64,000 bases of DNA from Caballeronia humi (GTDB lineage: Bacteria; Pseudomonadota; Gammaproteobacteria; Burkholderiales; Burkholderiaceae). The notes under the pieces are model-generated. The model was not told the origin of the DNA, did not search any database, and saw nothing but the letters and a program-made list of their open reading frames with translations. The translations under genes were made by a program, and so were the position numbers. This document shows, in pieces, positions 1-64,000 of this stretch (positions are counted from its first letter, which is position 1; every line of letters starts with the position of its first letter). The stretch covers positions 1 to 64,000 of the forward strand of contig NZ_FCNW02000030.1 in NCBI RefSeq assembly GCF_001544475.1. The letters run 5' to 3'.

Positions 1-95
1 CCTCCGTGAGGGCGACACTTACTCTCCAGCGCCGATCCGTTCTTAGCGAGTGATGGACCGTTAGCACTGGCGGTTCAAAGCTGCTTTCTTTGCTT

Positions 96-121
96 ACTTT
101 CTTTGCAGCAGCAAAGAAAGT
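96..121. repeat. Stem-loop of a probable dispersed intergenic repeat
   Basis: A perfect 11-bp inverted repeat (ACTTTCTTTGC, loop AGCA, GCAAAGAAAGT) lies downstream of the GlxA-type gene that ends at 243. A partial copy of the left arm (GCTTTCTTTGC) stands just before it at 83-93. From memory, similar CTTTCTTTGC/GCAAAGAAAG hairpins occur between many Burkholderia genes. No long T-run follows, so termination is only a possibility. The rest of 1-242 shows no gene. Confidence 0.5.
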
Positions 122-242
122 GAGTCCCGCCCCGGACAGGGGCAGAGCTAATAGACCGCTAAAAAAGCAAGTTCCATCGGAGCACAAGCGCATCAAACGG
201 CGTTGAACAAACCCACCTCAAGCGCCAGCCTTAAAGGACCTA

Positions 243-1238
243 CTAGGCCGAGAGCCGCCTCTCAACGCTAGGCGCATGTCCAAACTGGGCGCGATAAGCC
301 TTACTGAAATGACACGGCGAATGAAAGCCGCAAACCGCGGTCACCCGTGCGATCGAAGCATCGGTATTGCGCAACAGCTCCCGCGCACGTCGCAACCGCA
401 AGGTCAGATAATAGTGCGTAGGCGAAACACTAAGGAACATCTTGAACATCCGCTGCAAATGTCTTTGCGACAAATGCACGAGCCGCGCGAGTTCCTCGAG
501 CGATAGTGGCTCTTCGATATTCGCCTCCATCAGCCGCACGACTTCGATCAGTTCGGCACGCGAGAAACCCACGCGCGCATCGACGGGAATATGCTGATGA
601 TCCGTCGACCCGCGAATCCGCTCGACGATGAACTGCTCCGACACCTGCGCCGCATGCGCCTGCCCCAACCGCATCCCGACGAGATTGAGCATCAGATCGA
701 GCGGCGCCGTCCCGCCCGTGCACGTCATCCGATCGCGATCGATCACGAACAACTCGTCCGCGAACCGCACATGCGGATAGCTTTTGTGCAGCGGCGACAT
801 ATCCTCCCAGTGCACCGTACACCGATACCCATCGAGCAGATTCGCCGCAAGCAACGCATAAGGCCCCGTGCAAATCCCGCCAAGCGGCACGCCAAGCGCT
901 GCGACTTCCTGCAGCATCGCGATCACTTGCTCGTCGACGTAATCGCGCACATGCCAGCCCGCGCATACGATCAGTACATCCGGCATGCCGGCTTTCGCGA
1001 GCGTCGTCGTTGGCTTGACGGTGATGCCGTTGCTCGCGCGCGCCGGCTCGCCGTCGGGCGTGATCACCGACCACCGGTAATGCTCCGCCCGCCCGACGTA
1101 GTTCGCCATGCGCAACACCTCGACCGCGCTCGTGAACGCGATCATCGAGAAATTCGGCAGCGTGAGGAAGCCGAAATGCGCCAGCTTCGATAACGGCGAA
1201 TCGCTCGGCTGCAAAGGTGTGATCGCGTCGCGTTTCAT
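243..1238 (-). CDS. GlxA/GbdR-like AraC-family transcriptional regulator
   Basis: This 331-residue protein has an N-terminal DJ-1/PfpI-like (GATase1-like) sensor domain at roughly residues 20-190 and a C-terminal AraC helix-turn-helix pair at roughly 225-325 (SLEELARLVHLSQRHLQRMF is the first helix-turn-helix). GlxA-type AraC regulators include GbdR, the activator of glycine betaine, choline and carnitine catabolism. The gene lies 6 nt downstream of a ProVW-type betaine/choline transporter on the same strand, so a GbdR-like role is the best inference. The family is certain; the ligand is not proved by the sequence. Confidence 0.88.
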   Translation of the reverse strand: MKRDAITPLQPSDSPLSKLAHFGFLTLPNFSMIAFTSAVEVLRMANYVGRAEHYRWSVITPDGEPARASNGITVKPTTTLAKAGMPDVLIVCAGWHVRDYVDEQVIAMLQEVAALGVPLGGICTGPYALLAANLLDGYRCTVHWEDMSPLHKSYPHVRFADELFVIDRDRMTCTGGTAPLDLMLNLVGMRLGQAHAAQVSEQFIVERIRGSTDHQHIPVDARVGFSRAELIEVVRLMEANIEEPLSLEELARLVHLSQRHLQRMFKMFLSVSPTHYYLTLRLRRARELLRNTDASIARVTAVCGFHSPCHFSKAYRAQFGHAPSVERRLSA

Positions 1239-1244
1239 CGGCGC

Positions 1245-2147
1245 TCAGCCCTGTTGCGCAGCCGGCGTCCGGCGTACCCGCATCACGCTGCGAAGCCCCG
1301 AAAGAAGCGGTGCGCGTGCCATGCCCGGCGAACGGCCGAAGCTTTCCGTGATGCGGTCGAGAATGATCGCGAGCAACACCACCGACAAGCCGCTTTCGAA
1401 ACCCAGCCCGATGTCGAGCCGCTGAATACTCGCAAGCACGTCGTTGCCGAGACCGCCCGCGCCGACCATCGACGCAATGATCACCATCGAGAGCGCCATC
1501 ATGATCGTCTGGTTGACGCCCGTCATGATCGACGGCAGCGCGTTCGGAAACTGCACCTTGTAGAGCAGCTGCCACGGCGTGCACCCAAAAGCCTGCCCCG
1601 CTTCGACAATCTCGCGGTTCACATGCTTGATGCCGAGCGACGTAAGACGCACCGCCGGCGGCATCGCGAAGATCACGGTCGACAGGATGCCGGGCACGCG
1701 GCCGAGGCCGAACAGCATCGCGGCCGGAATCAGGTAGACGAAAGCGGGCATCGTCTGCATCAGGTCGAGCACGGGGCGCACGGCCATCTCGACGTACTTG
1801 CTCTTTGCCGTCCAGATGCCAAGCGGAATGCCGAGCAGCAAACTGATCAACGTGGACGACAGCGTGAGGCCGAGCGTGATCACCATCTGGTCCCAGAAAC
1901 CGGTGCCGTAGATGAGCAGCATCGAAAGCAGCGTGAAGAACGCGAAACGCCAGCCGACGCGCCACAAGCCGATGCCGACGAAGATCGCCATCAGCGCCCA
2001 CATCGGGATGGCTTGCAGGCCGTGCTCGACCAGGGCGGCGAAACTCTCGATGACCTTGCCGATGGAATCGAACGTTTTGGCGTCGTGATCGAGGAGGTAG
2101 TGGACGCCGTGATCGACCCAACTACCCAGTGGAATCATTTCAGACAT
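1245..2147 (-). CDS. ProW-like glycine betaine/choline ABC transporter permease
   Basis: This 300-residue polytopic inner-membrane protein is of the binding-protein-dependent transport permease family. The EAA loop is near residues 160-200 (EAGQAFGCTPWQLLYKVQFP). It has several hydrophobic helices and resembles ProW/OpuAB permeases for quaternary amines. Its start overlaps the end of the ATPase gene by 8 nt, so the two are translationally coupled. No binding-protein gene is adjacent, so that partner must be encoded elsewhere or outside the window. Confidence 0.9.
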   Translation of the reverse strand: MSEMIPLGSWVDHGVHYLLDHDAKTFDSIGKVIESFAALVEHGLQAIPMWALMAIFVGIGLWRVGWRFAFFTLLSMLLIYGTGFWDQMVITLGLTLSSTLISLLLGIPLGIWTAKSKYVEMAVRPVLDLMQTMPAFVYLIPAAMLFGLGRVPGILSTVIFAMPPAVRLTSLGIKHVNREIVEAGQAFGCTPWQLLYKVQFPNALPSIMTGVNQTIMMALSMVIIASMVGAGGLGNDVLASIQRLDIGLGFESGLSVVLLAIILDRITESFGRSPGMARAPLLSGLRSVMRVRRTPAAQQG

Positions 2148-3318
2148 GGGAACCTCGATGGCGCGTTAAGACCTGCAATACGTTCGTCTTGTTGACCGAA
2201 CCACAATAGGACCCGTCCGCCTCGACGACCGGCAGCGGGGCGCGGCTCGCGACGACGCGCGAGACGACATCGTCGAGCGGTGTCGTGCGGTGAATGCATT
2301 CGATATGGTTGACCTGCGGCGAAGCGCTGCCCATCGCATCGCGGCACACGAAGCCGCGAATCTTGCGCTCGCTGTCGAGCACGAACGCGTAGTCGGCGCT
2401 GCCGTTGAGCGTTGCCGCCACCGACGATGCATCGATCTGCGGCGAGTGCTTCATGAGCGGCACGGCGTCGGTCTGCATCAGGTCGCCGGCGGTGAGATAG
2501 CGGCTCGTGTCGATGCCGTCGAAGAACGCCTGCACGTAGTCGTCGGCGGGATTCGTAATGATTTCCTGCGGCGTGCCGATCTGCACGACGCGCCCGCCTT
2601 CCATGATCGCGATGCGCGTGCCGATGCGCATCGCTTCTTCGAGATCGTGCGATACGAAGAGAATCGTGCGTTGTTGTTCGCGCTGCAAATCGAGCAGCAC
2701 GTTCTGCATTTCCTTGCGCTTCAACGGATCGAGCGCCGAAAACGCCTCGTCCATGATCATCAGCGACGGGTTGACCGCCAGCGCCCGCGCCAGCCCGACG
2801 CGCTGCTGCATCCCGCCCGAGAGCTGCGCCGGCAGCTTCTGCGCGAAGGGCGCCAAGCCGACCTGTTCGAGCACGGTCATCGCGCGCTTCTCGCGTTCCT
2901 TGCGCCCGATGCCCGCCACTTCGAGCCCGAACGCCGCGTTCGAGAGCACGGTGCGCTGCGGCATCAGCGCGAACGACTGGAACACCATGCTCATGTCCTT
3001 GCGGCGCAGCGCGGTGAGTTCCGAGCGCGGCACCGAGGCGACATCGCGCCCGTCGATCAGCACCTTGCCGGCCGTCGGCTCGACGAGACGATTGATCAGC
3101 CGAATGAGCGTCGACTTGCCGGAGCCGGAGAGGCCCATCAGCACGAAGATCTCGCCTTCCTTCACTTCGAACGACACGTTATGGACGCCGACGATCTGGC
3201 CGGTGCGCGCAAAGACTTCTTCCTTCGTCGCGCCGCCTGCCAGCATGTCGATCGCTTGTTTCGGGCTGGTGCCGAACACCTTGCACAGCCCTTCTACCAC
3301 GACCTTGTGGGAATTCAT
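2140..3318 (-). CDS. ProV-like glycine betaine/choline ABC transporter ATPase
   Basis: This 392-residue ATPase has a Walker A motif (GLSGSGKST), the ABC signature (LSGGMQQRVGLARAL), Walker B (LMIMDEAFSALD) and an H-loop (VSHD). The extra C-terminal part of about 120 residues matches the CBS-pair region of ProV/OpuAA, which responds to ionic strength in that family. A good ribosome-binding site (AGGAGAG) precedes the ATG at 3318. The gene leads a three-gene minus-strand operon with the permease and the GlxA-type regulator. Confidence 0.92.
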   Translation of the reverse strand: MNSHKVVVEGLCKVFGTSPKQAIDMLAGGATKEEVFARTGQIVGVHNVSFEVKEGEIFVLMGLSGSGKSTLIRLINRLVEPTAGKVLIDGRDVASVPRSELTALRRKDMSMVFQSFALMPQRTVLSNAAFGLEVAGIGRKEREKRAMTVLEQVGLAPFAQKLPAQLSGGMQQRVGLARALAVNPSLMIMDEAFSALDPLKRKEMQNVLLDLQREQQRTILFVSHDLEEAMRIGTRIAIMEGGRVVQIGTPQEIITNPADDYVQAFFDGIDTSRYLTAGDLMQTDAVPLMKHSPQIDASSVAATLNGSADYAFVLDSERKIRGFVCRDAMGSASPQVNHIECIHRTTPLDDVVSRVVASRAPLPVVEADGSYCGSVNKTNVLQVLTRHRGSHV

Positions 3319-3347
3319 TGAATGCTCTCCTAGCGTGTCCTAGCGTG

Positions 3348-3363
3348 GCGGACGTGCGTCCGC
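3348..3363. promoter_or_regulatory. Perfect palindrome upstream of the proV-like gene
   Basis: GCGGACG-TG-CGTCCGC forms a 16-bp palindrome about 30 nt before the start codon of the ATPase gene. A nearby tandem TAGCGTG pair lies at 3331-3347. The position suits an operator or a leader hairpin. The bound factor is unknown. The remaining bases to the chemoreceptor gene carry its promoter and nothing else seen. Confidence 0.35.
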
Positions 3364-3589
3364 GCCGTGCATACATAGTTGCTAGAAAAAAGTGCGCCTA
3401 GCCGACTATTTGCGACAACCACATGAGGAAATACGACAACGGAATATGGCGCAAAAGGCGTCTCAGTGGAGGAAGCCTTGTGCGACAAAGGTTTGCGCGC
3501 AGTCGCCGACAAAAAGAAGAGGTTTTTGGCGTGTCGCGCTGAAGCAAGTCTGGACAAAATATTTCGACAATGAAACGAACGTGCGGACG

Positions 3590-3616
3590 TAAAGATGCGG
3601 GGCGCTGTGCCGTTAA
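3590..3616 (+). promoter_or_regulatory. Sigma28 (FliA)-type promoter of the chemoreceptor gene
   Basis: TAAA (3590-3593), a 15-nt spacer and GCCGTTAA (3609-3616) match the FliA consensus TAAA-N15-GCCGATAA with one mismatch. It lies 41 nt before the ATG at 3658 and overlaps the alternative start at 3595. It therefore supports the downstream start and places the receptor in the motility regulon. Confidence 0.72.
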
Positions 3617-3657
3617 CACGGCTGAAAGTCCCCTTCCCCACCAGAATTCGCAAGTCA

Positions 3658-5613
3658 ATGCCATTTCACAAGATACGCCGCGCGAACGTCGGCGCGAAGT
3701 TCGCCATCCTCGCGTGCGCGCTCGCCGCAGTCATCATCGCCAGTTTCACGATCGCCGTGACCCGTTCCGCAGGCGAGCAGGTCAGAGAGCACGCAATGGC
3801 GCGCGTCGAAAGCCAGGAGCGCTCGATCGCCACGATGATCGGCCTGTACAACAAGGCTGTGAGCGCCGAAGCCGCGCGCTTCATGTCGCTCTTCACGAGT
3901 TTCGTGCCGCAGGATTTCGCCCTCGACGAAACGCGCAGCGTCGATATCGGCGGAGTCGCCACGCCGACGCTCACCGCCGGCGGCACGCCGCTCAACCTCG
4001 ATTTTTCGATCCCCGACGCGTTTCTCGCCAAGAGCGGCGCGATCGCGACGGTCTTCGCGCGCACCGGTGACGACTTCGTGCGCGTCACCACGTCGCTGAA
4101 AAAGCAGGACGGCGCGCGCGCCGTCGGCACGCTGCTCGACCGCAAGGGCCCGGCTTACACGCCCGTGCTGGCGGGCAAGCCGTACATCGGCATCGCGGCG
4201 CTGTTCGGCAAGCAGTACATCACCGAGTACAAACCCGTCACCGACGCGTCCGGCCGCGTGATCGGCGCGCTTTTCGTCGGTGTCGATGTGAGCGCCACCT
4301 TCGCGACGCTGCAGCAGAATATCCGCGACCTGACGATCGGCGAAAGCGGTTATTACTTCGTCGTCGATGCGTCGAACGGCGCGAATCGCGGCAAGCTGAT
4401 CGTGCATCCGGGCAGCGAAGGACAGCCCGCCGACGAAGGCGTTGCGCCGTTCAGGCAGATGCTTGATGCGGGCAGCGGGCGCATCGTGTTCGACGGCGGT
4501 GGCACGTCGGGCGCCGATCCGAAAGTCCACGGCGGGACCAAGGAAATCACCTTCGCGACGGTGCCGGAATGGCAGTGGCTGATCGGCGGCGTCGCCTATC
4601 GCGACGAGCTGCTGGCGGGGGTCAACGCGAGCCGCAATCGCTTCCTGCTGCTCGGCCTTGTCGTCGTGGGGGCGCTGGTCGCCGCGCTCCTCTACGCGGT
4701 GAACAAGCTGATCGGCCAACCGCTCGACGACGTCACGAAGGCCTCCGAGCGCATCGCCGCCGGCGATTTGACCGTGCGCATCGACTCGGCGCGCGAGGAC
4801 GATATCGGCCGCCTGATGCACGCAATCGACGGCATCGCGAGCGGTCTCGCGCGCATCGTTTCACACGTGCGCCACGCGTCGGCGGACATGTCGGACGCGA
4901 CCGGGCGCATCGCGTCCGGCAGCAGCGACATCTCGATGCGCATCGCCACGCAAGCGAGCAGCCTCGAGGAAACCGCGGCGAGCATGGAGGAAATCACGTC
5001 CACCGTGCAGCAGAACGCGGCGAACACGTCGCAGGCGGACAAGCTGGTCGCGTCCGCATCGGACGCGGCACGCCAGGGCGGCGAGGCAGTCGGGCGCGTG
5101 GTCGCGACGATGGGCGAAATCGACGCGTCGGCGCGCAAGATCGCCGATATCACGTCGGTGATTCAGGGCATCGCGTTCCAGACGAACATTCTTGCGCTGA
5201 ACGCCGCCGTCGAAGCGGCGCGCGCGGGCGAGCACGGCAAGGGATTCGCGGTGGTGGCCTCGGAAGTGCGCGGCCTCGCGGCGCGCAGTGCGGCGGCGGT
5301 GAAGGAGATCGAGAGCCTGATCGCGGACTCGGTCGGCAAGGTGGCCGACGGCTACCGCATCGCGGAGGAAGCGAGCGGCACGATGAACGGCATCGTCGAG
5401 CGCGTGGCACACGTGAACGCGATCATCGGCGAGATCAGCGCGGCGTCGCGCGAGCAGTCGAGCGGGATCGAGCAGGTCAACATCGCCGTGATGCAGATCG
5501 GCGAGGCGACGCAGCAGAACGCGGCGCTCGTCGGCGAGGCGGAGCATTCGACCGCCGGTTTGCGCGATCAGGCGGAGCGACTCGCGCAGGCAGTAAGCGT
5601 GTTTCGGGTTTGA
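3658..5613 (+). CDS. Methyl-accepting chemotaxis protein with Cache-type sensor
   Basis: This is a 651-residue transmembrane chemoreceptor. An N-terminal membrane helix (about residues 12-32) is followed by a periplasmic Cache-like region ending near [20 protein letters not shown]. Then come a second membrane helix (about 325-345), a HAMP domain and the cytoplasmic signalling hairpin containing the conserved tip ([20 protein letters not shown]). There is no C-terminal NWETF-type CheR/CheB tether. An upstream start at 3595 would fall inside the sigma28-type promoter, so the ATG at 3658 is preferred. The ligand cannot be read from the sequence. Confidence 0.93.
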
Positions 5614-5634
5614 GGTTGCCGAAGCGCCGCGTTT

Positions 5635-6252
5635 TTAAGACGTCGGCCGGATCATTTCGAACATTTCGCCGATTTGCGCGTAATCGCCGCGATAACCGGC
5701 GCGCATGATCGGGCGGGCGGCGGCGGTATCGAAGAGACCGTCCTTCAGGAACTCCTTGCGGATATGCACGCCGACCACTTGCCCGAGCGCAAGCCAGTTG
5801 TCCATCGGCTCGCCGGCGAGGTTCTTCAGCCGCACGATCTGCAGCAGCTTGCATTCGAGCGCCGCCGGCGATTCGCCCACGTGAGGCACGCTCACGTTGC
5901 GTCCGGGCGCTTTCGTGAGACCGGCAAGCTCGAATTCATCGACATCATGCGCAACCGGCGCCGACGTGCGGTTCATGCGCTCGCCGAGTTCGCGCGTCGA
6001 CAGGTTCCAGGCGAATTCGCCCGTCGCCTCGATGTTGCGGATGCTGTCCTTGTAACCCTCGCTCGAAAATCCGATGATCGACGGAACGCTCGCGAACGCG
6101 CCGAAAAAACTGTACGGCGCGAGATTGACGCGGCCGTGAGCGTCGCGGCTCGAGATCCAGCCGATCAGGCGCGGGGCGACGATCGCCTTGAACGGATCGT
6201 GGCGCAGGCCGTGGCCCTCTTGCGGGTCGTAGAAATGGACGTCGTCGGTCAT
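5635..6252 (-). CDS. Flavin reductase family protein (FMN-binding split barrel)
   Basis: This 205-residue protein has the pattern of the flavin-reductase-like FMN-binding family (PRLIGWISSRDAHGRVNLAP, then SFFGAFASVPSIIGFSS). These proteins bind FMN and often supply reduced flavin or act as flavoprotein oxidoreductases. The frame stays open upstream to 6564, but that stretch overlaps the DUF3563 gene and has no family similarity, so the ATG at 6252 is chosen. The gene is convergent with the chemoreceptor gene, 21 nt apart. The substrate is unknown. Confidence 0.87.
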   Translation of the reverse strand: MTDDVHFYDPQEGHGLRHDPFKAIVAPRLIGWISSRDAHGRVNLAPYSFFGAFASVPSIIGFSSEGYKDSIRNIEATGEFAWNLSTRELGERMNRTSAPVAHDVDEFELAGLTKAPGRNVSVPHVGESPAALECKLLQIVRLKNLAGEPMDNWLALGQVVGVHIRKEFLKDGLFDTAAARPIMRAGYRGDYAQIGEMFEMIRPTS

Positions 6253-6508
6253 GGTTTGCGCTTTGGATGCTTCGGGGAGACCAAGAATAGCGCAGGGCGG
6301 CGTGACACGCCTTTGGCGCTTGTTCGCGAAAAGCGGACAAAAAAATAGCGCCGAATGGCGCTCGCAGCGGACGTCGACGGATTGCCGTCGAGTAAAGAAG
6401 ATAAAGCTAGAAAAACTACGTATCGGACTACATGAAAGCGGGCGGGCAAAACGGGTCGAGTGACCTTTTTGATGCTTTCTTACTGTCCCGCGCCGCTTTC
6501 CTTCAAGC

Positions 6509-6661
6509 TCACAGACGAATTCCGAAAGCCGTGCCGCGTGCCTTGCGAGCGCGCTCTGCTTCACGGTAACGTGCTTGGTACGAGTAATCCGAGTCCATCG
6601 GCAGGTGCGGCGATTCGAACAGCGATGCGAACTTTTGCAGCAGGGCGAAGAGATAGCTCAT
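6509..6661 (-). CDS. DUF3563 family small protein
   Basis: A 50-residue frame reads MSYLFALLQKFASLFES at its start and ends ARKARGTAFGIRL. Start and stop are both clear. It matches the short DUF3563 family of Burkholderia and relatives as I recall it. An aromatic and leucine-rich amphipathic N-terminus is followed by a DSDYSYQARYREAERARKAR stretch. Function is unknown in the family. A perfect TATAAT -10 box lies 43 nt upstream. The gene is monocistronic, between the flavin reductase gene and an AT-rich spacer. Confidence 0.8.
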   Translation of the reverse strand: MSYLFALLQKFASLFESPHLPMDSDYSYQARYREAERARKARGTAFGIRL

Positions 6662-6703
6662 GTCAGACTCCGGTTGGTTGTGCAGGGTTTTCCCTTAAGA
6701 AGA

Positions 6704-6732
6704 ATTATAGGGTTTCTACCTACCGATTTCTA
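6704..6732 (-). promoter_or_regulatory. Sigma70-type promoter for the DUF3563 gene
   Basis: Read on the minus strand, TATAAT (6709-6704) is a perfect -10 element. A weak -35 (TAGAAA, 6732-6727) stands 17 bp upstream. The surrounding 6690-6800 stretch is unusually AT-rich for this genome, as expected of a strong promoter region. Confidence 0.5.
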
Positions 6733-6863
6733 GTGCAATGCAGCATTTTTATGTAGTTTTTCTACAATTCTCTGTTTCAACGAGCTTTTAAATTTTAGGG
6801 GCGGGTCCGAGAGCGGCTTCTGGCGCGGAAATGCTGGGTTGGGCGACGAGTGTCGCGTTCGCG

Positions 6864-7844
6864 TCACGCTGCGCCGTCGCAGCGTCTTTGCGGGCGTGTT
6901 AGTGCGTCTTTGAGGTTTTGTGACGCCGCAGATGGGCGTTGACGGGTCGAATCGGTGGACGAATCGGCGCCCGAGGTTGATCGCGCGGTTACGACGGCCG
7001 AAGCGTGCACCGGGCCGATCGGCACGGCTTCCGCACCGTGCCGCGACGCGGGATTCGTCGCCGAAGCTGCTTGTTGGTGAGGTGACGCGCCCGGTGCAAC
7101 AGGTTGCGTTGTCGCGTTCGATTCCGACGTCGCGCCCAGCGCCCGTGACGCGCTCGACGCAGCGGCGGCATCAATTGGCGCGGCTTCGTTGAGTTTAGAA
7201 TCCGCGGAGAACGCTTCTGGCACGTTCGAGCCTGTATCTGCATCCGTCACCGTGGCAGCGTTTAGCCTCGTTGGCGCGGTCGATTCCGCTTCGTCTTCAA
7301 ATCGCGTCGCAGCGCTCGGGTCTGATGCCGTGCCCCCGTCACGCTTGGCCGCCGCCGCACTCGTCGCGCTAACCACCCGCGCCGCCGATACCGCTTTCCC
7401 GCGTGTTGTCCCGGCGGCATCGCTCATGCTGTGGTCGATTGCGAAGCACGGGGCTTCGGCAGCAGAAGCCGTCAACGCCCGCCCCGCCCGCTTCCCCGAT
7501 CCCGCCTCGCCGTTGATCGCCGTCGATTGCACCGCTGCCATGAACACCTCCGGCAGCTCGAACCCGGCGAGCGTGCCCTGCCGGATGTCGGTGTTCATCG
7601 CCTGGAAGGTCGCGCGCTCGGTTTCCTCGGAGAAGAGATCGAGCGTGGTGTCGCCGGCTGGCGCGCTCGACAGTTGCGCGAGCCGTTGCGCCGAGCGCGC
7701 GGCGCGGGCGAGCTTCTTGTCGATATCGGTGCTGGAGTTTGCGGACGCATCGCCAGTGCGACGCGACGGCCTCGCGGATTTGACTGACGGCGGCACGTTT
7801 TTTACAGCGGAATCTGGCATGAGTTCGTCGAGCGGCGGCCGCAA
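6864..7844 (-). CDS. Hypothetical protein with Ala/Ser/Thr-rich C-terminal half
   Basis: I do not recognise the family of this 326-residue protein. Residues 1-50 are basic and disordered-looking. Residues 55-115 look like a real domain (LDLFSEETERATFQAM, then GTLAGFELPEVFMAAV). From about residue 120 the sequence is low-complexity Ala/Ser/Thr. No signal peptide or membrane helix is evident. Other in-frame ATGs exist (for example at 7820) and the start is uncertain. It follows the repeat region downstream of mgtC on the same strand. A genuine gene is likely because of the ordered middle segment, but the C-terminal half could be poorly conserved. Confidence 0.55.
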   Translation of the reverse strand: MRPPLDELMPDSAVKNVPPSVKSARPSRRTGDASANSSTDIDKKLARAARSAQRLAQLSSAPAGDTTLDLFSEETERATFQAMNTDIRQGTLAGFELPEVFMAAVQSTAINGEAGSGKRAGRALTASAAEAPCFAIDHSMSDAAGTTRGKAVSAARVVSATSAAAAKRDGGTASDPSAATRFEDEAESTAPTRLNAATVTDADTGSNVPEAFSADSKLNEAAPIDAAAASSASRALGATSESNATTQPVAPGASPHQQAASATNPASRHGAEAVPIGPVHASAVVTARSTSGADSSTDSTRQRPSAASQNLKDALTRPQRRCDGAA

Positions 7845-7947
7845 AAGTCGGCGCGCGGAAAGAAAATGCGGATCGGTATTTTTTGAGACGGCATTGTCGC
7901 ACGGCTCAACGCCTTGACTGGCGGGAATCTGCGCGATTCGGCAGATG

Positions 7948-8234
7948 TTTTGGCGATTATCGTTTGGCTGTCATCTGCGCCGCGGCGATCGATGAGCAAC
8001 GCCCGACTTCTCGCGATGCCGGGCGCTGTCGCAATCGCTGCCGCGCTGCCAACAAAACCGCCCACCGCGGCGTCTTGCTGTCCTCCTGAATTTTGGCGAA
8101 CGTCGCTCGGCCGTCGTCTGCGCCGTGGCGCTCGGTGAACAACGCCCGACTTCTCGCGATGCCAGGCGCCAACGCAGCCACTGCCGTGCCGCCAACGAAA
8201 CCGCCCACTACGGCGTTTCACTTCTCATCCTGAA
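7948..8234. repeat. Degenerate 143/144-bp tandem duplication in a gene-poor gap
   Basis: Two adjacent copies, 7948-8090 and 8091-8234, both begin TTTTGGCGA and end CCTGAA. They share long identical blocks such as CAACGCCCGACTTCTCGCGA. On the minus strand both can be read as a 48-residue unit (GGFVG...APGIARSRAL...GADD). The copies are in different frames because one is a base shorter. The 478-bp gap 7845-8322 holds no gene that I can defend; this decayed repeat is its only structure. Confidence 0.75.
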
Positions 8235-8322
8235 ACAGGAGCACGAAGGCCGCTGCCGCTTGCGAATCGACGACGCTTGCAGCGAGCAGCGGCTCGCTGT
8301 CCGTGGCCGCTCTGCCGCTCCC

Positions 8323-9006
8323 TCAAGTCACATCCTCCTCTCTGAACTCCCGCACCGTTTGCATGAGCCGCAGCCGGTCGCAAATCGCCTTGTACTCCAG
8401 CGCCGATACCCGCGACAACACGATCTGTACCTCATCCAGCTCCGGCGTGTCCTCGCTCTGCTGAACGACGAACTGCTTCACGCGCACGCTGCCGGGTCCG
8501 AGCGCCTCGTGCAGCGCGTGAAAGCTGAGCGTGCCGCGCTCGACGAGCATCGTGATCTGCCGCCGCTGCTTCACCGAGATGAAGCGCCGCTCCAGCGGTT
8601 TGATGCCCGCGAGGATGATCAGAATGATGATCGTCGCCGCAATCGATGCCGTGTACAGCCCGCCACCCACCGCCAGCCCGATCGCGGCGACCGACCAGAG
8701 ACTCGCCGCCGTCGTCAGCCCGCGCACGATCTCGTTACGCAGCAGGATCGACCCGGCGCCCAGAAAGCCGATACCGGAGACGACTTGCGCCGCCATCCGC
8801 GAGGGATCGAGGGAGACGTGATCGCCGTGCAGTGCGTCGGCGAAACCGAACGCGGACACGATCATGATCAGCGCCGAGCCGACGCACACCAGCATGTGCG
8901 TGCGCAGCCCGGCCGCCCACGAGAGCCGCTCACGCTCGAATCCGATCAGGCTGCCAAGCGCCGCAGCCATCACAAGCCGCGAGATGAGTTCGAGATTGCC
9001 TAACAT
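8323..9006 (-). CDS. MgtC/SapB family membrane protein
   Basis: This 227-residue protein has the MgtC signature: several N-terminal membrane helices with IGFERERLSWAAGLRTHMLV and GIGFLGAGSILL. A soluble ACT-like C-terminal domain of about 90 residues follows. MgtC proteins act in magnesium limitation and inhibit F-type ATP synthase in studied pathogens, but this homologue could have another role. The ATG at 9006 is chosen because AAAGGAGAG stands 9 nt before it; a frame extending to 9069 has no such site. It is divergent from the epimerase gene. Confidence 0.88.
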   Translation of the reverse strand: MLGNLELISRLVMAAALGSLIGFERERLSWAAGLRTHMLVCVGSALIMIVSAFGFADALHGDHVSLDPSRMAAQVVSGIGFLGAGSILLRNEIVRGLTTAASLWSVAAIGLAVGGGLYTASIAATIIILIILAGIKPLERRFISVKQRRQITMLVERGTLSFHALHEALGPGSVRVKQFVVQQSEDTPELDEVQIVLSRVSALEYKAICDRLRLMQTVREFREEDVT

Positions 9007-9212
9007 GGATGTTTGCTCTCCTTTGTCGACCGGCGTTGGCCCTATGCGTCTTGCTCTGGTCCCATGCAAGATATCTGCTCTGCCCTGGTTCGACGAGATG
9101 CCGCAGGCGCCGCCCAGGGTTTGCTATGCTTGGCCCCGCGATGTGGGCCGCCCGCCGGACGCGCGCCCCGCGCCGCCCACCCAAACGTTCACACCATCAA
9201 AGAACTCGCCGT

Positions 9213-10307
9213 ATGCACGACCACAAACCGGATGCTTCGTCGGCCACAGCCAGCGCCGCGCTGCGCGATCACTATGCAGGCGTCGTGTTGCCGATCTGGC
9301 GCGGCCCCGGCTTCAACGCGTCGCTCGGGCTCGCGTGCGAAGCGATATCGCCGGACGATCACACGCCGCTCCCTCCCGCGCGCTACCGGGCGATGGCCTG
9401 CGCGCGCCAGTTGTTCGTGTTCGCCCACGCGGGCGACCTGGCCCACGCACAAACTTTGTTCGCATCGTTGCGGCGCTATTTTCAGGACAAGCAAAACGGC
9501 GGTTGGTTCTACAGCGTCGATGCGACCGGCGCACCGTTCGAGCGTCAGAAGGACCTTTACACGCATGCCTTCGTCATCTTCGCCTGCGCGGAGTATGCGA
9601 GCAAAAGCGCTTGCGCCGATGCCATCGACATCGTGAACGAGACGTCGGCGCTCGTCGAGGCGCGTTTCGCGGTAGACGGCGGCGGATTAAACGCGGTGCT
9701 GTCAGACGACTTCACCGAAGTGCTGGAAACGCCGCTGCAAAACCCGCTGATGCATCTGACCGAAGCGTGGTTGGCGGCCCGCGAAGCCACCTGCGATGCC
9801 CTCTACGACCAGCGGCTGGAAGCGCTGGCCCGCTATGTCGCGCGGACGTTCGTGCATCGGGAAAGCGGTTGCATCGCGGAATTGCCGGTCGGCGCACCGG
9901 GCAACCGGCTGGAACCGGGCCATCAGTTCGAGTGGTATTTCCTCGTGGAAGGCAGCCGCCACCCGGCTTTCGATGCCGCCGGCCTGCGCGAGCCCCTCGC
10001 GCGCGCATTCGATTTCGCCGAGCGGCACGGCGTGGATGCATCGACCGGCGGCGTCTTCGCGGCGCTCGATGAAACCGGCCGCGTGATCGATCCGGCGCAG
10101 CGCATCTGGGCGCAGACCGAATACCTGCGCGCACTCGCGACGCGTGGCAGCGACGCATTGCCGTCGCAGATCGAACGCTTCAGCAAGCGTTTCCTGCATG
10201 CGCGCGGGTGGATCGAGTGCCAGTCGGCGGAAGGCGTCGTGACGCGCGCGGATATGCCCTCGACCACGCCTTATCACCTCGCGACGGCTTATGCCGCGCT
10301 GAAATAG
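9213..10307 (+). CDS. AGE-family sugar epimerase/isomerase
   Basis: This 364-residue soluble protein of the N-acylglucosamine 2-epimerase (AGE) superfamily is an alpha/alpha barrel. Family features include QDKQNGGWFYSVDATG, the KDLYTHAFVIFACAEY helix and the GHQFEWYFLV motif carrying the catalytic-type histidine. Related enzymes interconvert mannose and fructose, or epimerise GlcNAc or cellobiose. The substrate here is open, with an aldose-ketose isomerase the most common function in proteobacteria. The frame is open further upstream, but the region before 9213 overlaps the mgtC promoter. A strong terminator follows directly. Confidence 0.85.
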   Translation: MHDHKPDASSATASAALRDHYAGVVLPIWRGPGFNASLGLACEAISPDDHTPLPPARYRAMACARQLFVFAHAGDLAHAQTLFASLRRYFQDKQNGGWFYSVDATGAPFERQKDLYTHAFVIFACAEYASKSACADAIDIVNETSALVEARFAVDGGGLNAVLSDDFTEVLETPLQNPLMHLTEAWLAAREATCDALYDQRLEALARYVARTFVHRESGCIAELPVGAPGNRLEPGHQFEWYFLVEGSRHPAFDAAGLREPLARAFDFAERHGVDASTGGVFAALDETGRVIDPAQRIWAQTEYLRALATRGSDALPSQIERFSKRFLHARGWIECQSAEGVVTRADMPSTTPYHLATAYAALK

Positions 10308-10308
10308 G

Positions 10309-10342
10309 AAGAGCCGTTCCTGCAGACTGGAACGGCTCTTTT
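10309..10342 (+). terminator. Rho-independent terminator after the epimerase gene
   Basis: A perfect 12-bp stem (AAGAGCCGTTCC / GGAACGGCTCTT) with an 8-nt loop begins 2 nt after the stop codon. It ends in a short T-run (CTCTTTT). Confidence 0.85.
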
Positions 10343-10435
10343 GCGAAGTTTCTTGCTCTCAAGCAACTGCGTCAACTCGCTGGCTTTTGCCGTGGCGAAA
10401 CGGCTTGTCGACCAGACCTCAGCTAGCCAGCGAAA

Positions 10436-12049
10436 TTACCCCGCCGCCAGTTCCCCCACGCGAAACGCCCCACCGCGAGGCTCGCGCGCATCCCCCTGAA
10501 ACACCACATCCGAAATCTGGAACACCGACACCGCCGCCTTCAACTGCCGCGTCTGCTCGTGCAGCGACTGCGCCGCCGCCGCTGCTTCCTCGACGAGCGC
10601 CGCGTTCTGCTGCGTCATCTCGTCCATCTGCGTGACGGCCTGATTCACCTGCTCGATACCCGTGCTCTGCTCCGCCGACGACGCGCTGATCTCCGCCATC
10701 ATCTGCGTGACGCGCGAAATCGACGACGACACTTCGCGCATCGTCTGCCCGGCGCGCTCGACGAGCGCGGAGCCGTCGCTGACCTGCGACACCGATTCGC
10801 TGATCAGCTCCTTGATTTCCTTCGCCGACTGCGCACTGCGTTGCGCGAGCCCGCGCACTTCGCCCGCGACGACCGCGAAGCCGCGTCCCTGCTCTCCCGC
10901 GCGCGCCGCTTCGACGGCCGCGTTGAGCGCAAGAATGTTGGTCTGGAACGCGATACCATCGATCACCGAAATGATCTCCGCGATCTTGTCGGAACTCTGC
11001 GCGATGCTGCGCATCTTCTCGACGACGTCGTCCACCACGCCCGTGCCGCGCGAAGTCGCTGAGAGCGCGTCGCCCGCGAGCGCGTTCGCTTCGCGCGCGT
11101 GCTCGGCGTTCTGGCGCACGGTCGCGGTCAGTTCTTCCATGCTCGACGCGGTTTCTTCCAACGATGCCGCCTGGTTTTCCGTGCGCGCCGACAAATCCGC
11201 GTTGCCGGTGGCGATTTCATCGGCGCCGAGGTTGATCGAGTCCGACGTTTCGCGCACCGTCGCGACCGTGCGCGCGACGCTCGCCTGCATCGTCGCGAGG
11301 CCGGCGAACAGGCGGCCAATCTCGTTGCTGCCGCGATCGGCGATGCGCTCGTCGAGCTTGCCGCGCGCGATACGCTCGAAATGGCGTCCCGCTTCCTCGA
11401 GCGGCGCGACGAGACCACGGCGCAGCGCCAGATGCACGAGCACGATGCCCGCGACGAGCGCCACGAAAATGCCCGCGCCGACGGTGCGGAACAGGACGAA
11501 GCGCTGATCGATCGATTCGATATAGGCGCGGCTTTCGGCATCGCCGAACTTCATGAAGTTCTGCTGTTCGGCGAGATAACGGTCCTGGAAGCCTTGCGTC
11601 GGCTGGTCGAGGAACGCCTGAATGTTGTTGCCGTCGAGGTACTGGACGAGTTCGCCGAGCGCCTTCGAATACGCTGCGTACTTTTCCTGGAGCGCGGCCG
11701 TGCGCGCCTGGTTTTCGTCGCCGGTGCGCGGCGCGTTGACGAACGCGCTGAATGATTTGTCGGCGGCCGCGAGCTGGTCGCGCGCATGCTGAACGATCTC
11801 GACCGGCTCCTCGCCACCGCGCACCATGCGCGTGCCTGCGCGCGACAGGTTGATGCGCGCGTCCATCAGATGCTGCGTGGTTTCGTTGACCGCGTTCACC
11901 TGCCTGAGCGCGATGTTCGACAGATTGCCGACGTCGTCATGCGTGCGCGAAAGCGACCAGAACCCCAACCCTTCCGTCACTACCTGAAACAGGCAAAACA
12001 CCACCAGTACCGCGAGCAATCCCGATGCAACCTTGATATTTCTGAACAT
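10436..12049 (-). CDS. Methyl-accepting chemotaxis protein, Tar-like
   Basis: This 537-residue chemoreceptor has a first membrane helix at about residues 8-28 and a periplasmic four-helix-bundle-like sensor to about 185. A second helix ([17 protein letters not shown]) is followed by HAMP and the signalling hairpin with [20 protein letters not shown]. It lacks a C-terminal NWETF-type tether. ATG at 12049 is preferred over GTG at 12058. A sigma28-like element lies about 50 nt upstream, as for the other receptor in this window. Its sensor resembles the common Burkholderia Tar-like class; the ligand is unknown. Confidence 0.92.
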
Positions 12050-12100
12050 CCCTGACACCCGAATCCATGAATTAGCCCTGTGCGAGCGGCGACACGCGGG

Positions 12101-12128
12101 TTAACGGCAATGGAGCCGCGCCGCTTGA
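12101..12128 (-). promoter_or_regulatory. Sigma28-like promoter of the second chemoreceptor gene
   Basis: On the minus strand TCAAG (12128-12124), a 15-nt spacer and GCCGTTAA (12108-12101) resemble a FliA promoter. The -10 is identical to that of the receptor gene at 3658; the -35 is weaker. The ATG at 12049 is about 50 nt downstream. Confidence 0.55.
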
Positions 12129-12289
12129 ACGCAATTTGCGTTTTTGCCGATGCCGGCGCGCTGGCGAATGAAACCTGAAACGAAGTTGCAAGAATTTCTG
12201 CGCCTTTTACCGAACTTCCTTGCAGTGTGGACAAACGCTACCTACAGTCTTTGCAGGACGGCACCGAACCCACCCAAAGGAGTGTCCGA

Positions 12290-12727
12290 ATGGCCGAGAT
12301 CGTCGATATAGCCCGCGGTGCGCTGAACGCGCAACCGTTCAGCGCGTTGCTTGGAACGAAACTGATGCAGGTCGATTCAGCGACTCTGACGCTGTGTCTC
12401 ACGATTCGCGACGACCTGAGGCAGCAACACGGTTTCGTGCACGGCGGCGTGGTGAGTTATCTCGTCGACAACGCGCTGACCTTCGCGGGCGCGCTGAGGC
12501 TCGGTCCGAAAGTGGTGACCGGCGAATACAAGATCAACTATCTGCGCCCGGCGGTGTCGGGCACGCTGATGGCGCGGGCGCGCGTGATCCACGCGGGCAT
12601 GACGCAGGCGACCTGCCAGTGCGACGTCTATGTGACTGACGGCAACGCCGAACGGCTCGTCGCGGTCGCGCAGGGCACGATCAACCGCATCGGCGAAAGT
12701 GCCCCGGAACCGATGTTCCATGCTTGA
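12290..12727 (+). CDS. PaaI-type hotdog-fold thioesterase
   Basis: This 145-residue hotdog-fold protein has the PaaI/YbdB pattern RQQHGFVHGGVVSYLVDNA, where the HGG loop and the following Asp line the acyl-CoA thioester site. A second block reads EYKINYLRPAVSGTLMARARVIHAG. Such enzymes hydrolyse aryl- or acyl-CoA thioesters; the acyl group cannot be assigned. The ATG at 12290 follows an AAAGGAG site, which decides the start over in-frame codons upstream. It is monocistronic, divergent from the chemoreceptor gene and closed by a bidirectional terminator. Confidence 0.88.
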   Translation: MAEIVDIARGALNAQPFSALLGTKLMQVDSATLTLCLTIRDDLRQQHGFVHGGVVSYLVDNALTFAGALRLGPKVVTGEYKINYLRPAVSGTLMARARVIHAGMTQATCQCDVYVTDGNAERLVAVAQGTINRIGESAPEPMFHA

Positions 12728-12777
12728 TTTTTGAAGCTAGGCGCCTTCCCGTCCGTCCGGCGCTTTTCCAGCTCACA

Positions 12778-12805
12778 GACAAACCTCGCCGCGGCGAGGT
12801 TTGTC
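12778..12805. terminator. Bidirectional terminator between thioesterase and binding-protein genes
   Basis: A 28-bp perfect palindrome (GACAAACCTCGCC / GGCGAGGTTTGTC around GC) sits between two convergent genes. GTTTT follows on the plus strand. Confidence 0.75.
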
Positions 12806-12823
12806 GTTTTCGGCGCTCGAAGG

Positions 12824-13573
12824 TCAATTCACCAGATGCTTGCGCATGAGCCTGTCGATCGTGCCGTCGTCGCGAAGCTGCTTCAGCGCGGCGTCGAGCA
12901 TGTCGCGTGTTTCCGCATCGTTCTTCCTCACGCCGATGACAGCCCCGGCCGCCCGGATCGCCGGATCGTCGATGCGCGGGCCCGCCAGTTCAAAATTCGC
13001 ACCTTGCGGCTTGTCGAGAAAACCGCTCTTCGCGGCCGCACCAAGGACGAGCGTCGCGTCGAGACGGCCGTTCGCGAGATCGGCGTACACGGCGTTCTGA
13101 TCCGCGTATTCATCGACTGAAACGCCGTTCTTCGCCCAGTTGGCCTTCGCGAAAGCCGCTTGCACCGAGCCCTGCAACACGCCCACGTGCTTGCCCGAGA
13201 GCGATTTCGGATCGGGCCGCAAGCCGCCGCCCTTCTTCGCGACGAGCCGGATGTCGGCGGGATAGAGCGGCGCCGTGAAGTCCATCACGGCGCGGCGCGC
13301 GTCGGTGGCGGCGAGCGCGGAGTTGATCGCGTCGAACTTGCGCGACTGCAGGCCCGCGACCATGCCGTCGAAGCTGTTCTCGACCCACACGCACTTCACC
13401 TTCGCAGCGGCGCAAAGCGCGTTGCCGATGTCGATGTCGAGGCCTGCGAGGCGGCCGTCGGGCAATTTGTATTCGTAGGGCGGGTAGGCGGCGTCGGTGC
13501 CGAAGCGCAGATCGGCGGCGTGGGTGGTCGTAGCGAGAACAAGAACGGCCAGTGCGCCGGTGATTTTCAGCAT
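12824..13573 (-). CDS. Periplasmic amino-acid-type ABC transporter binding protein
   Basis: This 249-residue protein has a signal peptide (MLKITGALAVLVLATTTHA, cut after AHA-like residues). A type II periplasmic binding-protein domain of the lysine/arginine/ornithine class follows (DLRFGTDAAYPPYEYKLPDG). Its ATG shares one base with the stop of the upstream M20 hydrolase gene (TGATG), so the two are coupled. The pair suggests uptake of, and release from, an N-acylated or amide-linked amino acid. The permease and ATPase are not nearby. The ligand is inferred only at class level. Confidence 0.88.
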   Translation of the reverse strand: MLKITGALAVLVLATTTHAADLRFGTDAAYPPYEYKLPDGRLAGLDIDIGNALCAAAKVKCVWVENSFDGMVAGLQSRKFDAINSALAATDARRAVMDFTAPLYPADIRLVAKKGGGLRPDPKSLSGKHVGVLQGSVQAAFAKANWAKNGVSVDEYADQNAVYADLANGRLDATLVLGAAAKSGFLDKPQGANFELAGPRIDDPAIRAAGAVIGVRKNDAETRDMLDAALKQLRDDGTIDRLMRKHLVN

Positions 13574-14751
13574 CACGCTGTGTCTCCTTGATGAGCGAGC
13601 CGCGCAAGCGCCAGCTCGACGAAAAAACGCACGCCGAGGGGCAATACGTCGTCGTTGAAATCGAATTCGGGATGGTGGCAATACACGCCGCCCTGTCCGA
13701 GCAGCACGTACGCGCCCGGCTTGTGCAGCAGGAATTCGGAGAAATCCTCCGAGCCGTTGAGCGGCGCGAAATCACGCAGCACGTTTTCAGCGCCGAAGAC
13801 TTCGACGGCCGCCCGCGCCGCCGCCTGCGCCTGTTCGCGATGATTGATCGTCGCCGGCGAGCTCCCGTAAAAGCTCACGTCAATGGCGCATTCGGTCGTG
13901 AGCGCCATGCCGGCGCAGATCGTTTCGATGCGGTGCTTCGCCTGCGCGCGGATCGTTTCGTCGAAGGTACGCAGCGTGCCGAGCAGCTCGGCGTGCGACG
14001 GAATCACGTTCGACGTCGTGCCCGCGTGAACGCTGCCGATGCTCAGCACGGCCATCGCGCTCGGGTCGGTCGAGCGGCTGACCACCGTTTGCAGCGCGCA
14101 GATCAGTTGCGCGGCGGCGATGACCGGGTCCTTCGTCTTCTCCGGCGACGATCCATGACCGCCCACGCCGTCGATCCTGATCTTCAGCTCGTCGCACGAC
14201 GCGAGCATCGCGCCGTCGCGCACGCCGAACGTGCCCGGCGCGAAGTGCGGCGCGTTGTGCAGCGCGTAGATTTCGTCGAAGGGGAAACGGGACAACAGGC
14301 CGTCTGCGAGCATCGCGAGCGCGCCGCCGCCGGTTTCCTCGGCGGGCTGGAAGATCAAGAGGATCGTGCCGGTGAAATCGCGCCGTCCGCTGAAATGCCG
14401 CGCGACGCCGAGCAGCACGGCCGTGTGGCCGTCGTGGCCGCAACCGTGAAACACGCCCTGTCTCATCGAGCGGTGCAGCGGCCGGCCTTCTTCTTCCATC
14501 GGCAGCGCGTCCATGTCGGCGCGCAGCGCGATCGTGCGTCCAGGGCCGCGCGTGCCGCGCAGCACGCCGACGACACCGGTCTTGCCGATGCCCGTATGTG
14601 TTTCGATGCCCCAGCCGCGCAGTTTCGCCGCGACGAGTTCGCTCGTGCGGCCTTCGTCGAACGCGATTTCGGGGTTCGCGTGGATATCGCGCCGCAAGGC
14701 GACGAGTTCGTCGATGTCGATATCGAGTGTGTCGAGTGTTCCGGTGCGCAT
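13573..14751 (-). CDS. M20 family amidohydrolase (hippurate-hydrolase-like)
   Basis: This 392-residue M20D-type metallo-amidohydrolase includes metal-site blocks GCGHDGHTAVLLG, PAEETGGGALAM and the C-terminal NGSEDFSEF. Relatives remove acyl groups from N-acyl amino acids such as hippurate, N-acetyl amino acids or IAA conjugates. The ATG at 14751 is chosen for a GGGAGG site 5 nt upstream. The gene is translationally coupled to the binding-protein gene and divergent from a LysR gene 100 nt away, which probably controls it. The exact substrate is not determined. Confidence 0.9.
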   Translation of the reverse strand: MRTGTLDTLDIDIDELVALRRDIHANPEIAFDEGRTSELVAAKLRGWGIETHTGIGKTGVVGVLRGTRGPGRTIALRADMDALPMEEEGRPLHRSMRQGVFHGCGHDGHTAVLLGVARHFSGRRDFTGTILLIFQPAEETGGGALAMLADGLLSRFPFDEIYALHNAPHFAPGTFGVRDGAMLASCDELKIRIDGVGGHGSSPEKTKDPVIAAAQLICALQTVVSRSTDPSAMAVLSIGSVHAGTTSNVIPSHAELLGTLRTFDETIRAQAKHRIETICAGMALTTECAIDVSFYGSSPATINHREQAQAAARAAVEVFGAENVLRDFAPLNGSEDFSEFLLHKPGAYVLLGQGGVYCHHPEFDFNDDVLPLGVRFFVELALARLAHQGDTA

Positions 14752-14851
14752 GGGCCTCCCTGTATGCTTTACGCCGCTCACATGCTAGCGGCGCGGGCGG
14801 CGCGTCAATTTCCAATTCCTCATGGCCATAGCTAACGCTTATGCTGATCCG

Positions 14852-15745
14852 ATGAAGACCCGACAATTACAGACGCTCGTCGCGATCGCCGAGCGCGGCA
14901 CGCTGATGGCCGCCGCCGATGCGCTCAATCTCTCGCAGCCCGCCGTGACCAAGAGCATCAAGGAGCTCGAATCGCAACTCGGCGTGCAACTGCTCGTGCG
15001 CAGCGGCGCGGGCGTGCGGCTCACGCCATTCGGTGAAGCGCTGGTGCGGCGGGCGCGCACCGTGATCGCGGAGATCGCGCGGGCGGAGCAGGAACTGGAG
15101 GAGATGAAGACGTCGGCGGACCCGGTGCTATCCGTCGGGGTGTCGTTGCTGGCGGCGTCGGCGGTCGTGCCGCGGGCACTGCGCGCGTTCCGGCAGCGCT
15201 TTCCCGACGCGCAACTGAACGTATATGAATGCCAGCCGGCGCAGATCGTCGACGGCTTGCGCGACGGCTCGTTCGATCTATGCGTGGCCTTCGTCGCCGA
15301 TACCGACGTGACCGCCGAACTGCGCGTGACGCCGCTCGGCAGCGTTACGCAGTCGCTCGCGGTTCCGGCCGGCGATGCGTTGCAGAAGGAAACGCGCCTC
15401 GCTGCATTGCGCGACGCGCACTGGCTCTACAACCACACGCGCGAAAGCGTGCCGGCGTTCTGGGCAGCGCTGTGCGGGGCGCGCGAACTGGCTCGGCCGC
15501 AGCGCATCAGCGTGTGCACGTCGCAGCGGCTTTATGCGGAACTGGCGTGTGAGCGCGGGGTGACCAGTGTGTGGCTGGATTTGCTGTTGAATGATTACGT
15601 GGAGCGCGGTGCATTGGCACGACTCGACATCGACGCTTCGCTGCCCCGCTTGACGCTCGGCCTGATGCATCGGAAAGACCGGGTATTTAGCGCGGCGGCG
15701 CAGTACTTCGCCGAATGCGTGGAAGAGGCGAGACTCACGGAATGA
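14852..15745 (+). CDS. LysR-family regulator, divergent from the amidohydrolase
   Basis: This 297-residue LysR-type regulator has an N-terminal winged helix (ERGTLMAAADALNLSQPAVTKSIKELE) and a C-terminal LysR substrate-binding domain. The 100-bp spacer to the divergent M20 gene would hold shared promoters and T-N11-A sites. It likely regulates the hydrolase and binding-protein pair in response to their substrate. An ATG 30 nt upstream (14822) is possible, but the start at 14852 fits family length best. Confidence 0.88.
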   Translation: MKTRQLQTLVAIAERGTLMAAADALNLSQPAVTKSIKELESQLGVQLLVRSGAGVRLTPFGEALVRRARTVIAEIARAEQELEEMKTSADPVLSVGVSLLAASAVVPRALRAFRQRFPDAQLNVYECQPAQIVDGLRDGSFDLCVAFVADTDVTAELRVTPLGSVTQSLAVPAGDALQKETRLAALRDAHWLYNHTRESVPAFWAALCGARELARPQRISVCTSQRLYAELACERGVTSVWLDLLLNDYVERGALARLDIDASLPRLTLGLMHRKDRVFSAAAQYFAECVEEARLTE

Positions 15746-15769
15746 AAGAGCCGTGGCCGGCTCTTTCAT
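15742..15769. terminator. Bidirectional terminator between LysR and fucose-cluster genes
   Basis: An 11-bp perfect stem (ATGAAAGAGCC / GGCTCTTTCAT) with a 6-nt loop overlaps the LysR stop codon. It lies 8 nt beyond the end of the convergent hydrolase gene. Confidence 0.65.
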
Positions 15770-15776
15770 CGGCGGC

Positions 15777-16625
15777 TTACTTCGCCGCGACCGTCGTCTG
15801 CTGCTGCTCGCCGAGGCCCTGGATGCCGAGGCGGATCTTCTGCCCAGCCTTCAGGAACACCGGATTCGGCTTCACGCCCATGCCGACACCGGGGGGCGTG
15901 CCGGTCGAGATCACGTCGCCGGGTTGCAGGCTCATCGTCTTCGACAGATACGACACGAGTTGCGCGACGTTGAACACCATCGTGCGCGTGTTGCCGTTCT
16001 GGTAGCGATGGCCGTCGACTTCGAGCCACAGGTCGAGCTTCTGCGGATCGGCGACTTCGTCCTTCGTGACGAGCCACGGCCCGAGCGGACCGAACGTATC
16101 GAAGCCCTTGCCCTTGTCCCACTGCGTGCCGTGCTCAAGTTGCCACTCGCGCTCCGAGACATCGTTGATCACGCAATAGCCCGCGACGTAGTCGAGCGCG
16201 CTCGCTTCGTCGACGTACTTGGCTTCCTTGCCGATCACCACACCGAGCTCGACTTCCCAGTCGGTCTTCTTCGAATCGCGCGGGATTTCGACGTCGTCGT
16301 TCGGGCCGCAGATCGCGCTCGTCCATTTGCCGAAGATTACCGGCTCGGCCGGGACCGGCAGATTCGATTCAGCGGCGTGATCGGCGTAATTCAGCCCGAT
16401 GCACACGAACTTGCCCACGCGCCCGACGCACGGTCCGATACGCGGCGTGCCGTCGACTACCGGCAGCGTCGATGCATCGACGGCGCGCAGTTTCGCGAGG
16501 CCGGCGTCGCTGAGCGTGGCGCCGTCGATGTCGTCGACGACGCCCGACAGATCGCGAATCTTGCCTTCGGCGTCGAGAAGACCCGGCTTTTCCTGACCCT
16601 TCGGCCCAAAACGAAGCAGTTTCAT
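15777..16625 (-). CDS. FAH-family hydrolase, probable 2,4-diketo-3-deoxy-L-fuconate hydrolase
   Basis: This 282-residue protein of the fumarylacetoacetate hydrolase family has KFVCIGLNYADHAAES, a metal-binding block DWEVELGVVIGKEAKYV and the C-terminal GDVISTGTPPGVGMG. In the non-phosphorylated L-fucose route this family cleaves 2,4-diketo-3-deoxy-L-fuconate to pyruvate and L-lactate. It is the last gene of a minus-strand cluster carrying every preceding step. The frame is open far upstream through the SDR gene, but MKLLRFGPKGQ at 16625 is the normal N-terminus. Confidence 0.85.
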   Translation of the reverse strand: MKLLRFGPKGQEKPGLLDAEGKIRDLSGVVDDIDGATLSDAGLAKLRAVDASTLPVVDGTPRIGPCVGRVGKFVCIGLNYADHAAESNLPVPAEPVIFGKWTSAICGPNDDVEIPRDSKKTDWEVELGVVIGKEAKYVDEASALDYVAGYCVINDVSEREWQLEHGTQWDKGKGFDTFGPLGPWLVTKDEVADPQKLDLWLEVDGHRYQNGNTRTMVFNVAQLVSYLSKTMSLQPGDVISTGTPPGVGMGVKPNPVFLKAGQKIRLGIQGLGEQQQTTVAAK

Positions 16626-16675
16626 CTGGTTTGATCCTCGTATTTCAAAGATGTTTCGGTTGTCCGGCGGCCGCT

Positions 16676-17419
16676 TCAGTTCGACCAGCCGCCATCGATC
16701 AGATGGATCTGGCCGGTCGTGAACGACGATTCGTCCGACGCCAGATAGAGCGCCAGCGCCGCGATCTCCTCGGGCTTGCCGACGCGCCCCATCGGCTGAC
16801 GCGCGACGAACGCCGCGTGAATCTGCTCGACGGTCGCGCCCTGCGCCGCCGCCTGCTCCGCGATGCGCTGCTGCAACGACGGCGAATCGACCGTGCCCGG
16901 ACAGATCGCGTTGCAGCGGATGCCGCGCGTGACGAAATCGGCGGCGATCGCCTTCGTCAGCCCGATCACGGCCGCCTTCGACGCACCATACACGAAACGG
17001 TTGGGCACGCCCTTCACACTCGATGCCGCCGACGACATGTTGATGATCGAGCCACCGCCGTTGTCGAGCATCGCCGGGAGAAATGCCTTGATCGTCCGGT
17101 ACATTGCCTTCGCGTTGAGGTTGAAGGCGAGGTCCCAGTCTTCCTCGGTTGCTTCCAGGATAGAGCCGGCGTGGACGAAGCCCGCGCAATTGAAGAGCGC
17201 ATCGAGCGCGCCGGTTTCCTTCGCGAGATCGTTGACCGCTTCTGCATCGAGCACGTCGAGCTTGTGGACTTCGAACGGCTTGCCTTCCAGCGATTCGGTG
17301 CGGATATCGGTCGCGATCACGCGCGCGCCTTCGGCCGCGAACAGTTCGGCAGTAGCGAGGCCGATGCCCTGCCCCGCCGCGGTGATCAGGACGGTTTTGC
17401 CTGCCAGTCTTTGTGTCAT
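16676..17419 (-). CDS. SDR, probable 2-keto-3-deoxy-L-fuconate dehydrogenase
   Basis: This 247-residue classical short-chain dehydrogenase has the NAD(P) motif TAAGQGIGLA, the NMSSAAS serine and the catalytic YGASK at about residues 145-150. An IDGG end is typical of SDRs. By position between the lactonase and the diketo-acid hydrolase genes it should oxidise 2-keto-3-deoxy-L-fuconate at C4. Gaps of about 50 nt on both sides are consistent with one operon. Family certain; substrate from context. Confidence 0.82.
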   Translation of the reverse strand: MTQRLAGKTVLITAAGQGIGLATAELFAAEGARVIATDIRTESLEGKPFEVHKLDVLDAEAVNDLAKETGALDALFNCAGFVHAGSILEATEEDWDLAFNLNAKAMYRTIKAFLPAMLDNGGGSIINMSSAASSVKGVPNRFVYGASKAAVIGLTKAIAADFVTRGIRCNAICPGTVDSPSLQQRIAEQAAAQGATVEQIHAAFVARQPMGRVGKPEEIAALALYLASDESSFTTGQIHLIDGGWSN

Positions 17420-17470
17420 CTACAGCTCCGGTGGAAAGTGTTTTCGAGACATGTCGGGTTCGGCGCGCGT

Positions 17471-18313
17471 TCAGAGCCGGTAGAACGCACGGGCGTTTGC
17501 GCCGAAAATGGCTTCTTCATCCGTATTTTTGAGATCCGGATCGCGAACGCAGAGCGCGCGCGCCGCATCGTGCCAGCCGGCGTAGCCGCCGTTCAGGTTC
17601 AGCACCGGCCAATCACTGCCCCACATCAGGCGCTGCGCGCCGAAATTTTCCAAAAGATGTTCGACGTAAGGTTCCAATATCTTTTCGTCGCAATTCGGCG
17701 CGGCTTCGGTGACGAGTCCCGAGAGCTTGCAATACGGTTTCTGCGGCAGCGCGGCCAGTTGTTCGATCGCGTCGGCCCACGGCTGCCAGCCCGCGGCACC
17801 GTCGCGGATCGGCGGCTTCGCACCGTGATCGACGACGATCCGCAATTCGGGATACCGCTTTGCAAAGGCGAGCAGCGAAGGAACGTGACGGGCGAAGACG
17901 AGCGCGTCGAACGCGAGGTCGAGTTCGATCAGCTTCCGGATCGCCGGTTCGATCGATGCGATTTCGATCCAGCGGTCGTCGGGCAAGTCCTGCAGCATCG
18001 GGCGCACGCCCTTGAACTTCGGGTCGCGCGCGAGCTTTTCGATGAGCGCGGGCGCGTCCGGCGCGTCGAGCGGCACCCAGCCGACAACGCCCGCAATCGA
18101 TTCCTCCGACCGCGCGAGTTTCAGCAGGTATCGCGTTTCATCGACGGTCGGCGCTGCCTGGACGGCCACCGTGCATTCGACGTTCACCGCTTCGCGCAAA
18201 GGCTTGAGGTCGTCCGGCCCGAACACGCGATATAGGGCGCTCAACTCCGGCGTAAGCCACCCGTAGTCGCCGCGCGCGGGGTCCCAATAATGCTGGTGCG
18301 CGTCGATTTTCAT
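17471..18313 (-). CDS. Amidohydrolase (COG3618), probable L-fucono-1,5-lactonase
   Basis: This 280-residue amidohydrolase-superfamily protein has the N-terminal metal motif DAHQHYWD, a C-terminal block FGAQRLMWGSDWPV with the catalytic aspartate, and VDHGAKPPI near the middle. COG3618 includes the characterised L-fucono-1,5-lactonase of Burkholderia multivorans. It opens the lactone made by the sugar dehydrogenase. Its ATG overlaps the stop of the aldo/keto reductase gene by 4 nt (ATGA), so the two enzymes are translationally coupled. Confidence 0.84.
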   Translation of the reverse strand: MKIDAHQHYWDPARGDYGWLTPELSALYRVFGPDDLKPLREAVNVECTVAVQAAPTVDETRYLLKLARSEESIAGVVGWVPLDAPDAPALIEKLARDPKFKGVRPMLQDLPDDRWIEIASIEPAIRKLIELDLAFDALVFARHVPSLLAFAKRYPELRIVVDHGAKPPIRDGAAGWQPWADAIEQLAALPQKPYCKLSGLVTEAAPNCDEKILEPYVEHLLENFGAQRLMWGSDWPVLNLNGGYAGWHDAARALCVRDPDLKNTDEEAIFGANARAFYRL

Positions 18314-19359
18314 CGCGGCACCGGTGCGGCTTCGTGCAGCAAGCCGTTCGCACGCAGCGCTCCCCACAGCGCGGCGGGCAGCGACTCAGCAAACGACGCT
18401 GCGTTTTCCTGCACTTCGTGCGCACTGCGCGCGCCCATCAGCACGGTGGCGATAACTTTATGCGCATAAGGAAATTGCAGGGCCGCGCTCGACAACGCGA
18501 CGCCATGCTCGCGGCACACGCGCTCGAGCTTCGCCACCCGCTCGACGATTTCTTTCGGCGCATCGCCGTAATTGAATTTGAGATCGCCTTCGGCTTTCGC
18601 TTCGAGGCCGCGCGCGAGAATGCCCGAGTTGAACGCGCCGCCGAGCAGAATGCTGACGCCGCGTTGCTCGCAAGCGGGCAGCAAATCATCGAGCACGGCT
18701 TGTTCGAGCAGCGTGTAGCGTCCGGCCAAAAGCGCGCAGTCAATGTCGAATTCGGCCATCGCTTCGAGGATCGCCGCGCCTTCGTTCACGCCTAGCCCGA
18801 CCGCCTTCACGCCGCGCGTCTTGCGCAGTTCATCGAGCGCGCGGAAACCGCCTTCGTCGGTCAGTTGCCGCCAGTAAAGCGCATTTTTCTCGCCGTGCGT
18901 ATAGCGGCCGATGTCGTGGATCAACACGATATCGATATCGACGATGCCGAGCCGCTGCTGGCTGTCCTCGAACGAGCGCAGGATGCCGTCGTAGGTGTAG
19001 TCGTAAATCGCCTCGAACGGCAGCGGATTCGCCCAGCCTTCGCTGCCGTCGTAGGGCGTCGTGCGCGGCACGAAGCGGCGGCCGACTTTCGTCGACAGCA
19101 CATAATCGGCGCGCGGATAGCGGCGCAGCGCGTCGCCGAGCCGGTGTTCCGCTTTTGTATGGCCGTAGTGCGGGGCGGTATCGAAGAAGCGGATGCCGCT
19201 TTGCCAGGCGGCATCGACGGTCGCGAGCGCCGCTTCTTCCGACAGTTCGTGATACAGCCCACCGAGCGGCGCGCTGCCGAGCGAAAGTGCCGTCACTTCC
19301 AGCGATGTGCGGCCGATTTTGCGGCGGCGCGTCACGGCATCGATTGTTTCGGTGTTCAT
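18310..19359 (-). CDS. Aldo/keto reductase, probable L-fucose (aldose) 1-dehydrogenase
   Basis: This 349-residue aldo/keto reductase has the family catalytic layout: DTAPHYGHTKAEHRLG (Asp and Tyr), STKVGR (Lys) and VLIHDIGR (His). It resembles D-threo-aldose/L-fucose 1-dehydrogenases, which oxidise L-fucose to the lactone with NAD(P). ATG at 19359 is preferred over the open upstream frame. It contains a one-mismatch parS-like site at 18456-18471. It is followed by the coupled lactonase gene and preceded by the UxaA-type gene 10 nt away. Confidence 0.84.
   Translation of the reverse strand: MNTETIDAVTRRRKIGRTSLEVTALSLGSAPLGGLYHELSEEAALATVDAAWQSGIRFFDTAPHYGHTKAEHRLGDALRRYPRADYVLSTKVGRRFVPRTTPYDGSEGWANPLPFEAIYDYTYDGILRSFEDSQQRLGIVDIDIVLIHDIGRYTHGEKNALYWRQLTDEGGFRALDELRKTRGVKAVGLGVNEGAAILEAMAEFDIDCALLAGRYTLLEQAVLDDLLPACEQRGVSILLGGAFNSGILARGLEAKAEGDLKFNYGDAPKEIVERVAKLERVCREHGVALSSAALQFPYAHKVIATVLMGARSAHEVQENAASFAESLPAALWGALRANGLLHEAAPVPR
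18456..18471. promoter_or_regulatory. Imperfect parS-like site inside the aldo/keto reductase gene
   Basis: CTTTATGCGCATAAGG differs by one base from the perfect palindrome CTTTATGCGCATAAAG found three times around parAB, 11 kb to the right. Being inside coding sequence, it could be partly coincidental. Confidence 0.4.
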
Positions 19360-19369
19360 CCGCGTGCCC

Positions 19370-20662
19370 TCATGACGATGCGATTTCGACGATTTCCACG
19401 ACATTACGCGCCGCGGCGCCGCGCGGCAAACATGCCGGCCCGACTGGCTCGAAAGTCTTGTAAGTCAGGATGAATTCCTGATGCCCGAGCGATTCCGACT
19501 TCGACGCCGCGCCCGCCGCCACCGCGACGGTCACGTCGAAGACTTCGCGGCCGACTTCGTCGAGCGTCGCGCGGCCTTCGAGGATGCGGCCGGCGTCGAC
19601 GTCCATGTCGCCGGCGAGGTTGCGGTAGGTCGCCGGGTTCGCGCAGACCTTGATGACGGGCGAAATCGCCGAGCCGACGACCGAGCCGCGCCCGGTCGTG
19701 AACAGCACGACGTGCGCGCCGCACGCAATCAGTTCGACGATTTCCGCGTTATCGCTGATGTTGGGGAAGCCGAAGCGCGGTTCGCCGTCGGGGACGACGT
19801 CGAGCAGGTAGAGGCCGCCGGTCGGCGGAATGTCGCCCGGCTTGACGATGCCGGCGATCGGCGACGCGCCGCTTTTGGCATAGGCGCCGAGCGATTTTTC
19901 TTCCTGCGTTGTGAGGCCGCCGTCCGCGTTGCCGACGGCAAACGAGCCGTGGCCGAGGATCGAGTAGTAGCGCGCCGCCTTCGCCACGCAAGCGACGATT
20001 TCCGCGCCGAGTTCCGCCCGGGCCGCGCGCTTTTCCATGTGATATTCGCAGCCGACGAGCTCGCCCGTTTCCTCGAAGATGCAGGTGGCGCCGGCGTCGA
20101 TGAAGGCATCGAACGCGCGGCCGACGGCCGGATTCGCCGTGATGCCGCTCGTGCCGTCCGAGCCGCCGCAGATCGTGCCGACGACGAGTTCATCGATCCC
20201 CATCGGCACTTTTGATTGCGTGGCGAGTTGGGCGCGGGCGTCACGGACCCAGTCGAGGCCGTTCTGGATCGTGCTGCGCGTGCCGCCTTTTTCCTGGATC
20301 GTCAGGACGTGTGCCGGGCGGCCGCTCGCTCGCACGGCTTCGACTAAATGGTGCTTGTTCATGCTCTCGCAGCCCAGCGAGACGAAGAGCACTGCGCCGA
20401 CGTTGGGATGCGTGGTCAGGCGTTCCATCATCTTTTCGGCGTAGGCGTTGGGGTAGCAGCCGGGGAAGCCGATCAGATGGACGGGAGGTTGGGTCTCGCT
20501 TTTTTCCGAGAGCCCGTCGAACGCCGGACGAAATTGCGCGACGATCTCCCGGGCGACGTGATGCGCGCACTCAACGAGATACGCCACCGCGACGATATTG
20601 CGAATGCCCTTGCGGCCGTCGGCGCGGAGATAGCCTTCAAGGTAGGGGGGGGTTGTTTTCAC
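19370..20662 (-). CDS. UxaA-family dehydratase, large subunit (sugar-acid dehydratase)
   Basis: This 430-residue protein corresponds to the C-terminal catalytic part of altronate/galactarate-dehydratase-type UxaA proteins (YLRADGRKGIRN near the start, GTICGGSDGTSGITANPAVG, FTTGRGSVVGSA). It probably dehydrates L-fuconate (or an isomeric sugar acid) to the 2-keto-3-deoxy acid. The SAF-domain part is a separate gene 54 nt upstream, an arrangement found in this family and not a frameshift. It takes the place of the enolase-type fuconate dehydratase usual in Burkholderia fucose clusters. Confidence 0.84.
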   Translation of the reverse strand: MKTTPPYLEGYLRADGRKGIRNIVAVAYLVECAHHVAREIVAQFRPAFDGLSEKSETQPPVHLIGFPGCYPNAYAEKMMERLTTHPNVGAVLFVSLGCESMNKHHLVEAVRASGRPAHVLTIQEKGGTRSTIQNGLDWVRDARAQLATQSKVPMGIDELVVGTICGGSDGTSGITANPAVGRAFDAFIDAGATCIFEETGELVGCEYHMEKRAARAELGAEIVACVAKAARYYSILGHGSFAVGNADGGLTTQEEKSLGAYAKSGASPIAGIVKPGDIPPTGGLYLLDVVPDGEPRFGFPNISDNAEIVELIACGAHVVLFTTGRGSVVGSAISPVIKVCANPATYRNLAGDMDVDAGRILEGRATLDEVGREVFDVTVAVAAGAASKSESLGHQEFILTYKTFEPVGPACLPRGAAARNVVEIVEIASS

Positions 20663-20716
20663 GTGTTATCCGCTTGCGCTTGAGTTGGACGGGTTCGTTT
20701 GCACCACGCCAGCAGC

Positions 20717-21040
20717 CTACCGATGTACGAATTCATGCCCATCATCGTGCGTATAAGTCGGCAAATAATCGCTGGCGAGGTTATGCGTATGCAAATGCTC
20801 CCCTTTGGCCACATCCACGGTGACGTGCCCGATAACCGCGCCGTAGCGCAAAACCTTGTCGTCGGCCTTAAGCGCAATCCGAGCGACCTTATGTGCCAGA
20901 TCGATCGATTTAGAAAGCGTGACCAGTTCGCCTTCGATCATCACTTCTTCCCCGGCGCCAAGCCGCGCCCCGGCGATCAAACAATTGTCTTCGGGACTCA
21001 GCAGAATCAACCGGGCATCGGTATCTTGAAAAGCGTCCAT
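20717..21040 (-). CDS. UxaA-family dehydratase, small SAF-domain subunit
   Basis: This 107-residue SAF-domain protein matches the N-terminal region of altronate/galactarate dehydratases (ALKADDKVLRYGAVIGH and the histidine-containing KGEHLHTHN). In fused relatives this domain helps bind the metal and shape the active site, so it should work with the 430-residue subunit. It ends 54 nt before that gene and begins 1 nt after the permease gene ends, within one operon. Confidence 0.84.
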   Translation of the reverse strand: MDAFQDTDARLILLSPEDNCLIAGARLGAGEEVMIEGELVTLSKSIDLAHKVARIALKADDKVLRYGAVIGHVTVDVAKGEHLHTHNLASDYLPTYTHDDGHEFVHR

Positions 21041-21041
21041 G

Positions 21042-22082
21042 TCAGTCCTGCCCCTCGCCGCCAGCGAGCCGCGCCACCATCAACGAACCGAGAATGATCG
21101 CGCCGTAAATCGCCTGAATCCAGAACGACGGCACCTGCGCGAGCGTCAGCAGGTTCTGCACGACGCCGAGCAACAGCACGCCCGACAGAGCCCCAAGCAT
21201 CGTCCCCTTCCCGCCATCGAGCGAAATTCCGCCGATCACTGCTGCCGCGAAAACGGTAAAGATCATCCCGTTGCCCTGATTCGCGTTGATCGCGCCGACG
21301 TAGCCCGTCACGATCAACCCGCCGAGCGAAGCCAGCACGCTGCCGAGCACGAACACGCCCCACGTGATGCGTTCGACGCGAATCCCCGCCGCGCGCGCCG
21401 CCTCCGGATTGCCGCCGATCGCGTAAAGCGCCCGCCCGAGCCGGTGATAACGCAGCATGAACGCAGCGACCCCGAACGCGACCGCCGCGAGCCACACCGA
21501 GATCGGCAGGCCGAGAAAAAGCGTCGTGGCGAGCGTGAAGAAAGACGGCGGCATATCGAAAAGCGTGCCGCCCTTGGTCGCACCGACGAGCATCCCGCGC
21601 AGCACGATCAGCATCGCGAGCGTCACGATGAACGCGTTGAGCCGCAGCCGCACGACCAGAAAGCCGTTGACGAAGCCGACCGCCGCGCCCACGACGAGAA
21701 TCGCGAACAACCCCGCCGCCGCCGGCCATTCGAAGCCGAATCCCGCCGATGCCGCTGGCATCACCAGCATCGCGCCGACGGCGGGCGCAATCCCGACCGT
21801 CGATTCCAGCGACAAATCGAACTTGCCCGTCAGGACGATCAGCGACTCCGCGAGCACGACGAGCGCGAGCGCCGCCGAGGCGCCGAGGATGCTGATCAAA
21901 TTCGCCTTCGTCAGAAAACTCGGGCTGACGAAGGCGCCGATCGCGAGCAGCAACGCGAGTGCGGGCAAAAGCGCGAGGTCGCGAAATCGCGCGAACTCGA
22001 AGCGCGCGCGCCGTTCGCGCACGCCGACGCCCGCCGCGGGCGCGCTGCCGGCCATTGCGGGACTCGGAACATTATTCTTCAT
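21042..22082 (-). CDS. Sugar ABC transporter permease, RbsC type
   Basis: This 346-residue permease of the ribose/xylose/branched-chain type has 8-10 hydrophobic helices. Family motifs are GKFDLSLESTVGIAPAVGAML, GFVNGFLVVRLRLNAFIVTLAM and AAVIGGISLDGGKGTMLGA. Its start overlaps the ATPase gene by 11 nt. It forms the membrane channel of the importer feeding the deoxy-sugar pathway. Confidence 0.91.
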   Translation of the reverse strand: MKNNVPSPAMAGSAPAAGVGVRERRARFEFARFRDLALLPALALLLAIGAFVSPSFLTKANLISILGASAALALVVLAESLIVLTGKFDLSLESTVGIAPAVGAMLVMPAASAGFGFEWPAAAGLFAILVVGAAVGFVNGFLVVRLRLNAFIVTLAMLIVLRGMLVGATKGGTLFDMPPSFFTLATTLFLGLPISVWLAAVAFGVAAFMLRYHRLGRALYAIGGNPEAARAAGIRVERITWGVFVLGSVLASLGGLIVTGYVGAINANQGNGMIFTVFAAAVIGGISLDGGKGTMLGALSGVLLLGVVQNLLTLAQVPSFWIQAIYGAIILGSLMVARLAGGEGQD

Positions 22083-23577
22083 GGAGACTCACCCCTTCGA
22101 CCGATGCAATCAGTTCATGGTCCTGCCATCCGGCAGGAAATTCGGCGACGATCGCGCCGCGAAACATCACGAGCACGCGATCGCACGTGCGCAGATCGTC
22201 GAGTTCGCCCGATACGACGAGCACCGCCTTGCCCTCGTCCCGCACGCGATCGACGACCGCGAGCAGCGCTTCCTTCGATTTCACGTCGACGCCCGCCGTC
22301 GGGTCGATCAGCACGAGCACGTCCGGATCGGTCGCCAACGCGCGCGCCATCACGACTTTTTGCTGATTGCCGCCCGACAAGCCCGACACCGCGTGCTCCG
22401 GCCCCTGCGTCTTGATGCCAAGCGCGTCGATCATGCGGCGCCCGAAGGCGTTCTTCTTCGCCGGCGACGCGATGCCGAAGCGCCCGAGCGTGCGCGCGAT
22501 CGTCATCGATGCGTTCTCCGCCACCGATTGCGACAGCACCAGCCCCTCGCGATGCCGGTCCTTCGGCACGCAGCCGACGCCCGAGCGCAGCGCGGCGGGC
22601 ACGTCGCCGGCCGGCAGCGCGCGGCCATCGACGCGGATCGCTCCGGTGCGCTGCGCATTCAATCCGGCAATCGCCTCCGCGACGCTCGTGCGCCCGCTTG
22701 ACGTCGCGCCCGTCAGCCCGACGACTTCGCCGCGCTTCACGTGAAACGAAACGCCTTCGTAGTCCTCGCCTGCCAGCGCTTCGACCTGCAAAGCGACCGA
22801 CGTATCGGCGGCGAGCGGCGGACGCGCGGCGGCATCGGCGACGGCGAGGCCGCCCTGCTCGCCCGTCATCGCCTCGATCAGCTTCTCGCGCGGCAACGCC
22901 TCGACCGGCGCGCTGACGATATGCCGCGCGTCGCGCAACACCGTCACCGCCTGGCAAATCTCGTACACCTCCTGCAAGTGGTGCGAGATGAAAAGAAACG
23001 TCACGCCTTCGCGCAGCAATTCCTCGATGCGCCGGAAGAGCCGCTTGATTTCGTCGCCGTCGAGCTGGGCGGTCGGTTCGTCGAGGATGATGAAGCGCGC
23101 CCCGTACGACAGCGCCCGCGCGATTTCCACGAGCTGGCGCGCTTCCACGGTCAGGTCGCCGGCGCGCGCGTCCTCGCGCACGTCGATCTTCCAGTGGTCG
23201 AGGAGCGCGCGGGCGTCGCGGCGCATCGTCCGCCAGTCGATCACGCCGCTCTTTACCGGCTGCCGGTTGATGAACAGGTTCTCCGCGACCGACAGCTCGC
23301 GGATGATCGTCGAGTGCTGGTACACGCACGCGACGCGTTCGCGCCACGCGTCGCGATCGGCGATCGGCGGCGCGGGTTCGTCGTTGAAGCGCACTTCGCC
23401 GGTGTCGGGGCGGCGCAGGCCGGTCAGCATCGACACCAGCGTCGACTTCCCCGCGCCGTTGCGCCCGACGAGCGCGTGCGACTCGCCGGGCAGCACGCGC
23501 AGGCTGACGTCGTTCAGCGCCGCCGTCGAACCGAAGCGCTTCGTCAGGTTGCGCGCTTCCACCACGGGATGGCTCAT
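22072..23577 (-). CDS. Sugar ABC transporter ATPase, RbsA/XylG type (two ABC domains)
   Basis: This 501-residue protein carries two ABC domains. The first has Walker A GRNGAGKST and Walker B FIILDEPTAQLD. The second has a degenerate Walker A (GATSSGRTS) but the intact signature GLSGGNQQKVVMARAL, the usual asymmetry of RbsA/MglA/XylG proteins. Its ATG overlaps the stop of the binding-protein gene by 4 nt. It powers import of the pathway sugar, probably L-fucose. Confidence 0.92.
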   Translation of the reverse strand: MSHPVVEARNLTKRFGSTAALNDVSLRVLPGESHALVGRNGAGKSTLVSMLTGLRRPDTGEVRFNDEPAPPIADRDAWRERVACVYQHSTIIRELSVAENLFINRQPVKSGVIDWRTMRRDARALLDHWKIDVREDARAGDLTVEARQLVEIARALSYGARFIILDEPTAQLDGDEIKRLFRRIEELLREGVTFLFISHHLQEVYEICQAVTVLRDARHIVSAPVEALPREKLIEAMTGEQGGLAVADAAARPPLAADTSVALQVEALAGEDYEGVSFHVKRGEVVGLTGATSSGRTSVAEAIAGLNAQRTGAIRVDGRALPAGDVPAALRSGVGCVPKDRHREGLVLSQSVAENASMTIARTLGRFGIASPAKKNAFGRRMIDALGIKTQGPEHAVSGLSGGNQQKVVMARALATDPDVLVLIDPTAGVDVKSKEALLAVVDRVRDEGKAVLVVSGELDDLRTCDRVLVMFRGAIVAEFPAGWQDHELIASVEGVSLHEE

Positions 23578-24581
23578 TTGACGGTATTACCCCAGAGCGA
23601 TTTGTCGTCGACGTTCGCCTTCGTCACGAGCGGAGCGGGCAACTGGTCTTCGAGGATGCCGGGCGCGCGCTGCACGATGTTGCTGCCGTGATCGGTCGGG
23701 CCGGGCTTGAAGGTCTGTCCGGCGAGCGCCGCCTTGATGTAGAACAGGCCGTACTTCGCGTACAGGTCGGCGGGCTGCGAAATCGTCGCGTCGATATCGC
23801 CGCGGCGGATCGCGTCATATTCCTGCGGGATACCGTCGTTGCTCACGATCACGACGTGCTTCGGATCGCCCGCCTTGAAGAGCAGTTGCTTGCGGCGCAA
23901 GGTTTGCAGCGTCGGTGAGAGATAGACGCCACCCGCCTGCATGTAGATCGCCTTCACGTCGGGGTTCGCGGTCAGCAGGCTGTCGAGCGCGGTCGCCGCG
24001 ACATCGCCTTTCCACGCCGCCGGGATTTCGAGCAGGCTCAAGGCCGGGTATTTCTTCATGCACGCGCGAAACGCCTCCGAGCGGTCGCGCCCGTTCACTG
24101 ACGCCAGGTCGCCCATGATCTGCACGACCTTGCCCGACTTCACGTTCTCGCCGATGTAGTCGCACGCCTTCGATCCGTACGCGCGGTTGTCGGCGCGCAC
24201 GACCATCGCGACCTTGCCTTGCGTCGGGGCGACATCGACGGCGACGACCGGCACGTCCCGCGCCGTCGATGCATCCAGCGCGCGGCTGATCGCCGCCGAA
24301 TCCAGCGGCCCGACGACGATCCCCTTCGCGCCGAGGTTCAGCAGGTTGTTCATGTCGGTGATCTGCTGCACGGGGTCGCCGTTCGAATTGACGGGTGCGA
24401 GGATGTCGAGGCCCATCTGCTTCGCATAGACCGGCAGGTAGTTGTTGTACGACTGCCAGAACGGCGAGGTCAGCAACGGCAAGCCGAGGCCGACCTTGCC
24501 TGCATCGGCGGCGTGGGCCGCGCTCGTCAATCCAATACCAGCCGTGACGACGGCCGCGATCAAGCCTTTGATATGGGTCAT
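23574..24581 (-). CDS. Periplasmic sugar-binding protein of the ABC importer
   Basis: This 335-residue protein has a clear signal peptide (basic start, hydrophobic core GLIAAVVTAGIGLTSA, cleavage after AHA) and a type I periplasmic-binding-protein fold of the ribose class. AGGAG precedes the ATG at 24581. It is the first gene of the cluster that runs down to 15777, and its promoter region faces the divergent IclR regulator. The ligand is inferred as L-fucose from downstream enzymes. Confidence 0.9.
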   Translation of the reverse strand: MTHIKGLIAAVVTAGIGLTSAAHAADAGKVGLGLPLLTSPFWQSYNNYLPVYAKQMGLDILAPVNSNGDPVQQITDMNNLLNLGAKGIVVGPLDSAAISRALDASTARDVPVVAVDVAPTQGKVAMVVRADNRAYGSKACDYIGENVKSGKVVQIMGDLASVNGRDRSEAFRACMKKYPALSLLEIPAAWKGDVAATALDSLLTANPDVKAIYMQAGGVYLSPTLQTLRRKQLLFKAGDPKHVVIVSNDGIPQEYDAIRRGDIDATISQPADLYAKYGLFYIKAALAGQTFKPGPTDHGSNIVQRAPGILEDQLPAPLVTKANVDDKSLWGNTVK

Positions 24582-24650
24582 GCGTTGTCTCCTGATGTGC
24601 TTGTTTGAGTGCTTCTAATCGGCGCTTCGGATTTTGCTTTGCTGCGTTCA

Positions 24651-24684
24651 TTCACCAGTGAACGTATTATTCATATACGAATAA
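24651..24684. promoter_or_regulatory. Two inverted repeats, candidate IclR operators
   Basis: TTCAC-CA-GTGAA (24651-24662) and TTATTC-N6-GAATAA (24667-24684) stand between the divergent transport-operon and IclR genes, in an AT-rich island. The position suits binding of the adjacent IclR protein to control the importer and enzyme operon. Confidence 0.55.
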
Positions 24685-24802
24685 ACCGAAGTCAAGGAAA
24701 GTGCGCTGCAGCAAGAGTCGGTAGTTTCCCTAGCGCGCGATGAGCGCCGCGTGGACGATGGACGGCTTACACTCGGCGCGGCTCAAACAGGAATCGACCG
24801 GA

Positions 24803-25603
24803 ATGGACGTGGAAGACAACAACGATGCCGACCGCTACCGCGCGCCCGCGCTGGACAAGGGGCTCGACATCCTCGAACTGCTCGCCGAACAGAAGGACGG
24901 CCTGACGCGCGCCGAGATCACGAAGCTGCTCGGGCGCAACGCGAGCGAGATGTACCGGATGCTGGAGCGGCTCGTCGCGCGGCAGTACGTCGTGCGCTCG
25001 CCCAGCGGCGACCGCTATTCGCTGAGTCTCAAGCTCTATGCGCTCGGACATCGCCATCCGCCGATGAACCGGCTGATCTCGGAAGCGCTTCCGGTGATGC
25101 AGCGTTTCGCCGATACCGCCGAGCAATCCGTGCATCTCGCGGTGTACGACCGCGGCAACCTGCTCGTGATCGCGCAGGTCGACGGGCCGGGGACGTGGGG
25201 GATTTCGGTGCGGCTCGGTTCACGCGTCGGCTTGATCGATACCGGGTCCGGGCGCGTGATGCTCGCGTTCCAGAGCGCCGAGCAGCGCGAACACATGCTC
25301 GCCGAGCACACCAAGGTGAAGGGCGAGATCACGCTCGATCCTGCCGTGCTCGAGGCCGCGTACCAGGAAATTTGCCGAGATGGCTTTTCGCGCAAGGACA
25401 GCCAGCAGACGGTCGGCGTGACCGATGTCACGTTTCCGCTGCTCGGGCCGTCGGGCCAGGCGATCGCGGCGCTGACGTGTCCATATCTGCGGCGTATCGA
25501 CGAATACGTGGCGCCCTCGCTCGACGAGGCGACCGCGCTTCTGAAGGACGCGGCGGCGGGCTTGTCGATGTCGCGTGATGCGCCCGCGCAGAATTCGGAC
25601 TGA
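24803..25603 (+). CDS. IclR-family regulator of the deoxy-sugar cluster
   Basis: This 266-residue IclR protein has an N-terminal winged helix (KGLDILELLAEQKDGLTRAEITKLLGRNASEMYRMLERL) and a C-terminal GAF-like effector domain. It is divergent from the transport and catabolic cluster, with paired inverted repeats between them. The likely effector is a pathway sugar or sugar acid. The frame is also open from 24740; ATG 24803 gives the ordinary IclR length. Confidence 0.88.
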   Translation: MDVEDNNDADRYRAPALDKGLDILELLAEQKDGLTRAEITKLLGRNASEMYRMLERLVARQYVVRSPSGDRYSLSLKLYALGHRHPPMNRLISEALPVMQRFADTAEQSVHLAVYDRGNLLVIAQVDGPGTWGISVRLGSRVGLIDTGSGRVMLAFQSAEQREHMLAEHTKVKGEITLDPAVLEAAYQEICRDGFSRKDSQQTVGVTDVTFPLLGPSGQAIAALTCPYLRRIDEYVAPSLDEATALLKDAAAGLSMSRDAPAQNSD

Positions 25604-25704
25604 CGCGACGGCCGTCCGGCGATACGCGTTAGAATGGCGGCCCTCTCAAAAAGCGGTTGGCCGTTTGCGCGGCCGTCCGTGCTCTCTGACGCAAAGCAAT
25701 CTCA

Positions 25705-26247
25705 ATGGCGAAACTCCTGTCCGATCCCGAATTCCAGCGCTTTTCCGAACTCCAGCAGAAGCAGTCGAGCTTCACGATCACCCCGGAAGAAGCCGACGAA
25801 CTGCGCGACATCGTGGCGCGCGCGCAGAAAAAGCGCGACGACCGCGCCGCCGCGATGAAATCGATCGAAACCTTCATCCAGCAATTCGACATCAGTCCGG
25901 ACGAGCTTTTCTCGCCTGAGCAGATTGGGGATGCGGCGCGCACTTATGGGCTGATTCCGGCCGCGAAGAAGGAGCGCTCGCTGCCGCCGCAACTGACGCA
26001 CAACGGCAAGCCTTATCAGTGGACGTCGCGGGCGTTGCCTGATGATATTCGCGTGCCGCTGTTCGAGGCGTTCACGTCTGGGGCGTCGGTGAACGGCTTC
26101 ATCGCGACGCCGAAGGACGCGACGCGCTGTGCCGCGACCATCGCACGGCTGGAGCGCGAGACGGGGCAGGCTTATGCGGATGCGTGGCTGGAGGAACTGG
26201 CGGTGTCGCGTGGGCAGGTGGATGAGGCGCTGGCGAAGCTGCCTTGA
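25705..26247 (+). CDS. Conserved-looking hypothetical cytosolic protein
   Basis: I do not recognise the family of this 180-residue protein. It has a charged helical N-terminal half (TPEEADELRDIVARAQKKRDDR), then PPQLTHNGKPYQWTSRALP and a helical end. There is no signal peptide or membrane segment. Codon use is like its neighbours and a strong terminator follows, so a real monocistronic gene is likely. Confidence 0.7.
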   Translation: MAKLLSDPEFQRFSELQQKQSSFTITPEEADELRDIVARAQKKRDDRAAAMKSIETFIQQFDISPDELFSPEQIGDAARTYGLIPAAKKERSLPPQLTHNGKPYQWTSRALPDDIRVPLFEAFTSGASVNGFIATPKDATRCAATIARLERETGQAYADAWLEELAVSRGQVDEALAKLP

Positions 26248-26258
26248 TCAACGCTTAG

Positions 26259-26286
26259 AATCGCTGCCTCCGCGCAGCGATTTTTT
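26259..26286 (+). terminator. Rho-independent terminator
   Basis: A 9-bp stem (AATCGCTGC / GCAGCGATT) with a 6-nt loop and a run of T residues lies 11 nt after the hypothetical gene. It also abuts the stop of the convergent acetyltransferase gene. Confidence 0.85.
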
Positions 26287-28720
26287 ATGGCGCAGCGTCG
26301 CGCGCCACATCCGGCTTTGCCTCACACAGCCGCATCCGGAACCCGACGACACCGGGGTCCTCCGTCGTCGTCACCTGAAACCCCGCGCGGCGCGCCAATT
26401 CGATCATCGGCGTGTTTTCCCGCAGCGCCTCGCCGACCAGCCAGCGCGTGCCGCGATTGCGCGAATATTCGATGATCCGCCCGAGCAGTAACGATCCGAG
26501 CCCCTTCCCCTTCATATCCGAGCGCGCCGCGACTGCGAATTCGGCCGTCTCGTTATCCGGATCGGCGATCGCGCGGACCACGCCGAGCGTTTCTGTCGCG
26601 CCGTCCGGACCCGGCCGGCACGCGATCAGCGCCATCTCGCGGTCGTAGTCGATCTGCGTCATGCGCGCGAGCTGCGTGTGATCGAAGCTGCGCACGGCGC
26701 CGAAGAACCGTAGCCGCAAGTCCTCCGCCGTGTTCGCCGCGACGAACGCCTTGTGCGCGGCCTCGTCTTCGGGACGAATCGGCCGCACGGTGACGTGCAT
26801 GCCGCGCCAGTCGAGCGACTCTTCCAGGCAGCGCGGATACGGCACGATTGCAAGCGGCTTTCGGTGCGCGCCGAGGGTCAGATGCGGCTCGTGCACGGCG
26901 ACCGCATCGCGCGTGACGCGCATCGTGAGGCGCAGCGCGACGATCTGCTCGACGTCGCAGACCAGTTGCGACAATGCGGTCAACGCCGCCAGCAACGTTT
27001 CGGCGGGTAGCTCGCGCGCTCGCGGGGAACGCAAGACGATGTCGCGCGCGAGCACGGAATTGAGCGGCGGCAGAGCGAATTCATGCAGCGCGTCCGGCAG
27101 GCCGAGCGCGCCCTCGGCGCGAAATTCGAACGCCGGCCCGAACACGCGATGGTTGAGCAGCCGCACTTCGACCTCGACGGCTTCGTGACTCCGCGGCCCG
27201 GCCGGCCCCGGCTTCACGACGATGCTGTAGCGCGCGAGCAACCGCGCCGCGCGCTCGCCGTCCAGTTCCGCGTTACCGCTTTGCAGCGCGGCGCGCGCAT
27301 CGCTCTGAGCCGCCTCGATGTCCTCGGGGACAACCGCCGGCAGCCCGTCGGGCGTCTGCATCAGCAATTCCCGGCCGAGCCGGTAATCGACTAGCCGCGC
27401 GAACCCGCGCGCTAGCCGATGCGGCGTCGAATGCACCGGAATGCCGTTCGCGTGCAGTTCGTCACGCGTCGCCTGATCGACGCAGCCGAAAAAGCACGCC
27501 AGCAAGCCGCGATACGCGTGCCGCCGCTCGGCGATCAGCACGCGCGCGACCTCGGCGACCGGCGCGCTGTGCGTCGGCGCGTGGACGATGAACGCCGCGC
27601 CCGTCTCGCGATGCGCGGCGAGCGCCGCGAGCGCGACGCCGAATTCGGCGGGCGTGGCGTCATCGCCTAGCAGAAGCGGGTTGCCCGCCTGCGCGCGTGG
27701 CAATGCGGCGGCGAGCGCATCGCGCGCCGGGACCGGCCAGGAGGCGAGGCTCGCGCCAGCCGCGTTGAATGCATCGGCGGCGAGCGCGGCGACGCCGGGA
27801 TCGCTCGTGATGACGGTCGCCTGATCGCCCGCCGCGACCCGGCCGACACCGAGCGTCTCGATTTCGTCGAGCAGGTCATCCAGCGAATCGACGCGCACCA
27901 GGCCCGCGCGCCGGAAAGCGGCGCCGTAGAGCGCATCGAAGGGATCGTCGTGGCCGGTGCGCAGTACCAGCACCGGCTTGTTGCGCGCCGCCGCCCGCGC
28001 CGCCGACATGAACTTGCGCGCCGATCGCACGGATTCAATCGCGAGCAGGATCGCGCGCGTGGCGGGGTCGCTCGCGAGGAAATCGAGGATGTCGCCGGCA
28101 TCGACGTCCGCTTCTTCGCCGAGCGCGACCACGCGTGAAAAGCCCAGTCCACGCGCGCCCGCCCAGCCGAGCACGCCGTTCGTCAGCGCGTTCGAGCCCG
28201 ACACCCACGCGACGCCGCCCGCCTTCACCGCGCACGCGGGCGCACCGAGAATCGCGCCGAGCGACGGCATCATCACGCCGAGGCTGCCCGGCCCCACCAC
28301 ACGCAGCAGAAACGGCCGCGCGGCGGCGAGCGTGCGGGCGGTCCAGTCGTCGCGATCGTGGCTGCGCAAGCCCGGCGGCGGTGTCGACGACGTCGCGCTG
28401 CGCCGCGCGGCCGCCGTGCCGACGATCACCACCGCCTTCGTGCCGCGCTCGCCCAGCCGTTCGACGATCTGCGGCCACGTCGACGGCGGCGTGCACAGCA
28501 CAGCGACGCTCGGCGCTTCCGGCAGATCGCGCACGTCGTAGAAGACGGGATGCTCGCCGAGCCGCGCGTGCTTGGGGTTCACCGGCCAGAGCGGCCCGTC
28601 GAAGCCGCTTTGCGACAACTGCGCCCACACCATCGCGCCGATGCTGCGGCTACGCGCCGACGCCCCGACGACGGCGATCGACTTCGGGCGAAACAGGACA
28701 TCGAGATTGCGGACGGTCAT
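26285..28720 (-). CDS. Pat/YfiQ-type protein acetyltransferase (acyl-CoA synthetase-like + GNAT)
   Basis: An N-terminal CoA-binding domain (SIAVVGASARSRSIGAMVW) opens this 811-residue protein. It is followed by a succinyl-CoA-ligase-like domain (about 150-300), a shortened ATP-grasp-like region (about 480-620) and a C-terminal GNAT domain with the acetyl-CoA loop RSDMKGKGLGSLL. These proteins acetylate lysines, classically to silence acetyl-CoA synthetase; the ligase half is usually inactive and regulatory. At 811 residues it is shorter than the ~880-900 of enterobacterial Pat, mostly in the ATP-grasp region. Monocistronic. Confidence 0.87.
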   Translation of the reverse strand: MTVRNLDVLFRPKSIAVVGASARSRSIGAMVWAQLSQSGFDGPLWPVNPKHARLGEHPVFYDVRDLPEAPSVAVLCTPPSTWPQIVERLGERGTKAVVIVGTAAARRSATSSTPPPGLRSHDRDDWTARTLAAARPFLLRVVGPGSLGVMMPSLGAILGAPACAVKAGGVAWVSGSNALTNGVLGWAGARGLGFSRVVALGEEADVDAGDILDFLASDPATRAILLAIESVRSARKFMSAARAAARNKPVLVLRTGHDDPFDALYGAAFRRAGLVRVDSLDDLLDEIETLGVGRVAAGDQATVITSDPGVAALAADAFNAAGASLASWPVPARDALAAALPRAQAGNPLLLGDDATPAEFGVALAALAAHRETGAAFIVHAPTHSAPVAEVARVLIAERRHAYRGLLACFFGCVDQATRDELHANGIPVHSTPHRLARGFARLVDYRLGRELLMQTPDGLPAVVPEDIEAAQSDARAALQSGNAELDGERAARLLARYSIVVKPGPAGPRSHEAVEVEVRLLNHRVFGPAFEFRAEGALGLPDALHEFALPPLNSVLARDIVLRSPRARELPAETLLAALTALSQLVCDVEQIVALRLTMRVTRDAVAVHEPHLTLGAHRKPLAIVPYPRCLEESLDWRGMHVTVRPIRPEDEAAHKAFVAANTAEDLRLRFFGAVRSFDHTQLARMTQIDYDREMALIACRPGPDGATETLGVVRAIADPDNETAEFAVAARSDMKGKGLGSLLLGRIIEYSRNRGTRWLVGEALRENTPMIELARRAGFQVTTTEDPGVVGFRMRLCEAKPDVARDAAP

Positions 28721-29105
28721 GGACGCTCCGGGCGGCGTAATCCGATCACGGCGGATCGATTTGCCTAGGATAGGCGATTACGCGAAGCGGCTCCATCGGC
28801 TGGATGGGATAGGCGAGACGCACGACACGGGTATGTGCGGAATTCCTGTGGGGCAGGGCCGTGGGCAAACGGTTTGCCGCTGCCGGGAACAGTGTCGGCG
28901 TGAGAGAGGAACAATGCAGCGAGAAATACCCGCTCTAGTGCTTTCGTATTTTCGCGCTTCACCAACGATTGGAACAGACGCTCCCTTTGGTAGCCGTTGT
29001 TCGACGATCGATACGATCAAACTCGAATCTAATTCAACTTCTTTAGCGCGTAGCGCGCATACAACCATCCGACACCACACCGAGAGTGTGGCCATCCAGC
29101 ACTGT

Positions 29106-29384
29106 TCAAAGTCGTTGATAGGACATCGTGAAGGTAGCGTTCACATTCACGGAACCTGGCCGGATGATCCCGGTTCGTCCGTAACGAACGGTCAGAGGAA
29201 TATTCACAGCGCCACCCGCCACCGGTGCTGAGACGACGACGAACTGTTTGGTGTTGCCCGCTACGGCGGAGTCAGGTCCAAAGTTGATCGGAGTTCCAGC
29301 ATTGAGAATCTGATATCCGATCCCACTCGCGCTCGACGTCGCCGCCAGAGAAAGCGTGTTACTGGTATCGCCGGTTTTGTAGCA
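29106..29384 (-). pseudogene. C-terminal remnant of a type 1 fimbrial major pilin
   Basis: Read on the minus strand, about 92 codons follow an in-frame stop: TLSLAATSSASGIGYQIL, then a QFVVVSAPVAGGAVNIPLTV-like stretch and the end NVNATFTMSYQRL. This is the final beta-strand pattern of FimA-type pilins, where the last strand takes part in donor-strand exchange. No start codon or signal peptide precedes it, so only the 3' part is left. No chaperone or usher gene is nearby. The rest of 28721-29636 holds two parS sites and no other gene. Confidence 0.65.
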
Positions 29385-29418
29385 TCACTGAGTGTCGTCA
29401 GGATTTTGACGCCTGAGA

Positions 29419-29435
29419 ACTTTATGCGCATAAAG
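29419..29435. promoter_or_regulatory. parS site 1 (perfect palindrome)
   Basis: ACTTTATGCGCATAAAG contains a perfect 16-bp palindrome. It is 202 nt upstream of parA and identical to two further copies at 29515 and 30299. A TATGCGCATA core is what I recall for parS sites of Burkholderia secondary replicons. Confidence 0.85.
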
Positions 29436-29514
29436 CCTGACTCGAACTTCGCGTCGAATGCTAGCGTTTCTAGACCCCCATCTCAGCACCGACAATGACA
29501 ACACTACGCATGCG

Positions 29515-29531
29515 ACTTTATGCGCATAAAG
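29515..29531. promoter_or_regulatory. parS site 2 (perfect palindrome)
   Basis: This copy is identical in all 17 bases to the site at 29419. It sits 105 nt before the parA start, where bound ParB could also affect the parAB promoter. Confidence 0.85.
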
Positions 29532-29636
29532 CTCGGCTGATTGGCTAATTTCCATGACATTTTCGCTACGTGTTCGTAAAACTCATATTTAGCGATGTAA
29601 AATTCGCCAGCCTAGAAAATTACGGAGTAAAACAAC

Positions 29637-30299
29637 GTGGCAGCGGAAATCATTGCGATCACGCAGCAGAAGGGCGGTGTCGGAAAGAGCACCATCGCCA
29701 TGCATCTTGGGGCCGCCTTCCATGAGAGGAAGAAACGCGTGTTGGTAGTCGATGCCGATGGGCAAAACACGCTTATCCATTGGGCCAGTGCCGCCTCCGA
29801 CGGCTCAAGCGGCATTCCGTTTCCCGTCGTCAACCTGTCGGAGGCGGGCGGTCAAATCCATCGTGAGATCAAGAAGTTCGTCAACGACTACGACATCATC
29901 GTCGTGGACTGCCCTCCATCGATCACGGAGAAAGTTTCCGGAGTGGTGCTTCTGGCCGCCACGGTCGCCGTGATACCGACGTCGTCGTCACCGGCCGACT
30001 ACTGGTCGAGCGTCGGTTTGGTCAAGTTGATCCAGCAGGCGCAGGTCATGAACGAAGATCTTCGGGCCGTATTCCTGCTTAACAAGACCGAAGAAAAGCG
30101 GATGTTGACGCGCGAACTAAAGGTCGCGCTTGAGGAACTGGGCTTTCCGCTCTTAAAAACGCAAATTCCGACACGAGAGTGCTACAAGCAAGCGATGGCG
30201 CTTGGACAGACCGTGCTTCAAATGAGTGATCGAGGCGCTCGTCTCGCGGCAACGGAAATCCGCTCATGCGCTGGCGAAATTCTCGCCATGCTCCCCTGA
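29637..30299 (+). CDS. parA: ParA partition ATPase
   Basis: This 220-residue deviant-Walker ATPase has Walker A' (KGGVGKSTIAMHLG), IIVVDCPPS at Walker B and no N-terminal helix-turn-helix, so it is a small ParA-type protein. It drives segregation of the replicon together with ParB bound at parS. The start is GTG at 29637, preceded by ACGGAG. The stop codon overlaps the parS copy at 30299, and parB follows after 23 nt. The parS copies upstream and between the genes suggest autoregulation by ParB. Confidence 0.93.
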   Translation: MAAEIIAITQQKGGVGKSTIAMHLGAAFHERKKRVLVVDADGQNTLIHWASAASDGSSGIPFPVVNLSEAGGQIHREIKKFVNDYDIIVVDCPPSITEKVSGVVLLAATVAVIPTSSSPADYWSSVGLVKLIQQAQVMNEDLRAVFLLNKTEEKRMLTRELKVALEELGFPLLKTQIPTRECYKQAMALGQTVLQMSDRGARLAATEIRSCAGEILAMLP

Positions 30300-30315
30300 C
30301 TTTATGCGCATAAAG
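30299..30315. promoter_or_regulatory. parS site 3, between parA and parB
   Basis: A third perfect ACTTTATGCGCATAAAG begins on the last base of the parA stop codon and ends 7 nt before parB. Confidence 0.85.
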
Positions 30316-30322
30316 GTCCCAA

Positions 30323-31387
30323 ATGAAACCGTCTCAGTTCGCCAAAGGCTTCAAGGCCCGCCCCGACACAACAAGCAGTGAAAAACGAACGGCCCTCGAT
30401 CGGCTGAATGCAATCGACGGCATCGTAAGTAACGACCACTCGAACCAGCCGGCAGCCAATGGCCGCTCCAGCGCATTCGCCGACGACGACAGGCAAGAAC
30501 ACACGCTCGGCCCCGAGTCTGACGACTATAAGACCTGGCGGCGCGCAAATCGCTATGTGCCGGGCCAGATCATCGAATTGCCTTTGAAGGCGATCAAACC
30601 GAGTCCATTCAATCCGCGCCACTTTTATCTAAAGGCGTCGATAGCGGAACTGGCCGTCAATCTGGCCAAGCAGGGGCAGCAGCAGGCCATCCACGTCATT
30701 CCTGACTATGAAAGCGCCGGCACGTTCTTCGTGAGCGATGGTGGACGACGCGTGCGAGCACTGAAAGAAGCAAACAAGGAGACGGTAAAGGCAGTCGTCG
30801 TCGACTTGCCGATAGGGATCGAAAGCTACAAACTCGGCTACGACCTGAACGTGCAGCGCGATTCACAGACCGTGTTTGACAACGCCGTCGTGTGGAAGCG
30901 CTTCCTGGAGGATCAGCACTTTCAGAGCCAGCGCGAACTCGCAGACCATCTGGGTCTGGACGAATCGACAATCGCAGTGGCGTTATCGGTCGCGAAATTG
31001 CCGGAAAATGTGATGCACGAAATGGTCGCGAGGCCCGATCGGTTCGGGTCGAACATGGCTTACCAAGTGACCCGTTACCACACCGCACGGGGCACTGACG
31101 CTACGCTGCGTCTCATCAACAAAATTGTCTCGGACGATCTAAGCACCCGGCAGGTCGCGGATATCGTGAAGGGGCGCGCCACCGCGCAGGAGTCGCCAAA
31201 GCCGGCTGGGCGACAACGCTACGCGCAACGCCTGGAAATCAAGCTCGAGGGCATTGCCGTTGGTGATCTGAAATCCTACGGCGACGATCGTCTGGAATTG
31301 CGCCTTCGCGGCTTGTCGAAGGAAAAACGCGATGAGTTACTCCACCAGATCGAGGAAATGCTGCAATCCGGTGTTGCAAAGCGCTAA
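30323..31387 (+). CDS. parB: ParB centromere-binding protein
   Basis: This 354-residue ParB/RepB-type protein has the ParB N-terminal domain (SPFNPRHF, then SIAELAVNLAKQGQQQAIHV and the nucleotide-pocket motif GGRRVRALKEA). The helix-turn-helix QRELADHLGLDESTIAVALS follows, with a C-terminal part for dimerisation. It should bind the TATGCGCATA palindromes around the operon and spread along DNA. It is co-transcribed with parA and convergent with the initiator gene, the two stops separated by a hairpin. Confidence 0.93.
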   Translation: MKPSQFAKGFKARPDTTSSEKRTALDRLNAIDGIVSNDHSNQPAANGRSSAFADDDRQEHTLGPESDDYKTWRRANRYVPGQIIELPLKAIKPSPFNPRHFYLKASIAELAVNLAKQGQQQAIHVIPDYESAGTFFVSDGGRRVRALKEANKETVKAVVVDLPIGIESYKLGYDLNVQRDSQTVFDNAVVWKRFLEDQHFQSQRELADHLGLDESTIAVALSVAKLPENVMHEMVARPDRFGSNMAYQVTRYHTARGTDATLRLINKIVSDDLSTRQVADIVKGRATAQESPKPAGRQRYAQRLEIKLEGIAVGDLKSYGDDRLELRLRGLSKEKRDELLHQIEEMLQSGVAKR

Positions 31388-31395
31388 GCAGAAGA

Positions 31396-31419
31396 CGCGC
31401 CGCCTGTTCAGGCGGCGCG
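31396..31419. terminator. Hairpin between convergent parB and rep genes
   Basis: CGCGCCGCCTG-TT-CAGGCGGCGCG is a perfect 11-bp stem that overlaps the rep stop codon and lies 8 nt after the parB stop. The T-run is poor, but the position between convergent genes fits a bidirectional terminator. Confidence 0.65.
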
Positions 31420-32760
31420 AGATTGATTAAGTGTGAAGGCTAGCAAATCGCCGTCGGTGGGCTCGCCCCATGTCTTGCGCGCGAGCCAATCGAAGAAAGA
31501 AGTTTCTACGAGCTTCGAATCCAGGCCGCGCTTGCGCCAATCGTCACGCATGTGCGTGCCAAGCTCCGGCAGCACATCTTCCTCGAACGTCTGACGCGCC
31601 AACTCCCGCTCCTCCTCACCTTGCTCGTCGTAAAGTGCCCGTGCTTCCTTACGTCGGTGGGCCGAAAACTCGCTCAACAATCGCGCTTTGAGGTCGTCCG
31701 CTGGCGCACCGTTGTTGCGTGTCGACACGGGCGCCGCCGGTGGCAGTGCTTCGACGGGCGGCGCGTAACCCTTTTTCAACGCATCCTTGAAAAGCGCCGC
31801 CGCGCTACGCACGGGTGGCAGCGATGTGCTCCTCATACGCTGCTCGGTCATTTGCAGCGCAGCCCGGATACGATTTTCTTCGCTGTCGGCGTACAGCGTC
31901 TGCGCGTCCTTCAGCGGGATGCCGATCTTCACCATGCGATCGACGAGCGTACTGTCAAATACATTGGGATGCTCATCGAGCGCGAGCATCGGCTGCTTTT
32001 TCTCCGTGACGCGAAACTGAATTTCCGCCACGCGCCGCCCCTCGCGATGCTCGATCAATTCGACGAAAATGTTCGTCACCGCGTTCACTTCGGCAATCGC
32101 CGGACGCAAATAATCGCGCTTGAAGTACTTGTACTCGCGCTTGGCCTCGTCGCCTGCTTCGGTATCGGGCGTCCCGGACAAGATCGGCCGCCACCACTCC
32201 CACGTCTCGCGCATCGTCAGATGACTTGGATTCGTGAGATAGCGAACGCAGATTTCGTAGAGCGCGAGCCCGGCGCTGCTGCGTAGTTGGCTCTGGAATT
32301 GCAGACTCAGTCGAGCGTACTGAACCGGATCGAGCAGCTTTTTCTTGATCTTCGGCGCGAACGAGAATTCAACCCAAACGCGGCGCGTCGCCGGGTCTTC
32401 GAGAATTTCAGCGTCGGCGATGAGCGTCGAAATGCCCCATTTGCGACCCGGCTTCTGGCTCGACGTGCCCGTACTCCATTCAACCTGCACCGACACCATG
32501 CGCCGCAGATGCTCCTTGACGAGGGCCGTGTCGTTCGAATCGAAAGCGGAGTTCGCGACGATGTCCGACAATAATGCGCGATAGGTATCGCCCGACTCAT
32601 CGGCCTGCTGGGCAACCGCGAGCAATACGTTGAAGAGCTTGCGCGTCAGCAGCGTGATCTTGCCGCTCTTCGGCTGGATCGCGATGGCCTCAACGGCCTT
32701 GCGCAGTTCCGCCGAACTGGGGCTCACTACATCGGTTTTCTTTGCGCGCTTCGTTGCCAT
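31408..32760 (-). CDS. Rep_3-type replication initiator protein
   Basis: This 450-residue initiator belongs to the Rep_3 (RepA/RepB of secondary replicons) class. It has an early block IQPKSGKITLLTRKLFNVLLAVAQ, the winged-helix segment SSAGLALYEICVRYLTNPS and a long charged C-terminal tail. It should bind the iterons that begin 121 nt upstream of its start and recruit host replication proteins. An inverted pair of iteron half-sites at 32829-32844 is a likely self-repression site. It is read toward parB. Confidence 0.9.
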   Translation of the reverse strand: MATKRAKKTDVVSPSSAELRKAVEAIAIQPKSGKITLLTRKLFNVLLAVAQQADESGDTYRALLSDIVANSAFDSNDTALVKEHLRRMVSVQVEWSTGTSSQKPGRKWGISTLIADAEILEDPATRRVWVEFSFAPKIKKKLLDPVQYARLSLQFQSQLRSSAGLALYEICVRYLTNPSHLTMRETWEWWRPILSGTPDTEAGDEAKREYKYFKRDYLRPAIAEVNAVTNIFVELIEHREGRRVAEIQFRVTEKKQPMLALDEHPNVFDSTLVDRMVKIGIPLKDAQTLYADSEENRIRAALQMTEQRMRSTSLPPVRSAAALFKDALKKGYAPPVEALPPAAPVSTRNNGAPADDLKARLLSEFSAHRRKEARALYDEQGEEERELARQTFEEDVLPELGTHMRDDWRKRGLDSKLVETSFFDWLARKTWGEPTDGDLLAFTLNQSRAA

Positions 32761-32816
32761 GCGTCGGTTCGAGAGGATTTTGCGATGAGGATACTGATTG
32801 CGGTGAAGGCCGTCTA

Positions 32817-32844
32817 TAGGGTCACCCTCACCCTAGAGCGGTGA
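32817..32844. promoter_or_regulatory. Inverted iteron half-sites, candidate Rep operator
   Basis: TAGGGT-N7-ACCCTA (32817-32835) overlaps TCACC-N6-GGTGA (32829-32844). The second uses the conserved CTCACC end of the iterons in inverted orientation. Rep_3 initiators commonly repress their own gene through such inverted half-iterons, and this one is about 70 nt before the rep start. Confidence 0.55.
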
Positions 32845-32880
32845 AGCACGCGACGCACTCACAACTCACTGCGGTGCGCT

Positions 32881-34129
32881 CCCGAAAACGCTCACCACTC
32901 ACCTTTCGGGCATATCGCATCTAGCCAAGCGGCATGCGGGTAAACGGAAACCGGGAAATTGCGGACTGTTAACTTCGATTGATGCAGCCTCCCGAAAAGC
33001 CTCACCAAAAAAAATTTTGGGTCTGAATGGCGTTTGTCGCCTCAAAACTCCGGTCGGCGAACATGTATTTTTGGCCTTCAGTGCGTTGGCGATCACGCGA
33101 CTTAAATTCTGGGCGCGAGTTTTCGCTTCTCGGGGGGAGTGCTGGTCCCGTAAAACCTCACCGAAGCACCTTCTGGCGCCGTACCTAGCAGATTTCAGGT
33201 GCAGAGAAGAGGGAAGGAACCCTCCCGAAAAGTCTCACCTCACGTCGACTATCTCCAGCGCAAGGCCGTCGACATTGCGAATTTAGGTCCTGAAAAGCCT
33301 CACCTTTGCCCGATACCCATAGAAAATCTCTCTTTTAAGAGACGTTTTAGGCCGCCGGACTGCGCCATCCCGTCCCGAATAACCTCACCTCAAGTTGCGC
33401 CCGCTCCAAAGTTGTGCGGTTGGGTTTTCGCAAAAGCGCTCCCGAAAAAGCTCACCGTTGCGAGCATCCATCGCGAGTCTTCTCGTCCAGTCGCTTGATT
33501 TAATTGACTATTTGTCGACGATCGTCGCTACGTACCGCCCCGACTCCGCTCTTTACAAGGCAGGATGCGTCACGCGACTCCCGAAAACCCTCACCGAGAG
33601 ATCGAGAAATGCGGCCAAGCGCAAGCTTCAAAGGCGAGATGTGCCTCCCGAAAAGACTCACCTCCGATGCAGGATTCTCGCAAACCGACCAGATTCCAGC
33701 GCCATGGCCTCGACGCTAACCCTTAAACGGGCGACAAATAAACGATGGGTCCCGATTTCCCTCACCTTTCGGGCAAACGACGGCCATATACCGCCGCATC
33801 GCAGTGCATCGTTCCCGAAAAGGCTCACCCACCTGGTGCTTTGGGGCCCGTAAAATCTCACCAATCGGTAATAAATACTTAGTCAGTGTGATTTTCTTTA
33901 GTCTTTTCGTGCCCCTGATAGCGCTCACCCATCCGGTGCGAGACGTCCGGTGCCGGTCCCTCGTGAATACGGCTCACCGCTGATCGGCGTCCCGCAAAGC
34001 CTCACCTCTCGCAAATGCCCGCCTCCCGAACCCGCTCACGATGTGTCCCGCATATCCTCACAGGTCTCCCTGAAACTCGTCACCGCGAGCTCCCGGAGAC
34101 ACTCACCTCGGCTCCTGAAAAGCTTCACC
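32881..34129 (+). repeat. Iteron array, ~20 copies of CCCGAAAANNCTCACC
   Basis: Direct 16-bp repeats start at 32881, 32991, 33147, 33224, 33289, 33374, 33441, 33580, 33647, 33751, 33814, 33847, 33914, 33963, 33991, 34025, 34047, 34069, 34092 and 34114. All are on the plus strand. The most constant parts are the leading CCCGA and trailing CTCACC; the copy at 33963 is the most degenerate. Spacing falls from 65-156 bp to 22, 22, 23 and 22 bp in the last five, which is two helical turns. Confidence 0.92.
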
Positions 34130-34496
34130 TGATCGCCTGCAAACGCCCGCTCAGCAAGGGTTTGCGGAAGCGTTAACGTTTTTAACTAAGGTTCAAGGGT
34201 GTTTACTTCTAATACTCTCAAACAGACTTGCCGTGTCTCTGCGAGAAGGGAATCACCCCAAAAACCGTGAAACATCCAACCGATATTCATCTACGGCCAA
34301 AAACCGAATATAATCAGCAGGTTACTTAGCAAAGTTCATTGTGTTTCACGGATCGATCGCGAGCTGCGGTAAAAAGACTGCCGAACACCAGCAATCCCGA
34401 CAGAAGTAAGCAGTTTGGCAAAGACGCGAAGCAACCCGTCACGTCCGCTACGTAAAACGTTATGATCGCTCCGTTCTACCTTTCCAGAGCATCACC

Positions 34497-35696
34497 ATGA
34501 ATGACGAAGCTCGCGATCAACTACGCCGCGAAATCGAAACGCTGCGTGCTTCTGGCGCACGACGCCAAGAGCTTTCGCAGCACGCCTGCAAGCGGCTCTT
34601 CTTCGATTTCGGCATCCGGCCGTCTATTGCCACGGTTCGTGAATTCACGCAGACGGGCAGCGCAAGCGATATCCCGAAAGACATCGATGCTTTCTGGACG
34701 CGCATCCGCGCTGCATCGCGTGTGCGCATCGAAGGAGGTGCCATCCCGGAAGCCCTGCAGGAGCGCGCGGGTGAGTTGCTCGGGCAGCTCTTTGTCGAAG
34801 CGCAGCAGTGTGCTCGGGCGTCGCTCGCAGCTGAGAAGGCGGAGATCGACGCCACTGTCGATGCGTCCGAGGGCCGGGTGAGGGATGCGGACGCGCGCCG
34901 CGCCGCGATCGAGGAAGCGTTCCAGCGCAGCGAATCCCGTGCGGAAGCCGCGGCCGCGCGCGTCGCATCGCTCGAAGCCGAACTCACGGCGACGCGCGGC
35001 CAGGAATCCAGCGCGCATGACGGCTTGCAGGTCCTGATCGGTCGATTGGAGCGCGAAAACGAAGCGTTGTCCAAGCGCCTGGAACAAGAGCAGGCCGCAA
35101 ACGCCGCATTGCGCGATCGGCTTGACGTATTGCAGAGCGAACTGCGCCAGAACACCGAGCACTATGCCGGCCAGATCAAGGACGCCGTCAGCGAAGCCGA
35201 ACGCCGCGTGAAACCGATGCTCGTCGAACTCGATTCGTTGCGAACCATGTCAGCGACTTATCAGGCCGGCGTGCGCGAATCGAGCCAAAAAGAATTTCAA
35301 TTTATTCAACAGCTTAGCGCAGCCAAAGCACGCGGCGATCGGTTCGAGACGCAGGTGCGCAAGCAGTCCGACGAGATCGACGCGCTCGCGCACGAGCGCG
35401 ACACATTGAAGGCGCGCGGTTCGATGAGCGAGGAAGTCGGCAGGACGCTTTGCGCGCTCGCCGCTCAGGGACGCCTGACAGATAACGAACTCGAGGCGCT
35501 GGGCACGCAGATCGACGCACATGTGGGGCTGCCGTCGCACTGTCCGGCCTGCGAAGCCGGCGAACCCGAACTGTCGCAACATGAGGATGAGTACGAGTTA
35601 TCGTGTCCGGAGTGCAACCACACGTCCGGCGCGACGTCGTCAAAACTCGCGGCACTCGCGGGATTCAGTGTCTCGGAGCGCGTCGAGTCGCCCTGA
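34497..35696 (+). CDS. KfrA-like coiled-coil DNA-binding protein with zinc ribbon
   Basis: This 399-residue protein starts with a KfrA_N-like DNA-binding segment (about 1-115; RRQELSQHACKRLFFDFGIRPSIATVREF). A long alanine/glutamate-rich coiled coil follows (about 115-320). The end holds CPAC and CPEC about 25 residues apart (near 347-375), a probable zinc ribbon not expected in classical KfrA. KfrA proteins of plasmids form filament-like assemblies that support stability. The gene reads away from the iteron array and an iteron lies just after its stop. Confidence 0.8.
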   Translation: MNDEARDQLRREIETLRASGARRQELSQHACKRLFFDFGIRPSIATVREFTQTGSASDIPKDIDAFWTRIRAASRVRIEGGAIPEALQERAGELLGQLFVEAQQCARASLAAEKAEIDATVDASEGRVRDADARRAAIEEAFQRSESRAEAAAARVASLEAELTATRGQESSAHDGLQVLIGRLERENEALSKRLEQEQAANAALRDRLDVLQSELRQNTEHYAGQIKDAVSEAERRVKPMLVELDSLRTMSATYQAGVRESSQKEFQFIQQLSAAKARGDRFETQVRKQSDEIDALAHERDTLKARGSMSEEVGRTLCALAAQGRLTDNELEALGTQIDAHVGLPSHCPACEAGEPELSQHEDEYELSCPECNHTSGATSSKLAALAGFSVSERVESP

Positions 35697-35705
35697 AAAC
35701 GTAAA

Positions 35706-35721
35706 GGTGAGGTTTTTCGGG
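35706..35721 (-). repeat. Outlying iteron in reverse orientation
   Basis: Read on the minus strand the 16-mer is CCCGAAAAACCTCACC, a full match to the iteron consensus. It is 10 nt after the KfrA-like gene and 1.6 kb beyond the main array. Confidence 0.75.
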
Positions 35722-35726
35722 AGCCG

Positions 35727-36728
35727 CTAAACGGCGTTTTCATCACCTCCCCCCCGCGCTCGCGCGATATCGCGCTCCCGTATTTCCTCACCCATCCATT
35801 GTTGCCACGCGCGATGCAGCCGATGCGACGAGATCGGCTGCTGAAAACCGAGCCACTGTCCAACGCGTTCCGGATCTGTCCCGCTCTCGAATAAATCGGC
35901 GGCGAAGGTGTTGCGCAGCGTCTGCGGACTCGCCCGCGCGGCTCGCGACGCCGCGATGCCCGACGCCTCGACGACCGCGTCGATGGCACGCAGCATCGTC
36001 GCCTTGTGCATCGGACGGCCGGACGGCGCCGCGGGGAACATCAGGTTGCCGGCGAGCCCAAGCGTCTTGCGCTCGCTGATCCAGTTGTCGAACAGGGCGA
36101 TCGCGAACGGCGCGAGCCGCGTTTGCCTCGCGATCGCCGGGTTGGCGGCATCGACCGTTAGCCAAGGCTGGCCCCAAACGTAGCAACTAACGGTCAATGC
36201 GGCGGCCTCACCGGTCTTCACGCCGCCACCCAGGAATGCGCCGACCAGCGCGCGATCGCGACGCTCGCGCCAACGCTGCCCCGTCGACAAATCCCCGATC
36301 GGCGAGAAAAGATGTGCCACCAGCAACGCGCGCTCGCCATGGGCGAGGAAGCCGGTCGGCTCGTTTTCGCGGGCGTCGCGCCATGCCGCCGATCCATCTT
36401 GCGCGATGAAGCGCGCAGGATTCGTCGATGCCATCTCGATCTCGCGCACATGATCGAGCACCCGCTCGATAAGGCGCAGATAGCGAATGCGCTGTGGCCG
36501 GCGGATGTCGAGTTGCGCGACGAATTGCTCGATCACTGGCCGCTCGACCGACTGAAGCGTCGTCCGCTTGGCCTTCAGCCATTCGAGAAAAAGCCCCCAT
36601 TGCGCGCGATAGACATCCGCTGATGAAGCCCGGAATTCCTGCTGCGCGAGCCACGCATCGAACGCGATCTGGGGATTTGTGTGCCAGTCGTCGCGCTGTT
36701 GATCGAAGATATCGGAGTTGCTCGGCAT
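35727..36728 (-). CDS. Tyrosine-recombinase-like protein, probably lacking catalytic tyrosine
   Basis: About 333 residues carry a SAM-like N-terminal core-binding domain (FDAWLAQQEFRASSADVYRAQWGLFLEWL) and a recombinase-like C-terminal domain. By-eye alignment gives GGGVKTGEAAALTV where family members have an arginine (here Lys). SPQTLRNTFA keeps the second arginine. At the end, GFQQPISSHRLHRAW has His where the nucleophilic Tyr is expected. It may act as a DNA-binding, non-cutting protein. ATG 36728 is chosen; a GTG at 36812 is possible. An iteron (35777-35792) lies in its 3' end. Confidence 0.75.
   Translation of the reverse strand: MPSNSDIFDQQRDDWHTNPQIAFDAWLAQQEFRASSADVYRAQWGLFLEWLKAKRTTLQSVERPVIEQFVAQLDIRRPQRIRYLRLIERVLDHVREIEMASTNPARFIAQDGSAAWRDARENEPTGFLAHGERALLVAHLFSPIGDLSTGQRWRERRDRALVGAFLGGGVKTGEAAALTVSCYVWGQPWLTVDAANPAIARQTRLAPFAIALFDNWISERKTLGLAGNLMFPAAPSGRPMHKATMLRAIDAVVEASGIAASRAARASPQTLRNTFAADLFESGTDPERVGQWLGFQQPISSHRLHRAWQQWMGEEIRERDIARARGGGDENAV
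35777..35792 (+). repeat. Outlying iteron inside the recombinase-like gene
   Basis: CCCGTATTTCCTCACC keeps both conserved ends of the iteron consensus. It is in the same orientation as the main array, within the coding 3' end of the minus-strand recombinase-like gene. Confidence 0.6.
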
Positions 36729-36883
36729 GGGAGTCGTGCTCGCTTGAATTACGGTTAGTTGCTCGCCAAGGGTCGGGGTTTCCTTCGCGTACGTCAAGCC
36801 CCTCTTGTACACCGTGCGCGTCGTCGACTACTGTCCCTTTAACGGTTGCCTTCCGACAGACGCAAAAGAACAAGGAGCGAGCC

Positions 36884-38314
36884 ATGAATGCGTTGCCCAT
36901 CAGCGATGAACGCCGAGCGCGCGGACGGGCGGCGCGTCAGAAGGTGCCGCGCGGCGCGCACGATGCAATCGGAAATGTTCATCGCGATCCTATTGAGCTT
37001 CTGAAGCGAAGCAGCGCCGGGCGCGTCGATGCGCTCGTTCCGCTGCGCTACGGCCGCATGTTGCCCTCGCCGTTCACGTTTTATCGCGGGAGCGCAATTC
37101 TGCAGGCGCATGACCTCGCGGACACGCCGGACAGCGGCATCCACCTGCAAATCTGCGGCGACTGTCATTTATCGAACTTCGGCGGCTTTGCGACGCCCGA
37201 GCGCGCGCTAGTCTTCGATCTCAACGATTTCGACGAAACCGCGCCTGGCCCGTGGGAGTGGGACTTGAAGCGTCTGGTCGCGAGTTTCACGATTGCGGGC
37301 CGGCATCTCGGGCACGGCGATGTCGCCGCCGACGAATTTGCATTCCGCGCCGCAGAAAGTTACCGCACACGCATGCGCGAGTACGCGGAGATGGGCGTGC
37401 TCGACCTCTGGTACGAGCGCATCACGTTCGACCGGATGCACGACGCCGTACAGACCGACGACGCGCGGCGGCGCATCAAGCGCGGCATGGAACGCGCGGC
37501 GCGCCGGACACACGAGACCATCCTGCCGAAGCTGGCCGAGCAGACCGAGAACGAATGGCGAATCCGCGATGCCCCGCCGAGCATTTTTCATATTCTCGGA
37601 AAGAATTCGCTTTTCAAACCCACCGACGAGGTCATGACTTTGACCGCCCATCGCGATGAATTACTCGCGCCGGTGATGAAGGAGTATTTCGCGTCGATGA
37701 CATCGGAGCGCGCGGCGCTTCTCTCGCAGTTTTCGATACACGATCTGGTGTTCAAGGTGGTCGGCGTCGGCAGTGTCGGCACGCGCTGCATGGTGATCCT
37801 GCTGATCGATCCGCACGGCAAGCCGCTCTTCTTGCAGGTGAAGGAAGCGTCGAAATCGGTGGTCGCGATGTTCTTCAAGGGCTCGAAACACGATCCGAAG
37901 GCGCCGTCGCACGAGGGACGGCGTGTCGTCCACGGCCAGCGGCTGATGCAGGCCGCAAGCGATCCGTTCCTCGGCTGGTCGACCGGGCCGTTCGGCCGCT
38001 CGCTATACATGCGGCAGTTGCGCGACATGAAGATCTCGGCGGAACTCGAAACATTCGACGCCGATGCGTTTCGCGAATACGCCGCGATTTGCGGCTGGGG
38101 GCTCGCTCGCGCACACGCGAAGTCAGGCGGCTGTGCGCTCGAGATCGCCGGCTACCTGGGCACCGGCCAGCGGATGGCGGACACGCTCGTGCGCTATGGC
38201 CGTGCGTACGCTGACCAAGTCGAAAAAGACTACGAGGTCTTCCGCGCAGCATGCCGCGATGGACGGCTGGAAGCCCGCTCTGATGCCGACATGGCAGCAG
38301 ACTTCGCGCCGTAA
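36884..38314 (+). CDS. DUF2252 family protein
   Basis: This 476-residue DUF2252 protein has signature stretches FTFYRGSAILQAHDLA, QICGDCHLSNFGGFATPE and FDLNDFDETAPGPWEWDLKR. These resemble a kinase-like phosphotransfer pocket (HLSNFG, DLNDFD), though no biochemical role is established that I know of. The start at 36884 follows AAGGAGCGAGCC; the open frame before it lies antisense to the recombinase-like gene and is rejected. No signal peptide. Monocistronic. Confidence 0.88.
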   Translation: MNALPISDERRARGRAARQKVPRGAHDAIGNVHRDPIELLKRSSAGRVDALVPLRYGRMLPSPFTFYRGSAILQAHDLADTPDSGIHLQICGDCHLSNFGGFATPERALVFDLNDFDETAPGPWEWDLKRLVASFTIAGRHLGHGDVAADEFAFRAAESYRTRMREYAEMGVLDLWYERITFDRMHDAVQTDDARRRIKRGMERAARRTHETILPKLAEQTENEWRIRDAPPSIFHILGKNSLFKPTDEVMTLTAHRDELLAPVMKEYFASMTSERAALLSQFSIHDLVFKVVGVGSVGTRCMVILLIDPHGKPLFLQVKEASKSVVAMFFKGSKHDPKAPSHEGRRVVHGQRLMQAASDPFLGWSTGPFGRSLYMRQLRDMKISAELETFDADAFREYAAICGWGLARAHAKSGGCALEIAGYLGTGQRMADTLVRYGRAYADQVEKDYEVFRAACRDGRLEARSDADMAADFAP

Positions 38315-38323
38315 CGCGGCTTT

Positions 38324-38683
38324 TTAGTGTCCGACGGCGAGCGCCAGCTTCGGATGCCCGTGTAGCGCGGCCTGTTCGTAAGCATCCACGGCGAACGCGA
38401 ACACCGCCGGCAACGCATCCGACGAACTGAAGTCGACGATATCGTCGGTTTGCGGATAGGCGAAATCATCCGGACGCGCGAAAAGTTCGCGCAGCGCGGG
38501 CTCGTGTCGGCCGGCGAATCCGAGATCGGCGACGGCTTCCCCTTCGATCGCATGCAGGAGACGCCAGGTCAGCGGCACGCCTTGCGCGATGTAGCGCGCG
38601 GCGATCTGGCGCGTGATGCGTTCCAGATCGCGCACTGCCCGGGCAAACTGCCTCTTGTTCAAATTCTCGCCGTTCGAATTCAT
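38324..38683 (-). CDS. Small hypothetical protein, probable SOS (LexA) target
   Basis: I do not recognise the family of this 119-residue soluble protein. Its first half is charged and helical (RQFARAVRDLERITRQIAARYIAQG). The second half is acidic with PQTDDIVDFSSSDALPAVFAFAVDAYEQAA. AAGGGGA precedes the ATG at 38683. Its promoter region contains a complete CTGT-N8-ACAG LexA box 32 nt before the start, so expression during DNA damage is predicted. It is convergent with the DUF2252 gene, 9 nt apart. Confidence 0.72.
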   Translation of the reverse strand: MNSNGENLNKRQFARAVRDLERITRQIAARYIAQGVPLTWRLLHAIEGEAVADLGFAGRHEPALRELFARPDDFAYPQTDDIVDFSSSDALPAVFAFAVDAYEQAALHGHPKLALAVGH

Positions 38684-38710
38684 CTCGGTTCCCCTTCATG
38701 CGTTCTTTAT

Positions 38711-38734
38711 AACACTGTACAAACATACAGTGTT
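38711..38734. promoter_or_regulatory. LexA (SOS) box
   Basis: AACACTGTA-N6-TACAGTGTT is a perfect 9-bp inverted repeat. It contains CTGT-N8-ACAG (38715-38730), the core of the proteobacterial LexA operator, and stands directly upstream of the minus-strand gene starting at 38683. Confidence 0.75.
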
Positions 38735-38961
38735 CGCCGCAATGAGAATAGGGTCGCGCTAGTCGCGCCGCGTGTATGTGCGATTCCGCCTACGTGCTTA
38801 TCAGACGCGCACGGCTACGCGGGAGCGGCGTTAAGGCGCATCGTAGAGTCATGCTTGGGGACCTCCCTGGCGAGGCGCGCAAAGCAACACACGCAATGCC
38901 ATCGCGAAGAGCGACGCACTGTGAGCGCGCCAAAACCCGATGCACTTCAAGGAGATCGACG

Positions 38962-39147
38962 ATGAACAAGGATCAGACGGATGGCGTTTTGAAGCAGGCG
39001 AAGGGCAAGGTCAACGAAGTGGTCGGCAAGGTGACCAATGACCCGGCGCAGGAAGCCAAGGGCGATTTGCAGCAGGCGGCCGGCAAGGTTCAGAAAGGCG
39101 TCGGCGATGCGCGTGAAGACCTGAAGGACAGCGTGAAGAAGCCGTAA
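38962..39147 (+). CDS. CsbD family stress-response protein
   Basis: This 61-residue, lysine-rich, hydrophilic CsbD-family protein has two similar repeats (GVLKQAKGKVNEVVGKVT and AKGDLQQAAGKVQKGVG). CsbD proteins accumulate in general stress in many bacteria; the molecular role is unclear. AAGGAG lies 8 nt before the ATG and a strong terminator follows, so it is an abundant-type monocistronic transcript. Confidence 0.9.
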   Translation: MNKDQTDGVLKQAKGKVNEVVGKVTNDPAQEAKGDLQQAAGKVQKGVGDAREDLKDSVKKP

Positions 39148-39181
39148 ATGGTGGTTGCCGCATGATGCGGCCTGAAAGATC

Positions 39182-39210
39182 AGCGAGGCACGCTTCCAGC
39201 GTGCCTCGCT
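39182..39210 (+). terminator. Terminator after the CsbD gene
   Basis: A 13-bp perfect stem (AGCGAGGCACGCT / AGCGTGCCTCGCT) with a 3-nt loop is followed by TTGTTTTG. Confidence 0.88.
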
Positions 39211-39250
39211 TTGTTTTGTCCTTGCGCGGCGCGTGCCGCCGGGCTCAAAA

Positions 39251-39266
39251 CTTTATGCGCATCAAG
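39251..39266. promoter_or_regulatory. parS-like site, left of the threonine unit
   Basis: CTTTATGCGCATCAAG is one base off the perfect parS palindrome. It lies in the gap after the XRE-cupin gene, about 9 kb from parB. It is the exact reverse complement of the site at 41315. Confidence 0.6.
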
Positions 39267-39306
39267 TTTTCGCTGCTACAGGCAGTGATCGGCCGCTCAT
39301 GCGTTA

Positions 39307-39912
39307 TCAGCCGTGGATCACCACGAGCAGCGCCTTTGCCTCCGACCTCCCGACATTGCGAATCGCATGCGGTTCGTCAGCTGCGTAGCGCGCAGTTTCC
39401 GCAGATTTGATGCGCCTCGTCAAGCCCGAAGCGTCCAGTTCGACCGTTCCACTGAGCACCGTCAGGTGCTCTCGCGTGCCCGGTTCGTGCGCATTCGAGA
39501 CCAACGCCCCGCCCGGCTGGAGCGTCAATTCGTACCATTCGAATTTTCCCGCCAACTCAATCGGCCCCCAGACACGCAGTTGATACGCGCCATCGTCTCC
39601 GCTGAGCGTCGGGATTTCGTGCGGCCCGACTACCCGAATCGATTCCGTCTGCTTTTGCTGCGCGAACAACTGATCGAGGCTGATGCCGAGCGCATTCGTC
39701 AGTCGCCAGGCGACGGCGATGGTCGGATTTGCCTTGTCGCGTTCTATTTCCGACAACATCGACTTGGATACGCCCGCCGCGCGCGATAAATCGTCGAGCG
39801 TCAACTTGCGTTCGTTGCGCAGTCGCTGAATCTGCTCGCCGACGCGCGGCGGCGCCGCCACCGCCGGCGGCGCGAGCGCGCCAGCCTTCTCTCTCGTGCC
39901 CGAACTTGCCAT
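39307..39912 (-). CDS. XRE-family regulator with C-terminal cupin domain
   Basis: This 201-residue regulator has a Cro/CI-like helix-turn-helix at about residues 28-82 (RKLTLDDLSRAAGVSKSMLSEIERDK) and a cupin domain at about 110-200 (LQPGGALVSNAHEPGTREHLTVLSG). Cupin-type XRE proteins usually sense a small metabolite. It is divergent from kbl-tdh, so control of threonine and glycine breakdown is the likely role. The 175-bp divergent spacer contains candidate operators. Confidence 0.87.
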   Translation of the reverse strand: MASSGTREKAGALAPPAVAAPPRVGEQIQRLRNERKLTLDDLSRAAGVSKSMLSEIERDKANPTIAVAWRLTNALGISLDQLFAQQKQTESIRVVGPHEIPTLSGDDGAYQLRVWGPIELAGKFEWYELTLQPGGALVSNAHEPGTREHLTVLSGTVELDASGLTRRIKSAETARYAADEPHAIRNVGRSEAKALLVVIHG

Positions 39913-39944
39913 CGATGCTTCTATCCTTTACAGTATTTCGGTAT

Positions 39945-39980
39945 ATTGGAAATGAGTTCGAAATATCGAATATGTCCAAT
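39945..39980. promoter_or_regulatory. AT-rich inverted repeats between XRE gene and kbl
   Basis: ATTGGA (39945-39950) and TCCAAT (39975-39980) flank an AT-rich core with TTCGAA and a repeated ATATCGAA-like element. The position in the divergent promoter region suggests an operator for the XRE-cupin protein. Confidence 0.35.
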
Positions 39981-40087
39981 GAGACGGATCGACTATAACA
40001 GGGCTTGGGGCTGCGTAATCGACATGCAGCGGAAATGCAGCCGACGCGCAGCCAACAAACCGCAACCGAACATAAGAAGAGTCCACG

Positions 40088-41287
<1,200 letters not shown>

Positions 41288-41314
41288 GGCGGCGATCCGA
41301 CCGCCCCCAAAAAA

Positions 41315-41330
41315 CTTGATGCGCATAAAG
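41315..41330. promoter_or_regulatory. parS-like site between kbl and tdh
   Basis: CTTGATGCGCATAAAG, flanked by AAAA and TTT, is the reverse complement of the site at 39251 and one base off the perfect parS palindrome. It sits in the 108-nt gap between two genes that form one pathway. Confidence 0.6.
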
Positions 41331-41395
41331 TTTCGCCTCCCGGCCCCGCGCATCGCTATCGAAAACCACGCGCCGACTGCGCTGAAGGATCATCA

Positions 41396-42427
41396 ATGAA
41401 AGCATTAGCAAAACTCGAACGCGCGCCGGGCCTCACCATGACGCGCGTGAAACGGCCCGAAGTTGGGCACAACGACGTCCTGATCCGCATTCGAAAGACG
41501 GCGATCTGCGGCACCGACATCCACATCTGGAAATGGGACGAGTGGGCGCAGAAAACCATCCCCGTGCCGATGCATGTCGGCCACGAATACGTCGGCGAAA
41601 TCGTGGAAATGGGGCAGGAAGTACGCGGTTTTTCGATCGGTGATCGCGTGTCGGGCGAAGGGCACATCACGTGCGGCTTCTGCCGCAACTGTCGCGCCGG
41701 GCGTCGTCATTTGTGTCGCAATACGGTCGGTGTCGGCGTGAATCGCGAGGGCGCGTTCGCCGAATATCTCGTGATTCCCGCGTTCAACGCGTTCAAAATT
41801 CCAGCGGACATTTCCGACGATCTCGCCGCGATCTTCGATCCCTTCGGAAACGCGACGCATACGGCGCTTTCGTTCAACCTCGTCGGCGAGGACGTGCTGA
41901 TTACGGGCGCCGGCCCCATCGGTGTGATGGCGGTGGCGATCGCGCGGCATGTCGGCGCGCGCAACGTCGTTGTTACCGATGTCAACGATTACAGGCTCGA
42001 ACTCGCGCGCAAGATGGGCGCGACGCGCGCGGTGAATGTCGCGAACGAGAATTTGCGCGACGTGATGAGCGAACTCGGCATGACAGAAGGATTCGATGTC
42101 GGGATGGAAATGTCCGGCGTGCCGAGCGCGTTCACGGCGCTGCTCGAATCGATGAATCACGGCGGCAAGGTCGCGCTGCTCGGTATTCCGCCGGCGCATA
42201 CCGCGATCGACTGGAATCAGGTGATCTTCAAGGGGCTCGAGATCAAGGGAATCTACGGCCGCGAGATGTTCGAGACCTGGTACAAGATGGTCGCGATGCT
42301 GCAGAGCGGCCTGGATCTATCGCCGATTTTGACGCACACCTTCCCGGTCGACGATTTCGAGCGTGCGTTCGCGACAATGCTTTCGGGGAACAGCGGCAAA
42401 GTCGTGCTCGACTGGACGGCGGCCTGA
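41396..42427 (+). CDS. tdh: L-threonine 3-dehydrogenase
   Basis: This 343-residue zinc-dependent medium-chain dehydrogenase has the catalytic-zinc block [17 protein letters not shown] and the [10 protein letters not shown] motif. The four-cysteine structural zinc loop runs [15 protein letters not shown], and the NAD fold carries [18 protein letters not shown]. It oxidises L-threonine to 2-amino-3-oxobutyrate, the substrate of the upstream kbl product. Strong full-length match to Tdh. A hairpin follows the stop. Confidence 0.95.
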
Positions 42428-42431
42428 GTGA

Positions 42432-42451
42432 CGGGCGGCGGAGACCGCCCG
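42432..42451. terminator. Hairpin between tdh and the convergent YceI gene
   Basis: CGGGCGG-N6-CCGCCCG, followed by an AT-rich stretch (AAATATTCCTATT), lies 5 nt after the tdh stop and 9 nt before the end of the convergent gene. Confidence 0.55.
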
Positions 42452-42459
42452 AAATATTC

Positions 42460-43119
42460 CTATTGCCCCTCCGCCCCCTCCACCGCCCGAACAAACTCCG
42501 CCTGAATTGCGACATGCACCTCATCGCCAACAGCCGGATACCACTTCGATAACCCGAACTGCGCGCGGCTAAAATGCCCATCGGCGGAAAATCCCAGCGT
42601 CTCCTGCTTCGTCAGCGGATTGGCCGCATGGCCATTGAACGTCACGTTCAGCGTCACCGGCCGCGTCGTTCCATGAATCGTCAAGTCACCGGTCAGCGTG
42701 CCCTTGTCATCGCCAGTTCGCACGAAGCGCGTGCTCACGAAGCGAATCGTCGGATAGCGTTCCGCGTCGAACATATCGGGACCTTTGACCAAACGGTCAA
42801 GCAGCGGCACATGCGTATTGACGCTGGCCGCATCGATCGTCGCTGACACCGTGCTTTGCTCCATCCCGCCGCTGTTCCAGTCGAGTTCGGCCGAGACTTT
42901 GTCGAAGCGGATCACGAATCGCGAATAGTGGAAATGATCGACGTCGAAACTCACGTTCCAGTGATATGGGTCGAGTTGATAGCGCCCGGCCGGGACACTC
43001 GTCTCGTTCGCGGATACCCGGTGCGTCACCACCTGCAAGGGCGTGCAGCCCACGACAGCAAGCAGCGCCGCGCCCGATAACCAGACGCGCGCGTGATGCA
43101 GAAAATTTCGACGGCTCAT
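42460..43119 (-). CDS. YceI-family periplasmic lipoprotein
   Basis: This 219-residue YceI-like lipocalin-type protein has an export signal with SRRNFL and a hydrophobic core ending in VVGC, a lipobox. It is therefore probably a lipoprotein, with an arginine pair that could also suit Tat export. The mature domain shows the family layout (YQLDPYHWNVSFDVDHFHYSRF, RYPTIRFVSTRF). YceI proteins bind isoprenoid or amide lipids in the periplasm; the physiological role here is unknown. Confidence 0.88.
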   Translation of the reverse strand: MSRRNFLHHARVWLSGAALLAVVGCTPLQVVTHRVSANETSVPAGRYQLDPYHWNVSFDVDHFHYSRFVIRFDKVSAELDWNSGGMEQSTVSATIDAASVNTHVPLLDRLVKGPDMFDAERYPTIRFVSTRFVRTGDDKGTLTGDLTIHGTTRPVTLNVTFNGHAANPLTKQETLGFSADGHFSRAQFGLSKWYPAVGDEVHVAIQAEFVRAVEGAEGQ

Positions 43120-43280
43120 CGTGTTTCACTCGAATGACGATTGAAGGACAGTCGCGACGTCACGTTGCGACCGGGTCACGCTCCACACGATACACGCGCC
43201 TTCGGGTAGAGTTCCGCTCCATCTTGTCTCGAAAAAAGCGTTGCTGCAGGCATGCCGCGACCGAAAACGGCGGAAAACAT

Positions 43281-43802
43281 ATGCGTTCATGGCTCACCCG
43301 ATCTCGCGCACCACGCGCCAGGGCGATATTGCTCGCGGCGTGCGCGACGCTCGCCTTCGCATCGAATGCGAACGCAGGCGACTGGTGCGGCAATGGTCTG
43401 TGGGTCGATGCAATGATCGGCTCGCATCACATCAATCCGGACAAGGATTTCCAGGAGTTCAATCCGGGCATCGGCGTGGAGTGCTGGATCGCGCCGGAAT
43501 GGGCGCTGACCGCGGGTTACTTTCGCAATTCGCTGTCGAAGCCGTCGCTGTACGGCGGCGGCGTCTGGGCGCCGGAATTCGCGCACTGGGGCTTCATCCG
43601 GATCGCCGCGATGGGCGGGCTCATTTCGGGATATCCGTACGGCGGCTGGGGGTTCGGACACGATCACACGATCGGGCCGGTCATCGCGCCGCTCGTCATG
43701 CTGGAATATCGGCGGGTCGGAGCGAACGTGATTTTGATCCCGCCGATCCCGTCGGCCGATCTGCCGTTCACGATCGGTTTTCAATTGAAAGTGCGGTTTT
43801 GA
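43281..43802 (+). CDS. Predicted outer-membrane beta-barrel protein
   Basis: This 173-residue protein has a signal peptide (hydrophobic core AILLAACATLAFA, cleavage after NANA). A strand-rich, aromatic-rich mature part follows (NPGIGVECWIAPEWALTAGYFRNS, WGFIRIAAMGGLISGYPYGG). It ends in a terminal Phe (LKVRF), typical of an outer-membrane barrel. The size suits an 8-strand barrel such as PagL- or PagP-like lipid A enzymes, but no catalytic motif is certain. Divergent from the YceI gene, with a 161-nt spacer. Confidence 0.7.
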   Translation: MRSWLTRSRAPRARAILLAACATLAFASNANAGDWCGNGLWVDAMIGSHHINPDKDFQEFNPGIGVECWIAPEWALTAGYFRNSLSKPSLYGGGVWAPEFAHWGFIRIAAMGGLISGYPYGGWGFGHDHTIGPVIAPLVMLEYRRVGANVILIPPIPSADLPFTIGFQLKVRF

Positions 43803-44060
43803 GGGACACGCCGTGCCCATGCACAAGCGGCACATGAGAGGTTGATTGACGCTCGCTCGACGACGGCATCGCGACGCCCCACCTTAAGCGTACCGTGCTC
43901 CCGCACAAAGCAGCCTCCGAAAGTGGCATACCTGCTATGCCATAGCGCCCGCTGTTCAGCGCTTCTTGCTGCCCCCATCCTTCTCCCCCTGGCTCGCCGA
44001 CGCTCTCAACCGAAAGCGATGTCGCGGCGGACACCCTTCAAGTTCAAACGGAGAAACAGC

Positions 44061-44810
44061 ATGGGTAAGCTCAAAGGCAAGGTCGCGTTAATCACCGGCG
44101 GCAGCAGTGGCATCGGACTGGCGACTGCCGCGAGGTTCGTCGCGGAAGGTGCGCATGTCTTCATCACGGGACGCCGTCAGGCTGAACTCGACAAAGCGGT
44201 TGCCGTCATCGGCTCGAATGTCACGCCGGTTCAGGGCGACATTTCCCGTCTGGAGGATCTCGACCGGCTCTATGAGACGGTAAAGCGCGAGAAAGGCGGG
44301 CTGGATATCGTTGTCGCGAGTGCGGGCTACGTCGAGGTGCTGCCCACGGAATCGGTGACGCCGGAGCACTTCGACACCACCTTCGGCATCAACGCACGCG
44401 GCACTTTCTTCACGGTGCAAAAGGCATTGCCGCTGCTGCGCGACGGCGGCTCGATCGTGCTGGTATCGTCCGGCATGCATATCAAGGGTTTTCCGGCGTA
44501 TGGCGTCTATGCGGCCACGAAGGCAGCCATCCGCTCCTTCACCCGAACGTGGGCGGCGGAATTCAAAGACCGCGGCATTCGCGTGAATACGCTGAGTCCG
44601 GGACTGATCGAGACGCCGATCATCGACGGCCAGTTCAGTTCGAAGGAAGAAGCGGACGGTGCACGGGCGATGTTCAAACAGATCACGCCGCTCGGCCGAA
44701 TCGGCCGCGCCGATGAGATGGCCGCCGCCGCATTGTTCCTCGCCTCGAATGAGAGCAGCTACAGCACAGGGATCGACCTGGTCGCGGACGGGGGGATTAC
44801 ACAGCTATAG
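44061..44810 (+). CDS. Short-chain dehydrogenase/reductase
   Basis: This 249-residue classical SDR has TGGSSGIGLATAARF (cofactor loop), NARGT, SSGMHIKG and the catalytic YAATK. The C-terminal SYSTGIDLVADGG completes the pattern. FITGRR after beta-2 suggests NADP preference. The frame is open upstream to 43842, but MGKLKGKVALITGG is the standard start. A LysR gene begins 69 nt downstream on the same strand and may control it. Substrate unknown. Confidence 0.87.
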   Translation: MGKLKGKVALITGGSSGIGLATAARFVAEGAHVFITGRRQAELDKAVAVIGSNVTPVQGDISRLEDLDRLYETVKREKGGLDIVVASAGYVEVLPTESVTPEHFDTTFGINARGTFFTVQKALPLLRDGGSIVLVSSGMHIKGFPAYGVYAATKAAIRSFTRTWAAEFKDRGIRVNTLSPGLIETPIIDGQFSSKEEADGARAMFKQITPLGRIGRADEMAAAALFLASNESSYSTGIDLVADGGITQL

Positions 44811-44879
44811 ACTGGGCGCAGCAGCGCGCACGTCTGCTCGACGCTCTACTTCGCCGCATGCCCCAAAGGAGCGTTAGCG

Positions 44880-45785
44880 ATGGACCGAATCGACGTCATG
44901 CGGCTTTTCATCCGGGTTGCCGACACCGGCAATTTTTCGAAGGCGGCGCGTGCGGCAGGCATCAGCCAGCCGACGGCCAGCAAAACGGTCGCCAGCCTCG
45001 AAGCACGGCTCGGCGCGCAACTGCTGCGCCGCAGCTCGCGCGGCCTCACGCTCACCGATGCTGGCCAGAGCTTCTACGAAGGCGCCGTCGAGATTGTCGA
45101 GAAAGTGGACAACGTCGAGTCCCGCGTTGGAAGGGGGGAAGCGTCACCGTCAGGCGTGGTGCGCGTTGCCCTCTCGCCGGCTTTCGGTCGCATGCAGATC
45201 ATTCCGCACATGACGCAATTCCTTGCGCAGTATCCCGAGGTCCGTGTGGAGTTCATCGTCGCGCAGCGCTACATCAATCTGATCGAGGAAGGGGTCGATG
45301 TGGCCATACGCATCGGTCCACTCACCGACTCCACGCTGATCGCGCGTCGCATCGGCAGCACTCAATACGCCACGGTAGCGTCACCGATGTATCTGGAGCG
45401 TGCGGGCATGCCCCACGCGCTGGATGATCTCGCCGACCACGACTGCATCGCCCTCATGTCGCGCGACGCGCCACGGACATGGCCGTTCCTCGGGCCCGAA
45501 GGTCCGGTTGAGCACGTGCCGCAGGGACCCGTGCGCAGCAACGACGCCGAATATGTCCGCGCCGCGGTGATCGCGGGGTTGGGGATCGGGCATAACGCAG
45601 GCTGGCTGTATTCACGCGACATCGACGAAGGCCGGCTCGTGCCGATCCTGGAGGAGTTCAGGCCCGCGACATTCCCCATCAATGCCGTCTGGCCGGGAAG
45701 TCGCCGGTTGCCGGGCAAGACGCGCGTGTTCATCGAATTCCTGGCGGCGCTGTTTGCCGCCGATCCTCTGCTTGCCATCCGCTAG
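44880..45785 (+). CDS. LysR-family regulator, CrgA/PtxR-like
   Basis: This 301-residue LysR regulator has an N-terminal winged helix (DTGNFSKAARAAGISQPTASKTVASLE) and an effector domain with FIVAQRYINLIEEGVDVAIRIGPL. That is the pattern of the CrgA-like subgroup seen near many SDR and quinone-oxidoreductase genes. It is on the same strand as the SDR gene, so it could form a short operon with it and with the YciI gene after it. The target is not known. Confidence 0.88.
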   Translation: MDRIDVMRLFIRVADTGNFSKAARAAGISQPTASKTVASLEARLGAQLLRRSSRGLTLTDAGQSFYEGAVEIVEKVDNVESRVGRGEASPSGVVRVALSPAFGRMQIIPHMTQFLAQYPEVRVEFIVAQRYINLIEEGVDVAIRIGPLTDSTLIARRIGSTQYATVASPMYLERAGMPHALDDLADHDCIALMSRDAPRTWPFLGPEGPVEHVPQGPVRSNDAEYVRAAVIAGLGIGHNAGWLYSRDIDEGRLVPILEEFRPATFPINAVWPGSRRLPGKTRVFIEFLAALFAADPLLAIR

Positions 45786-46000
45786 CGAGCGTAGCTATTC
45801 GATGACGGCATACGTCCTATGCGGCCGCGCTGTCTACCGGACGAGGCGATCGGAGTCTATCTTTGTCTTCAAGGCGCCGGGGAATAAACCTCCGGCGCAC
45901 AGGCACCGAGCGGGGCCGACGCTTTCTCTGCCCCTGCGCACACTTTCTAAAGACACTGAAGTGTGAGCCGCCTTTTTAATCGTCTTTGAAGGAGTTGAAA

Positions 46001-46318
46001 ATGGTTGATCAAAATGGACCTACCTATTTCGTCGTGTTCCACAGCCCCGGTCCCAAGTGGGTCACCGATAAACCCTACAACGAGCAACCGGGTTTCTACG
46101 ACCACGTCAAATACATCGATGACTGGTTCGAGAAGGGCGCGATTGTATTGAGCGGCCCGTTCATGGAGCCATCCGGTGGCATGGCAGCCGGCGGCATGGC
46201 GATCTTCAAGAGCACGGATTTGAAGGCGGCTACCGAACTCGGAACGGAGGATCCGACGGTCAAGTCCGGGTTGCTCAATGTGACTGTGAAGCCGTGGTGG
46301 GTACCGTTCCACCACTAG
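46001..46318 (+). CDS. YciI-family small protein
   Basis: This 105-residue ferredoxin-like-fold protein of the YCII-related group includes WVTDKPYNEQPGFYDHVKYIDDWFEKGAIVLSGPF. The HVKYIDDWFEKG segment carries the conserved His-Asp pair region. A close AAGGAG site decides the ATG at 46001. YciI-like proteins act as small hydrolases or dehalogenase/isomerase relatives; no substrate is known here. A 215-nt gap with a hairpin (about 45874-45898) separates it from the LysR gene. Confidence 0.8.
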   Translation: MVDQNGPTYFVVFHSPGPKWVTDKPYNEQPGFYDHVKYIDDWFEKGAIVLSGPFMEPSGGMAAGGMAIFKSTDLKAATELGTEDPTVKSGLLNVTVKPWWVPFHH

Positions 46319-46330
46319 GCACGGGAAGGT

Positions 46331-46368
46331 GCATGCTGCGTTCCGGCATCGAAGGATGCGCAGCATGC
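46331..46368. terminator. Long hairpin after the YciI gene
   Basis: GCATGCTGCG (46331-46340) and CGCAGCATGC (46359-46368) form a perfect 10-bp stem with an 18-nt loop. It lies between two convergent genes and lacks a T-run. Confidence 0.45.
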
Positions 46369-46392
46369 CGATGCTTCTACGTGGCGCGCCCG

Positions 46393-47715
46393 TCAGTGAA
46401 ACCACTTCATCATCAGCGTAGCGAAAACGATCATCCCCGCGCCTCCGATCCGCGTCGAAATCTGGGCAAACGGCATCAGCCCCATTCGGTTCGACGACGA
46501 CAGGATCGCGACATCGCCCGTGCCGCCCAGGCCGCTATGGCAAGCCGTGATGATCGCCGACTCGACCGGATACATCTTCAGCCACATGCCCACGAAGAAG
46601 CCCGAAATGATCATCGCGATCACGGTCGATGCGCAGATCACGAAGTAAGCCGGCGAAAACGCGCCGACCAGCTTGTCCCACGAAACGAACAGCGTGCCCA
46701 GTCCGACGAGAATCGCAAACGTCAGGTTCGTCGACATGAACTTGTACATCTGGTACGCGCCGATTTCCATCGATTCGGGAATCGCGTGAGCAAGCTTCAG
46801 CAACGCGGCTGCGACGATCATGAGCACCGGGCCAGGGATGCCAGTGACCGGTGCAAGCAGCGCACCGAGGATAAACAGCGTGCAGGCGAGCAGCAGTCCA
46901 AAACCCATCAGCCGCAAGTCGAGCGCGGACTCGGCCTTTTGCGCCTTGAGCAACTCCTGATCCTCGCCGGTGCGCACGAGGACGCCTTCGCCGCTAAAGA
47001 TGGGATGCTTTTCGCCGAATCGCTTGAGAATGCCGCTCGCCAGAATCGCGATGACGTTGCCGATCAGCGCAGCCGGAACCATCATCGCGATCAGGTGACC
47101 CTGCGCCGTGCCCGTGATCTCCGCATAGCCGATGGAGAGCGGCAAAATGCCTTCGCCGATGCCGCCGCCGAGGATCGGAATGACGATGTAAAAAAACACA
47201 TGCTTCGGGTCGTAGCCGAACAACAATCCCACAAGAATGCCCGCCGCGATCGCCGTCACCGTGCCCACCAGAAGGGGAACGAACATCTTGAGAAAGCCCT
47301 GGATCAGGATCTTCCGGTTCATCCCGAGAATGCTGCCCGCGACGAGACACGCGATGTACAGATACTGAAGGTTCGCGGTCTTCATCGTCGTGGTGATGGC
47401 CTTGAGCGTCGTGTCGTCCATCAGCTTGTAGCCGAGCAGGGCAGAGGGCACGAAGAGGCAAAGAATCGCGGGGCCGCCGATATGCCTGAAGAGCGGAATC
47501 CGCTTGCCGACTTCACCCAGCAGCAGTCCGGACAACATCAGCACGGCAAAGCCGCCGATCATGTCGTTGGGGAGCTTTTTCGTGACGATGGCGAGGACGG
47601 TGATGACAGCCACCGCGATGAACATCGGAACGGGCATTCCGCCGATCGTCAGTGTTGACCATGTCGCTCGCCGGCCGAGCGCCGGCACGCTCGCGTGCGT
47701 CGAGGTATTTTCCAT
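46393..47715 (-). CDS. 2-hydroxycarboxylate transporter family (CitS/MleP-like) symporter
   Basis: This 440-residue membrane protein of the 2-hydroxycarboxylate transporter family has about 11 hydrophobic helices. The glycine-rich reentrant motifs are ILGGGIGEGILPLS in the first half and CHSGLGGTGDVAIL in the second. The family co-transports citrate, malate, lactate or citramalate with sodium or protons. It is upstream neighbour to no enzyme but directly downstream of the LeuCD-like pair on the same strand, suggesting import of that enzyme's hydroxy-acid substrate or export of its product. Confidence 0.9.
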   Translation of the reverse strand: MENTSTHASVPALGRRATWSTLTIGGMPVPMFIAVAVITVLAIVTKKLPNDMIGGFAVLMLSGLLLGEVGKRIPLFRHIGGPAILCLFVPSALLGYKLMDDTTLKAITTTMKTANLQYLYIACLVAGSILGMNRKILIQGFLKMFVPLLVGTVTAIAAGILVGLLFGYDPKHVFFYIVIPILGGGIGEGILPLSIGYAEITGTAQGHLIAMMVPAALIGNVIAILASGILKRFGEKHPIFSGEGVLVRTGEDQELLKAQKAESALDLRLMGFGLLLACTLFILGALLAPVTGIPGPVLMIVAAALLKLAHAIPESMEIGAYQMYKFMSTNLTFAILVGLGTLFVSWDKLVGAFSPAYFVICASTVIAMIISGFFVGMWLKMYPVESAIITACHSGLGGTGDVAILSSSNRMGLMPFAQISTRIGGAGMIVFATLMMKWFH

Positions 47716-47786
47716 TTCACGTCTCCTGACAGGAATTGATTTACTGCTCTGCGGTGGCCCAACCAGTCTTCGCTGGTGTTACGTTC

Positions 47787-48425
47787 TCAGGCTGCGCGCT
47801 GTTGATTCGGAAGGTCGATCTTCATCCACGGGTGATCCGCGTAATGACGGGCTTCGAATGCGTCGATCGCTTTGGCATCGCTCAGCGTCATGCCGATCAT
47901 GTCCAGGCCTTCTACGAACATGTGCTTTTGCCGCGCGGGCAGATCGAACGGGAATTCGGAGCCGTCAGCGGTAATGACGCGCTGGCGCTGGACGTCGATC
48001 GTCAATTGGCTTTTCGCGGGGTCGCTGACGAGTTCCATCAACTTCGCCATCGCCGACGGATCGAGCATCACGAGCAGCAGGCGATTGTTAAGCGCGTTGA
48101 AATAAAAGATCTCGCCGAAGCTGGGCGCGATCACTGCTTCGAAACCGGCTTGCTGCAAGCCCCAGACAGCGTGTTCGCGACTGGAGCCGCAGCCGAAGTT
48201 CGCGCCGGTGACGAGAATCCGGGCGTCGCGATATTCAGCCTTGTTGAGCACGAACTCTTCTTTCGGGGCGCCGGAGGCGTCAGTGCGAAGGTCGTACAGG
48301 ACGCCGCGCGCCAAACCCGACTTGTCGATGCCGAAGAGGAACTGCTTCGGCATGATCTGGTCGGTGTCGAGGTTGTTGAGGGGCAGGGGTGCGGCGATCC
48401 CGGCTACCGTTTCGTGCTTAGACAT
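47787..48425 (-). CDS. LeuD-like small subunit of an aconitase-family hydro-lyase
   Basis: This 212-residue swivel-domain subunit has the conserved [21 protein letters not shown] loop and [20 protein letters not shown]. It is homologous to 3-isopropylmalate dehydratase small subunit. Context (no leuB or leuA, but a 2-hydroxycarboxylate carrier and a LysR gene) suggests a catabolic paralogue acting on malate, citramalate or a similar acid. Its ATG overlaps the intact reading frame of the large-subunit gene by 8 nt, showing that the two were coupled before the frameshift in the large subunit. Confidence 0.88.
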
Positions 48426-49829
48426 GATTGAACCCCTTGCGTACGTCGACGATGCGTCCGGCGAGCGCGGCGGCTGCGGCCATCGCCGGGCTCATGAGAT
48501 GGGTGCGTGCGCCGCGACCCTGGCGGCCTTCGAATTTCGGTTGGTCGTCGAGGCGCAGCGCTGGCCGGGTTCGAGGATGTCGTCGTTCATCGCGAGACAC
48601 ATCGAGCAGCCGGGCTGGCGCCACTCGAATCCCGCTTCAATCAGCGTGTTCGCGATGCCTTCGCGTTCCGCCTGCTCGCGGACCATGCCCGAACCGGGGA
48701 CGACCATCGCGCGCACCGACGGCGCGACCTTGTGCCCGCGCACGACATCGGCGACGGCCCGCAAGTCTTCGATGCGCGCGTTCGTGCACGAGCCGATGAA
48801 GACGTGATCGATGGCGAGACCATCGATCACCTGGCCCGCGTCGAGTCCCATGTAGGTCAACGCCTTCGACGCGTTGTGGCGTTCGAGCGGGTCCGCCGAC
48901 AGTTCAGGGATGTGATCGGCTATCGATATCGCCTGATCCGGGCTCGTGCCCCACGTCACGAAGGGCGCGACGACGTTCGCGTCGAAGCGGTGCGTGACGT
49001 CGAACGTGGCGTCGTCGTCGGACTTGAGCTGCTTCCATTGCTCGGCGGCCGCGGCGATATCGTGCGGCGACAAGTCCTTGATCCGATCGGTCACGTAGTT
49101 GACCGTGGTGTCGTCCGGCGCGATCAGTGCGCCGCGCGCGCCGGCTTCGACGGTCATGTTGCACAACGTCATGCGCGCTTCCGCCGACAACGCCGCGATC
49201 GCCGCCCCACTGTATTCGACCGCGAATCCACGCGCGCCTTGCGCGCCGATCTTCGAGATGATGTAGAGCACGAGATCCTTCGATGTCGTGGCTTCCGGAA
49301 GCCTTCCGTCGACGTGAATGCGCATGTCTCGCGCCACGCGGTAGACGAGCGTCTGCGTAGCCAGCACATGTTCGACTTCCGATGTGCCGATGCCGAAACC
49401 CAGCGCGCCCAACGCGCCATAGGTCGTCGTGTGGCTGTCGCCGCACAGCACCACCATGCCGGGGCGAATCAGCCCGATTTCCGGCGCGACGACGTGTTCG
49501 ATCCCTTGCTCGCGGTCCTTCACATCGAACAGGTGGATGCCGTGCTTCCGGCAATTGCGCGTGAAGTTGCTGGCTTGATGCGCGGCCGCATCGATCATGA
49601 TCGTGCGCTTGTCGACCGCGACCGGATGCGTCGGAATCACGTGATCGACGATGCCCATCTGCTTCTCCGGGCAGCGCACGGGCAGGTTCTTCTCGGCAAG
49701 CCCCGCGAACGCCTGCGGGCTCGTGTATTCGTTCATGATGTGCAGGTCGGCATACAGCGCGACGTGCTGCTCATCGACTCGAAAAACCGTGTGGCTTGCC
49801 ACGATCTTTTGGTAAAGCGTCTGTCCCAT
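48418..49829 (-). pseudogene. LeuC-like large subunit with a one-base frameshift
   Basis: This aconitase-family large subunit retains the 4Fe-4S cysteines (VFIGSCTNARI and [11 protein letters not shown]). At about 48533-48538 one base is missing in the conserved NRNFEGRQG block. The frame then reads [16 protein letters not shown] and stops at 48492 (445 residues). The other frame continues correctly through [18 protein letters not shown] to 48418, which would give the normal ~470 residues. Lost parts include the arginine of the FEGR motif, equivalent to a substrate-binding aconitase residue. Start at 49829 has GGAGAGAG before it. Confidence 0.82.
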
Positions 49830-49945
49830 GTCTCTCTCCAAACTCGTTTGAACGATCGCTTCCCGACCGTTGAAGCGAGTTTAATTCGGAAGCATGGGTG
49901 ATAAAATGCAGACTCTCTTAACCTACTCTTCAGTTTAATTTAACA

Positions 49946-50848
49946 ATGGACCCGATCGCCGACCTGGAGTTTTTTGCGCGACTGGTGACGCAGGGCAGCC
50001 TTTCGGCGTTGGCGCGGGACCTGGGCGTCACGCCGCCCGCGATCAGCGCACGGTTGAGCCAACTGGAGCGGCGGCTCGGCGTGAAGCTGTTGAACCGCAC
50101 GACGCGCCGGCTCGCCATGACGCAGGAAGGCGAGCTTTATCTCGGGACGGGTTCGAAGCTGCTTGAACAGGTGCAGGAACTGGAGCGCATGGTGTCCAGC
50201 AGCCGCGAATTGCCGCGCGGGTTGTTAAAGGTGAACGCAACGTTTGGCTTCGGTCGTCGTCATATCGTCCCGGCGCTTTCGGAATTTCGGCGGCAGTATC
50301 CGGATGTGGAGGTGCAACTGGATCTGACCGACCGCCCGGTGAATCTGGCCGAGTTCGCGTTCGATGTCGGCATCCGCTTTGGCGATCTGCCGGATCAGCG
50401 CGTCGTGGGAAGAAAGCTCACGACGAACCGGCGCTTCGTGTGCGCATCGCCGGGGTATCTGGAGCAGCACGGCATACCGAACGTCCCCGACGATTTGCGA
50501 ACCCACCGATGCATCGTGCTGCGAGAAAACGATACCGCCTACGGCACGTGGCATTTCACCAAGGGCAAGCGGCACGAGCTTGTGAAAGTGCAGGGGACGA
50601 TGAGCAGCAACGACGGCGAAGCGACGCTGCGCTGGGCGCTCGACGGGCACGGCGTACTCGTGCGTTCGGAGTGGGACGCGCAATCCTTCATCGATGCGGG
50701 AACGCTCACGCGCGTGCTTCCCGATTGGTCGCTTCCCGCGGCCGACATCTACGCCATTTACCCGGAGCGGCTGAATCTGTCGGCGAAGGTGCGCATTTTC
50801 ATCGAGTTTCTGGATCAGTATCTGAAGCGGCTTGCCCCAAGTGCGTGA
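49946..50848 (+). CDS. LysR-family regulator, divergent from the LeuCD-like operon
   Basis: This 300-residue LysR regulator has a winged helix (VTQGSLSALARDLGVTPPAISARLSQLE) and an effector domain with TDRPVNLAEFAFDVGIRFGDLP, as in the TtdR/DmlR-like group that controls malate and tartrate genes. It is divergent from the LeuC-like gene with a 116-nt spacer, so it likely controls that operon and the transporter. Its last 50 nt overlap the 3' end of the convergent LysR gene. Confidence 0.88.
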   Translation: MDPIADLEFFARLVTQGSLSALARDLGVTPPAISARLSQLERRLGVKLLNRTTRRLAMTQEGELYLGTGSKLLEQVQELERMVSSSRELPRGLLKVNATFGFGRRHIVPALSEFRRQYPDVEVQLDLTDRPVNLAEFAFDVGIRFGDLPDQRVVGRKLTTNRRFVCASPGYLEQHGIPNVPDDLRTHRCIVLRENDTAYGTWHFTKGKRHELVKVQGTMSSNDGEATLRWALDGHGVLVRSEWDAQSFIDAGTLTRVLPDWSLPAADIYAIYPERLNLSAKVRIFIEFLDQYLKRLAPSA

Positions 50849-51803
50849 CCTTCCGGCCAGTTCTTTTTCTCCGCTCAGGAACATGCTCGTTCACGTCGAC
50901 TGGGACAAAAGGTGCCTGAAGGTGATCGACCAGAAAATCAATGAAGGCTCGCGCCCGAGCTGTTTGATTGCGCTGCCGCGGATAGTAGACAAAGAGGTCG
51001 GCTGAAGGGATCACCGTGTTCGGCAGCACGAGTTTGAGCCGTCCGCTCTGGAGATACTTCGCGAGATCCCACTCCGAGCGAATCAGAATCCCGTGCCCAT
51101 CGAGCGCCCATCGCAGGACGATGTCGCCATCGTTGCTCGATAGCGCGCCTTTCACCTTCAGCGCTTCGATGTGGTCGTTCACGATGTAGCGCCACACGCC
51201 GTACGCATCATCGTTCTGCCGATGAATGATGCAACGATGATGCAGTAAATTCTCGACGCGCTCGGGCGTGCCGAACCGTTCGAGATACTTCGGCGAAGCG
51301 CAAAGAAACCGGCGATTGCTCATGATGCGCCGCGCGCTGAGGCGGCTGTCCGGCAGTTCGCCGAATCGTATCGCCATGTCGAATGCGCCTTCCACCAGAT
51401 CGACGGGCCGATCCGTGACCTCGAACTGAATCTCGACGTGCGGGAAGCGCTTCGCGAACTCCGACACGAGCGGCGCGATCGTCGTCCGGCCGAAGCCGAG
51501 CGTCGCGTTCACACGCAACAGACCCTGCGGATCGCTCCGCGCGCCGGAGATCGCTTCCTCCATCTCGCGCACTTGCCCGACGATCTGCGTCGCGTAACGC
51601 AGGTACGTTTCGCCCTCGGGCGTCAGGCTGACGCTGCGCGTCGTCCGGTTGACGAGCCGCGCGTCAAGCCGTTTCTCGATGATGCCGAGCCGCTTCGTCG
51701 CTGCCGGCGGTGTCAGATCGAGCGCGCGCGCAGCTCCAGACATGCTCTTCAGCTTCGCGAGCAAGATGAAGAATTCGAAGTCGGTTGCCGAGTCGTTATT
51801 CAC
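50799..51803 (-). CDS. LysR-family regulator, divergent from D-tartrate dehydratase
   Basis: This LysR regulator, about 334 residues from a GTG at 51803, has a winged helix (KSMSGAARALDLTPPAATKRLGIIE) and the TDRPVDLVEGAFDMAIRFGELP effector region. The second block is closely similar to the same block of the neighbouring LysR, so the two are paralogues. ATG at 51839 is an alternative, but the palindrome at 51799 would then be coding. It is divergent from the tartrate dehydratase gene, which it probably activates. The 3' end overlaps the other LysR gene by 50 nt. Confidence 0.85.
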   Translation of the reverse strand: MNNDSATDFEFFILLAKLKSMSGAARALDLTPPAATKRLGIIEKRLDARLVNRTTRSVSLTPEGETYLRYATQIVGQVREMEEAISGARSDPQGLLRVNATLGFGRTTIAPLVSEFAKRFPHVEIQFEVTDRPVDLVEGAFDMAIRFGELPDSRLSARRIMSNRRFLCASPKYLERFGTPERVENLLHHRCIIHRQNDDAYGVWRYIVNDHIEALKVKGALSSNDGDIVLRWALDGHGILIRSEWDLAKYLQSGRLKLVLPNTVIPSADLFVYYPRQRNQTARARAFIDFLVDHLQAPFVPVDVNEHVPERRKRTGRKVTHLGQAASDTDPETR

Positions 51804-51813
51804 TTTGAGTGAA
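51799..51813. promoter_or_regulatory. Palindrome between LysR and tartrate dehydratase genes
   Basis: TTCACT-TTG-AGTGAA, a 15-bp inverted repeat of LysR-box type, lies about 110 nt before the dehydratase start and at the 5' end of the LysR gene. That suits autoregulation and activation. Confidence 0.5.
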
Positions 51814-51921
51814 GAATGAAATGAAAACAAGTGAATCATAGCGCCACTTTTCACGCATAACCTAGCGACTCCTACAGCCCGACACCGATACCGACCAGCG
51901 GGCATCACTCTGGAGACAGCC

Positions 51922-53088
51922 ATGAGAATCGTTGAAATCCGCGAAAAGACCGTTCCGATCAGCTCCCCGATCCGCAATGCCTATATCGACTTCAGCAAGA
52001 TGACGCTGAGTCTCGTCGCGGTCGTCACTGACGTGATCCGCGACGGCAAGCCGGTGATCGGCTACGGCTTCAATTCGAACGGCCGCTACGGGCAGGGCAA
52101 GCTGATGCGCGAGCGCTTCATTCCGCGTCTGCTCGAAGCCGATCCCGCCTCCCTCGTCAACGATGCCGGCGACAACCTCGACCCGCACAAGATCTGGGCG
52201 ACGATGTTCACGAATGAAAAGCCCGGCGGTCACGGCGAGCGTTCCGTCGCGATCGGCACGATCGACATGGCCGTGTGGGATGCCGTCGCGAAGATCGAAG
52301 GCAAGCCGCTGTTTCAACTGCTTGCGGACCGCTACGGCAATGGCACGCCGGACCGCAAAATCTTCGTGTACGCCGCCGGCGGTTACTACTATCCGGGCCA
52401 GGATCACGGCAAGCTGAAGGACGAGATGCGCAGCTACATCGACCGGGGCTATACGGTCGTGAAGAAGAAAATCGGCGGCGCCTCACTCGATGAAGATCTG
52501 CGCCGCATCGATTCGATTCTGAGCGTGCTCGGCGATGGCCAGAAGCTCGCGGTCGATGCCAACGGCCGCTTCGATCTCGACACCGCGATTCAATACGCGA
52601 AGGCGCTCTCGCAATACGACCTGTTCTGGTACGAGGAACCGGGCGACCCGCTCGACTACGAACTGCAGGCGACGCTGCGCAACTACTACGACAAGCCGAT
52701 GGCAACCGGAGAAGACCTCTTTTCGATGCAGGACGCGCGCAACCTGATCCGCTACGGCGGCATGCGCGCCGATCGCGACTGGCTGCAATTCGACTGCGCG
52801 CTGAGCTACGGCCTCGTCGAATATCTGCGCACGCTCGACATGCTGCATGAGCACGGCTGGTCGGCGAAACGCTGCATTCCGCACGGCGGGCATCAGATGT
52901 CGCTAAACATCGCGGCTGGTTTGGGCCTTGGCGGCAATGAATCGTATCCGGACCTGTTCCAGCCCTACGGCGGCTTCCCCGACGGCGTGAAGGTCGATGG
53001 CGGCTACATCACCATGCCGGACCTGCCCGGCATCGGCTTCGAAGGCAAAGCCGATCTCTTCGCCGAGATGCAAAAGCTTTCCGCATAA
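51922..53088 (+). CDS. tarD: D(-)-tartrate dehydratase (enolase superfamily)
   Basis: This 388-residue enolase-superfamily protein has the general-base motif VVKKKIGG at about 180-186, metal ligands in VDANGRF (about 212), EEPGDP (about 238) and GEDLF (about 264), and HGGHQMS (about 321). Spacing and flanking sequence agree closely with the characterised Bradyrhizobium enzyme, which dehydrates D-tartrate to oxaloacetate. Control by the divergent LysR gene is likely. The 2-hydroxycarboxylate carrier 4 kb away could supply tartrate. Confidence 0.88.
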   Translation: MRIVEIREKTVPISSPIRNAYIDFSKMTLSLVAVVTDVIRDGKPVIGYGFNSNGRYGQGKLMRERFIPRLLEADPASLVNDAGDNLDPHKIWATMFTNEKPGGHGERSVAIGTIDMAVWDAVAKIEGKPLFQLLADRYGNGTPDRKIFVYAAGGYYYPGQDHGKLKDEMRSYIDRGYTVVKKKIGGASLDEDLRRIDSILSVLGDGQKLAVDANGRFDLDTAIQYAKALSQYDLFWYEEPGDPLDYELQATLRNYYDKPMATGEDLFSMQDARNLIRYGGMRADRDWLQFDCALSYGLVEYLRTLDMLHEHGWSAKRCIPHGGHQMSLNIAAGLGLGGNESYPDLFQPYGGFPDGVKVDGGYITMPDLPGIGFEGKADLFAEMQKLSA

Positions 53089-53110
53089 GCCTTCAAAAAG
53101 AGCGCCGACC

Positions 53111-54166
53111 CTACCGCGACACTTTCGCCTCGATCACCCGATGCACGAACCTCAGCTTCTTCACCGCAGCAGGAGCGAGCGCGAACGGATACGGGTCCGG
53201 CATCCCGAGACTTCGATTCAGGCTGTTCATCGCATAGGTGAGCGGAAACCACTGCTTCATCAGGCTATCGAAGCTCGGCGGACCCGCGAGCGCCTGTGCC
53301 GCAAACTTCGGGTCTCGGGGATTCGCGGGCGTCATGCCGATCCCGCACGCCTGCGCGGTATCGATCGTATCGACGATATGCAGGTAGTGCGCCCACGTTT
53401 CCGCCCAGTCCTCCCACGGGTGCATCGTCGCGTAGGCGCTCACGTGCGTGGCGCCCCAGTCCGCCGGCGCGCCCATCCGATAGTGACGCTCCAGGGCCTC
53501 GCTGTAACTGACGCGCTCATCGCCGAACAGCGCGCGGAAGCTCCTGAGATGCGGCGTTCCGGCGACGAGCCGATCAAAGTAATAGTGTCCGATCTCGTGC
53601 CTGAAGTGCCCGAGCAACGTCCGATACGGCTCGCCCATCGCGACCCGCACGCGCTCGCGACGGACATCGTTCGCCTCCGCGATATTCATCGTGATCAGGC
53701 CGTTGTCGTGGCCAGTCAGCACCTTGTTGCCGCGACGGTTCTCCAGAAACTCGAACTGCAACCCGGCGTTCGGGTCCTCTTCCCGCGTATCGACGCGCAA
53801 TCCCAACGCCGCGAGCGTGTAGAGCAGCCGCCGCTTCGCCGCCTCCATCCTGAACCAGTAATAACGCCTTCGACGCGCCTTGAGGTTAGGAATCACCGCC
53901 GTCAGACGACAAGAATGGCAAAGCGGATCGGCTGAACTGGCTGGCACCATCCAGTTGCATATCTTCTCGACGGCGTAGTTACGACACGGTTTGTAGCGGA
54001 CGTCGCTCGCGCCAGGCTTCATTTCCCACGATCCGTCCTTCGCCTTCTCGAATGCGCTCATGTCCGACGTTTCCGGAATGAACCCGAGCGCGATGCCGCA
54101 GCGTTCGCATCGAACGTTCTCGAAGAAAATCAAATGCCCGCAGCTCGTGCAGTGAAACGTCTTCAT
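53111..54166 (-). CDS. Zinc-binding metallopeptidase-like protein with N-terminal zinc ribbon
   Basis: This 351-residue protein starts with a CxxC zinc ribbon (CTSCGHLIFFENVRCERCG). A second cysteine group lies near residues 60-85. A gluzincin-type HEIGH motif (GHFRHEIGHYYFDRL, about 190-200) is followed by a possible third ligand in WEDWAETWAHYL. It belongs to a conserved bacterial family of predicted zinc peptidases. It lies 13 nt after the transglutaminase-like gene, and the pair recurs in proteobacteria as I recall. Substrate unknown; cytoplasmic by lack of signal. Confidence 0.85.
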   Translation of the reverse strand: MKTFHCTSCGHLIFFENVRCERCGIALGFIPETSDMSAFEKAKDGSWEMKPGASDVRYKPCRNYAVEKICNWMVPASSADPLCHSCRLTAVIPNLKARRRRYYWFRMEAAKRRLLYTLAALGLRVDTREEDPNAGLQFEFLENRRGNKVLTGHDNGLITMNIAEANDVRRERVRVAMGEPYRTLLGHFRHEIGHYYFDRLVAGTPHLRSFRALFGDERVSYSEALERHYRMGAPADWGATHVSAYATMHPWEDWAETWAHYLHIVDTIDTAQACGIGMTPANPRDPKFAAQALAGPPSFDSLMKQWFPLTYAMNSLNRSLGMPDPYPFALAPAAVKKLRFVHRVIEAKVSR

Positions 54167-54179
54167 GGCGGACGCCGCA

Positions 54180-54986
54180 TCAGACAGGCTCGCAGATCAC
54201 GGCGAATCCGGACAGCGCCGCCGGTCCGAAGGTCATGCTGATGGGAACGTCGGTTGCATCGCGGCCGCGCGCCATCAAGACGCGGCCGGTGCGCGGTGCG
54301 TTGTTGCGCGGATCGAAGGTCTGCCACGTGCCGCCGAGGTACGCCTCGAACCACGCGCAAAAGTCCTGCGATGCATACGGTGGCGGCAGATTGACATCGC
54401 TGATGTAGCCGGTGCAATAGCGCGCGGGAATATTCATCGCGCGGCACAGCGCGACGGCCAGATGAGCGTAATCCCGGCACACGCCGATCGCTTCCTGGTG
54501 CGCCCCGTAAGCGGTTCGCGTGGGGCGCGCCGTCTTGTAGTCGAACTTGATGTGCGAGTGCGCGTAGTCGCAGATCGCTTGCACGCGCGGGCGTCCCGAA
54601 GGCAAGCCGCCGAACATTTGCCACGCCACGTCGGAGAGCAAGTCCGTTTCGCAGTAGCGGCTGCCCAGCAGGAACTGAAGGCAATCGGAGGGGAGCTCTT
54701 CGACGGCGTGCTGGCGGTCGTCGGCGGGGTAGGTTTCGTGCGTATCGGGCACTTCGAGCACGCCCTCAGCCGACACCGACAACGATCCGTACGACGGGGT
54801 CACGATGCGTGTGCACAGGTTGCCGAACCCGTCGTAATACTGAGTGAGCGGCACGGGCGGATCGAAGACGATGCGATCGGGAACGATCACGCTGTCCACC
54901 ATCGACGGATGCGTGTTCAGCATGAGGACCGCAGGCGTCGCGTGCGGACATGTGTAGGTCAATTCGAAGCCAACGCGGAGTTTCAT
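54180..54986 (-). CDS. Transglutaminase-like cysteine protease family protein
   Basis: This 268-residue protein has a bacterial transglutaminase-like N-terminal beta domain. The transglutaminase core holds GVCRDYAHLAVALCRAMNIPARY (nucleophile Cys), DFCAWFEAYLGGTWQTFDP (His position replaced by Cys-Ala-Trp-Phe context; the usual motif is HAW) and the DP aspartate. The Cys in place of the usual His in HAW is noteworthy. It is the first gene of a two-gene operon with the zinc peptidase-like gene. Function uncertain. Confidence 0.82.
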   Translation of the reverse strand: MKLRVGFELTYTCPHATPAVLMLNTHPSMVDSVIVPDRIVFDPPVPLTQYYDGFGNLCTRIVTPSYGSLSVSAEGVLEVPDTHETYPADDRQHAVEELPSDCLQFLLGSRYCETDLLSDVAWQMFGGLPSGRPRVQAICDYAHSHIKFDYKTARPTRTAYGAHQEAIGVCRDYAHLAVALCRAMNIPARYCTGYISDVNLPPPYASQDFCAWFEAYLGGTWQTFDPRNNAPRTGRVLMARGRDATDVPISMTFGPAALSGFAVICEPV

Positions 54987-55391
54987 TTGACCTGCGCCTT
55001 ACTTGGATAATCGATAAATTTCGCCTCGCAGGTCTTTGCGCGAGGCGGCGGTTCTACGGGTAAGTGGTGCGCGGAGGGAGGCTCACAATGGCGCCTGTCG
55101 GCATGCTAATGCCGCAACCGTTGTTCCCGGTGGGATCGTGCTCGCCCAAAAAAGCGCAACGGACACGCTTCCAGCACGACTGTAAAGCAAAATAAGAGCC
55201 AACTGCCTACAGGCAGTGCTGCGTGGGCGAAAAGCACTTTGGCGCGAGCCGTTTTGTCGGCGGTTGATTCCCTACCAGTCAAAGTTGCGCGTTGGTGGTC
55301 AGGGCGCCCGCAATCGCTGAGCAGGTATCCTTTCCGCATGCCGATGTCGTCGGCGTCGAAGAACTCAAAATCACAATACGGAGACAGCGCT
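54987..55391. other. 405-nt intergenic region
   Basis: No convincing gene is present. It holds the promoters of two divergent genes and a small hairpin ACTGCC-TACA-GGCAGT at 55202-55217. Frames running through it have no family resemblance. Confidence 0.6.
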
Positions 55392-56522
55392 ATGAAGATC
55401 AAGGCAGCCGTTCTGCACGAAATGGGGGCAGCGACGCCCTATGCCGATACACGCCCCTTGCACATCGAAGAGATCGAACTGGCGCCGCCCGGCCGCGACG
55501 AAGTGTTGATCAAGGTCGCGGCGGCCGGTCTCTGTCACTCCGATTTGTCCGTCATCAACGGCGACCGGCCCCGTCCGATGCCGATGGCGCTCGGACACGA
55601 GGCGTCGGGCGTCGTCGAGCAACTAGGGCAGGGGGTCACCGATCTTCAGATCGGCGATCACGTGGTCGTCGTGTTCGTGCCGAGTTGCGGACACTGCGCG
55701 CCGTGTGCCGAAGGGCGGCCGGCGTTGTGCGAACCGGGCGCGGCGGCGAACGGTGCCGGGACGCTGCTCTCCGGCGCACGGCGTCTCACACGCGGCGGCG
55801 GCGAGGCGTTGAACCATCACCTCGGTTGCTCCGTGTTCGCCGAGTACGCGACCGTGTCGCGCCGCTCGGTCGTGAAGATCAGTCGCGACGTTCCGCTCGA
55901 CGAAGCCGCGCTCTTCGGCTGCGCCGTGCTTACCGGCGTCGGCGCGGTTGTCAATACGGCGCAGGTGCGCGCGGGCGCATCGGTGGCGGTAATCGGGCTG
56001 GGCGGCGTCGGGCTGGCCGCGCTTCTCGGCGCGCATGCGGCGGGCGCGCGGCAGATCATCGCGATCGACCTCGCCGACGACAAGCTGGAGCAGGCCCGCG
56101 CGCTCGGCGCGACGCACACGGTCAACGCGGGTCAGGACGATGCGTTCGAGCAGATTCGCGCGCTGAGCGCGGGCGGCGTCGAATTCGCGTTCGAATTCGC
56201 CGGCTCGATCCGCGCGCTGGATCTGGCGTATCGCATCACGCGTCGCGGCGGGATGACCGTCACGGCGGGCCTGCCGCCATCGACCGCGCTCTGGCCGTTG
56301 CCTGCCGTGAGTCTCGTCGCCGAAGAGCGCACGGTGAAGGGGAGTTACATCGGTACGTGCGTGCCGTCGCGGGACATCCCGCGTTACGTCGATCTGTACG
56401 CGCAGGGCCGGTTGCCGGTGAACAAGCTGCTGACGGGACGCCTTAAGCTCGACGAGATCAATCGCGGTTTCGACCTGCTGCACGAAGGCCGTGCGATCCG
56501 GCAAGTGGTGGTATTCGATTGA
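55392..56522 (+). CDS. Zinc-dependent alcohol dehydrogenase (MDR)
   Basis: This 376-residue medium-chain dehydrogenase has LCHSDLSVINGDRPRPMPMALGHEASG (catalytic zinc), a structural-zinc loop CGHCAPCAEGRPALC and the NAD fold VIGLGGVGLAALLGAHAAGA. It resembles class III/aryl-type alcohol dehydrogenases. ATG 55392 is the natural start; an open frame upstream adds nonsense residues. A 71-residue unknown gene is convergent with it. Substrate not assigned. Confidence 0.88.
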   Translation: MKIKAAVLHEMGAATPYADTRPLHIEEIELAPPGRDEVLIKVAAAGLCHSDLSVINGDRPRPMPMALGHEASGVVEQLGQGVTDLQIGDHVVVVFVPSCGHCAPCAEGRPALCEPGAAANGAGTLLSGARRLTRGGGEALNHHLGCSVFAEYATVSRRSVVKISRDVPLDEAALFGCAVLTGVGAVVNTAQVRAGASVAVIGLGGVGLAALLGAHAAGARQIIAIDLADDKLEQARALGATHTVNAGQDDAFEQIRALSAGGVEFAFEFAGSIRALDLAYRITRRGGMTVTAGLPPSTALWPLPAVSLVAEERTVKGSYIGTCVPSRDIPRYVDLYAQGRLPVNKLLTGRLKLDEINRGFDLLHEGRAIRQVVVFD

Positions 56523-56526
56523 AGCC

Positions 56527-56742
56527 TCAAGCCGCCCGCCTGGACCGATCGTCGATCCATAGACGCGCCCATCGGGACGCGTAGGCAATCGCATGATCGG
56601 GGTCGAAGAAGTAGTCGAGGTCGTCGAAGGTATAGGAACGACCATGCGGCGACGTCCCGTTCCCGATGGTCAGGTTGGCGGCATACAATCCGCTCGGCAA
56701 CGCCTCTGCTGACGGCTCGACTTCGTATCCTTTATATCGCAT
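56527..56742 (-). CDS. Small hypothetical protein
   Basis: This 71-residue protein starts MRYKGYEVEPSAEALPSG and contains YTFDDLDYFFDPDHAIAYASRWARLWID. The acidic aromatic core and length resemble small unnamed Burkholderia proteins. ATG at 56742 is chosen since upstream residues to 56934 run through the neighbouring hairpin. It stands convergent to the alcohol dehydrogenase gene. Function unknown. Confidence 0.6.
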   Translation of the reverse strand: MRYKGYEVEPSAEALPSGLYAANLTIGNGTSPHGRSYTFDDLDYFFDPDHAIAYASRWARLWIDDRSRRAA

Positions 56743-56891
56743 GTGCTTATGACCTGAAATGCTGTTTGCGAGCGACATTGCCCGCTGCGTTTTCAGGCTA
56801 GTGCGTCGAGTGCGCAACATGAACCAATGGATTGGGCTAAGCAAATCAGAAGCGGGATCAGTACGACATGAGCCGGCGGCTTTGAAGCGTG

Positions 56892-56920
56892 CGAAACGGT
56901 GGCTCGAAGCCACCGTTTCG
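56892..56920 (-). terminator. Terminator of the isomerase-like gene
   Basis: A perfect 13-bp stem (CGAAACGGTGGCT / AGCCACCGTTTCG) with a 3-nt loop lies 11 nt beyond the stop of the minus-strand gene ending at 56931. Confidence 0.75.
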
Positions 56921-56930
56921 ATTACCGTGC

Positions 56931-57218
56931 TCAATGTCCGATCAACGTGCCGAGCGGCGCGAGCGGAACGATCGGATAGAGCTCGAAGGTCAGCAGATTA
57001 TCGACACCGAGCGGCAGCGCCTTGAGCAGACGATCTGCTTCATCGACGGAATCGACGCTCATCAGGAAGATGACGCCGACACCGTTTTCCCGCATCCAGA
57101 ACTGTTCCATCTTGCCATCGAGATAGAACTGCAAGGTGGCGGGGACTTCGGTGGGCATGTAGTGCGCGAGCTGTTCCGGCGTAAGCGGAATCAGCGAACC
57201 AACGGCCATGACTTTCAT
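56931..57218 (-). CDS. Muconolactone-isomerase/YciI-like small protein
   Basis: This 95-residue dimeric alpha-beta-barrel-type protein reads VMAVGSLIPLTPEQLAHYMPTEVPATLQFYLDGKMEQFW, with VGVIFLMSVDSVDEADRLLKALPL in its second half, as in muconolactone delta-isomerase-like families. It lies 17 nt downstream of the NmrA-like oxidoreductase gene and probably forms an operon with it. True isomerase activity cannot be inferred. Confidence 0.72.
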   Translation of the reverse strand: MKVMAVGSLIPLTPEQLAHYMPTEVPATLQFYLDGKMEQFWMRENGVGVIFLMSVDSVDEADRLLKALPLGVDNLLTFELYPIVPLAPLGTLIGH

Positions 57219-57235
57219 GATTTTTCCTTGATCGA

Positions 57236-58123
57236 TTAGACGGCTTGCGGATTCAACCGGTCCGCATGGGCGCGCGCGAACTCCTTGACGCTCATCGGTT
57301 TCTTGCCCGTAATCCGCTCGACGTTGTCGTTCATGCCTGACATCACGCCGCGCTGGTAGTCATCCATCGCCGCGACGAGGTGTTCGACGATATACGCGGG
57401 CACGCCCACCGATTCCATCGATTGGCGGTATTCATCGATCGAGATGTCTTCGAAGACGATCTCGCGGCCGAGCGCTTCGCTCAGTTCCGACGCCATCTGC
57501 TCGTGGTCCATTTCGACCGGCCCGAAGAGCGGATAAGTCTGTCCGATATGCCCGCTGGGGTCTTTCAGCAGCGCGGCAATGACGCGGCCCTGATCTTCCG
57601 CGCCAATCGCGGCATGGCGGCCTTTGCCGACCGGCAGGCGCAGGACGCCTTTATCGAGGAAAGTCGGCAGTTGCCACGGGTAGAAGAGCCATTCGAGGAA
57701 ATACGTCGGACGCAGATGGATGACGTTGAGTCCCGACGCGCTGAGCAGCTGCTCGGCAACGTAATGATCCTTCGACGACGGACTCTTCGACGTCCGGCTG
57801 GCCGAGCGTTGCGACAGGTTGACGATGGTTTCGACGCCGGCTTCCCGTGCGGCCTGGGCGAAGTAGGCGGTGGCGGTGATGAGGCCGGGCGCGACGGGGT
57901 AGACGAGGTACGCGGCATCGACGCCTTCCATCGCGGCGCGAATCTCGTCGACGTTCTGCAGATCGCCCACGACGATTTCGGCGCCGAGCTTTTGCAGCGC
58001 GTCCGACCGGTCGTCGATGCGGCGCACGAGGGCGCGCACATGCAGTCCGGCATCGATGGATTCCTTGACGGCGGCGCGGCCGGTGTCGCCCGTTGCTCCG
58101 GTAATCAGTACTTTGCGGCTCAT
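57236..58123 (-). CDS. NmrA/SDR-a-type NAD(P)-binding oxidoreductase
   Basis: This 295-residue atypical SDR of the NmrA/quinone-oxidoreductase-2 type has the cofactor motif LITGATGDTGRAAVKESIDAG and the ALVRR specificity position. It lacks the classical YxxxK. Members act as redox sensors or NADPH-dependent reductases. The ATG at 58123 has AAGGA at proper distance; the open frame to 58159 is less likely. The following 280 bp upstream hold no gene. Confidence 0.85.
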   Translation of the reverse strand: MSRKVLITGATGDTGRAAVKESIDAGLHVRALVRRIDDRSDALQKLGAEIVVGDLQNVDEIRAAMEGVDAAYLVYPVAPGLITATAYFAQAAREAGVETIVNLSQRSASRTSKSPSSKDHYVAEQLLSASGLNVIHLRPTYFLEWLFYPWQLPTFLDKGVLRLPVGKGRHAAIGAEDQGRVIAALLKDPSGHIGQTYPLFGPVEMDHEQMASELSEALGREIVFEDISIDEYRQSMESVGVPAYIVEHLVAAMDDYQRGVMSGMNDNVERITGKKPMSVKEFARAHADRLNPQAV

Positions 58124-58399
58124 GATGATCATCCTTGAAAGTGAGAGGGTTGCTTGCATTTCAAATCAGCTGCTTCGCATGTGATGCGAACCGTGAGGTG
58201 CCTGTTTGAGAGAGCACGTCGCTGCTGTGAATGAAGAATGAGGCCAATCGCAGAGCCGCGGTAGCCATTGGATTTCGCTAACTTCTATGCCGGGCCAGCA
58301 TCAATGAGAAAGGCGCGGTGAATCCACGCGCGTGCTGACGTTGAGAAATGCGAAGAGGATTTGATGCCCAATGAAGCGCATCAAACGTTTAAAGCAACT

Positions 58400-58738
58400 T
58401 CAGGGCTTGGATGAAGCCCCATCGAAAGGCCCGTCAAGCAACTGTGGCGACACAGTCTTGAGCACGTGAACGAGCTGATGAATGCAATGCCGCGCCTCGT
58501 CGGGCGCATTGGCATCGAGCACATCGATGAGATTCACGAGCACGCCGAGAAACGCGTCCGAAAGAGGCATCGCGCGAGCGCGCGTATGCAGATAGCTGCT
58601 ATGCCCAAAGACCTGCTGAATGAAATCGCGTTGCCGCAATAGAAACTCGGCATCGGATACAGGATCGGTAAGCGCAAGCAATGTCGCTTCACCGAGCGGT
58701 CCAATAGGGATCTGGATGTGGGTACGGGAAGAGGGCAT
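58400..58738 (-). CDS. Hypothetical protein
   Basis: This protein of about 112 residues starts MPSSRTHIQIPIGPLG, with a helical, leucine-rich second half (DAFLGVLVNLIDVLDANAPDEARHCIHQLVHVLKTV). No signal or membrane segment. I do not recognise the family. Alternative start at 58780. It is divergent from the Crp/Fnr fusion gene, about 180 nt away. Confidence 0.5.
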   Translation of the reverse strand: MPSSRTHIQIPIGPLGEATLLALTDPVSDAEFLLRQRDFIQQVFGHSSYLHTRARAMPLSDAFLGVLVNLIDVLDANAPDEARHCIHQLVHVLKTVSPQLLDGPFDGASSKP

Positions 58739-58882
58739 GCGGCGGTTCTCCAATAACAACGAGCGCCGCACCGATGCCAATGGTCATAGCACGCCATCGC
58801 AACTCCGATGGCGTATTCTATTAGCGACACAACAAAAGACAGATACCCAAGCGCTTACATCCTGCTGCGGAGCGATTCGGAT

Positions 58883-58898
58883 GTCAAATGAATTTGAC
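58883..58898. promoter_or_regulatory. Crp/Fnr-like palindrome before the fusion regulator gene
   Basis: GTCAAAT-GA-ATTTGAC has perfect 7-bp arms and ends 18 nt before the ATG at 58917. It looks like a Crp/Fnr-family operator used for autoregulation. Confidence 0.55.
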
Positions 58899-58916
58899 GC
58901 CCGGAGGTGTTAGATC

Positions 58917-59939
58917 ATGGAACAGAACTGGGACGCACTCTTCGACGAACTGAAAGCGCTGGGCCGCTTTCGAAGCGATGCACAACTTGCGCATTATCTG
59001 GGCCTGACTCGCGCGCAGGTCTCCGCCTGGCGCTGCGGCAAGACCAGGCTCGGCACGCTCACCAAGATCAAGATCCTGGACGCCCTCGGTCACGACAGCG
59101 TCCGTTCGATGATGACGAGCCTCTTTCCTGAACAGGGACGCGACGAAGCCATCGAGTTGCACAGAACGCTCGTGGCGCGCGTAGGCACCAAGGAGATCGT
59201 CAGCGAACCTGCGACCGAAGGCCCTGACGATGCACCCAGCGATGCATCCTCGGCCAACCTGCTTCTCGCGCGCCTTCCCGTAACGGTGCGCGAGCGGATC
59301 ACGCCGCATCTTTCGACCGTCTCGCTGCCGCTCGGCAAAGTGCTCTACGAACCCGGCGATCGCCTGAGCCACGTCTATCTGCCGACCACCGCGATCATCT
59401 CGATGCTTTACGTGATGGAGAACGGCGCATCGGCGGAAATTGCGATGGTCGGCAAGGAAGGCCTGCTCGGCGTCGCGTTGTTCACTGGCGGCGAAACCGT
59501 GCCGAATCGCGCGCTCGTGCAAAGCGAAGGCGAAGCGCTGCGTCTCGCCAGCGACGTCGTGAAGGAGGAATTCGCGCGCGGCGGCGCGATTCAGCATCTC
59601 TTTCTGCGCTATATCCAGGCGCTCATCACGCAGATGGCGCAAACCGCCGTGTGCAATCGTCACCATTCGATCGGACAGCAGTTCTGCCGATGGCTGTTGC
59701 TGAGTCTCGATCGTCTCGAATCCAGCGACATCCGGATGACGCAGGAGCTCATTGCGAACATGCTCGGCGTGCGGCGCGCCGGTGTCACCGAAGCTGCCCG
59801 GCAGTTGCAGCGCATCGGAGCGATCCGGTATAACCGCGGCCTCATCTCGGTCGTGAACCGGCGCGCGGTCGAAGCACAGGTCTGCGAGTGCTATCACGTC
59901 GTCAAAAGCGAAGAGGAGCGGCTCTTTCGCGTAGGATGA
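58917..59939 (+). CDS. Crp/Fnr regulator with an extra N-terminal Cro-like helix-turn-helix
   Basis: This 340-residue regulator has a lambda-repressor-like segment at residues 1-65 (RSDAQLAHYLGLTRAQVSAWRCGKTRLGTL). A cyclic-nucleotide-binding-type fold follows at about 120-235 (LGKVLYEPGDRLSHVYLPTTAIISML) and a Crp-type winged helix at about 275-325 (TQELIANMLGVRRAGVTEAARQLQ). No Fnr-type cysteine cluster is seen. CGGAGGTG precedes the start. A Crp/Fnr palindrome in the leader suggests self-control. Two DNA-binding domains in one chain are uncommon. Confidence 0.85.
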   Translation: MEQNWDALFDELKALGRFRSDAQLAHYLGLTRAQVSAWRCGKTRLGTLTKIKILDALGHDSVRSMMTSLFPEQGRDEAIELHRTLVARVGTKEIVSEPATEGPDDAPSDASSANLLLARLPVTVRERITPHLSTVSLPLGKVLYEPGDRLSHVYLPTTAIISMLYVMENGASAEIAMVGKEGLLGVALFTGGETVPNRALVQSEGEALRLASDVVKEEFARGGAIQHLFLRYIQALITQMAQTAVCNRHHSIGQQFCRWLLLSLDRLESSDIRMTQELIANMLGVRRAGVTEAARQLQRIGAIRYNRGLISVVNRRAVEAQVCECYHVVKSEEERLFRVG

Positions 59940-60062
59940 GGCGGCGGGTACGAACCCTGCGTCTCGCTCGTTTCCTCGATTCGGACGCGCGACGCTCACG
60001 TTTACCCCCGAGCAGCCCGCTACCGTACAGAGAAAATCGTCGATTCATGTGACGCTATGGGT

Positions 60063-60082
60063 TCGACGTCGACGTCGACGTC
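60063..60082. repeat. TCGACG tandem triplet
   Basis: Three tandem TCGACG units, self-complementary when joined, lie 24 nt before the start of a small gene. Possible regulatory or chance repeat. Confidence 0.4.
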
Positions 60083-60105
60083 ATGCAGATGCAATAAGGA
60101 AGGAC

Positions 60106-60360
60106 ATGAAGCGTAACGGTGAGCACTCTTTGCGGGAACAGATTCACAAGTGGGTAGTCGATCGCGGGACCGGTAACTGGCAGATCGCCAGGTTTGGCCG
60201 CACGCAGTTCACCCGAAGCCGATACGTGTACGTCGCTTGCCCGGGCATCGGCACGCCGCTCGGAATGTTCTTCTTCCGGCACAAGGATGGCACGTGGCGC
60301 GTTTATCCACCGCTTTCAAGCCTGCCGAGCTTCAGCTATTCCAAGGCGTCGGTCGAGTAA
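60106..60360 (+). CDS. Small hypothetical protein
   Basis: This 84-residue basic and aromatic protein has HKWVVDRGTGNWQIARFGRTQF and FFFRHKDGTWRVYPPL. No signal or membrane segment is evident. AAGGAAGG just upstream supports the ATG at 60106. It is followed after 75 nt by another small gene on the same strand. Family not recognised. Confidence 0.6.
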   Translation: MKRNGEHSLREQIHKWVVDRGTGNWQIARFGRTQFTRSRYVYVACPGIGTPLGMFFFRHKDGTWRVYPPLSSLPSFSYSKASVE

Positions 60361-60435
60361 TGCTCTCGTGCTTCCATGCGTGTCGCGCAGCATGCCTCGA
60401 GCCTCTTTAGCACGCCGCTGCATAAGGAGAGGCCC

Positions 60436-60678
60436 ATGCGAAGGCAGTTGCTCGTCCGTGCGACGGAGTGGATCGGCGATGCGCAATACGTCGCCGAATA
60501 TGAAGTCGAGAGTGGAAATCTTTGCATCTCGGTCGATGGCGTGACGATTCACGACCTCGATCCGCCCGATTCGTGGGTCGCCATTGCGTCGGTGGCGACC
60601 GCGAGCGAATGGGGCACGCGCCCTGACGCGATCGACCTGCAAAGGCTTTTGTCCGATGCACGCTTCCAGACAACTTGA
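60436..60678 (+). CDS. Small hypothetical protein
   Basis: This 80-residue protein starts MRRQLLVRATEWIGDAQYVAEYEVESG and looks like a small beta-rich domain. AAGGAG stands 7 nt before the ATG. Its stop lies 2 nt before the next candidate start. Family not recognised. Confidence 0.55.
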   Translation: MRRQLLVRATEWIGDAQYVAEYEVESGNLCISVDGVTIHDLDPPDSWVAIASVATASEWGTRPDAIDLQRLLSDARFQTT

Positions 60679-60680
60679 TC

Positions 60681-60980
60681 ATGACGCACCCGGTACATAA
60701 TCATCGACAGCCGCCGGCCGTTGCCTCAGGCCGCGCCGGGCATGCGCCGCCGCATTCGATACACCGCCGGACGCTGCGAGCGCCGCGCCGTCCCGGCGAG
60801 CGGCATCGGCTGCTGCGCAAGGTCATCGACGCGATGGAAACGTCGTGCGCGTACTATTCGTCGCCTGTGTTCTGCACGGGCTTCACGTATAGCGGACGTC
60901 CGGTGCGCACGCTGCCTCTCTCGACGGGCGCGACCTGCTGTTCGGCGTGTCAGGCCCGCTTCGCTCGTCATTCACGCTAG
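60681..60980 (+). CDS. Doubtful small open frame with cysteine-rich end
   Basis: This 99-residue frame is His/Arg/Pro-rich at the start (MTHPVHNHRQPP) and has Cys clusters near the end (CAYYSSPVFCTG, CCSACQARF). The tight spacing to the previous gene favours a real gene. The composition, with many arginines in high-GC DNA, argues against it. Confidence 0.25.
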   Translation: MTHPVHNHRQPPAVASGRAGHAPPHSIHRRTLRAPRRPGERHRLLRKVIDAMETSCAYYSSPVFCTGFTYSGRPVRTLPLSTGATCCSACQARFARHSR

Positions 60981-60984
60981 CGCC

Positions 60985-61818
60985 TCATCCTTCCAGCGTC
61001 TCATGCACCGCCTGCGCGCCCCGCTTCCAGTAAGCCGACGCGCGAATCCGTCGCTTGTCGATCCCTCGCTCGACGCAAAGCAACTGACGCACCGCGCGCA
61101 TGAGCGTTGCTTCGCCGGCGGCCCAGATATATCCCTCGCCGTCCGGCAGATAGATTTCCCTTAACGCCAGCAGCAGCGCTCCGCCGTCCGGATGCACTGC
61201 GTCATCGCGATAACGCCACTCCGCGTAGAGATCGGCGCGCGTATCGAATTCGATGCGCGCCGATGCGTCAGCGACTTCGATCAGCGTCGCCGCGCGCGTG
61301 CCGGCCGGCAGTTCCTCCAGACGCCGCGCGATGGCGGGCAGCGCAGTTTCGTCGCCGATGAACAGATGCCAGTCGAAATGCGCCGGAATAACGAACGACC
61401 CGCGCGGCCCGCCGATCCCGAGAAACTGACCAGGCGCGGCCTGCGCCGCCCACGCGGTCGCGGGGCCGGCTTCGTGCAGCGCGAATTCGATGTCCAGTTC
61501 GCGCGCATCGCGATCGAAACGGCGCGGCGTGAAATCGCGCGCGACGGGGCGCGGTTTCGCGGGATCGAACACAGGGCCGTCGGGGCCCGCGACCGGTACC
61601 GTGGGCTTGAGCGCGCCCGGTTCGGGGAAAAACACCTTCACGTGATCGTCGAACGAGGCGGATTCGAAGTCTTCCAAAGCGTCGCCGGTGAGCGTGATGC
61701 TCACGAAGTTCGGCGTGAGCGGCTGCACGCGCTTTACTTCGAGCAGGCGGAACTTGAGCGCGTGGCGCACGCGCGTGACTTCGAGGTCGGGTCGGGTTTG
61801 CAGGATGTCGTCGTTCAT
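60985..61818 (-). CDS. Siderophore-interacting (ferric reductase, NfeF/ViuB-like) protein
   Basis: This 277-residue SIP-family flavoprotein has an N-terminal FAD-binding beta-barrel (RRFDRDARELDIEFALHE, the RxYT-like FAD motif region) and a C-terminal NAD(P)-like domain with WAAGEATLMRAVRQLL. Such proteins reduce ferric siderophores. It follows a PadR gene with a His-rich N-terminus 7 nt upstream, as in the nickel/iron NfeF-NfeR system of E. coli (YqjH-YqjI). So it is probably the repressor's target. Confidence 0.88.
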   Translation of the reverse strand: MNDDILQTRPDLEVTRVRHALKFRLLEVKRVQPLTPNFVSITLTGDALEDFESASFDDHVKVFFPEPGALKPTVPVAGPDGPVFDPAKPRPVARDFTPRRFDRDARELDIEFALHEAGPATAWAAQAAPGQFLGIGGPRGSFVIPAHFDWHLFIGDETALPAIARRLEELPAGTRAATLIEVADASARIEFDTRADLYAEWRYRDDAVHPDGGALLLALREIYLPDGEGYIWAAGEATLMRAVRQLLCVERGIDKRRIRASAYWKRGAQAVHETLEG

Positions 61819-61825
61819 CGTTGGC

Positions 61826-62533
61826 TCATTCCTTGTCGCGGGCCGGGCCCTGTTCGATTTCGGCGGTTGCGCGCGCGAGGATCGCGGCGATGCGGCGCTG
61901 CTCGTCGTGCGGGGCATCGGTGCGCAAGAGCAGGGCGCGCTTGAGCGCCCGGCGCGCGGTGGTCAGCTCCGGGACCCAGCCGCCTTCGCTGGCGGTGTCG
62001 TCGGCTTCTTCGCCAGCGAACGCGCGGCGCACCGAATCCATCTTGCGGGCGAAGTGCGTCAGCTTGGCGAGCATCAGGTCGACGCGTTCGCGGTTCGCGG
62101 CCAGATACTCGCGCCCGGCGTCGGAGAGCGCGTAGCGCTTGCGGTTGCCCTCCAGTTCGACCGTGGTGTGGCCGAGCTCTTCGAGATACGTGAGCGCGGG
62201 GTAGACCATGCCGGGACTCGGCGCGTAGAAACCGTTCGAGCGGTCGGCCAGCGCCTTGATGAGCTCGTAGCCGTGACGCGGCTGGTCGGCCAGCAGGGCG
62301 AGCAACAGCAATTGCAGGTCGTCGGAGGTGAACTTGCGGGCGCGCGGCATGCCGCCTTCGCCACCGAATTCCCCGCGGCCGCCGGGGTTGCCGGGGCCGT
62401 CGAAAAAGCGTCCGCCGCCGCCGTGACCGCGATGGCGGCCGATGCCGAGTTGAGAAAAGCGTTCAGCCAGCTCGTGCCGGCGCAAATGCGCGGCAAAGGC
62501 TTCGCCGCAGTGGTGCAGAAAATGGTGTCTCAT
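61826..62533 (-). CDS. PadR-family regulator with His/Gly-rich N-terminus (NfeR-like)
   Basis: This 235-residue regulator has a His/Gly-rich N-terminal tail at residues 1-60 (MRHHFLHHCGEAF, GRHRGHGGGGRFF). It is followed by a PadR winged helix (DDLQLLLLALLADQPRHGYELIKAL, then GMVYPALTYLEELG) and a C-terminal coiled coil. In E. coli YqjI the His-rich tail senses nickel and the protein represses the neighbouring ferric reductase. Same layout here. A direct repeat 30-50 nt upstream of its start is the likely operator. Confidence 0.87.
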   Translation of the reverse strand: MRHHFLHHCGEAFAAHLRRHELAERFSQLGIGRHRGHGGGGRFFDGPGNPGGRGEFGGEGGMPRARKFTSDDLQLLLLALLADQPRHGYELIKALADRSNGFYAPSPGMVYPALTYLEELGHTTVELEGNRKRYALSDAGREYLAANRERVDLMLAKLTHFARKMDSVRRAFAGEEADDTASEGGWVPELTTARRALKRALLLRTDAPHDEQRRIAAILARATAEIEQGPARDKE

Positions 62534-62562
62534 CGATAGCTCCGAAATGAATGTCGTAAAAC

Positions 62563-62586
62563 ATATCTTAAGTTATATATCTTAAG
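62563..62586. promoter_or_regulatory. Direct repeat, candidate PadR operator
   Basis: ATATCTTAAG occurs twice with a 14-bp period (62563 and 62577). Each copy contains the palindrome CTTAAG. It lies 30 nt upstream of the PadR start in AT-rich sequence. Confidence 0.6.
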
Positions 62587-62680
62587 AGCGCCTGTCAAGG
62601 AGCTTTGATGTTTCGGTTTCTTACGGAGGTGGCCTTCTGACGCGTTACGATCTCAAAAACCCAACACGGACCCAAGCCCC

Positions 62681-63532
62681 ATGCCCATTACCGGTACGAC
62701 ACGCGTTTTCTTGATCGCAGGCGACCCCGTCGCGCAGGTACGCGCGCCCGAAATCTACAATCACCTCTTCGAGCGGCACGGAATCGATGCCGTTCTCGTG
62801 CCGGTGAAAGTCCCGCCCGCGCGCCTCGCCGATTTCGTGCGAAACGCATTCGGCGCGGAGAACGTCGGCGGGATGTGGGTGACGATCCCGCACAAGGCCG
62901 CGATGATGGCCCTGATGGACCGCTGCGATCCCGTCGCGCAACTCGCGGGCGCCGTCAACGCGGTGCGTCGCGCTGACGACGGCGCAATCGAAGGCGCGCT
63001 GTTCGACGGCATCGGCTTCGTGAAAGGGCTGGACCATTTCGGCATTCCGCTGGAAGGCCGGCGCGTACTGGTGATCGGTGCCGGAGGAGGAGGGCAGGCG
63101 GTCGCGGCGGCGCTGGCGCTGCGCGGCGTCGGCGAACTGGCGATCTACAACCGGAGCACGGATCGCGCGGCCGACCTGTGTGCGCGACTGGCCGCGGCAT
63201 CGGGCGGCGTGACCAAGGTAGCGGCGAGCCCCGATCCGGCGGGCTACGACCTGATCGTCAACTGCACGTCGCAAGGACTGAAGCAGGACGACCCGCTGCC
63301 CTTCGATCCGAAGCGCGTGGACGCGGGCGCTGCGGTCGAGGACATCATCATGACGCGCGAGCCCACGCCGTTGCTCAAGGCATGCGCGGAACTCGGCATT
63401 TCCGCTCACGCGGGATTCGAGATGCTGGTGCAGCAGATTCCCGAGTATCTGCGCTTCTTCGGCATGCCGGAGCTTGCGCGGACGCTGCAGGACGACACGT
63501 CGGAAGTGCGTGCTTTGCTCTATCCGAAGTAA
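62681..63532 (+). CDS. Shikimate dehydrogenase-like protein, divergent substrate motif
   Basis: This 283-residue AroE/YdiB-type fold has the NAD(P) loop VIGAGGGGQAVAAALALRG and the catalytic block WVTIPHKAAMM with the conserved lysine. AroE normally has a SxS motif after the first strand; here the segment is IAGDPVAQVRAPEIYN, so the shikimate-carboxylate contacts are changed. Probably an AroE-like oxidoreductase acting on another alicyclic acid or quinate-like compound. Convergent with the following gene. Confidence 0.82.
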   Translation: MPITGTTRVFLIAGDPVAQVRAPEIYNHLFERHGIDAVLVPVKVPPARLADFVRNAFGAENVGGMWVTIPHKAAMMALMDRCDPVAQLAGAVNAVRRADDGAIEGALFDGIGFVKGLDHFGIPLEGRRVLVIGAGGGGQAVAAALALRGVGELAIYNRSTDRAADLCARLAAASGGVTKVAASPDPAGYDLIVNCTSQGLKQDDPLPFDPKRVDAGAAVEDIIMTREPTPLLKACAELGISAHAGFEMLVQQIPEYLRFFGMPELARTLQDDTSEVRALLYPK

Positions 63533-63543
63533 CGCGGGCTTGG

Positions 63544-64000
63544 TCAGGCCGGCTCCATGCCATGCCGAAGCTTGGCGGAGCTGGCCTGCGTTGATGCCAG
63601 AAAAGCGATAAGTTCCTGTGCCGCTTCCTTCTGCCGTGATGCCGTGCAGACGGCCGCCGAAAACACGGTGACGACCTGAATTTCCGGCGGCAGCGCGCCG
63701 ATCACGTCGATTCCCGGCAAGTGCATCATCTCGCTCAGTTGCTGGAAGCCCAGCTCGACCTGCCCGCTCGCGACGAGTGAGCCCACCGGCACGCCGGGCG
63801 GCGCCTGCACGATGCGCGGCGCGATAGTCTCAGCGATGCCCCATCGTTCGAACAAGCGCCCGAGGTGAACGCCGCTCGGCCCCGTCGAATAACCGATCGT
63901 GCGCGCGGCCAGTATCGCGTCGCGCACGGCGGCTTCGGTCGCGATATCCGGCGGCGACGCGCCCGTCGCGACCGCGATCGCCACGCCCGATCGCGCGAGA
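63544..64000 (-). CDS. Periplasmic binding-protein-like (ModA-type) protein, 5' end beyond window
   Basis: At least 150 residues of a ModA-like/type II binding protein are present (GYSTGPSGVHLGRLFERWGI, VASGQVELGFQQLSEM, CTASRQKEAAQELIAFLAS). The frame stays open to the window edge, so the start and any signal peptide are not visible. Such proteins often bind molybdate-like oxyanions or small acids. Stop at 63544. Confidence 0.8.
   Translation of the reverse strand, partial: LARSGVAIAVATGASPPDIATEAAVRDAILAARTIGYSTGPSGVHLGRLFERWGIAETIAPRIVQAPPGVPVGSLVASGQVELGFQQLSEMMHLPGIDVIGALPPEIQVVTVFSAAVCTASRQKEAAQELIAFLASTQASSAKLRHGMEPA

Follow-up and report, generated by a model that had tools for sequence, protein, structure and literature searches.

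The locus analyzed here raises two linked questions: whether a small gene that follows a LexA-type palindrome close to the replication genes of a secondary replicon belongs to the SOS response, and what its product might do there. The gene lies in a 64-kb stretch of Caballeronia humi DNA, which we call the window, and the original prediction had singled it out as a possible undescribed SOS gene.

The palindrome and the gene behind it

The gene and the elements upstream of it are, by position in the window:

38324..38683, minus strand: DUF2471 (PF10616) gene, 119 aa, ATG at 38683 and stop at 38324; predicted small acidic helical protein
38691..38697, minus strand: Shine-Dalgarno-like AAGGGGA upstream of the DUF2471 ATG, read from the sequence
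38711..38734, no strand assigned: LexA-type box palindrome with a CTGT-N8-ACAG core at 38715-38730, kept upstream of all orthologues tested
38714..38719, minus strand: -10-like hexamer TACAGT, inside the LexA box
38737..38742, minus strand: -35-like hexamer TTGCGG, on the DUF2471 side of the box and 17 nt from the -10-like element

The palindrome reads AACACTGTA-CAAACA-TACAGTGTT and spans 24 bp at 38711-38734, with two perfect 9-bp arms and a 6-nt spacer. Both the perfect inverted repeat and the CTGT-N8-ACAG core that had been predicted were thus borne out, as was the 119-residue gene behind them, an open reading frame running from 38683 to 38324 on the minus strand. The gap between the box and the gene had been given as 32 nt, and it measures 31 nt from the core to the ATG. 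The bare core by itself is weak evidence for a LexA site because 0.27 copies are expected in the 64-kb window, where one is found, and because 22 of 100 shuffles of the window contain at least one. The match over the full 20-mer is stronger evidence than the bare core, with 15 of 20 positions agreeing with the consensus TACTGTATATATATACAGTA and the next-best site in the window reaching 12/20.

The family of the 119-residue protein had been called unknown, and on this point the prediction failed, since the protein belongs to the Pfam family DUF2471 (PF10616; E 3.3e-45, 153.3 bits against a curated cut-off of 25). Nothing besides DUF2471 rose above noise in the Pfam search, no model in NCBIfam, PHROGs or PADLOC matched the protein, and no convincing homologue was found among the sequences of solved structures. 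Its closest named relatives are from Caballeronia (C. terrestris, 98%), and its dN/dS against Caballeronia relatives is 0.03-0.10, and therefore the gene is under purifying selection. The protein is small and mostly acidic, and its predicted model contains four helices (mean pLDDT 79.6). A Foldseek search with that model gave no significant match in the PDB or BFVD. The helical domain of PNPase, which scored Z 6.1 to the predicted model, was set aside because such a score is within the chance range for helical models.

Conservation of the box and probable membership in the LexA regulon

A search for the box upstream of orthologues had been proposed as a check on the prediction, and when it was run, the box was present at a promoter-compatible position, and at 16-19/20, in 78 of 78 distinct upstream regions (120 nt each). 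These regions belong to intact chromosome-2-type orthologues from Burkholderia, Paraburkholderia, Caballeronia, Mycetohabitans and other genera. When the upstream regions were dinucleotide-shuffled, 8 of 15,600 sequences reached 15/20. The columns of the box are near-invariant across the orthologues while the flanking columns drop to about 0.2 bits, and from this we conclude that the box is conserved for itself. Among the genus labels, g8 is Mycetohabitans, g10 is Pandoraea and g11 is Burkholderia, with g20 taken as Paraburkholderia and g3 as Cupriavidus-like by similarity.

One Caballeronia of reduced genome size (locus L105, genome G221) has a broken DUF2471 frame and a degenerate box, and the neighboring rep and recombinase-like genes contain stops.

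Promoter-like elements are arranged around the box in a consistent manner. On the gene side, 52 of 79 orthologues have a TTG(C) -35-like element at a constant position 10 nt ahead of the box, and on the mirror side 0 of 79 have one. TACAGT is found within the box in 74 of the 79. A strict sigma-70 consensus scan did not report the TTGCGG-17-TACAGT promoter because both hexamers match the consensus weakly. From the conservation of these elements, we infer that TTG(C) and TACAGT form a promoter that is directed at DUF2471 and would be covered by LexA. In most genera, 21-35 nt separate the box from the ATG. The spacing is 69-74 nt in most of the Burkholderia sequences read, and translation there may begin at an earlier codon.

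This geometry bears on whether DUF2471 is the gene that the box serves. The box might instead be that of a divergent CsbD-like gene at 38962, or the palindrome might be fortuitous. The palindrome itself is symmetric and the CsbD start is about 230 nt off in Caballeronia, so a site directed at CsbD is conceivable, but the -35-like element stands on the DUF2471 side only and the short spacing in most genera is to the DUF2471 start. Furthermore, CsbD was not seen beside DUF2471 in either of the Burkholderia loci tested (L125 and L130), and the box is still conserved in Burkholderia. We therefore rejected CsbD as the target on the basis of the Burkholderia loci and the one-sided -35-like element, and with conservation largely refuting it, we regard this alternative as very improbable.

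The same motif precedes SOS genes elsewhere in the genome. One LexA gene is present, with two boxes upstream of it, and a box of 14-19/20 precedes recA, imuA (at two loci) and uvrA, as well as a DEAD_2 helicase gene, a UDG-family gene and two radical-SAM genes. The 15/20 score of the window box falls in the range of the boxes at these other SOS genes. The genome-wide survey consisted of a pattern search and 20 fetched loci, and imuA, for which Pfam gave no match, was identified by sequence and position. Strong LexA-type sites were also seen in this genome at L015 (about 1971) and L022 (about 2037 and 2055) beside ORFs without a Pfam match, and these ORFs are possibly additional SOS genes.

We favor reading the gene as LexA-repressed because of the box, its conservation, the promoter geometry and the occurrence of the same motif at the genome's other SOS genes, and we consider it highly probable that DUF2471 is a member of the LexA regulon. 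The boxes in all 78 regions, the single LexA and the motif before lexA, recA, imuA and uvrA likewise support the original suggestion of an SOS-response gene. LexA seated on this palindrome would occlude the -10 region and the spacer of TTGCGG-17-TACAGT and so shut off transcription. When DNA is damaged, RecA filaments would lead to LexA cleavage, and the 119-aa protein would be produced. Repression by LexA and release upon damage are proposed for DUF2471 by extension from established LexA biology.

The gene had also been put forward as undescribed. Two unnamed LexA-regulated genes, hypA and hypB, were predicted in Burkholderia and multi-chromosome relatives by Sanchez-Alberola et al. in 2012 (PMC3323433), whose main text assigns them neither a family nor a function or context. 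The phyletic range of hypB is similar to that of DUF2471 (PMC3323433), and one of the two genes may be the DUF2471 gene. Because of this fit, part of the LexA-regulon claim may already be published, and the description as undescribed holds for the function of the gene, while its LexA regulation was possibly predicted in 2012. DUF2471 was not named in any of the papers searched, and the Burkholderia SOS literature searched had no bearing on it. The same search did not find an SOS assignment of the family, the promoter geometry, or the links to plasmid cassettes, prophages and an inactivated recombinase partner that are described below. A DUF family for which the literature search found no role is now tied to the DNA-damage response.

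The secondary replicon and the recombinase-like partner

The neighboring features in the window are:

29637-30299, plus strand: ParA, context
30323-31387, plus strand: ParB, context
31408..32760, minus strand: Rep3-type replication initiator of the secondary replicon, context
34497..35696, plus strand: KfrA-like gene, context
35727..36812, minus strand: tyrosine-recombinase-like protein with catalytic residues replaced, the usual downstream partner of DUF2471
36794..38314, plus strand: DUF2252 gene, start uncertain, between DUF2471 and the recombinase-like gene and on the strand opposite to them, an insertion present in some Caballeronia

A position near a secondary-replicon origin had been predicted, and the ParA, ParB, Rep3-type initiator and KfrA genes at 29637-35696 agree with it. 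In the window, 5.6 kb separate DUF2471 from rep of this chromosome-2-type replicon, and in most genomes the gene is no more than a few kb away from rep of chromosome 2. The recombinase-like gene is the next conserved same-strand gene downstream of DUF2471 in 116 of 118 genomes of Caballeronia, Paraburkholderia, Burkholderia and g13, a count that includes one genome in which the pair is split across the record start. A gap of 1.6-1.8 kb between the two genes, as in the window, is found in 21 Caballeronia genomes, and in the larger loci read, kfrA, rep and parAB lie beyond the recombinase-like gene.

The partner resembles XerC/XerD in that it matches PF00589 (E 1e-9) and XerD 1a0p. It differs from them in its catalytic residues, where the first Arg is replaced by K, the His by Q, the His/Trp by F or L and the Tyr by L, leaving the second Arg as the only one retained. 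By sequence it is thus recombinase-like and not a working recombinase. Since the catalytic residues are replaced, a recombination reaction is unlikely, and in the four genera the protein is likely a DNA-binding pseudo-recombinase.

With this arrangement, DUF2471 and its partner could form one SOS-induced module that would help the secondary replicon to persist through damage, for instance if it bound close to ori2 and influenced replication or segregation. The directly 3′, same-strand position of the partner in the 116 genomes, with rep, parAB and kfrA adjoining, is consistent with such a module, and the recombinase-like gene also follows DUF2471 in divergent plasmid copies (L133, L134 and L146). 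However, in genus g25 DUF2471 is near rep and a recombinase orthologue is present in 0 of 11 genomes, which suggests that the two genes are separable; the box is present in all four g25 upstream regions read. The pair is also not adjacent in Mycetohabitans, g16 and g17, the opposite-strand DUF2252 gene splits it in the window, and the partner was not seen beside imuABC-linked DUF2471 copies. Replacement of the catalytic Arg, His and Tyr further makes ordinary dimer resolution unlikely, and site-specific dimer resolution by DUF2471 and the recombinase, weakened by these replacements and by g25, was not retained. We judge a replicon-maintenance module to be unlikely.

Plasmid and prophage copies and a possible role in error-prone repair

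DUF2471 occurs in 164 of 299 Burkholderiaceae genomes and in 10 of the 25 genera sampled. Across an order-wide sample (n=399), almost all matches fall within this family, L143 being the only one from elsewhere. Most divergent DUF2471 genes, including those of prophages, also have a box. Boxes are found beside them in Pandoraea genomes (15-16/20) and Cupriavidus-like genomes (14-17/20), beside a second Burkholderia copy (17/20) and beside the L143 copy (18/20). Several plasmid copies have no nearby box (L129, L132, L135-L138, L151-L153 and L199).

Ten IMG/VR contigs carry DUF2471, and in six of them, three of which are near-identical (L184, L185 and L187), a box of 15-19/20 lies upstream (L183-L188). 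In L186, DUF2471 and imuA diverge from a common 19/20 box, and in L188 a phage integrase is followed by DUF2471. A search of an annotated phage collection gave no DUF2471 match. A phage origin of the window copy was considered and discarded on this result, the only relatives of that kind being distant ones on IMG/VR contigs.

Many bacteria that lack UmuDC carry out SOS-induced mutagenesis by means of ImuA-ImuB-DnaE2, and to our knowledge little is understood of how this machinery is regulated at the protein level. On Paraburkholderia plasmids (P. terrae, P. sabiae, P. caledonica and PGU19), imuA-imuB-dnaE2 is followed about 23 nt on by a DUF2471 gene of the 99-aa type. A 17-18/20 box precedes imuA in the three plasmid cassettes whose upstream was fetched (L193-L195), and the L128 plasmid cassette was read without its promoter. 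The dnaE2-DUF2471 junction is also found in L140, imu genes lie within 10 kb of DUF2471 in L137-L139 and L129, and L133 contains a DUF2471-imuA tandem. Membership in the cassette holds for the plasmid paralogues L193-L195, and the window copy is alone under its own box.

These cassettes are similar to the plasmid imuA2B2C2 of pRalta, which is likewise a LexA-boxed cassette for SOS mutagenesis carried by a plasmid in the same family of bacteria (PMC4151985). In Ralstonia with pRalta, CTGTN8ACAG upstream makes expression of the plasmid imuABC LexA-dependent (PMC4151985). The pRalta locus has three genes (PMC4151985), whereas the Paraburkholderia plasmid cassettes have DUF2471 as a fourth.

We propose that DUF2471, as a small acidic helical protein, would tune RecA or the ImuABC mutasome in error-prone repair and would in this way fill a DinI/ImpC-like niche without homology. 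DinI and ImpC occupy the niche of tuning RecA and mutagenesis in enterobacteria, and DinI has a wider distribution on mobile elements. ImpC has been described as a LexA-induced, DinI-like protein on an E. coli plasmid (PMC12211044). DUF2471 is like DinI/ImpC (PF06183) in being a small LexA-controlled protein encoded by a single chromosomal gene and also in plasmid mutagenesis operons (impCAB in the case of ImpC). Unlike DinI/ImpC, it is predicted to be all-helical rather than alpha/beta, it has no sequence match to them, and it sits at the 3′ end of imuA-imuB-dnaE2 rather than with umuDC-like genes. PF06183 gave no match in the DUF2471 protein, and DinI was not found in 41 Caballeronia genomes.

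We favor a modulator because the spread of DUF2471 over chromids, plasmid operons and prophages resembles that of DinI/ImpC, because DinI is missing from the 41 Caballeronia genomes and because the protein is small, acidic and predicted to be helical. Against this explanation, several plasmid copies lack a close box, most DUF2471 genes are not adjacent to imu genes, the constant neighbors on chromosome 2 are replication and recombinase-like genes and not mutasome genes, and no fold match in the PDB or BFVD backs any biochemical role. Modulation of RecA or the ImuABC mutasome is therefore a role that we assign tentatively. The best explanation overall, to which we give slightly less than even confidence, is a LexA-repressed SOS gene whose product, to judge from its context, most likely tunes RecA or ImuABC. 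It is a more doubtful proposition that DUF2471 is a dedicated Burkholderiaceae SOS family that would work with ImuA-ImuB-DnaE2 on chromids, plasmids and prophages and replace DinI/ImpC-type control.

The presence of DUF2471 on chromids, plasmids and prophages would also suit an SOS damper or checkpoint of mobile elements, kept from the plasmid past of chromosome 2, that acts as a PsiB-like limiter of RecA filaments or imposes a SulA/SidA-like delay of division. The small size and acidity of the protein are consistent with this, as are certain plasmid copies that lack a LexA box and sit among runs of small genes. However, only DUF2471 was above noise in Pfam, which leaves the protein without homology to SOS dampers or division inhibitors already known, and we think a damper or checkpoint rather improbable. 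Under the RecA/ImuABC-tuning role that we prefer, DUF2471 is a concrete candidate regulator, having a strong LexA box to itself on chromosome 2 and copies appended to plasmid ImuABC cassettes.

Two further observations concern the plasmid copies. The cassettes L193-L195, L128 and L140 have genes encoding DNA ligase, Ku or an SOS-response-associated peptidase in their vicinity. On Pandoraea plasmids (L196-L198, 5523-6288), a LexA-type box is followed by a 113-aa gene without known role and then by DUF2471, and the box and the two genes apparently form one transcription unit.
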